From the NCBI GenBank assembly GCA_963920765.1, contig OY987246.1, positions 2,668,501 to 2,732,500 of the forward strand: a stretch of DNA of 64,000 nt, in the 5' to 3' direction. The notes beneath the pieces are model-generated. The model was given only the letters and a program-made list of their open reading frames with translations. It was not told the origin of the DNA and ran no database searches. A program made the position numbers and the translations under genes. The stretch comes from Ulota crispa (Eukaryota; Streptophyta; Bryopsida; Orthotrichales; Orthotrichaceae). Of the stretch, positions 1 to 64,000 are shown piece by piece (the stretch's first letter is position 1; each line of letters opens with the position of its first letter).

Positions 1-2716
<2,716 letters not shown>

Positions 2717-3654
2717 GTTAGCGACTCATCACAGTGTTAACCTTCATGTGTAACAAGTTTTTTAAGGAGCACTTAGTTCTTGTAAGTGACTGGGTTGACT
2801 TGTTTGTCTCGACGACTTTTACAGCCAGTTCTTGTTAGGCGAATTCCTCGTGAACGCCAACCAAGAGCGCAACACGTTAGTAAGGACCTTCCGATGTCAA
2901 CTCGGAAAGTTTAAACTTTGTCTGTGGATGTGGGTTCTCTGGAGGCATTGCTGTGCTATCAGTATTTTTAGCCACTTGGAGCTAATTATGAAAAATACTA
3001 GGATCATTGGTTCCGATTTCTAGAAACCCAGTTTGTTTTCCCTTCTCTAGGAAATCTATGAGTGAAAAATTATCTTTGCTTTTCACTTACAGTAGCTCTC
3101 AAGCGGAAAAATGTGACGGTCCAGATTGGAGGCCCCGTTCACATCATTTATCAACCTCTAAAGCTCCTCGCATTTTGAGAGTTTAAAAAACGACTCAGAA
3201 AAGAGTGCAAGGAACATAAGGAGCTTTTCTTGTGCAGTTTGAAAATAATGGGTTGATTTCAAGACACGTTTGTACTAATTTGTCTTCAGGTTTCATCATA
3301 GTTGGTTTTTGGCCATAACTTTTTTCATTTTATTTCTAGTGCACTCAAAATTCACAGGATGCTTAAATGTATCATACACTGTTATGATTTTGTAATACAA
3401 TATCTAAAGAACAATCTTTGCTTAAATATCTACTTTGCAAGCAATATTGGAGGTATCTTGTATTATTTTTGGTAGAATGGAAATTTGAAGTTGTTGGTAG
3501 GCTTTTGAATACTTTATAAGAAACACAAATGTTGGCAAGAACATCTTTACAAATAATGCATCCTCTATTTCGAATTGAAGCTCTTTCATTAAAAAATCCG
3601 ATTTTACGTTTTTGATATTTCTCAAATAAATAATAAAAATCATGCAAGCACTTG
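2717..3654. other. 3' flank of the METTL4-like gene, no further gene seen
   Basis: The first few hundred bases have mixed base composition and probably include the 3' UTR. After about 3,200 the DNA becomes AT-rich. Short reading frames here carry no recognisable motif. Confidence 0.5.
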
Positions 3655-3990
3655 TAAGGTAGCAACACCCATAACCATCATTGTATCCATAACCATCATT
3701 GTATCCATAACCATCACCTCTAAAATCTTGGAAAATTTGTGGAAATGGATAGATGTATTTATAAGTATGTACAACTTATGAACATGAAACCTTAGTGTTG
3801 GTATTAGGTGCAATTGCAGTCGGCTCTTTAAAAATTCACAACTTATTCTCATAGTATCCAAATAATACATTCAAAAGTGCAAACTCATCATTTTTCTCTT
3901 GCTAATAGGATCCTATAATTTGCTAGATGTTTATTAAAAACCATCATGTTCAAAACCCTTAGTTTGACAGTTATGGGTGCTACTACCTTA
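3655..3990. mobile_element. MITE family A, copy 1 (TIR TAAGGTAGCAACACCCATAA)
   Basis: A 336-bp element. The left end reads TAAGGTAGCAACACCCATAA and the right end is its inverted match (GTTATGGGTGCTACTACCTTA region, one or two changes). The interior is shared with the copy at 30162-30481, including the stretches around 'TTAGTGTTGGTATTAGG' and 'GGATCCTATAATTTGC'. Near the left end an 18-bp unit (CCATAACCATCATTGTAT) is repeated about three times, an expansion absent from the other copies. No coding capacity. Confidence 0.8.
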
Positions 3991-6387
3991 GAGGAATTTG
4001 GGCACAAGTACTTGCATATGCCACACAATTGTTGGACAAACGTCGACACTACATTCAATGCTAATAAAACAAACAACCACAATGCTTAAGCCCATAAAAA
4101 AAAACAAACAACCACAATGCTTAAGCCCATAAAAAAAAGATACTTGAGATACTTGTAGTATGTGGCCAAAAATAACATCATTGCTGCAAAGTTGTTTTCT
4201 TGCAACAAATCTGATTTAATTATTGAATCTTAAAGGTTGATGTGAAAATAATGTTTGTCAAAGCTGAGTTTCATTCTTTTTAGCAAGCTTAGATAATTGC
4301 TTACTAGTGTTTAGCCTTTTATTTTATGAAGAAGAAAGAAAAATCAACATAATCTAGATCATGCGTGTAAGAGATGAGGTTTAGAAGATTATTAGTTGTC
4401 ACATATTAGGTGGGCCAAAAACAAAACTTTGATTTCAAAGAAGCCATTGGTTTTTCATTTTTGAGTTCTAAATTGTTTTTGTCATTAAACATGGTTACCA
4501 TGAGAATTGCACATGCAATAAAAAACTAATTTGCAACTATTGTATCTTGCAAGGGGGTTGACAAACATTAACTCCACCAATACCATAAAATGTACAAAAA
4601 AAATTTATTAGCAAATTGCTCTTTGCAAAGTTTTGGAATTCATTATAACTTAGGATTTAGAATTGTTTTTATGATTTAACGTCTAAAACGAAATCTTGTT
4701 GTGTCTGCAGTTGTAAAAATTTATAATAATTAAATCTGATGCTTTTTGATGACAATTAATCATTCAAATTTCAAGTATGTTTGTATGCATGCTTACAAAG
4801 TCTATTGACATGTTAGTTGTTCTCAATCTATTAAAAGATGGAATTGCAAAATGCTACTAGAGAATTGCTGGAATGGCAATCTCTCTTTTTGAAAGGATTT
4901 TGCACCACAAGCGATTTAGAAACATCATGAGCACACTTAATGAAAACGTGTTGTTGGTGGAATATACATCATTTTTATCTCTTTTCTATGTACTATAAGG
5001 AAAGGATGTAGTTTCTTCAGGTATCAAAATAAAGTGTATAAAAAATAGAGTCTTTTTTTTCTTGTCAGTTTTCTAGAATTTGTAAAATTCAATGATAATT
5101 GCAGCTGGATATGTAGTACAACACAACAATCGTAAATCATGTCATTAAAATTTCTCAATAAAATTAAAATATCACATTTTGAATGTCAAATCTTTTTTTT
5201 TAGAATTTAAAATATTGGGCAGATTTTTAGACTATTAAAATTGATTTTGGAATTCAAGTGTGATACTTGGCTTTGAAAAATAAATGTTCATGACGATTTC
5301 AATACTATTTCAGAAATTTTGAAAAAACGCTACAATACATGATATCAATTGACTTCATCTCTAAAAATTTAATTAAATGATAATTGTTGTTTGTTTATCA
5401 TGACCAAAATGAAAGAAAAACACAAAAATTAGATTTCATACTTATGGAATTTGGGAGTTTAGGATCAAACAGTGTAGGATGCAATATGTGTTACCTAATC
5501 ATAATTTTGAATAAGCTACTAGTTTTCAAATCTTGTATAGAAAACCTAGACAACAACAATGCAATTGCTGTAGTGGTTCTAGTAGTGTTTTGTACTAATA
5601 GAAACTTGCAAATTGGTTCATTTTTGGGATTTGGAAGAAGAGGTAGAAGATACAACAAAGAAATTATGAATTAAAAAGCACTCTCAAGGTATCTAATATC
5701 CTAGAGATCTCAAGTTCTAATGTTAAATTGTCACTCCCAAAGTGTTTCTATTATATAAATTTGTAAATAAAACAATAAAAATCTACTATTAAAGGCATGC
5801 AATCAAAGAATACTCTCAAAGAACAAAAGCAACTTTGTGATAGGGGCAACTCTATACAATTGCCTTACCTTATTACTCACAAGTCATCTTGCCAAAAAAA
5901 TGTTTTGCCTTTGTGATTGCTATGACTATTTTTGTGCAAAGTAGGAAGTGTAGCAAGAAGGGTCACAATCCATACACATGTGAGCAAAGTATGAACAAGG
6001 AGTTATTGGGAGTACCAAATTTTTGGGTAATAAGTGGCAAAAAATGATGTTTGGGTTTAGGGTTTAGCAAGGAGTTAATCAATGATGATTAGTGAAAGGT
6101 GAACACAAGGCAAGGGATGTCTTATTGATGTGCCTCTATTTGCAACCAATTTCAAAGTGTACCTTTGTTTATAACTACTTTTTGATTTCATGCCTTTAGT
6201 TACAAATTTTGCTAAATTTTTTTGATTGTTGAGTTGCTTATTTTTATAGAATCTAGAAAGCCCCTTCATAGCAAAAAGTTTATAGGTCTACCAATATTAT
6301 CCTCAAGAATGTAGTATACAGACTACTCTAATGTGAAAAGAGATTTTTAGGAATTGAATCTACTCTCAAGAATACATCCTCCTAATT
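3991..6387. other. AT-rich intergenic DNA, no gene supported
   Basis: Low-GC sequence with poly-A/T runs. A 30-bp segment around 4075-4135 is directly duplicated (AACAACCACAATGCTTAAGC). The reading frames at 5384-5674 and 6075-6269 lack protein-like composition or motifs. A two-unit GGGTTTA stretch near 6054 is too short to be a telomeric array. Confidence 0.5.
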
Positions 6388-6627
6388 TTAACCCTTAAAG
6401 GACAGAGGAGCCCTTTGCGGCCAATACAATACTTTGTATTTTCTTGTATTTGAAATGCATCCACACCTTTACTACATTTGAGATTAACAAAGAAGTTAGA
6501 ATATAGATCAATACGGTTCTAGTGAGCTAGTCAAGATCCCAAATTAAAACTTTTTATTGGTAGCAAATGCCAATTATACGGCAGCATATTTACTATGTAA
6601 TACATAGAGCGGTCCTTTAAGGGTTAA
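6388..6627. mobile_element. TTAA-flanked MITE (piggyBac-like ends), copy 1
   Basis: A 240-bp element bounded by TTAA on both sides. Ends are TTAACCCTTAAAGGAC and its inverse TCCTTTAAGGGTTAA. TTAA target sites with TIRs beginning CCC are the hallmark of piggyBac-type transposition. The interior is about 85-90% identical by eye to 8085-8324 and clearly related to 46486-46716. Non-coding. Confidence 0.8.
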
Positions 6628-8084
6628 ACTTCAATCAAATACAAATAAAAGAGTATTAGTAAAACAAGATTTCTAAGGTACCCAATAGTAGAGCCTTCTA
6701 TAGGCCAATAATATTTCCAAGCTTTGTTTTCTTACAATTGTTGGATTGGTGTTAGAAATTTAATAGTTGACACTAAAAAATCAGGCATCATTGTTGCTAT
6801 TGTTTGATATTACTTATCAAAACGTGCAAAGTTTCTTGAGATAGTAAGCAAGACAAAATAGTGCCCATGCAAAATCTCAAATTTTGACAATTGTGAATAT
6901 CAAGAAATTAGTTCACAGCTTTTGCAGTGGAAGATGCCATATTGCTACATGGCTCTATTTTCTTTTTCTTTTTTCTTTTCTTTTCCTTTCCTTTTTACCC
7001 CTTGTATTACCAATTTACCATTCCGGAAACTCAAGGAGTATTTTGACGTACCAATGGAGATTCTCTGGCAAGAAACTCCAGCTACTTTACTGTAAAGCGC
7101 CAGCCTGATTCAAAGAGTAGGTTGAAAAGTTGAAAGTCAATTTTCAATGTCACTTTTTGTACTACTAGAAGCAGCTTTTCGAAACTTGGATTAGAAAATG
7201 TATCAAGCCCGATCGCCTCGTATTAATTGCAATTTGTGGTTAACGATTTGTAGTTTGGTGGAACAGTGATTCAATGTTACAACATTGTTTTTGAATGTCT
7301 TTGATGTTCAAATCCTTTCCAAACAAGTCAACCTAATATTTTATGTAACAATAAACAATGACGTTAGAATAATTTTTAAGACAATTTCATGAATGCTAAT
7401 ACAAACACCATATTAGGTAAATTGGGAAAAACAAGACCATTTTGTACTCCACTTTAATCTTACATACAATAAATGTAGGCATAGCTATAGGTCAAAGCTG
7501 TAATTATTTGAAATTCTTGGAGGCACTCATTGAGACTTCACTATTATACAAGAAAGTACACACTTGTTCTTTTGTAATATGTTAAATTTTACATAATGAC
7601 AAAAATAGTGAAAGTCCCAAATGTATTGTTTTCCCCAATTTATCTAAGTGGTGTAACACTGTTTCTACAAGTTTTGAAATTTACAACTTTGTCTACAGAG
7701 ATTAAATATAAGATTCTTTTTCAAGTCAATAACCTCCAAAGAAATCATTTAAAACAATACGAAATCTCCAATTTTTTATTTCGTTATATTCGTTTTTCTT
7801 CTTTTTTGGGAATTAGGTGCAAATTACAAAAAGGAACCATATTGTATTGTATTCTTTCAACCCTACAGTTGGAATTATGAAATTTGGGAATTGAATATAT
7901 TGAACTGTACTATGATCTTTCAACCCATGGACCTTGAAGATGCTATAAATTGCTCAATTTTTGGGATTTTTAAGGTTAAAAACGTAAACCGAAACTTTCA
8001 CTTAAAAAAACTTTTTAGTTGGATGCACAAGCAAACAAAATAACCGCTTTCAAGATAATTGAAAAGTTTGATAAAAATTTATTC
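6628..8084. other. AT-rich intergenic DNA, no gene supported
   Basis: A T/C-rich run lies near 6955-7000. Small frames at 6884-7108 and 7596-7880 are not convincing proteins. Confidence 0.5.
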
Positions 8085-8324
8085 TTAACCCTTAAAGGAT
8101 CAAGAAGCCCTTTGCGGTCAATATAGTATTTAGTATTTTCTTGTATTTGGAATGCATTCACACCTTTATTACATTTGAGATCAATAAAGAAGTTAGAATA
8201 TAGATCAATGTGGTTCTAGTGAGTTAGTCAAGATCCCAAATTAAAACTTTTTATTGGTAGCAAATGTCAGTTATACAGCACCGTATTTACTATGTAATAC
8301 GGAGAGCGGTCCTTTAAGGGTTAA
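8085..8324. mobile_element. TTAA-flanked MITE (piggyBac-like ends), copy 2
   Basis: A 240-bp copy, same length and order as 6388-6627. It starts TTAACCCTTAAAGGATC and ends GGTCCTTTAAGGGTTAA. Internal shared segments include 'TTTTCTTGTATTTGGAATGC' and 'TTTTTATTGGTAGCAAATG'. The similarity between copies suggests fairly recent movement. Confidence 0.8.
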
Positions 8325-10129
8325 TGTACGTGCTTGAAACTGTACTACAATGATGCTTCGGAATCAATACATGGGCATACCTACTACATTCATGCATCTA
8401 TACCATATTGGTGATGATTACTTTAGTAAAAACAACATGTCCATAGTGAGTGTAAGTATAGACATAACCGTAACGGCTCATTTTCAGTCATTGTGGACAA
8501 AAGTTCTCAATCATTATGGACATGTTTTTCTGCTATTGTTTCTTCCAAATTCTAAACCTTGTCCTTGTAGAGAAAAAAAAGCCCAGAATTTGGGTACATG
8601 GGTTGTACCGTACAATGATTTGGGAGCTTGGTCCAAAGATGGGCTCAGGGAATTGGAAATAAAACACAATGTGACTTGGGATTGACCCACAGCTAAAAGT
8701 TTCCTATAGAAATTCAACTCGCCAATGTACACGTGGCAGCAAAAGGTGTCAAGGAAGCACATAAAGCCTACCGAATGTGAATGCAAATGTGGAGAATCTG
8801 TAAAATGGTGGTCTATCATGCTCTACACGCTTTTCAAAGTCTTTGAAATGCACTTGATAATCAAGTTAGTTTCCTCAGCAGGATTTTGTGGAGACGCAAA
8901 AAAATCTATTTTTTTTGCTAATTATAAGCAGTACACGAGTTATTTCAATTGGTGATAAGACTTTGAATAGTGCTAGATGCAAGATCCGTCACACTAATTT
9001 AGGTTAATTTTTTATGCAAAAATGTGGCATGCCTCTAACCTTTGTTATTCAAGTTGGATCTTGACCACGATCTTTTACAACCTCTCAAATTCTCAAATAA
9101 GGATTTGGTGATGTGGCCCCATGATGCAACATTCACACTTTTGTTGATATTTTTGCTTGTTCTCCAAGTTTTGGTTGTTTGAGTCACACTCTTTGAGATG
9201 ATATTTGAATAGGGTAACGTACAATATCTTGAATAAATCTCAATTACTAGAAACTACTTTTTCAGTGCACCTGGCAAATTCACTTGTTTCTTGAATTGAA
9301 ACGAGCTAGAATAACAACTTGTGTAATTCTAGATGTGCACTTTCTACAAACATATTGGTTCTAATGTAGAATTAATCTCATGTTTAGGGCAATTGTCTAA
9401 CGAGAGTCAATGCCATCAGAACTTGAGGCTGCTTGTAGCAAAATTTGAACAGTCTGGTTCAACGATTATTTTATTTCACTTTATAGGGAGTTAATATCTT
9501 TTAGTTGCATCAAAATGAAAAACAAAAATTCATTGAATGGGCAATTCACATGTCCTATGTCTAAAGTGTCATCAAAAACTCAAGATCTGATTGGTTGAGA
9601 GTCTAAAATTGGGACTTAGCAATTCACATTATGTCCCAAATCCTAAATCTTCATTCACTCAAAAATGCTTTCATTGGCAATGCTGTTTCAAAGTTTTGGC
9701 GCCAAGAAGATAATACTTTGCTCAAGAGTAGGGTTAAGCAAAAATAAAAACCTAACTGAGGCCAAGTTCTACTAATCAATTGCTTAAAATACTAAAGGAT
9801 TTTTATTGGCCCTTTGTAAAAAAACAACGTTGGGATCTTGGGTCGAGGTGGGACAAAAGTGGGACGTGTGAACTCCAATAAGGGCGTTTTTCCATGCTGC
9901 ATTGGTGATTGGGAGAAGTGCTAGATGACAATAGTTCTCCCAATCACCAATGTACATGTCACTTTTGAGGTTTAGTTTGCTTCTTGTTTTTGCCAATTAC
10001 TGATGAAAACTATTTACAACACCCCTTCCACATGAAAATGCCAAACACAATAATCACTGTCTTTGACTTGGGGATCTTCCACCACAACCTGTCCTCCTTT
10101 TACAAAACCACCCCCATCCCCTCAAGGCC
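8325..10129. other. Intergenic DNA without a supported gene
   Basis: The frames at 8350-8685 (+) and 8514-8819 (-) overlap on opposite strands; neither resembles a known domain. An inverted match near 9905-9955 (CTCCCAATCACCAATG against CATTGGTGATTGGGAG) makes a short hairpin. Confidence 0.4.
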
Positions 10130-11067
10130 GGGCCACACAGGGTTTTGAAACTAGCATTTTCCAGCCAGTTGGACTTTCCAGCTGAGATTTGTCACTTTTG
10201 GGGACGCTTTTTTGGGTTTGAGACTCCAACCCAAAACGTCAGTTTGAGCAGCCCTCAAACCGGGTGTTTTCACCCCAGTTCCTTATTTAGGCATATCTGT
10301 TATGGATAGAGTGCCAAATGGCAATCTCTCAATTTTCTCAAGCACGACCCTTTTTTACACATGTGAGAGTCACAGTTTAGCTCATTTTGTTTCAAGTACT
10401 CCTACAAGAGTTTAGGGAATATAAAGTTGTTTTTTTTCAAAATCAAATTAATTGGATTTCAAGACTACAAGTGAGTTTTTATTTTTATTTAATGAAGAAA
10501 AAATTGTATTTGTTTTTACTTTTCAAGAGTTTGTTTTTGTATGTTGTTTTGCAAATTCGTAAAGAATCAAGTTGGAGGAATTTCTTTGAGATTCAAACTT
10601 TTAATGTTTCTCTTTATTCTTTCTACAAAACAAATTTGATTGCAAAAAATTTGGAGGATTGGTGAGTCATTTCATTTTATTGTGAAACACAATTGATTAT
10701 GTAAACATTTATTGTTGATTTTTTTTGAAAAATCACATAAAAGCCGAGATTTCAAAAGAGTGGTAAAAAAACATTAAAAAATGACATGTTCAATACAACT
10801 CATATTGCATTCAATAATTTAATTTTGTTCTTTTTGTAGGTTTTTTGGGACATTTCACTTTATTCTAAGACAAATCACAAATAATACTAATAAAAAAATG
10901 GTTACAAAAGTTCCAACTAAGGTGTAAGATTCTTAACTTCTACCTTGCATATAAAATGTGTAAATTGTAAAAATTATAAATTTTAGGTTACATATATAAA
11001 AAAAATTTGCCACATGTGCTTCCTGTGAAAATCTGAATTTGATGTTTCTTGTGTGTACATTTTTGTA

Positions 11068-12870
11068 TTAACCCCTAAATGCCCAAGGCTTATCTGCGCT
11101 TCTTGGAATTTTCATGAAATTAAACAATGTTATTTTTCGATTAGGTATGGCTCCTACGATTCCTGGAGCAAGACAACTAGTGAATCATAGACATATTATA
11201 GTTAATCATCGTATAGTAGATATACCAAGTTATCGGTGTAAACCTCAGGATTTTATTACTATAAAAAATAGACAAAAATCTCAGGATATAATTACTAAAA
11301 ATATAGATTTTTATCAAAAATCTAAAATACCAAATCATTTAACTTATAATTCTTTAGAAAAAAAAGGATTCGTTAATCAAATACTAGAACCAACCAACTT
11401 TTTCTTAAATTCCATCAAGTTCTTTTGAATTGTAACCATACAAATTTAAACTAGACATGTTAGAGATTACATGGGAAAAGAAAACACATCAATATCACTT
11501 ATAGTTTGAAAGATTATAATGTTTGAAAATGAGGGTGTTAAAATTGCAAAAGTGACTTGAAATCTTCCAATCCTCCTTTCAGATGTCAAATCTAAAAAGT
11601 TGGTAACCAAAAAAATATGGGGTTTAACCCCTAAAATTCTTTTGTGTTTAGGGGCCCAAAACTACTTCAAAATACTAGTCCCCAAACTAGGGTCAAAATA
11701 TTTGTTGAAACTTACTTTTTCACAAATCCAATCCTTTAGTTGACTTGCACAAGTACATTGTCCCAAAATTTTAGGATGAATATCCTCACCAATTGCAAGA
11801 TCAATGTGCCCAAACTTCAAAATTTAGGCTTGTCTAATCCTTCTAGAAGGTAAAGTTTTGTTTTTCAAACTTTTTAGAGAAAAACATGCATGTTGTATTT
11901 CTTGTGCAATTTTTGCAATATGTTGGAAAATGGGTTGAAAGCATATATAAAAAAATTTAACCAAAAAAAACTTTGGATTCATTTTTACAAAAATTGTAAA
12001 GTGAAAGGTATTGATGAATGAAAGATGTAACTTATATGCTAATAAGTTTTGGAAGAATTTGAAAATTGTTAATCCCAATGGTGAGAATGCTCTAACAAAC
12101 AATTAGTAACTTTCATTTTCATTTGAAAATTTTCAAAATTGAGAGTAAAAAATAATTTTATATGTTTTTTCTACCCTCTTCCTACCTTCATTGCCCGCAA
12201 AATGAAATTCCTTTTAACTCGTACCTCATTATTTGGAATTGAGTGATTCAACTTTTTTTGAGTAGGTATCAATCTATACAATTATATAAAAATAAAAATA
12301 AAAATTTTAGAATATATTTTTTGTTGCCCAGTTTGACATTGAAATTGAAAAAACCTTCTAACTTTTGCATTACTCATCAAAATGACATGAAATAAAGCTT
12401 CACATGTAGATTATGATGAGTAGCATCCATCCTAAAAAATCTTATGAAAAATTTCCAAATGATGACATCAATAGAGCCTCCCTGAGTTCTCATAAAGCCC
12501 AAAGTGGGCTCCTTGGGCCTTTAGGGGTTAAGGTCATGACATGTCTAACTTTAATCAATTCACGATTTTCAAAATCTACTCCTATATTTTTTTTAAATGC
12601 ATTTTTGATGTGGATTTTTCTCCAAGCTGGTGTATTTGAGGCTCATTATCAAGATCTCATAATACTAAAAAGCTCAAGATTGCAGTGGACACCCTTGTAC
12701 AAAATCTTGAGTAGAAAATTCATCAACTTTCATTTTCAAAATCAGATTTTTGATGTTGAAAATAGACTTCAAAAAAAACTTATACTAAAAATAGTGATTT
12801 GATAAGGTTTTATTCATCTTCAAAGTTTTGTAAAGACCCAAATTTGGTTGCTTGGGCATTTAGGGGTTAA
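11068..12870. mobile_element. 1.8-kb TTAA-flanked element carrying a plastid rps4 fragment
   Basis: The ends are TTAACCCCTAAATGCCCAAG at 11068 and its exact inverse finishing at 12870, a 20-bp perfect match including the TTAA. Two further ends of the same type lie inside: TTTAACCCCTAAA near 11618 and GGGCCTTTAGGGGTTAA ending at 12531. The interval may therefore be nested or composite. Apart from the rps4 fragment no coding sequence is recognised. Confidence 0.6.
11105..11390 (+). pseudogene. rps4: Plastid ribosomal protein S4 fragment in nuclear DNA (NUPT)
   Basis: Translation from 11114 contains [30 protein letters not shown] and [20 protein letters not shown]. This is the S4 RNA-binding core and most of the C-terminal part of plastid rps4. 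It covers about 90 of the usual 200 or so residues, roughly residue 100 to 190, with neither the start nor the final residues. The frame is open over the whole homologous stretch and runs on to a stop at 11426-11428 in unrelated sequence. The flanks are nuclear repeat ends, not plastid genes, so this is a transferred fragment. The wording of the protein is closest to bryophyte plastid rps4 as far as I recall the family. Expression is not implied. Confidence 0.85.
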
Positions 12871-13308
12871 TCAAGTGTCATTGTAGTTTTATGCCAATTC
12901 AACCAAGATTAATTCATGTTTTTAATTTTATGATGTTTTAGTTACAAAAACCAATATCTCATGTTGTAGTGATTTATTTCATTAATTTTTTAATACAAAA
13001 GAAGAGGGTTGAGGTTAAATGGCATGCCATTTTGTGGGGCTAAGACAGAAATTCTTATATTTTTTACTCCCTAGAGAATGTAAGAATTTTAGACATTTAT
13101 CATTGAGAAGTTGATTTGAGAGTTTTGAGTTTACATTTGGATTTGAAGTTTCAGTTTTAGTCTAGAACCATATGGACAAGAACAAAATTGACTATTGGCA
13201 AAATTTTACTTTAGTTAGTAAAGAAAATTTTCACCATGGCTCCCAGAAAATGGCATATCGTATAACTCGGCTGAAAATGAATGATTTTTCTGGCACCCTG
13301 TGTGGCCC

Positions 13309-13734
13309 AAATTTCAGAAACGGACTGCTGAAACAGGCGTTTTTTAAAGCAGCCGGTTCAAACAGCCGGTTTCTGAGCCAGTTGGCCCCGGCATCACATG
13401 GAAGATGAGCCGAGCCGTCGAGGCAAAAGGAGTCTAAGCTTATAACTTATATCTACTCCAAGTTAGAATATAATCGAACAAGTTGCCAGGATCAGTGCCC
13501 CCTATTACTTGGTCTCTGACTTTCAAACTTCAATAGGCTGCGTTGCATGCGTGAATCGCGGGGAAGTTCAAAATGAAAGAGGTGGGGACTGGGGAAGCCA
13601 GAAGTGATACACAGGGTGCTTCGTGATGCATCGTTTGTTACCCTGCCACACATTTTAATTAGACTAAACACAGAAACTGAAATGCTATTGCACTGTCATT
13701 GAAAGTCCGATTGTATAATAGAATCCTTGGGCTT
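13309..13734. other. Intergenic DNA, nothing recognised
   Basis: Moderate-GC sequence right of the 3.2-kb element. No motif or convincing frame. Confidence 0.4.
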
Positions 13735-14860
13735 GATATGCTGCACATGCGTGTTGGCGGGGACCACGGTGGAAAATCTCAGCTTTTTCACTAGTAAAAA
13801 ATGTACGAATTTCAATATTTATCATAAAACAGTGAATTTAGAAATTTAGTAGTTCATATTTGAATTTAGAAACCTGGTTTAGTCTACAATCACGGAGAAG
13901 GATAGAACTAACCAACTTCAATATATTTGTAAGATTCGGATTTTTTACCTTGGCCTTACAAAACGGCATTCCATCTAACCCCAGCCCTATTTTGAAGTTG
14001 GTCGATTTCATCCTCCTTCCGTAGTTCCAATTAGAAATCAGGGTCTCTGAATCTGAATACAAAATTCCCGCATTCCATTTCCTGATGGTAAATTCATAAA
14101 GTCCTCCACTTTCTATCAGGGTGAAAAATCTGAGGTTTTCTACCTTGACCCCACAATGACGTAGTGTGCAGTAGGCTCGGTTTCCTGCACAGACGTCAAT
14201 GTGGGACCAGTGTGGGACCAGGTTGGAAAAGCTGAGCACTTTTTACAATCAAGGGTAAAAGTAACACTTTGCTCCCTATTTTGGCGTTGTTCAGTGGTAA
14301 TCTCCTGCACAGATTCAGACTAAAACAGGGTCTCTGAATCCAAATATGAACTTAAAATTCCCTAATTCAATCTCATCTCCTGACAGCAAATATCTAAAAC
14401 TCTTACAATCCCGTGACTGGTAAAAAATCATAGTTTTTCCAACCTGGCCCCACATCGACGTATGATTATGCAGTAAACCCAGCCGTGTGCCCTCTAGCAA
14501 GCCAAACCCGTGGGATCAGGGTCAAGGGCTCATAGTACTGCACATATGTCGATGTGGGGCCAGGGCGGAAAAGCACCGTCTTTTTCACCCGCCAGAAAAT
14601 GGGAGAGTTTACATATTTACCATCGGGAGATTGAATTTGATAATTTTGAATTCATTTCAGACAGGAGATTGAATTTGATAATTTTGAATTTGAATTTGGA
14701 TTCAGAGACCCTGCTTTACTCCAGAATCCCAAAGGATGAACCAAGAAATAAAAATAGGGGACAAATTATTACTATTACCCTTGTTTGAAAAAACACCTGA
14801 GCATTTCCGCCATGGCCCCCACATCGACGTGTATGCAGTGAACTGAGCCGGGGTCAAAGG
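13735..14860. repeat. Cluster of diverged inverted and direct repeats (foldback MITE type)
   Basis: At least five related units alternate in orientation. Each pairs a TGCAGTA/TGCACAT motif and a GTCGATGTGGGGCCAGG-like core (or its inverse) with GGAAAAGC, followed by a TTTACCAT...GAATTTGATAATTTTGAATT stretch. Units are seen near 13750, 14150 (inverted), 14430 (inverted), 14540 and 14810. The TTGAATTTGATAATTTTGAATT segment is itself repeated at about 14627 and 14667. The same vocabulary (TTTTTACCAT, AGAGACC, GTCTAGAACC) recurs in the foldback at 63555-63943. The open frames here are repeat by-products. Confidence 0.6.
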
Positions 14861-15784
14861 GGGAGCGAAAGTTGCAGTGAACGCGGTCCAAGGGCAGCCG
14901 ACACGAACCTTTTACCCGGTTACCCCACGGTTAGTGAAGGACTGAAGGTGCCGGATTTCAACAAAAGTGCGGTCTTGAAGTCACCGCAAACTCTTTATCT
15001 TTTGCTTTAATTTTCCTTTGCTGAGTGTATCATGGCTCTCACTCTCTCTCTATCCCCGCGTGGGTAAGTCGTACTTCCATTGTACCACTACGCCGTTTGA
15101 CTTTCAAGAGCAGTGCAAGCTGGTTCCTGCAACCAAGTTAATTTTACTACTAACATGTCAGACCACGACCTTGTTGCTCCAAAACCTCAATACTGCTATC
15201 GTCACTCGGTCATCATTCATGGGTGAATATGCGCGTAGCCATTTATAGGGTGAACCAAACTCCTTCATAGATGGAAGTTCGCCCCCAGGCCCAGTGTATA
15301 TATGTACATGGTGCTCAATTTTCTGTGAGTTCTAATCTTTCAAGCCCGTATCTTTCAGGATTTGACTGGTGCAGCCAAGGATCTGAAGTTCTAGTGTACA
15401 GTACAGGGCAGAATCGTTGGTTAGTTGTTCTTGAGAAGAGACTTTGGTATAGAAGGCCAAGAATTGGTTTGTACTGGTTGTACCTGCAGATCTTGCACAA
15501 TCGACTCGTGTTTCTGGATTCAGCCCCTCGTGATCACGATTCTCCTCACGCATCTGCAAGTACTGACGATCGAGAGCCAGAAGTAGCGCCTTGATTGAAT
15601 TGAGACGATCATGGCTTCAACTTCGGGTGGGGGCTTGGCTTCTGATGTAGTACAACAACACACTGGCAACAGCAGATCAGTCTCATACAATCGCTCAGGC
15701 TCCAGCACTCGGTAATTAAAAGCTCGCTCCACGTACTGAAGTCGATCGATCTTTCAGATGCAGCTTGCGTTAATGGCGAGCCTG
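14861..15784. other. Upstream region of the XIP gene, no gene supported
   Basis: Mixed-composition sequence with several small overlapping frames on both strands (15018-15836), none with recognisable motifs. It probably holds the upstream regulatory region and 5' UTR of the aquaporin gene. Confidence 0.4.
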
Positions 15785-15804
15785 TTGTATATATACATAT
15801 ATAC
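15785..15804 (+). promoter_or_regulatory. Possible TATA-rich core promoter of the XIP gene
   Basis: A TATATATACATATATA stretch lies 55-75 bp upstream of the proposed XIP start codon. Spacing would give a short 5' UTR. Judged by position and composition only. Confidence 0.3.
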
Positions 15805-15858
15805 TCATCATCGATTGTTCTGTGTATCAGAAGCATAACTATTAATCCTGCGGAGCAT

Positions 15859-17597
15859 ATGCAAACGATACAAAGCGGAGTTCCGACGCAAGACTGGGAT
15901 TATATCAGGCAGTTCCGGCGGTCGACGTGGGTCGAAAGGAACGATTCTATGAAGGGGCACTATGCTGGCAGTGTAGTGAACAAAGGGATCACAAAGACGT
16001 TCAAGCGCGGAGTGGGAGTGTGCGACTGCCGAAAACTCGATGTACGTACATTAACCATTTTGATCACTTCTACAGAACTCGTCCAAAATACTCAAAACAG
16101 GTTTACAAGCTGGAATCTTCAATGATACCTGTGTGAAAAGATGTCCCTCGATCACCACACCGAGTTCCACGAAGCGTTACTCAGCTTGAACTGCCTATGC
16201 TTCGGAAGGCACTGTTGATCCTTTGTGTTTAAAAGTATGTTCACGCTTGGTGTTACGAGTGGTAGTAGCGAAGGAAAATTAGATGCATTTGGACATATCT
16301 TTAGACTGCATTCATATTGCTAATACCCCTCCTAACACCAAGTGTGAACATACCCTTAAGGCTCCTTCTGTCCACATCAACGCGGTTTTAAACAGGGTTA
16401 GCTGTGGTCTATGGAACAAAGCTAGAGGAGAGAAGGTTGTTCAGTATCCGCTAGTAACAGAATCGAACATGGTGGATCTGACAGGGAGACAAATTGTGAG
16501 TGATTCAGGTATGGAGGGCAGCAGCCGTGGAAATGGTGGCCACAGCGGGATTTACCTTCTTGAGCATCACAGCATACCAGCAAGGCAGCAACATGTCAGC
16601 GGTATGCCGAGCCTTCCTGCAAGCCATGATCTACTCTCTGGCGATACTTGCGGCGGCGCCAATCTCCGGAGGACATCTGAACCCCGCCATCACCTTCACG
16701 ACCTTCCTGACTGGCCAAGCCACTCTGGTTCGCAGTTTGCTCTACATCGTGGCGCAATGCGGAGGAGCCGTAGGTGGCGCTGCAGCAGTCCAGTTTTTGA
16801 CCACCCAGGCAGGGAAAAGCGCATACTCCACGGGGGGGTGTTTACTGCGCGCGTCCCCAGGTGCAGATGTGGCTATGGCAGCGACGTTAAGCAACAGACA
16901 GGGGCTAGTGGCCGAGGCCATCTTTACCATAATCATGCTCTTCGTCGTCTATGGAGTCGGGTTTGACACCCGGAGTGTCGTGGTGACCTTTCCTATCATC
17001 TCTCCTTTCATCATCGGAGGAGTTTTTGGCACTTTGATCTTCGTTTCCCAGGGTCTTGGATACACCGCCACTATGAACCCCGCCCGGTGTTTGGGCCCTG
17101 CGGTAATCTACAGGCGTGACTTGTGGCACTCCCTCTGCACCTTCACTGTTGGTCCTATGATAGCGGCTGTAGTGGTCGGCGTCTTCCAGCTGCTGGTGCA
17201 ACAAGCCAACAGTGCAGAATCTGGACCTGTCTTGCCACTGAATTTCTTCCAAGCTGTTATACCGGATCACCAACGTCCAGGGTTCGGTCCCAGGTCTCCA
17301 AGCTTGTATTCCCCCGCCGAGGACAACGCTCATTCGCAACAGCTGGGGCCAAGTTATCCAGCCACAAATGAATTCCAGCCTTCAGGTGACCTGAATCCTG
17401 CCAGTAAATACAACCTCACCCTTCAGATCAAGGCATTTATGCAACCGAAAGGTTCCGAGAGCCAACGGGCCATCGCTGCTAACGTTGTAGATATTGCGAG
17501 GTTCGATCAAAACCACATGTTAAGACAATATTCAAACTCGCATGGTTCATCCGAGAGTGGTATTCATCACACAGGTCATCCAGAAAAGGAAAGATAG
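15859..17597 (+). CDS. XIP: X-intrinsic protein (XIP) aquaporin with long cytosolic tail
   Basis: Two exons, 15859-16041 and 16509-17597, join in phase across a GTACGT...TTCAG intron to give about 423 residues. The junction creates LDVWRAAAVEMVATAGF, the usual entry to the first membrane helix in XIPs. Two NPA boxes are present: GGHLNPAITF (about residue 119) and GYTATMNPARCLGPAV (about residue 251). The cysteine directly after NPAR (NPARC) is the recognised signature of the XIP subfamily. Family knowledge: MIP channels form tetramers, and XIPs pass water and small uncharged solutes, with membrane location varying by member. Odd: after the sixth helix (about residue 295) comes a hydrophilic tail of about 128 residues rich in Ser, Pro, Gln and His, far longer than usual. 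The start ATG is chosen because it opens the frame into the splice. The gene converges on the FAN-like gene. Its intron holds a 131-bp MITE. Confidence 0.88.
16229..16359. mobile_element. 131-bp MITE inside the XIP intron
   Basis: The ends TTAAAAGTATGTTCACGC and the inverse of TTAAGGGTATGTTCACAC match over about 30 bp (TATGTTCAC-CTTGGTGTTA-GAG-GG), and both lie at TTAA. The element sits wholly within intron 1 and contributes no splice site that can be seen. Confidence 0.65.
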
Positions 17598-18563
17598 CAA
17601 TAACACGGGTAGCCATTTCTGTTCAGGTATTCGATATTGTGCATAGGGACATCGGATCGCAGTTGAATCGACTGCTTGGGGTATTTCCTGACGATGGAGC
17701 TCTCGGAGTGTTAATAGGCGTTACTGGTGGCCAGCCATCTGGTGCTGACATGAACACAGGACGTTGTCATCCTGTCATGTCTTGTACAATCATGAGTAAA
17801 ATGAAAACATCCAAATTTCGTAACGTCCTGAATTGTCGACCACAAGTTTGAAGTACTCCGTTTTGCTCGGACCAGATGATGCATTGATGACGAAATTCGC
17901 TACTTCGACGCGTCTGTGATGGCATCTGACCGCTGGGGTGAATCACGAACACTTTCACTACAATTCAGAGTGTCACTATCCTGTGATTAACGCTCACTGT
18001 TGGAGGTGAGCCGGCTTGTCACTCGGTTAACCCGCAAGGCTCAGATATTCCGTGAAAGAGTATAAATTTCATTCTGTAGCTGTAGCACATGAAAAGTTTG
18101 TTGTTCCAATTGTACACCGTAAGATTAGGTATGAATTGATTTAGATATCACAAAAGCTGGAGATTCAATTTCAATGCGTTGTCATTGATCGCCACAACCG
18201 AGCAACAAATAGAGGTATTCGACATCACGACCTGCAACCAAATGTACAGTACAATACAACAATGACAAATAGAGCAACCAGAGCAGAACAAAAGGAGTTT
18301 AGAACATGTACCTTCAATGACTTGCATTGGAACCATTCGACCAATTTATGCAGTTAGCACTGCACATGCACTATTTGTGTCATGTGAAAAGGTGCAGGAA
18401 TGTTTATTACTCCCAACAAGTTTCAGAAACACGACTATCGTCACCTATACATATCCTATTCATGTAAATTGCATACCTTTCTACTTTCATGAATGGCTAC
18501 GAGGAAATAGCCATTTGATTTATATAAAAATGGACCTCCAATGCATTAAAATATCATATTCCC
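17598..18563. other. Convergent intergenic region between XIP and FAN-like genes
   Basis: Contains the 3' ends of two facing genes. AATAAA-like signals are not clear. No additional gene recognised. Confidence 0.4.
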
Positions 18564-27615
<9,052 letters not shown>

Positions 27616-28873
27616 TTCTACCTCACAATTTCTACTGCCCGACACGCTGTTTAAAATAGTGCAGTACAACTGACTTTCAGCATCTTAATTCACAGATATA
27701 CGTGTTTACAAAGCGTCTTGACAGTCTTCCGGATAAGCATCAAGGCAGGGCATTTCGAAACTGCCTCAAATTCATACACACCACTGCACAAAAGATATTC
27801 AAAATTAGATATCTTCATTCGCGTCCACTCAAAGCAGTTAAATTCAAATACTAAATCAGATTCAAATATGACTGACATCGCTCCATGCCGTCAACCCTAA
27901 GATCAGACACCTCTTTACAATGTAATCTCATTCGGAACGCACAAAGCAAAGCAATCAAGCACCAGGATCCAAGAAATAGCAACAGAAAGATCCAAACAGG
28001 AGGATGCTTCTACAAGCTACGATCTCAAAATGAAGCATTGCACATAGACCTACACCAGAGGATGAGCACCAAAAAACCAAATGTAAGTTAAGCTGGAGTT
28101 TACTGGAGCAAGAACAGTTGTGTCTAGTTACGACAGAAATCTCAAATGTGCATCAACTGATCCACAAACACAATGGAAAAGACGGCACAATCATACCGAT
28201 CCACTAGAAGACTTGGCAAACACAAAATCAAAACCCCGGCCAGTCCACCTCCGAACTCGAATTTACTTTTCGTTCCTACACTCGGATGCCTCAATGTCGA
28301 ATCAGACTGAGTCAGAACGCACAATCACCAAACATATTTATTGCAGAGGAAATACTGTGAGATTTTGCACGCACACTTGCCGACTGAGACAAAGAATGCC
28401 GCTCTTCGGAGCTCCGAGATCTCCCATTCAACACTGAAAGAACAGAAAAGGTTCCTGAAAAGCTCTGTTTAACACGAGAAGAAAGCCTGCCACGGAGCTG
28501 AGGATTTCGAAATCGCGTTCGGGATCGGCCAATTTGGATCCTCGAACTAAGCTTACGACGTTTGCACCAGCCAATGAAAGAGATGAAGCAACCGAGCTTC
28601 GGCAGACTCCTTAACCGTGGTAAGGTCCCGTGTTCGCGGTTAATGATGCTTACTCGCGGTTGGTTCCCGTGATTGGGAACAGTGGGGATCGTGGGGTCCG
28701 GCGGGCGCTCGGGTAGGTGTAAATTCGTAGATTTCTTTGGGATGAATGTGGGATGAATGTACGTCTCGTCGTTTAAAACTTCGTCATCATAAGGAATCTC
28801 GGTCGTTTAGGTCGAATTAGTGAAGTTCGTTGTGACGACTGACGAAATGTGATCTCTAGTTATAAATAGCTGG
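27616..28873. promoter_or_regulatory. 5' region of the FAN-like gene
   Basis: GC content rises at about 28,400-28,800, with near-repeats of a CGCGGTTAATGATG/CGCGGTTGGTTCCCG kind at 28,636-28,672. This is the likely promoter or 5' UTR zone for the leftward FAN-like gene. No upstream coding exon could be shown. Confidence 0.35.
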
Positions 28874-29149
28874 TAAGGTAGAAGCACCCATAAACATCTA
28901 GCAAATTATAGAATGTTATTAGGAACAAAAAATAAATGAGTTTACATTTCAAATGTATGATTTGGATAATGTGAGAATAAGTTTGAATTTTTAAAGAGTA
29001 AACTGCCATTACACCCATAGCCAATACTAAGGTTTCATGTTCACATGTTGTATATACTTGTAATTACATCTATTCACTTCCATAGATTTTCCAAGATTTT
29101 AGAGGTGACGGTTATGAGGACACTAACACTTATGGGTGTTCTTACCTTA
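28874..29149. mobile_element. MITE family A, copy 3 (inverted)
   Basis: A 276-bp copy with TAAGGTAGAAGCACCCATAA at the left and the inverse ending in CTTACCTTA at the right. Internally it is the reverse complement of the copies at 3655 and 30162 (shared TTAGAGGTGACGGTTATG and CTTGTAATTACATCTATTC), with a 40-60 bp shortening. Confidence 0.75.
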
Positions 29150-29169
29150 CATGGAGGTGTATTATAAGA

Positions 29170-29702
29170 AACCTGTAAACATGCGCGGTATAACAAACAC
29201 TAATTTTTTAATTAATAATTGATCATAATATAAAAAATGAATGATTTGAATGGCATGACTTTTCTTGTTGCAAAAACATAATAAAATTTAAGTATAGGGT
29301 TTAGGGTGATTTAGATATATGGCATCAAATGTTAACTAGCTTCCAAAAAATTTAGAGGCCTCACCAAATCAAGCCTATAGAGGGAAAAATCAGCCAAAAT
29401 CATGGTATAAATGACCACTTATACCGTGACTTTGACTGATTTTTTCCTCTATAGACTTGATCATTTATACCATGACTTTGGCTGATTTTTCCCTCTATAG
29501 ACTTGATTTGGTGAGGCCTCTAAATTTTTTGGAAGCTAGCTAACATTTGATGCCGTAATCTAAATCACCCTAAACCCTATACTTAAATTTTATTTTGTTT
29601 TTGCAACAAGAAAAGTCATGCCATTCAAATCATTTAATTTTTATATTATGATTAATTATTAATTAAAAAATTAGTGTTTGTTATACTGGGCATGTCTACG
29701 GT
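29170..29702. repeat. 0.53-kb near-perfect foldback palindrome
   Basis: The left arm (about 29170-29431) and right arm (about 29480-29702) are inverted copies with few differences. Matching anchors: ATAACAAACACTAATTTTTT at 29190 against its inverse ending 29684, GAATGGCATGACTTTTCTTG, and GGCCTCACCAAATCAAGCC against its inverse near 29500. The centre carries an extra partial copy (CTTATACCGTGACTTTGACTG), so one arm segment is tandemly duplicated. There is no coding frame. This is a foldback MITE or long-hairpin RNA source. Confidence 0.85.
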
Positions 29703-30161
29703 TACATTGGCAATTCCCTATGAGCATTTGTAGCATTGCACTGTACACGGCCAGATATTAGGCCTTGCCTTGTCTAGCTTTCGAACTAGGTCCAATAGGG
29801 ACCTCTTATATGGGGATTTTTAGAGGTCTTGTCAAACATGTCCTCCTAGAATCTGAAGTGTCATCTCTAAGCTTTGACGCACTCAAACCTTGGGCCTCTT
29901 TTTAGGGAATTGATTGTCTCCCTCCCAAATAACAAAGTAAAACAAGAATTCTTTTTTCTACAAGCAAGCTCCTTGTGCATCTAGGGGAGCGGGGACTTGG
30001 AGGAGGAGAGGTCAACAAAATCACTACCAATCCCTCCCGTGGAAAGCATTTTTTGTGACCAATGTTGGGTCTCTTGCCCTAATTGCCCTTGACACATAAA
30101 CTATTACCGTGCAAGTATTGTCTGGTGCCCACAATGTGGCAAGGAAGGTGGAGAAGCTCTC

Positions 30162-30481
30162 TAAGGTAGCAACACCCATACCGAGCACCCATAACCATCA
30201 CTATACCCGTAACCATCACCTCTAAAATCTTGGAAGAGAATAGATGTAATTACAAGGATGTACAACATGTGAACATGAAACTTTAGTGTTGGTATTAGGT
30301 GCAATTGCAGTTGGCTCTTTAAAAATTCATAACCTATTTTTGCAATATCCAAAAAATACATCTGAAAGTGCAAACTTATCATTTTTTTCTTGCTAATAGG
30401 ATCCTATAATTTGCTAGATGTTTATTAATAATCATCACGTTCAAAACCCTTAATTTGACGGTTATGGGTGCTGCTACCTTA
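30162..30481. mobile_element. MITE family A, copy 2
   Basis: A 320-bp copy with ends TAAGGTAGCAACACCCATA and the inverse of TAAGGTAGCAGCACCCATAA. It is the same orientation as and closely similar to 3655-3990, including GGATCCTATAATTTGCTAG. Confidence 0.8.
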
Positions 30482-30544
30482 ATGCTACCATTCTCTACCA
30501 CTTCTTGTGCATTCTTATAAATGCATGCTTACCTCCTACACGTC

Positions 30545-30766
30545 CCATGCACGAGGATAATAAATACATTGCTCTATCATTGGCATTTGATACCAATAAA
30601 AAGTTCTAATTTGGGATCTCAAATAGCTCACTAGAAATGTATTGATCTATATGCTAGCTTCTTTGTTGATCACAAATGTAGGAAAAGTGTAAGTCCATTC
30701 CAATACAAGAAAAACTATTGTACATTGTATTGACTGCAAAAACCCTTTTAGATGGTTAGGGGTTAA
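30545..30766. mobile_element. TTAA-flanked MITE related to the 240-bp family, left end decayed
   Basis: The reverse complement of the 46486 and 6388 copies: TTTGGGATCTCAAATAGCTCACTAG, plus the inverse of the AAGAAGTTAGAATATAGATC segment. The right end GGTTAGGGGTTAA at 30766 is clear. The left end has diverged and is approximate. Confidence 0.55.
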
Positions 30767-30994
30767 CCCTTGAACGACACCAAAACCCTTTGTGACCGTA
30801 TGTACGACCGTATATACAGACATATTTGAATTGTTCTAAGGATTTTCCAAAAAAAAATATGCACCCCCCATCATACAACCCTTCAGTATGTATGGTTATA
30901 ACAATTAATTTCTAGCTGATTTAAACTTCTAAATACTAGTTGCAACCGTATTTAGTACCGTATCTCCAGAACTCAGGTGAGGTTCAGGGGTTAA
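30763..30994. mobile_element. TTAA-flanked element sharing its TTAA with the preceding copy
   Basis: The left end TTAACCCTTGAACGAC begins at the same TTAA that closes the preceding element. The right end GGTTCAGGGGTTAA is its approximate inverse. 232 bp, non-coding. Confidence 0.55.
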
Positions 30995-31952
30995 GTACAA
31001 AGATTGAGGTAGGTGTTTATAAGAATGAACTTTGGACACCCGGTTTATATCACACATTTTGCTATAAAATGCACATAGGAGCCTTGAAATTGCACCATTT
31101 AGCCGTTCATTCCAAAACTTGCACACTCAAGTACCCAAGCAAGGAGATGTTGACACTCACTTTTTGCTTGATTATTTTTCAAGTGAAAACACTTAGTCTA
31201 TCTATACTAATATAGATCTGCCTTTGTTTATTATAAACGTGGTTTCAATTTTGTCTGTTGGTCTGACGGGTGTACGTGGCACTCCATCAATGCTCGGGCT
31301 TTTTTTATTAAAAACATGATGTGATGGTGAAAATGCAAAACCAATTGCATGGGTTGGGTTTATTGTGTGGGTAATAAACAAAAAATATAAAATAATAATG
31401 TGAATGAGTACTATGTGGGTAAAACTCGAGGAGTAAAATGTTTGTGTAGGTAAACAACACATAATATTTTTATGTGTAAATGTAATAGATTAGGTTGTTT
31501 GTGGGTTTGTATTAGTTGCAACATAATGGAAACTTATGGGTAAAAAAACTTGCTGCATGGGTAAAAAATTGCATGAGTAAAAAATGGCATGTGTAAAAAA
31601 ATTGCTTGGGTAGAAAACAACAAGTATAAAAAAATTGCATGAATTATTACTATGTGGGTAAAATGTTTGTGTAGGTAAAAAATAAATAGTATTTTTATGC
31701 GTGAGAAAACAATGATGTTCTTTTTATTATGTGAGTAAATTTTTTGTGGTTACAAAATAAATAATGCTTTAATGCAAGGAAATGTTTGTTAAAAAAAGAT
31801 AAATATTTTATTGCATTTAATGGGTTATTTTCCAAAGTGTGTCCATAGGACACATAGGTCATACTAATTTTCTACATAATACATCTTGAGAGGGTTTAAA
31901 AAAGACTAAGCTTACATGTCACAGTTAACTAAATATAAACTATTCCAAGTCC

Positions 31953-32653
31953 TTAACCCCTAAATCACAAAAGTTTGTTCAATAGTCGGTTAAATGTTTG
32001 AGTAGGTTTCTATGAAGTTAATTTTTGGCAAATATTTTTGAGATTTGGAGACAAGGTGCACACATGAACGCCTTTGTGTGAAAAAAGAAGAAGCTCCAAT
32101 CATATGCTAGAGTAGAAAGTTATGTTGCCCAAACAAATTTGGGCATTTGGGCATCTTTGGAGAATCTTATGCTAAAACTCTCATCAATTTTTGATACTTG
32201 GCATGTATGCAACTAATAAAATATCATATACAATTGTCAAAAAAAAAAAGAAAACTTTGAGCTTGCAAATCACATTCTAAGAGGAGTCAAACTTTGTTAA
32301 CTATGTCCAAGCAATTTTGAGAAAAAAGTGAACCTAACATCATATACTTGTGAATGGTCAAAAAACTAATTTTTGTGTACATCAAAAATTTACTTTAAGA
32401 GGACTTGAAGTCAATTGACCTTGTTTTGCAAGAATTAAAAAAAATTATTTTTCTCACTTCAAACATTATAACCTTACAATTTACACAATCAAAAGGGCTG
32501 CATTTTCTTTTGCATATTGCCTTACTTGTATATTACACTTCTGTGAGATTGAAACTCAAAAAAAAAAGTTTTTAGTTTGAATTTTAAATAAATCATCAAA
32601 AAATGGCAGTTTTGGTCTTATTTTTATCTGCAACACCCTTCGGCAGGGGTTAA
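31953..32653. mobile_element. Possible TTAA-bounded element, 0.7 kb
   Basis: Opens with TTAACCCCTAAATCAC and closes with GGCAGGGGTTAA. Only about nine bases of the ends agree, so the pairing of these two ends is tentative. AT-rich, non-coding. Confidence 0.35.
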
Positions 32654-32775
32654 TATCCTCTAACTAGGCCTTTCAACAAGTTGATTAGAATTCAACATAT
32701 TGAGATTCAAAAACAAAAGAAAATTGTATACGGAATGCACTAGATTTGTTTTTCTGGTTGTTATTTATGTTTTGG

Positions 32776-33090
32776 AAAGGGAAAATTTCATGGATACGTC
32801 TGAAGTTTGTAATATTTTCATAGATATCCCTGCTTTTTCAGAAACACACAAATACCCTTGGACCAAAAAAATTAGGCGTTTGTTTTGTTATGCATGTCAC
32901 TTCCTTCTCATTTGTGCATACACTACTTTTTTCTTATTATGCATGTGAACAAAGGAAGAAAGGAAATGACATGCACAACAAAACAAATGCCTAATTTTTT
33001 AGTCCAAGGGTATTTGTGATGTTTCTGAAAAAGCAGGGATATCTATGAAAATATTACAAACTTCAGGCATATCCATGAAATTTTCCCTTT
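32776..33090. repeat. 315-bp foldback MITE
   Basis: The arms are inverted copies: GGGAAAATTTCATGGATA at the left against its inverse at 33070-33088, ATAGATATCCCTGCTTTTTC against its inverse near 33030, and AATTAGGCGTTTGTTTTG against its inverse near 32990. The centre is about 50 bp. Short frames on both strands in this interval are mirror images of each other and are not proteins. Confidence 0.8.
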
Positions 33091-34568
33091 TGAAAAATAG
33101 GATTGTGGACTGTACAATTTCAAAACACCAAATTGGTTGTTTTTTGTTTTGGCATTTGAAAGACCTTAGGGTCCATAGAAACATTGTCAAAAACTGTACA
33201 GAGAAAAAAGGATACTTACACTTGGTTTCACATGGTTTGGACGTATAAATCAAGAGTTTTTTTAACTTTAAAGTTCATTTCATTCAAACCGTCACAAAGA
33301 ACTAAAATTTTGACCCTGTGAAATTATTATCAAAAAATAAGAAACAGAAGTTCTCAAAATTTTATAAGAATCTATTTGATCAATTTCTAAAGTTGCTGTC
33401 ATTTATCAACAGATCTCTATGTTGTTGAAAGCACATCAAACCAATACTGAAATACCAAGCATTAGAAAAAATGTTGTGTTTGTATGGAAGTCATTTTTAT
33501 GTTCGTCCATTACAAAATAAGATTACAAGAACTTTGAGAACATGTAAATGCACTTTTGTATAAAATTTGATGAGCATTAAAAGTAATAATGATGGGAGTC
33601 AAGATTGGAACTTACAAGAGAACATAAAACTCTTGGGTAACACACAGGCCACTGTTAGAGAGAAAACCAAAAAAGCATGTTGATGTGCACATTGTGACTA
33701 CATGCAAACTTGTCCTTTTGGTGTCAAGGTAAGAGGCATAACATGAAAAAGACTAAACATCTAAAATGTCCTCAAAATCCAACCCCATCACCTGAATTTT
33801 CAGAAAATCTAGAAGATGGCGTCTTTTATGACAGAACTGGTTAACCAAAAATTTACGCCTATTTCATGAATAACTATTTTCTGTTTTTGACTGAGTACTC
33901 CATAGATGTTCAAAGCCCCCTATTGAAATGAGTTGCATCGGATTCAATATATTGGGACGTCGTTAGAAAGTAAAACGAACGGTGATAAAAGGAACAACAC
34001 ACACTCGGATGAATTTTAGAATTCAACAGGTTCACAGAAACCTTCTGTAATTCTCCCTACTGCAGAGACCTCGATGGCCGGCAGTTTGACCACATCTCTG
34101 TTTACAGGGTCGACAATATGAGAGAACAAAATAGCAAAAAAATCATAAATATCTTCAAGATGGAAAATTCGATTTCCATGCGCACGAGCATATTACATGA
34201 TCTGGGAAGACTGCCGCTTCAACCAACAGCATACTACGAAAGGGCAGCAGCACAGAGGCATAGAAGCATAGTGGAGCTCCCAAGCTGATCCGAAAATAAT
34301 GCACTAAATAAACACTAACTAACTGTTCCTTTGAAGAAAAGTTATACCCTTGCACAGAAAACAGGGGTAGGCTCTCAAAGCACTACTAAACTAAGTTCAT
34401 AAAATCAATGCCCCTAAACAGGCCTCCGTCAAGCTATTGAAGAGGGAGGCCGAAAGTAAATGCTGGTAGGCAGGATGCTACGGTGCTGCCTACACATGGA
34501 TGCTACTCTAATCTATAGAAAGCGAAAGAATGTCAAAACTTGGTACTAATTATCGATTTCTGAAGTCC
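33091..34568. other. Intergenic, including the 3' flank of the XRN gene
   Basis: AT-rich to about 33,900, then more balanced DNA that probably includes the XRN 3' UTR. No gene recognised. Confidence 0.4.
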
Positions 34569-43315
<8,747 letters not shown>

Positions 43316-43431
43316 GGCGAATGACTCCGCCTCACGCTAATTCTCCACCACAGCAGAAAACAGCTGCACTTCAACACCGCATAATCTCGCCGGTTGAACG
43401 TATTTCCTATCTAGGAATCCTCGGCTAGGCT

Positions 43432-43641
43432 CTACAATACTTCCTCGACAATGTCCTTCAATATGTTCCTAGGATAACTAAGCTTAGTGCCGTCCACGTG
43501 AGAGAAACGGGAAGCAAAGGCTCCCCGAAGCAATAGAGACGACGGTGTCGAGAGAATTAGGGTTTCGATTTGGGAGAGCTCAGGCTCAGAGGCATCTGCT
43601 GCAAAAGCCACGAGGGTGCTTGACTGGGGGCGATTACGCAC
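43432..43641 (-). other. Possible upstream ORF in the XRN leader
   Basis: A 69-codon frame starts at 43641 and ends 117 bp before the XRN start codon on the same strand. It has ordinary amino-acid composition (SSTLVAFAADASEPELSQIE) but no known domain. It could be a translated uORF, or simply open leader sequence if the transcript begins further downstream. Confidence 0.25.
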
Positions 43642-44688
43642 GTGTGAATGGACGTTTCGAGATATTATGGTGGTGGGTCAGACTTTTTTGTGGCGGGAAT
43701 GGCCTACACAGTTGTGTACAAAGTAATAGGATCTGACGCACACCCGATAACATGGATGAAAAACATCTCGTTTGACAGATTGCTAAAGTCAAACCATCAT
43801 ATTTATCACATTTTGTAATTACAGCTAGTCCTTCAAACACTAGGAGAAAACCTGTCCTAATCAAGTGGTCCTAATCAACATGAATATGTTCATGTTGTGT
43901 AAGCACCAACAATCTTTAAACTGGCTAAATTTTTCAAGATTGCTACCAAAAATTATATGCAGCTAAAAAATTTGTAAACTTTACAGAGTTAAATTTGAAA
44001 ATCTTAGCTTTTTAACATCGTTTTAGTCACTTGAGCTAAAAGTGAAAATCATACTTGGGATCACTAGTAAGCACATATTGTCACACACAACACATAGGGT
44101 ATCCAATAGAAAATATATGTAGAAAAAGGCTATCAATGATAAGATACATGATATGAAGGCACTCTAAGTAGTCAAGTTATCTCTCACTCCGCTCACGGGA
44201 GAATCCAAGTGTAAAGAAAAATATGAAAGAGTTTATAATATAATAATCCAAAAATAACAAAGGAAAATATCAAAAGCTCTCTCAAAACCCCACAAGACTT
44301 GACTTGGTAAAGAATGCCAAGTTAAGGAGAAAGTATAGTTTATATGTTAAACTCTAGTTGACTCAAAAGTTAAAGTCAACTTTTAGATTTTCCCAACTAA
44401 TAGTAAAAGTAAAAGGCATTGTAGAATAAGCTACATCCAATGTGGCATGACCCACAATGTCACATTACGTGACAATGTCTTCATCAACATGACTAACTTA
44501 TGTTCAAAGTGTCCTAACCAAGAGGTCCAAATCAACATGATATTGTTGATTAGGTCCTATTTCTTGCAATGAAAATTTCCTTGAAGACTAAACTTCCATG
44601 GATTTTTGTGCTTAATTACATTCTTGATGGAACCTTCTATTAAATTCAAAATAAAGATGAGTTTTAATTGACCTTCCAAATGTTTGCT
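43642..44688. other. Intergenic region upstream of XRN, no gene
   Basis: Probably promoter DNA close to 43.7 kb, then AT-rich sequence. TCCTAATCAACATGA-like segments recur near 43870 and 44530. Confidence 0.4.
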
Positions 44689-44984
44689 ACACTGAATATT
44701 GCATTTAGGTTGCCCCATATTAATTTCTTGACATTTCACACCATATAAATGTTTACTACTACATCAAAATTTATTGCAACAAACCATTTTTAGAGGGCCT
44801 ATCAACATCAATGAAGTTGCAAAAAGACAAACTAGTGGCTTCCAAGTCACAAATCATGTGAAATCTAAATATTTAGTGAGTTGCATGCGCCTCCAAGTGG
44901 CCAATTGATGAGTCATGAGGTGACTTACCAAAGATTAAGGCAACCTAATTGTCAAGGCAACCTAAATGCAATATTCAGTGTAGG
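44689..44984. repeat. Inverted repeat pair with 27-bp arms
   Basis: The arm at 44690-44716 (containing CACTGAATATTGCATTTAGG) and its exact inverse at 44957-44983 are separated by about 240 bp. Similarity stops outside the arms. A third GGCAACCTAA lies near 45018. Confidence 0.7.
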
Positions 44985-46485
44985 TAGATAGATATGTTAG
45001 GGGTGATTGGAGTCCTTGGCAACCTAAAAGAGGGATGACCCTATATAATGACAAGTAGTATTAGAAAAAAATTGGACTTCACGAGCTAAAATGTGGCATT
45101 TTTCATAGTCAATCATTTTTTTGCTAGAATGTGCCAAATATGTTTCTAATTTTACATTGTAATATACTAATTTTAGAAATTTGTAAAATCTAATTGGTTT
45201 TTTTGTAAGCAATTTCAAAATGCAACTAGTTTTTTTTCCCAATTCCATTGGCTAACTTTGAGCTAGCTGCTGGTTTTTCCTGCACATTATTTGACAAGGA
45301 CTTGCAATGGATTGTATTGGGGCTGCCTTAGCCCCTAAAAGCCGAGCTGTCCCCCCATGGGACAGTTGAGATTTTGGGCATGTGCCTATAGCTAATCTAC
45401 TTTTTGTGATTTTTTAAAACTTTTCATTAAAGGTGGGGAATTCCAAGTCCTACGCGGGAATCTAATTTTTTTGTCATTCTCACATTTGGCAAAGAAGATA
45501 TGCAAGAATTTCTACTACCCAAGAGAGGGAGGGCAATCTGGGTAGCCCGAAAACTTCTTAAAAATGTGTATTTTCTAAAATAGAAATCTGAAATTTGTTC
45601 TTTAGATTTTTCCATATTTGAGAAGCTTTGAATCATTCAACTTCAATCGATGAGATGAAAGTTATGAGATGTTCTAGTTTGTGGGCAGTTATGGATTCTC
45701 TACTCTAAAATAAACTTTGAAGTCCTTTATTTTCCACAATTTTTAACATTTTGGAAAAAAAACTAAACCTAAGAAAGTAGATTGTTTATCACAACATTAT
45801 AACCGTTGGGATTTGCATTTTTCATTTTAATAATTAAATTTTTAACAAATTAGTGATTTGACTAATTCTCTACTTCTTTTTACTTACTACTTTCCCCCAT
45901 GTGTTGTATAGTTCCAATTGATTTGAAAATTCTCCCACACATACCTAACTTGGTTTGCTACATGGAAAAAATAAACCTCAACTTTGTGTTGAGTAATTTT
46001 TTTCATGTAAGAGTGGTCAAAGGCTTCTGAATTTTTTTGAACAGCACAAAAAAATCCTTTTGTTTCATTTCAGATGTAAATATCTCCCTCCTCTCCATCT
46101 AGAATGACTTAACTTTTTCCCACAAGTACCTCTTCTAGTCTAAGGCAAGATCCTAAGGTTGGATTTGCAAAACAAACTTTATTTCCTACTTTTCTACTCA
46201 TTCCCTCCAAAGTGGCAGTTAACAGTGACTTTCACTAGAGAATACTGCTTGGGCCTTTAGGGGTTAAGAGCATTGCTATGCTTCATTCTAAATTTTTTAC
46301 TAAACACATTACTATTTTTTATTTAGTGTAAACTTAGAACTTATGATTATTATCATAGAAAGTTTACAAAAGAATTATTTGAGTAACCACAATAATACTC
46401 GGGTTTAAAAATTGGACAACAATCAATGTGGAGCCTTTCAAGCAAGCCAAAAGATAAAAAATATGATGAGTCTCTCCAATCATGC
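44985..46485. other. AT-rich intergenic DNA with a possible decayed TTAA element
   Basis: A right-type element end GGGCCTTTAGGGGTTAA is at about 46250-46266. A degenerate left partner (TTAGCCCCTAAAAGCC) lies near 45328, so a decayed TTAA element of about 0.94 kb is possible. No gene seen. Confidence 0.35.
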
Positions 46486-46716
46486 TTAACCCCTAAACGT
46501 TAGAACAGCCCTTTACAACCAATAAAATACGGCATATTTTCTTGTATTTGGAATGGATCCTTACCTCTACTACATTTGAGGTCAACAAAGAAGTTGGAAT
46601 TTAGATAAACGTGGTTCTAGTGGGCTATTTGAGATCCCAAGTTAAAATTTCTTATTGGTAGCAAATGCCAAATATATGGCACCGTATATACATCCCTTCT
46701 GATGTTTAGGGGTTAA
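46486..46716. mobile_element. TTAA-flanked MITE (piggyBac-like ends), copy 3
   Basis: 231 bp, with ends TTAACCCCTAAACGTTAG and GATGTTTAGGGGTTAA. The interior matches 6388 and 8085 (CTTGTATTTGGAATG, TACATTTGAG, GATCCCAA, TTATTGGTAGCAAATGCC) with more changes, so it is an older copy. Confidence 0.75.
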
Positions 46717-48714
46717 GAAAGAAAGTCCATGACAACCACACAACAAACTTTATGCACTTCCAGTAATTTCTAATTTTACACTAAGTAAAATATAGTGATA
46801 TTTGTAGTAAGTTCTTTAGAGTGATGCATTGGAAATGCTCTAACTTGGTAAATAAATACAGTTGAGTGAGTTGACTGTTGATTTGAGGGGTTTGAAAGTA
46901 ATTTGTTCAAATTTAGTAGTGATGATTTTTTATTTTCACTTGGTAATACCAAAGATTGAACTGTAAAGATTACACAATTTGGTCCTCTTTTATCCTCAAC
47001 TTTGCTTCAAAAGTTTTTGAGGGCTCCACCTTAGTGATGACCAACCTAGTATTTCGAAAAATAAACTTCAAACATTTATGCATGTTCTCATTACAGATAC
47101 CCGACTGAAAAAAAAAAAAAAAAAAGGAAATCTAAAGTGAAAAAAATGAAAACGTAAATGAACTTTTAAACTTGACATTGTAGAATAATATTTTTGGAAC
47201 TTATTCTAAGAATTTAAATAAATAAATTTCTTTATGATGATCTACATTCTATATTTTGTTTGCCTGTCTTGTGTTTTCTGTTTACACGAGTCTCACCCAG
47301 TTCAAGTTGATTATTTTGTGAGAAGATACCCCTCTAGAGAATTGTTTGGTTTTCAAAACGAATGATTAAGTGAAGAAGAAGAAAAATAGCTGTGAAAGGG
47401 AAAATGACCATGTCTCAAACTATCTTGAACATACCGAGAGTAGCTCAAATAATTCCTATACCACCTAGAGAATAATAATAACAAAATCAGTAATTAAAAT
47501 TTCTCAGTATAGTTGTATGAAAAAATCCATTTAGACTCTGATAGGTCAAAGTTTGTTCCAATTGTAGAAAATATTTTTTTGACACAAAGTCAAAAACAAC
47601 ATTTGTGTAATTAGTTATGAATCTTTTTTTTTGGGTGTAAAATGATACAAATAATTTTTTTGGGAGGCAGCTAAGATTTGTAATAGTATCAAAAATGGAT
47701 AAAGATATTTCATTATGAAGTAAAAGTTGAAACTCTTCATGTACTACAAAATCAACTTTACTACTAGGCTATTGAATTAGTACTTTTGACTTTGTTTTTT
47801 ATTTTTTTTAACATTGATTTCTTTACAGTAATTATTTTATTGCAAATAACTATATGATCAACAAACACCAAAAGTCATCTAATCATGGATTTGGAAAAGG
47901 TCTTAATTCAACTAAAATAGTTTAACTAATATTAAGCATATGTTAGATACAATTAAAATTTGAAAAGTAAAGAACAAAATTGAATAAAAAGTTTGTTGAT
48001 TTTAGTACTTTTGTATCTTTTTGTACACATCAAACTTTTGTAAATTTTCATGTGTCATTTCAAGAATTCTTCACATTTTTCCTATGAGTTGTTAAACATT
48101 TTTGTCTATTTTGTCTATGATTTTTTCATGTCTAAGACACAAGGAATTCATAAGCAACCCCTTAGACGAGAGTTTGTTGTGGTAAGTGAGATTAGTATGT
48201 AGAGTTATTAGTTACTTCACCTTAAATGCACACTCATGTGTGAAACAATATTTTGTAAAACACAAACAAAATCAAGCATGATGGAATAATAGTGACTCAT
48301 GAGTATTACTCAATCATTTTGGCTAGGTTTAGTGTTATGACAATCATTTGTCAATGGTGATTATAGATAATTACTTCAAACATATGTAGTGATTGATTGT
48401 CAAATATCAATTATGTTAAGTAACAAAAAGTAACAATATTTGCAAACTACACTATGAATTGGCTTTGTAGCACAATGTTTAAGAATATTTTGTAAATTGT
48501 ATTTGTGAGTGATAGGAACAACAATACTATAGACCACTTACTCAAACGATTACAAAACTATTCATAATTATTTATTTAATGATCATGAAGAATAAGATTT
48601 GTAGTTATCATAAACATGTATTTCTACCACTGGTGCTTGGTTAATGCCAACATTTGTATCAACAATGTTTAGATAAGATCACAGCCCCACTTTCCTTTTA
48701 CTCAAAAAATTTAT
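46717..48714. other. AT-rich intergenic DNA, no gene supported
   Basis: Includes a poly-A run at about 47108-47125. No convincing frames, hairpins or repeats of note. Confidence 0.5.
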
Positions 48715-49310
48715 TAAGGTAGCTACCCTTATAAGCGTGAAACACAATTTTGGAGTAGGAAAATCAATTGTTGAACTTTGAGAAAAAAATATTGTCAAGT
48801 TAGGAAGAGGAAACCAAAAATATTGGCATCAATTTCAAAGTTCCAATTGCAAGCATTTGGTCACAAAGATTTTTCAAAGTCCAAAAATCACTAAAATTGT
48901 ATAGTTGTAAGTAGGAGATGCTAAAAACAACTCTTAGTGAAGTCTTTCATGTGCTCATACACTCATAATACTAACTTGAGGAGTTCTTAAATAGTCAGCA
49001 CTCAACCATCATGTCAATCACCCAAAATCATCATGTCAATCACCCAAAATCATCATGTCAATCACCCAAAATCATCAAGTCAATCACCCAAAATCATCAA
49101 GTCAATCACCCAAAATCATCAAGTCAATCACCCAAAACCATCATGTCAATCACCCAAAACCATCATGTCAATCACCCAAAATCATAATGTCAGTCACCCA
49201 AAACCATCGAGTCAATTACCCAAAATCATCAAGTCAATTACCCAAAATCATCAAGTCAATCACCCAAAACTATCACTTTGTCACCCACAACCAATTTTTT
49301 GTATACTTGG
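48715..49310. mobile_element. MITE family B copy with internal minisatellite; right end unclear
   Basis: The left end TAAGGTAGCTACCC and the interior (GTTAGGAAGAGGAAACC, ATTGGCATCAA, CATAATACTAACTTGAG) match the element at 55293-55814, which has the TIR TAAGGTAGGAGCACCC. The tandem array at 49011-49275 lies where the sister copy has its own short tandem repeats. The right end could not be fixed. Confidence 0.6.
49011..49275. repeat. 22-bp minisatellite, about 12 units
   Basis: The unit is TCAATCACCCAAAATCATCA plus TG or AG; the units differ at a few positions (ATG/AAG, CAAAAT/CAAAAC). Head to tail without spacers, so not a CRISPR array. Period 22 is not a multiple of three, so the peptide-like frames across it are artefacts. 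Confidence 0.9.
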
Positions 49311-49697
49311 GAGCAGTGTCTAGGGAGGTTTTTAAAAAAACTAGGTACATTTCCTAATCTTATCTAGGTCAATTGGTTTTATTTATTTTTAATTGGCCAT
49401 GGCCTAGACATGTATTTTTTGGTCGGCCAGTAACCTTTGTTTCTTTTTTTCACTCGGTTGATTTCCTAAGTTTAGGAAAATAGTTCGGTTGAAATCTTAA
49501 TTTCAATGTATTATATCAGAATTTTTTTTCTTACAAATGCTATAGAAAAATCAATCTTTTGCTTACCATGTGCATGGAGTTGGAAGTCAAGATTTAAGCT
49601 TCTAGAATTAGGGTATACAAGGTATACAATTGAGCAGTGAGCACCACGTTTCCTTTAAGGATTGGTGCACCAAGTGCACCATTCATCCCATTAACCA

Positions 49698-49769
49698 TCA
49701 CCCACTCACCCACTCACCCACTCACCCACTCACCCACTCACCCACTCACCCACTCACCCACTCACCCAC
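49698..49769. repeat. 8-bp microsatellite (CTCACCCA)n
   Basis: About eight to nine uninterrupted units. The strand is strongly C-rich and the block resembles the CACCCA words in the nearby 22-bp array. Confidence 0.9.
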
Positions 49770-50481
49770 ATGGCCACCTCTCCCATGTTTCTTGTTTTTA
49801 ATTTTTTTGAACTTTTAGCACCCTGTAACCATTTGTGAAACAAAAAAACATTTGGTTTTTGTTTAGAAGGTTGGAAAATTTCCTTATCATGGAAAAGTTC
49901 ATAGGTTGATTTCCCATAGTTTCAAATTTCATTTGGCCCATTTCCTCATTTACAAGTGCACATTTGGCTAAATTTCCTAAGGATGAAATTGTAACTCGAC
50001 TAATTTCCTAAAGTTGTGTTTTTATGGTCAAAAGCAAATCCGCCAGTTTTCTTTTTTTTCAGCAATCCTCAAAAAAAGTCAGCTGACTTGTAACTAAAAC
50101 TCTGTTCTCCCCGGACACTGCTTGGGAGTGATTGACAAAAATCCATGTCAAACAGTGTCGCTACCTTATGAGCTTGGTTAAGGTCAAGTACTTGCACATG
50201 GTCAATGCTTTTTTTACATCAATGCCCAATTTAACTTATTAGTTAGAAAGGCGTTTGATTAGTGTACCAAAAGTATGGATGTGAAAGCACCTCCAAAGTT
50301 GCAATTGCTACAACAAGGGAAAGTAATGTAAAGAGAATATTTTTTTATGATCAATGCTTGGCTAAGGTCAAACACTTTTTCCTAGCCCAAAGTTTTCACC
50401 TTGTCCAAGCGCCAATGTAATCCAATTGGCTTGTTAACCAAGTTTTTGCATTCACAAATTACTGAAAAGGCAATATTTAAA
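49770..50481. other. AT-rich intergenic DNA, no gene
   Basis: Nothing coding. GCTACCTTA at about 50160 could be the far end of the family B element that starts at 48715, but this pairing is not proven. Confidence 0.35.
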
Positions 50482-50890
50482 GGGAATTGCTAAAGCCACA
50501 CCCAAAATTGCTCACACCACACCCATGAGAGTACTCAATTTGAGAATTTGATGCTTTTTTTTTTGTTCAAGTGGTCCATCATTCATTCAATCATGCCATT
50601 ACCACCTCTTTGAAAGAAAGAAGAAGAAATACAAAAAGAAAAATTGAACTCTTCTTACACCAATGCTATTTTTTAATGTATTTTTCTTCTAAGTAATTCA
50701 AGAATCCTATATTTTTAAATTCAAATTCAAGCGCCTCCAATTTTTTTGAATGTAGCCTTAGAATAATACAGATGAAAAAATTCTTTTAATCCAAATGAAA
50801 AAAATCAACATCAAATTCTCACATATCATGCTCAAAGTACACTTTAAGGGTGTGGCATTAGCAGTTTTGGGTGTACCTTTAGCAATTCCC
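50482..50890. mobile_element. 409-bp TIR element, GGGAATTGCTAAA ends (MULE/hAT-like MITE)
   Basis: The left end GGGAATTGCTAAAGCCACACCC and the right end, inverse of GGGAATTGCTAAAGGTACACCC, match over about 44 bp (GCCACACC repeats included). The flanks TATTTAAA and TATTTTAAA look like an 8-9 bp target duplication. Non-coding. Confidence 0.75.
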
Positions 50891-50957
50891 TATTTTAAAT
50901 TTATTAGTTAAAACTAAGTCAATTTCCTCAATTCTCTCCATCAACTTTTATAGATCA

Positions 50958-51245
50958 CATAAAACCTCATATTTAATAAAATGGGAGATTGGGCACCTCC
51001 CAAAATAACCAAAGGAGACATAAAACTTTTCAATTTCAGGTTAGTTTTGAAAGGTTTTATTGCAATTTAGGTCGAGTCGACCTAAATTGCAATAAAACCT
51101 TCTATTTTCAAGTAAAATATGAAAGATTTTATGTCAATTCAGCTCAAATCAAGTTGAATTGACATAAAACCTTTCGTCGACTTTCCCTTACATTACCTCT
51201 CATTTTAATGAAAAACTCCCATTTTATTGAATATGAGGTTATAAG
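50958..51245. repeat. Nested multi-hairpin element
   Basis: Outer inverted arms: CCTCATATTTAATAAAATGG (about 50965) against the inverse near 51220. Inside, 51051-51101 is a perfect 25-bp inverted repeat with a single-base loop, and 51121-51175 is a second hairpin with about 22-bp arms (GATTTTATGTCAATTCA). Both inner stems contain a TTTTAT-G-CAATT core and are related to each other. Confidence 0.85.
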
Positions 51246-51833
51246 ATAAATCCATTGGCTTATCTCATATGACTTGATCTCAAAGAAAAACAAAAGCATT
51301 GCATATCAAATCTCTCCCAATGTATATGATTTTAACTCCTACAGGACCAAGTCCCCTTATTTTTATAAAAGTCGCTAAAAAATGTCATTTTTGGGGGAAT
51401 GAGTAGAAAGATAGGAAAAAAAAAAAAATTTTGAAAACCCAATCGTAGGAATTTCTTTTGGACTATGGAAGCGAGTATGGGAGGTGTTTGTGGAAAAAGA
51501 ATTAGCTTGTCTAAGATAAAGGAGAGTGAGGAACTTACATCTAAAGTGACAAAAAAAAACCCTTTTTGACCAAAATTTTCAAAAGTCTTTGACCACTCTT
51601 GTTAGTCTTGTAGCAAAAAATTGCTTTACACACACTTGAGGTTTAATTGCTCCATATAGAAAACTAAGTTAGGTGTGTGAAGGAGAATTTTCAAATGAAC
51701 TGTAACTGTACAATATACTTCAAAAAATCTTTAAATGCCAGAAGGTCATGAAGTTTGCAAATACACTAGGCAAAATTGGAGGCTTTATGTAAATTTCAAA
51801 AATATGAGTTCTTTTGATCCAAATGGTGAAACT
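51246..51833. other. AT-rich intergenic DNA, nothing recognised
   Basis: No frame, hairpin or repeat of note. Confidence 0.4.
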
Positions 51834-53612
51834 AAGGCCCACTTTACATATGGAGGCCGTGCCATCTGATTGCGTCGAAGGTCACTAATCTTGCCTTTTG
51901 ATTGGACAAAAAGCTAAAATCAGCCCTAAGGCCCTTACACCTAGTGGCATGGCCAATTTGGTGGAATGAATTTTTTATTCAACAAAGATAAGATCTGACA
52001 TAGCCTAAGTACTCTGAATTGGGTGTTTCAAAAATGGGAGGCCAATTCTTGGCCTTGGGGCCAATGTCAAGTTTCATTTTAAAAAAAATTCATAAAATAT
52101 TATTTTTTCTCCAATAGAATCTGTTATATCAAAAGCCCGGGAGCACAAGAGAGAAGCCAGGCGATGGGGGGATGGGGGGATGGCATGGGGGGATGGCATG
52201 GGGGGATGGAGGGGATGGCATGGGGGGATGGAGGGGATGGCATGGGGGGATGGGGGATGGGGGATGGGGGATGGCATGGGGGCATGTACATGGGGGGATG
52301 GAGATGGCATGGGGGGCATGGACATGGGGGATGGAGGATGACATGGGGGATGGGGGACGACATGGGGGGATGGGGGGATGGCATGGGGGGCATGGGCCAT
52401 TTAGCTTGCTAAACAAGTTTACATATTATTTGTGTAGGCTTGTATATTTTGTACTCCCTCCATCCCAATATAAAATTCCAAACTAGGTATAGTTCTTGTC
52501 CCACTAAAAAGCTTCATTTTGCTAATTTCAATTGTTGAGAAAGCGTATGTCATGTCCAATGATCTCATGGGGGCAAGTTAAGCAATTACATAGCATTCCT
52601 CTCCTAACAAGCTTGGCCTTGCCCATATGAGGTACCATTGTTGCTACTAATCTTTAAATCATCAATTATGAGGAGCTAGCAACATGTACAAATATGATAC
52701 TTTTTGCATGGAATTTGGGTGTCAACGGCAACATAAAAATTAGAGATTTTTCAAACATTTGGTAGGTGGTATATTGATTCTAGAATGTATTTGTCACTAG
52801 CATAATGACTAAAACTACAGTTAATCCCTCATGGAGAAGTTTTTTGGAGTTTTATAATAGGACATAGGGAGTATCTATTTGCAAACCATTTTTTTCCTTC
52901 TATGCTTCTCATGAAGTTTTCAACCTTGCGTAAGTTGATATTTTGATTTCTTTTTCTATAATCTTTTATGCAAGATACTCTTGATGATCCATAACTCATA
53001 GTATATATTTTGCTAGATACTATCTGCATAAAGCTTGATTTATGGAAGAACAAATCAATATGCAAAAATATCATAAATGCTTTGTGGTTGATAAAAAGAA
53101 AATAATAAAGGCTATTGGTATAATATACCTTGATAAGGTAAACAAAGAACTTAAGAGTTTGTTTCAAACTTCATATTTAGGGTTCATGCACATTTTGGCA
53201 ACATCCCCCCTTTGTCCAACTCTATTTTTTGGTATCTATCATCATGTCATTGTTTCAAAATTTAAAAAAAAAAAAAAAAAAAATCAATTAATTAAAAAAA
53301 ATTGTGACCTATTCTCACTTTACATTGCAACAAGAAGCCACTATCTCCAAATGCTGACTTTTTGAAAACAAACCATGGCCCATAAGAGATTTTTGTCACA
53401 ACTTCTCACCTTCAGTGTAAAGATGGCTAAACTTTATTGAAATGGCCCAACTCCTTGGCCTCAAGGCCTTTACATATGAGACAATTGGCCCCCACTATAC
53501 TCTTATTTTAATTAGTAGTGGAGACCGGCCTTAAGCAAAATGTGGGCTGAAATTTGAGGCAATCGGCCCTTAGCCAAATTGGCCCGGCCCCCATATGTAA
53601 AGCGGCCCTGAA
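51834..53612. mobile_element. Possible 1.8-kb foldback-type element around a G-rich tandem block
   Basis: GGCCCACTTTACATATGGAGGCC near 51838 and its inverse GGCCCCCATATGTAAAGCGGCCC near 53590 could be ends. Subterminal GGCC-rich words (GGCCTTGGGGCCAAT; GGCCCAACTCCTTGGCC) occur in both flanks. Weak, since the arms match only in patches. Confidence 0.35.
52164..52394. repeat. G-rich imperfect minisatellite (GATGGGGGGATGGCAT words)
   Basis: About 230 bp made of GATGGGGG, GATGGCATGGGGGG and GATGGAG words, purine-rich on the plus strand and full of runs of four to six G. All six-frame products over it are low-complexity. Confidence 0.9.
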
Positions 53613-54108
53613 AAATTTTAGCCTCCTACATCTTGGAAAAAACTTGAAATAAAAAATACACAAATAGCTCAAAAAATTAAAGTACCAAATATTACAAGGG
53701 ATAAAAGGAATGGAGTTTTGGGAGTCCCCCAAGACAAGCCCCTTTGATCAATTCCACTTCCCTTTGCCCAACTAGCCACACCTTGTGCTCATAAAGGCTA
53801 ACCCTCTTTGGAGTCAACACCCATTTACAAAAGAGAGGCCTGCCCAAACTACCCTTTTCCCCCTAGTTGGAAAACTCTTGATAACTTCTTCATTGAAAAT
53901 CAAAATGAAGTTAAAATTAAATGCTGGCATAGATCTTGGAATTCCTCATCTTCAACAAAAGTTTCAAAAAATCACATAAACTAGTTTAGCTATAGGTACA
54001 TGCCTAAAATCTATTTGTCCTCAAAGGGAACAATTGGAACGCCATATTCGTTAAATTGGGAAAACGCAATTCCCAAATTGAACTTCACCTTAAACCCAAA
54101 AAGTTACC
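53613..54108. other. Intergenic, nothing recognised
   Basis: No supported gene or repeat apart from the flanking elements. Confidence 0.4.
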
Positions 54109-55021
54109 TTAACCCTTTAAGGACCACACGATCATATTTTGGTTGCTGGGAGTGGTTTTTGGCCTATAGGTTGAAATCGCTCAATAATTTGGAATTTGGT
54201 CTTGAAGTACGCATGTGATCACAAGAATTTTGCATCCATCTAAAAATAACAATACAATTGGGTATGTGAGATGACAAACAATGATATTTATATGGCATGG
54301 CTTCAAAATACATATTCAATTTTTGTCAAAGATGGATCAAAACAACAACACAATACATCAAGTATGCAAGAAGAATGTCAAATTTCAATTGCACAATTCT
54401 AAAAAAATTCAAATTGCTTAAGAAATATGCTTGTATTGTTTTCCTATACGGTAGTAGTATAATTGTAGTATTTGAAGATCTATTGAACTGTTGTTGTCAT
54501 TGTGGCTTTTAAATATGTCATCCTACATTTAAGGCCAATTTTTGATTGTTTTCACCAATTGGATTTTCCAGAATAATTATCAAATTTCTTGTAGAACCGT
54601 TTTAGGGTAGCAAAGAAAGTGGGATTTTTGACCCTTTTTGTCCACTTAGCTACACCTTGTGATTGCTATTTTTGTCTATTTTGTGTGAAACTAGTCTTGT
54701 TGGAAAGGTGGGAAACCTTGCTTTCTAAAAATGTAAGGCTCTTCTCAATCAAAGCTTGCATGAAAGGTTAATATTAAAAACTAAACAAGAATGAAACACA
54801 AGAGATTTTCCGCATATGGCTCACTCAATCATTATAATATTTCACCTCCAACGGTAGATCTAGCTGAAATTTTGGTGCTTTACAATAAACAAGGTGTACT
54901 TCCCATTTGTACGGTTGGATTACTGAAAATGGGTCCATATTTGAGTTAATTGCACTTCTAAGCTTACAACCCCTATTTTTAGTGGATTTTGTGAAAATGG
55001 GTGTGGTCCTTAAAGGGTTAA
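54109..55021. mobile_element. 0.9-kb TTAA-flanked element
   Basis: The left end TTAACCCTTTAAGGACCACA and its exact inverse at the right give a perfect 21-bp match including the TTAA (54109-54112 and 55018-55021). The end sequence is the same type as in the 240-bp copies. No transposase frame, so it is non-autonomous. A second right-type end (GGGCCTTTAGGGGTTAA) sits just outside, finishing at 55108. Confidence 0.75.
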
Positions 55022-55292
55022 GGTGATCACCTTAAACCTTCAAAAGTCCCAAATTCAAACATAGTTCCCAAATTAACAAATATAGTGTTTTGGGCCTTTA
55101 GGGGTTAATGCAATTCCTTATGAAAACTCAAAAAATTAAAAATCAAAAATCAAAAATTGATAGAAGAGAAACAAACAAAAATCCAAGGTGGCCCTTTTAT
55201 GGGTTTCCCATGAAAAGACTTGGAGGGTCCAAGAGGGTTCAATCCCCACGAACTCTTGGATGTTGAGGAGCCCCATGGAAACCAGCTCTCAA

Positions 55293-55814
55293 TAAGGTAG
55301 GAGCACCCATAAGCAAAAAACTAAAGGTTTTGGGGTATGAAAATTAATTGACAAATTTTGAAAAAATTGTGTCATGTAGGAAGAGGAAATAAAAAATGTT
55401 GGCATCAACTTGAAAGCTCCAATTGCACACATTTGTTTCCAAAGATGTTTTAAAGTCCTAAATCACTAAAAAAAGTATAGCTGTTTGTAGAGATGTCTTT
55501 AGTGTGCTCATATGCTCATAATACTAACTTGAGAAGTTCTTAAATAGTGAGATGGGCCACTCAAAATTGTCACGTCAATCACCCAAACCCATCACTTTGT
55601 CACCCATAAGACCAAAACCATCACTTTGTCACCCATAAGACCAAAACCATCACTTTGTCACCCATAAAACCATAATCATGATCACTTTATCACTCATAAC
55701 CATCACTTTGTCGCCCATAACCAAATTTTTTTTTAAATTATCACTCACTGACATCAGGCCACAGAAGTAGATTTCGGGATGGGGACACTAACTGTGAAGG
55801 GTGCTCCTATCTTA
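55293..55814. mobile_element. MITE family B, complete copy
   Basis: 522 bp between TAAGGTAGGAGCACCC and the inverse of TAAGATAGGAGCACCC. Its interior matches 48715-49310. Near the right end a tandem repeat of about 29 bp (CACCCATAAGACCAAAACCA) occurs about three times, followed by shorter CATCACTTTGTC words. The TIR start resembles family A (TAAGGTAG-A-CACCCATAA), so the two families may use the same transposase. Confidence 0.75.
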
Positions 55815-56195
55815 CTACGATACAGTTGCCTACCATACAGTGACCTACACTTGAGGAGTGGCCGGAACGAGGAATTGGATCAAACCGTCGCATGTCTGCA
55901 TGACTACATTGACCTGGAGTATTTGCATTCAATTTGGCTCAATTATTCACTTGCGACTCCGTAATACGGAGCAGGAGTAGGCTTTGGATGGCGGTTAGCT
56001 TAAAATGGTTGGCCGCAAGGCTGGTAAAACTCGTAAAGACGAGGTAATCTACAACAGAAGTTCTTCACCAGGAGATCCAGCTGACGCGTATCGATGTGCA
56101 ATACAAGCTCCGATAAATGGCTGCCCGGGACCCATGTGTACATGAATACAATGGTAAACATGAGCAAGAAAGTTGAATGGGAAGCCATTCGTATT
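55815..56195. other. Short intergenic segment of balanced composition
   Basis: Overlapping frames on both strands (such as 55779-55964) with no recognised domain. Left unassigned. Confidence 0.3.
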
Positions 56196-56852
56196 GGGAA
56201 TTGCTAAATCCACCACATATTTTGCTAAATTTCTCACATTGCATCATGTTTAGGAGTTCCGCAAAGAGAAGAATGGCAAATTTAGTATTTATTGGATGAT
56301 CATGTAATGATGTTGTTACTCGTACTTATCTAGGATTACATACACTCAAAGTTTCAGATGTTAAGTCAAGTAAAAGAAAGAAACACCATATTTGTTATAT
56401 TGGGAAAAAGCTTACAAAGTGGGACTTTTGAAGGATTAAGGTGGTCACCTTAATTCTAGCTATAGCGTTTTTTTTGGTACACGTGCCCTCACCTGAGAGG
56501 AGGAATTTGTGAGGAAAAAATCTTAGTGGCTCAAACTGAATCTAATACCTTCGAATCTGGTTTAAGGTGGCTATTTTGGATTAAAGTGAGGTACAAAATG
56601 GTACCATTGTTTTCCCAATTTAATGAATATGACATTAAGAAGAAAGGGAAGATTGGATGAAGAAAAGAAAGAAAGGGTGGACAAAAAAAAAGACAAAAGA
56701 AAAAAAGAAAAAGAAGAGTGAAGTGCATTTCCCATCATCATCAAATGACCATTTGATAAATATGAAATTTGCCCTTCTTTTGTTTGTGGAACTCCTAAAC
56801 ATGATGCAATGGGATAGATTTAGCAAAATGTGTGGTGGATTTAGCAGTTCCC
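56196..56852. mobile_element. 657-bp TIR element, GGGAATTGCTAAATCC ends
   Basis: Long terminal inverted repeats: GGGAATTGCTAAATCCACCA at the left against its near-exact inverse ending GCAGTTCCC at 56852, with similarity continuing inward for more than 80 bp (CATTGCATCATGTTTAGGAG against CTCCTAAACATGATGCAATG). Flanks TTCGTATT and TTGGTATT suggest an 8-bp target duplication with one change. The ends are related to the 50482-50890 element. Confidence 0.8.
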
Positions 56853-57009
56853 TTGGTATTTCTCATTCCCTTAATTGTCGGAATCCTGCGGCAGCTGAAT
56901 ACAGTCAGAACGTTTCTGGTATTACTATGACCCATGCTATTACTGGTGACTATTGGGTGGTACAGCTCGAGCACGCGTGTGGTCCAGCTAAGGACAGGCT
57001 TTCGTGCTT

Positions 57010-57206
57010 TCACTGTAGAGAAGATCGCGAAGCCACTGACAGGGAGAATGTGAAAAAATCCCTGATTCTCTGATCCCAAAGCTGAGGAGCATATTTAGTC
57101 AAGAGTTCTTGTTTGAAGATCACCAGTGATGCCATCGGAGCGTCTGTTAGAGAAGAAGACTTAGCATACACGGACAGTTGGATTTTTCTTTCTAAACCCA
57201 ATGGCA
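57010..57206 (-). CDS. Possible terminal coding exon of an unrecognised gene
   Basis: On the minus strand an acceptor-like TTTGTTCAG precedes an open frame starting PLGLERKIQLSVYAKSSS and ending LWDQRIRDFFTFSLS before a stop at 57010. The amino-acid mix is protein-like and the splice signal is good, but I recognise no family and could not find a convincing upstream exon. It may be a gene relic or a non-coding transcript. Confidence 0.25.
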
Positions 57207-57430
57207 CCTGAACAAATAATTAAATCAGCATGAAGGAAGTCGTCCTTATAATAAAGGGACAGTACTGCCCTAAGACAAGGAATATCCAATGGGACCTAGA
57301 CAGCATGGAAGTGCACTGCGAATTCCGCATTTGTTGCTACACCATTGGTTGCTATAACCATGAATGTGGTGGACGTATGCTGCCTCATATCCAGACAATG
57401 ACGGAAGAAGCTTTAAATTGGCAAGCTAAT

Positions 57431-60400
57431 CATTGATGGATTTTGAGTAAGACCTTACTCAAAAAATTACAAGGACAGATCTTCTAGTAGTGTAGCTGCT
57501 TGGTTTGCGCATGTTTATTACAGCCACATATCACCCCGTAGGAAGGTACTCAGGTATGTTTGTACCTGCTGTTAATAAAGGTGTTAGTGAGTTTCTTTCC
57601 AATGAACTTAGATGCGAATTTGGACTAGATTCACTCCGCTAACGCAACTCCAAAATGCCAAGTGACTGACTTTTCATTGCCACGTTTAAGGGTTAACACT
57701 GCTCATATGTCCCACATCTCCACAGTTCAACGAAGACCAGACGGTGAGGACAGCGGCTGAAACCAAGTGACAACATTACTGCATATCGTAATACGAAGTA
57801 TCAAACTGAAAGAATACCGATGAAAATAAGTTTGGTAAGGCTGCTGCGGTTTGTATATTACTCAGGCTGTAAAAGAAATCTAGTCAATAATGCTGTTGGA
57901 CCTTGGTGGATTATCACGAGGGAATCCACTCAATCCAGCATTAGAACATTCCTACCAGTGTGCGCTGACTCATGAGATAATGATTTTCAATCGATTGATG
58001 CAACGTTCTAATTCAATGCCACTGAAAATTCTGAAATTGTTAGATGACGAAGTCTATAAAAAGATCGGGATCAAGCTTTTTAGATCTTCAGGGAGTTGCA
58101 GAAACTTGCTCCCTCGGTTAGATGGTAATATCTACAAGTAGAACTTTGCCTCGAGAAAACAAGGCCGTGATGTTAGAATGAACCGTAACACTAACACTAA
58201 TTAGATCTGCATGAATCAAATCGTAGGCAGAATCTGCATGCCAAAGATTATATGTACCATACTTCACCTACGGAAAACACAAAATCTCTCGAACAGCTGC
58301 ATCCAAGCGAAGCATTAAAAAGTCTGACTCTACAACCAACAGTAATGTCAGAAGACTGCCTTGAAAAATATCAGCAACTGAAATGGCTCTCTGGTCGATC
58401 ATACCTTTAATAGAATAGAGCCCATGAAACCGATGTTCAGAGTATATCCAACGAAGTTCTCAAGTGCACAGGCTAGAAATCGGTATTGATAGTACTTCCG
58501 AGTTATTAGGATTTTGCCTGCAGTACCTCAGCCGGAAAGCGTCCGTCAGTTTATGTAATGTTAATGCACACAATCAAAAGGTAAACTATGCATAACAGGA
58601 ACTAATCACAGGAAGTACAATACGGCCGCTAAAAAAGTCGAATGAACAGAATGGAAGTACTTAATAGGATGAAAATGGTGAAGAGCATACACAAAAAACG
58701 CTCAGCCTCAGCACGAGCGGCGTACACTTATTTGACCAAAGTCCTCAAAAGAAAATTCTGAGGACAGAAAATGGCATGCTCAAGACCAGATTTTGTAAGA
58801 AGTACCGGTAGTACAAGCATAAAACAAAAAGAAGGCGAGGTCTCACTTGCTTGATAAATCCAATACAAAACACTTATTTTGAGCGGAACACCACCATTTT
58901 TATTGACCCATCAGGTGTTCAGAGTAGCGCATACTGCTTATTTTCAGAGTAAGCAATAACAGTTAAATTCTCAAACCAACAAGATAACGTACAAGGGCTC
59001 GAATAAATCATCAACGACTGAACACAGCTTCCTGGTTGCTGAGGCCGCATTATCCGGTGCATAATATGCAAAGGTTTCAGATTCAGCTGCACAGACAGAG
59101 AAACGTACATTGAATAACTTAGTCACCCCAGTCATCTGCGTAATCGAACTTTGCGTCATCCAGTTGTCCATGCGTATGACACCTTGAATAAGATCCTCAT
59201 GCAATGTATTCTATTAATATTTAACTATTGCTTTGAGGATACTACTAACAAGGCGAGTCTGGACTTATTAAACAAGTCAGGAATATAACCTACCAGAACT
59301 TACCTTTAGTTCTCAAGAAGGATATCGAACAGATCTCGCTCCTGGATACTCGTTGCTAACGGCATTGTCAAACTCCTTCATTTATCTGCATCGTGACGTC
59401 ACAGAGACCACCGAAGGAATTTAGTTAATATTCTACCAACCCCCGGAGCATTTTTTTTGCTACTTTAGCGGATTAGAATACCAACCATTGCGTTTGCAAA
59501 GCCTTCATGCTTGGGAGCTCTTCTTATTGTACGTAATTTCTTCCTTCGGCATCGCAACCATATCTGATCTCTGCATCCACAGCTAGACACATTAGCATGC
59601 AGTGAACCTATTACAGTCAATGGATAAAGGTCTGATTCATTCAAGCACTTCGGACCTTCATAGACTCCTCCAAATGCTACTGCAACTGGATCGGAGGTGC
59701 AAGTAAGTAACATTCAGCTGGCATCAGATTCCAAACATAAAACCAGTCAAATATGTCTTCGGCCAGCTGTCAATCAACATAAACCTTAAAACAGTATGGT
59801 CTCTGATTCATCCTGGCTAAGGCTACTGCACATTTAGGCATTTCTTCCAAGAAACTGCAAAGATACAAACCGTTTCAGTTTTACAACTGGCTAGTTTAGA
59901 TGAAAGATTGATAATTACGAGTTGCTCCTCGCTATACTTGATCACGATCTGCGCAACAGTCACAAACTACAAGTTGTGTGTTGAGTTCTTCGCCACTATA
60001 CAACATCAGCACCAAGCCTAAGCCTTAAAACATGCTGAGCTATAACAGGGAAGTACAACAGTCATGCCAAATTATCCGTCAGTAGTTCTAGACCATATCC
60101 AAGTAGATTTCTGATTGCAGCCCGATACATACCTGTGTATTTCACCGCCACTCAAGTTTGCGTCCTCTTATCACAATACGTTTCGTTGCCGAAAGAAAGC
60201 CTTTCATACAGTGAATACAATTACACAAACACATGAAGCTAACCAGAAAGCCTGCGGCCAGTATCTTAAACGACATACGTTGTTGCTTCTTTGCGCGCCT
60301 AATACCAACTTCACAAATACAAGTGTGAGCAGGTAATGTACATAGGCATACTCTGGTCGGGACTCTGGTTGTAAGTGTAGAGCAGAATGGAACTTTCTTA

Positions 60401-61317
60401 ATTTCAAGAAATAAATTGAGTCCGCTAATGACTAATTGGCTTAAGCACCCAAGGGCTTGAGTAACATAAGACACACGTAGTGATCCACACCTATTTTGTG
60501 CAATTTCATTTCAAAAATCGTTCTCAAAGGTGCATAACTTCATAATAAACGTGTAAAATCGGTCTAATTTTTTGCGGTTGGTTTCAGAACAGCAGCACTG
60601 CCTTCGCTTGCACTTTGACTTCGTCCAGTATTATGCAGTCGCGTAAACATCAGCACATGTGGCTGTAAAGAACTGGACAAGCGTCCGACTTGCTATCAAA
60701 CGTGTTAGATAAATACTCCGTTCACTGATGTCAAAGCACCGCTAGCACAAGCAAAAGTTCAGGTTACAGCGCCGAGTGTATGAATATAGGTTATACACAT
60801 AAATTGACTGTTGCTGCTAAACTACCAAAGGAGTCTTCTTAAAAACTCGGTAGTCCTATTTGGTTTATACCAGACATCTTCCGTAGAGCTGGAGGTTTAC
60901 ACCCTAACAAAACTTGATTACGAGTTTAGCTGCTGCAAAATTAGAGTTGTTGCGTAACTCGGACGACGTACTCTCCTTCAAGCGGCTCAGTGTCAATGAC
61001 CAGGCGGTTGCGGTCTCGGCAAATAGACAGATACTAACAGAAACAAAGTCCTGAGCAAGGTGATATCGCCCGCATGTCAGCAAGGCGACTACTGCATTAC
61101 ACTGCCACAAGAGATACAGCAAATACATACGACCAAGTGTCTTTAGCCGAACACAAACTATTCGGCAGCGTTAACGAAAGATCAATAGCCAAAAGATACT
61201 TCGCAGAAAAAAGGCTGCTGATAGATTCGTTAGAAGGATATGCTGCTCACAACAGTTGTAGTCTGTACTACTGTCATGTTTCATCATCGGCAGTAGCGAC
61301 ACATCCAAGTAGGGACT
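57431..61317. other. Region of balanced composition left of the MIR529 pair, no gene recognised
   Basis: Base composition is closer to that of the genic parts than of the AT-rich deserts, and minus-strand frames occur at 58971-59204, 59465-59713 and 60142-60474. None has a known motif. One explanation is downstream parts of a spliced leftward pri-miR529 transcript. Confidence 0.35.
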
Positions 61318-61412
61318 AGAAAAGAGGTAGCACAGCCCGACATCATTGCCCCTGGGACAACTTGAGTTAGAGAGTGAAAAGTAGGGGGCTGTGCTCTCTC
61401 TCTTCGAATCTC
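61310..61412 (-). ncRNA. MIR529: MIR529 precursor hairpin A
   Basis: On the minus strand, 61406-61386 reads CGAAGAGAGAGAGCACAGCC plus C, the miR529 sequence known from bryophytes. It pairs with a star arm at 61338-61318 (GGGCTGTGCTACCTCTTTTC plus T) across a loop of about 47 nt, with four mismatched or wobble positions in the 21-nt duplex. The mature sequence on the 5' arm is the usual MIR529 layout and fixes the strand. Family knowledge: miR529 guides cleavage of SPL (SBP-box) transcription factor mRNAs and controls developmental phase or reproductive change. Confidence 0.88.
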
Positions 61413-61565
61413 GGCTTAAGTGTAGGAAAATTTGACTGGTGTCCTGAACGGGACAGTGCCTCACTCAGGGCATAACATATAATTCCTTGTAACCGGATAT
61501 CCTTGACCTTCCGTGGCCTTCTGCATATCCATGAAATGTGTGACCAGGCGTATGACACTCAAGTT

Positions 61566-61642
61566 GGAACAAGAAGAGAGGGAGCACAGCCCTTTCCAAC
61601 TCAACATTGGCTATCGGGCTGTGCTCTCTCTCTTCTGATCCC
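61566..61642 (-). ncRNA. MIR529: MIR529 precursor hairpin B
   Basis: On the minus strand, 61636-61616 reads AGAAGAGAGAGAGCACAGCC plus C, a second miR529 form differing from hairpin A at the 5' base. It pairs with 61592-61572 (GGGCTGTGCTCCCTCTCTTC plus T) with a single mismatch across a short loop of about 23 nt. The duplex is almost perfect, so the plus strand would also fold; it would carry AGAAGAGAGGGAGCACAGCC, one base off the family consensus. It lies about 210 bp from hairpin A, so both probably come from one primary transcript. Confidence 0.88.
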
Positions 61643-62650
61643 AGCGTAAGTGAGGAAATTTAAGAAGTGCTTCCACGAACTAGCCAGCCAGATCTCATGA
61701 AATGTCTTCCAACTCTCTTCGGGATGCTGAACTCAATCGGCAAGAACCTGCACTACACACAAGCTCGTAAGCAACAAAGCGAGGTAATCAAAAAAGCTCA
61801 AGAGAGAGGAAAGGCAGTTGGCTTAAGGAGGCATAAATGAACCTAAACATGGCAATCAGATTCAAAAAATTCCATCCTAACGGACTGTAAACAGCTGGTT
61901 CCTGCCTGTGCAGGTTCAAAAGTCAGCCAGAAAATTCGTCTCTACAAGACGATGGCCTTACTCCACTTACAAAGATGGCAATAAGAGCCTCTGATTCATC
62001 CTCCAATTTCTATAAGTGACTCTACAAACCGAGGGAAAAAAAAGAGAAAAAGAAAAGAAACTGTTAATGGTCTACAAGGATATTCAACAACGCGTCACTA
62101 ACTTAGCAGGTAAATTCTTGATACTCAGCAGTGCATCAGCGTTAACAAGAAACATTCACGGAAGATATGCTCAGTCAGAGCTTGGGGAAGGCTGCTTGAC
62201 GATGCTCTTACCATCTAAAACTGTAACTCATGGAACTTCAGAGTACAGCAAAGTGAAACGGCTCCAGCAAATCCGTGATCGGAAAGAAATCCAAAGGCTC
62301 CCTCCGCAAGCTTAGCATGCGGCTCTAAGATTGTTCAAAATTCACAGACGCACGACTTGTAACAAGATTGCTCAACCGTGCCGCAACTCTTTCAAGGAAG
62401 ATACAGAGGCAAGAGTTGATCCTCCTTGAGTCCAAGGTTTTTTGTCACAGTATATTATCGGCAAACATTAAACCGCCACGCAACAGCCAGCCAGCAACCG
62501 AGCATATTCTTGCATCCAAGAAGAACCTCAGAATCACATTGGCCAGCGTGCGCATCATCACATGCTGGAATCATCTCCAGATCTCCATCTCCTCGCCAAC
62601 CGCACTCCACCGCACTCCAGTACCGATGAGTGATAGTCATGGAGCGAGAG
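61643..62650. other. Upstream part of the likely pri-miR529 transcript
   Basis: Balanced composition, many small overlapping frames on both strands, no protein motif. Fits 5' non-coding sequence of a leftward primary transcript. Confidence 0.3.
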
Positions 62651-63115
62651 AACGAGGTCCGTGGAAGTGCCAGCGGCCCGCCAAGAAGTAGAGCAGTCAA
62701 AGAAGAATAGCTGCAGGCACGCTGCATCCGGCAGGCAGGGAGGTATGCGCAGGGCGAGCAGGCAAGCTGTATGGAAGAAGAAGCATGATGCTTCTGGCGT
62801 CACGGGTCAGAGCCAAGGGTGTGTGGTGTCAGAGAAGAACAGACGAGGCCACGAGGGAGCAGAAGCAAGCAAGCAAGCCAAGCGCAGGCGAGAGAACGGA
62901 GGAAAGAAGACGATCCCGCTTCTCCTTTCATAGGGAAATGCAGCCTGGTCGAGAAGGTCCTACTCGAACTGAGGAGACGGGCTGTCACCGGTTTCGAAGC
63001 CCCATTTCTGGCTAGAACCAGCTCGTCCGCCGCCGGCGGTTGCCGGTCGCCAGTCACCAGAGGTCGGCCCATCGCCATCGTCATGGGCAGGGAGGGGGCG
63101 CCTTCATAGGCTGGC
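62650..63115 (-). promoter_or_regulatory. GC-rich patch, possible promoter/first exon for the MIR529 transcript
   Basis: The most GC-rich stretch of the right end, with purine-rich GAGAGAAC/GGAGGAAAG tracts on the plus strand and open frames on several strands, as expected of composition rather than coding. It sits about 1.0-1.5 kb upstream of the hairpins in the minus direction. Confidence 0.3.
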
Positions 63116-63554
63116 ACCTTTCGACGTCAGCCCGCTAGGCTACCTTACTGCACTAATTACGAAGACGCTGAAAAAAAGGCAGGCACCGTTACGGGATTGT
63201 GCAAATTCTAGTTTCTATAAAAACCATCTCTACCTTTCTAGACATTCCTTGAATCAATAAGGGCAGGTTTTTATTTTATTTTTTTCAAAGTAGAGCAACT
63301 TGCACCCTAGAATGCATGCAAGTAAGGAAGTTTTGGCTAAAATTTGAAAGAATGTATGATAAACAAAAGTTCATCTAATCAACTACTATTATAAGTTATT
63401 TTCATCCAAAATATGGTAAATTAGGTTTCCATTCAAGTAGGGATCTGGCAATTTCATCAAGTTTTTCATGGGAATTTCTTAGTGTATTGGTTGCTAGCCG
63501 CCCATCGAGGTAAGATTTTGACAAATATTTGCCACCAAATTAAACATTGAATAA

Positions 63555-63943
63555 GGGAATTGATTTGTGCACATTTGGGGTTTGATATGGGCACACCCTC
63601 ATGGGGTAAATTTTAGATTTTTACCATAAAATGTTGAATTTGAAAATTTTGAATTCAGATTTGAACTTAGAGACCTTGATTAAGTCTAGAACCGTAACAG
63701 AGGTTACAATTGAACAACACCCAATGAAAAAGCTTAGCTAGGGTGCAAAATATTACTTTTACTTTTGTTTCATTAGGTGTTGTTCAATTATAACCTCCGT
63801 TATGGTACTAGACTATATCAAGGTTTTGAAGTCCAAATCTAAATTCAAAAACTTTAAATTTAGCTTTTTGATGGTAAAAATCTAAAACTTGTCTTGCAGG
63901 GGGTGCGCATATTTTGAACCCCAGTGTGCACATATCAATTCCC
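63555..63943. repeat. 389-bp foldback MITE
   Basis: The left end GGGAATTGATTTGTGCACA and the right end, inverse of GGGAATTGATATGTGCACA, begin inverted arms of about 170 bp (TAGATTTTTACCAT; AGTCTAGAACCGTAACAGAGG against the inverse CCTCCGTTATGGTACTAGACT). The loop is about 40 bp. Related internally to the repeat cluster at 13735-14860. Confidence 0.8.
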
Positions 63944-64000
63944 ATCAATGATCAGCAATTCTTGGTTATTATGTCAGAGTTTGTTTAGTTCTCACTTCTC

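Follow-up and report, generated by a model that had tools for sequence, protein, structure and literature searches.

Tandem MIR529 foldbacks on the minus strand of a Ulota crispa locus, and a second unit in the same genome

The tandem arrangement of MIR529 hairpins is already described in moss, as three miR529 gene pairs stand in tandem among the seven genes of Physcomitrella patens (available text of PMC4409300). For the same species, Axtell et al. 2007 is cited in the accessible part of PMC9291395 for 25% of miRNAs being polycistronic. Outside the mosses, the MIR529c-MpSPL2 module of Marchantia represses the vegetative-to-reproductive transition (available text of PMC10721683). The accessible portion of PMC1838911 makes no mention of miR529.

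The locus described herein lies in a window of 64,000 nt (C5:2668501-2732500), by which is meant the whole stretch of DNA analysed, from the 274.8-Mb, 157-contig genome of Ulota crispa. At 61301-61653 on its minus strand are tandem MIR529 foldbacks (Table 1), referred to as the A and C hairpins after the first base of their 21-mers. Each 21-mer is an exact match on the 5′ arm, with the A hairpin upstream and the C hairpin downstream, the 21-mers starting 230 nt apart with 209 nt between them. A scan of the window for the miR529 pattern, allowing up to three mismatches, returns three matches (none in 100 shuffles), the third being the star side of the A hairpin read on the plus strand. Folded alone, the A hairpin (61555-61657) reaches −58.5 kcal/mol (z −9.07) and the C hairpin (61296-61424) −44.6 kcal/mol (z −3.22), values that none of 200 shuffles equalled for either hairpin. 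The description in the earlier note of two independent 5′-arm miR529 hairpins, roughly 210 bp apart and with loops of different size, is thus borne out.

Table 1. Predicted features of the tandem MIR529 locus (window positions), and miR156 hairpins elsewhere in the genome
Feature	Position	Strand	Remarks
A MIR529 hairpin, 23-nt loop	61555..61653	-	Fold; 95/106 nt shared with the A hairpin on C6
Predicted mature miR529, A form, AGAAGAGAGAGAGCACAGCCC (5p)	61616..61636	-	Same letters as fern pmi-miR529_v1
Predicted star (3p), A hairpin, 2-nt 3′ overhang	61570..61590	-	Fold
Spacer, 131 nt	61424..61554	-	Barely alignable with the 112-nt C6 spacer (17/300 shuffles as high)
C MIR529 hairpin, 47-nt loop	61301..61423	-	Fold, −44.6 kcal/mol, z −3.22
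Predicted mature miR529, C form, CGAAGAGAGAGAGCACAGCCC (5p)	61386..61406	-	21-mer identical in the C hairpin on C6
Predicted star (3p), C hairpin, 2-nt 3′ overhang	61316..61336	-	Fold
miR156 hairpin	C1:10777442		−60.6 kcal/mol, z −6.54
miR156 hairpin	C2:5470759		−52.9 kcal/mol, z −5.46

With regard to the surroundings, Pfam scans of flanking frames were empty for 10 of 10 in one set and 5 of 6 in another, with no host gene for the hairpins among them. The sole frame recognised by Pfam among the 12 window frames scanned is that of an aquaporin (MIP, PF00230, E 1.2e-31) at 16500-17594 on the plus strand. A foldback- or MITE-like structure occupies 63628-63869, its 102-nt arms being 82% complementary and 38 nt apart, and further long foldbacks are present at 29362-29513 and 32866-33000. 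Stem-loops with at least 25 of 30 pairs number 13 on the plus strand and 12 on the minus strand of the window, amongst which the A hairpin is counted on each strand and the C hairpin on the plus strand alone. As long stems alone are therefore not rare here, it is their miR529 identity that sets the two hairpins apart.

Assignment to MIR529 was judged by whether a foldback bears a miR529 21-mer on its 5′ arm, as both hairpins do. At gathering scores, Rfam lists nothing for the whole window; at E up to 10 the best family is MIR529, under its cut-off. The RF00908 scores are 53.7 (plus) and 47.4 (minus) for the A hairpin and 28.5 (plus) and 24.2 (minus) for the C hairpin, so that both score higher on the plus strand, and all lie below the gathering score of 75 bits, a cut-off that serves annotation without defining the family biologically and that belongs to a consensus of 131 positions with a longer loop. 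A genome-wide RF00908 search (E up to 1) yielded four matches, namely both strands of two A hairpins, with a best score of 56.9 and none over the cut-off; the same threshold gave matches in 2 of 14 unrelated control genomes, again with none over the cut-off. The search fell short of exhaustive: of 37574 first-look candidates 42 were scored, neither C hairpin was recovered, and matches arose in the control as well. Plant miRNA criteria allow at most five mismatches, at most three in bulges, and a precursor of less than 300 nt. With one and three unpaired bases in the 21-mer and lengths of 99 and 123 nt, respectively, the A and C hairpins lie within these bounds. Furthermore, the A-form 21-mer equals a sequenced small RNA of the fern Pleopeltis, pmi-miR529_v1, and its nearest reference is ppt-miR529d (both from the available text of PMC5426797).

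A search of all 274.8 Mb with the mature 20-mer, allowing up to two mismatches, returned 13 matches, compared with none for the reversed control. Seven of these are hairpin arms at only two places, three in the window and four at C6:14691467-14691759; the other six are at C3:3979502, C3:19932072, C2:27899667, C3:21094676, C8:18608899 and C10:6873981. The C6 locus is an intact pair with the order and orientation seen in the window, carrying AGAAGAGAGAGAGTACAGCCC and then CGAAGAGAGAGAGCACAGCCC on the same strand, 211 nt from start to start. Between the two places, the similarity of the A hairpins extends through the loop, whilst the C hairpins share an identical 21-mer (21/21) and have loops without clear similarity. 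The spacers align hardly above chance, and no alignment was obtained for the 600 nt upstream of the two pairs (23 of 200 shuffles as high). When reading frames of 30 aa or more from the C5 and C6 surroundings (~104 kb and ~105 kb, respectively) were compared, the best 60 matches were all short (51 aa or less) and many of the places recurred in a repeat-like manner, with one group being the MIR529 hairpin itself. With A grouping with A, C grouping with C, and flanks and spacers diverged, the tandem duplication would predate that of the whole unit, the hairpins having been retained as the rest drifted. The MIR529 identity and tandem layout proposed in the earlier note are upheld by the exact 21-mers and by four hairpins in two units. 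As a separate observation, the C6 A hairpin (C6:14691467-14691531) is fully complementary over its miR529 21-mer, so that the same miR529 form can be read from either strand.

The existence of two intact units, alike in order and orientation, lends indirect support to one shared primary transcript, and the polycistronic reading, in itself drawn from the layout, is strengthened by the C6 unit. Alternatively, the hairpins could be two MIR529 genes with separate promoters, their tandem position being simply a remnant of duplication in place. No promoter or transcript boundary could be recognised as conserved, and the unaligned 600 nt upstream of the pairs leave space for this view; however, the 131 and 112 nt between hairpins offer little room for a promoter, and order and orientation are preserved in both pairs, making separate genes unlikely.

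The four hairpins together lend modest support to a common stem. In the C6 A hairpin, position 14 of the 21-mer has changed from C to U (U14), with a matching G-to-A change in the star, and across the four sequences 93.0% of cells in the consensus stem are paired, compared with 39-53% when it is slid by 1-3 columns. Of 500 shuffles, 10 equalled the paired percentage and 10 the covariation score, 36 matched the three two-sided pairs and 229 the count of further pair types, so that covariation from four sequences provides modest backing for the stem. Given the other long foldbacks in the window (e.g. 63628-63729/63768-63869), one might propose that the pair is a foldback or inverted-repeat element of recent origin, with no more than a likeness to miR529. 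The exact miR529 sequences, the four conserved copies in two units, the element of compensatory change and a matching SPL-type site in the genome all stand against this, and it is considered highly improbable.

Constraint on the A hairpin looks stronger than that on the C hairpin, and appears to extend into the A loop. Unpaired bases inside the 21-mer number one and three for the A and C hairpins of the window, and none and two for those of C6. It is conceivable, then, that one hairpin, most likely the C hairpin of the window, is decaying, and that only the A hairpin functions. The three unpaired positions, the weaker z-score (−3.22 versus −9.07) and the C loops, which lack clear similarity between copies whilst the A loops are conserved, all fit such decay; however, the 21-mer is identical in both C hairpins and three unpaired positions fall within the plant criteria given above, leaving this a rather improbable account.

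Comparison of the arms is less decisive than the earlier note had suggested in stating that the star had diverged more than the mature sequence. When all four hairpins are compared, 2 of the 21 columns of the 5′ arm are variable, as against 5 of 21 for the star, and within the window pair the mature arms differ at 1 of 21 positions and the stars at 3 of 21, so that the direction is as claimed, but the four-hairpin difference is not significant (Fisher p = 0.41). The 15 nt outside the arms vary in 9 of 15 columns on each side. This bears on the proposal that the plus strand is transcribed, with the opposite arm yielding a miR529-like RNA, or that both strands are used. The A hairpin is nearly palindromic, the two strands of the C6 A hairpin encode the same miR529 20-mer, and the Rfam scores of both window hairpins favour the plus strand; against this, the would-be mature arm is the one varying at 5 rather than 2 of 21 columns (albeit at the p-value given), and the sense strand (minus in the window) folds better than the antisense in all four hairpins, by 2.8, 0.3, 9.5 and 9.5 kcal/mol, with the 0.3 belonging to the window C hairpin. 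Use of the plus strand is thus deemed very unlikely.

Folding of the window pair as a single 421-nt sequence presents a more complex picture. The minimum, at −151.0 kcal/mol (z −3.94), is a nested structure in which arms are cross-paired between hairpins, whilst limiting spans to 130 nt gives two separate hairpins at −139.6 kcal/mol, which is 11.4 kcal/mol worse. The fold of the minus strand from 61700 to 61280 called for in the earlier note therefore returns the two hairpins under the span limit, but not as the global minimum. For the C6 pair, the global minimum of −161.1 kcal/mol keeps the hairpins separate. If folding proceeds at equilibrium, the nested minimum of the window pair counts against a simple two-hairpin picture; co-transcriptional folding, conversely, would be expected to favour the local hairpins.

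Taken together, these observations are best explained, with a high degree of probability, by a genuine tandem MIR529 gene whose presumed single transcript would give two miR529 forms directing SPL cleavage, and whose unit was later duplicated. Under such a model, one Pol II transcript of the minus strand would carry the A hairpin followed by the C hairpin, and a DCL1-type enzyme would cut each above a lower stem of ~15 nt, releasing two miR529 forms, each of 21 nt and alike except at the first base. Both would then direct SPL/SBP-box mRNA to be cleaved where it encodes ALSLLS, at the site held in common with miR156. A tandem duplication followed by that of the whole unit would account for the second pair on C6.

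A putative target of this kind is present in the genome. SBP-domain matches number 12, at seven places, and ~0.9 kb downstream of one such domain (C3:3978305-3978626, plus strand) is the site TGGCCGTGCTCTCTCTCTTCT at C3:3979502-3979522, which encodes ALSLLS, presumably the usual miR529/miR156 site peptide. This combined site falls within an open frame distinct from the domain, likewise on the plus strand (L028:2354-3148, reading ...GRALSLLSSQSW...). Since a Pfam scan of that frame finds no domain, its union with the SBP exons in one SPL gene is proposed from position and from the ALSLLS peptide. Penalties at the site are 2 for miR529-A, 3 for miR529-C and 1 for miR156, with the extra mismatch of the C form falling at position 1. 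The first base of a guide sits in the Argonaute pocket, unpaired with the target; as the A and C forms differ only there, they should act on the same genes. The two predicted isoforms of the earlier note do differ in their first base, but this difference is confined to a position where no effect on targets is expected. Whether A- and C-starting forms are sorted as in Arabidopsis is uncertain, as P. patens has three AGO1 and three AGO4 homologues (available text of PMC3565333).

Within ~1.5 kb either side of each SBP match, a site with no more than two mismatches adjoins only this one of the seven places. At the C4 place, a weak site resembling that of miR156 (penalty 3.5) lies upstream of the domain, and the remaining five have no site with a penalty of 4.5 or less over the same distance. 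Two SBP matches on C8, at C8:11143124-11143345 (minus) and C8:11218206-11218427 (plus), have equal scores and frame lengths and lie ~75 kb apart in opposite orientation, which a recent duplication with inversion might explain, as might the assembly. A putative miR529-like site (penalty 3) is also found at C2:27899667-27899686 on the minus strand.

A further candidate site concerns the leader of an R2R3-MYB frame. On the minus strand at C3:19932067-19932091, the sequence GGGGTATGCTCTCTCTCTTCTGTCA begins 79 nt ahead of the start codon (ATG) of this frame, with a penalty of 2 for both miR529-A and miR156. Genome-wide, the combined site has 19 matches at up to three mismatches, compared with six for the reversed control, and the only four at one mismatch are the two miR156 hairpins, the C3 site beside the SBP domain and this MYB leader. 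The nearest MYB paralogue, at C2:14679652 (63% identity), has a counterpart at C2:14679600-14679624 (plus strand), 55 nt before its ATG, in which 26 of 28 nt are conserved; this island is the only match (E up to 1) within 400 nt upstream of the two genes, their leaders having diverged elsewhere. The C2 site pairs more weakly, with penalties of 6 (miR529-A) and 4 (miR156), and two more distant MYB paralogues have no good site, their best penalties being 7.5 and 6 for miR156 and 10 and 7 for miR529. Both islands start an upstream reading frame, MLSLFCQLIRSTQIVF and MLSLVCQLAKLTQV, for which reason conservation of the encoded peptide competes on equal terms with a miRNA site. That miR529 and miR156 control this R2R3-MYB pair besides SPL, through a 5′ leader site holding the start codon of the upstream frame, such that cleavage and upstream translation compete on the same 25 nt, is a tentative and rather unlikely suggestion. 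A literature search for a miR156/miR529 site in a MYB leader found none by title, which is not a claim of absence from print.

The same C3:19932067 position was also considered as a TAS6 locus and rejected, as it lies upstream of the MYB frame. A candidate TAS6/TAS3 locus does exist on C2, where a miR156 site at C2:11583729 (plus strand, penalty 1) precedes a miR390 site at ~11584563 (plus strand, penalty 2.5) by 834 nt. Neither a miR529 site nor a second miR390 site with a penalty of 6 or less was found there. A TAS6/TAS3 composite is described in Bryophyta (available text of PMC5907777), and this candidate, like the miR529 forms, fits a moss genome.

In comparison with known systems, MIR156 is a related miRNA whose SPL site overlaps that of miR529, and tandem hairpins are known for it from rice MIR156b/c and maize Corngrass1, insofar as the sources available describe them. 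On the SPL site, miR156 is shifted relative to miR529 and begins with U, and in U. crispa its exact 20-mers reside in two single hairpins (Table 1) rather than in a tandem pair. The MIR529c-MpSPL2 module of Marchantia has the miRNA family and target class in common with the present locus, but the accessible part of PMC10721683 says nothing of a tandem layout. That same text describes the role of miR529 in moss sporophytes as unknown, and a compact MIR529 locus such as this one would suit deletion tests in such a lineage. The closest likeness is to the MIR529 pairs of P. patens, which share the tandem layout, although there fewer than 100 nt are stated to separate the members ('data not shown'; available text of PMC4409300), whilst 131 and 112 nt separate the hairpins here, and three pairs among seven genes compare with the two pairs and four hairpins found in U. 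crispa. To this arrangement the present locus adds an A-then-C MIR529 unit that seems to have been kept whole through a later duplication, with its two hairpins apparently under unequal constraint.
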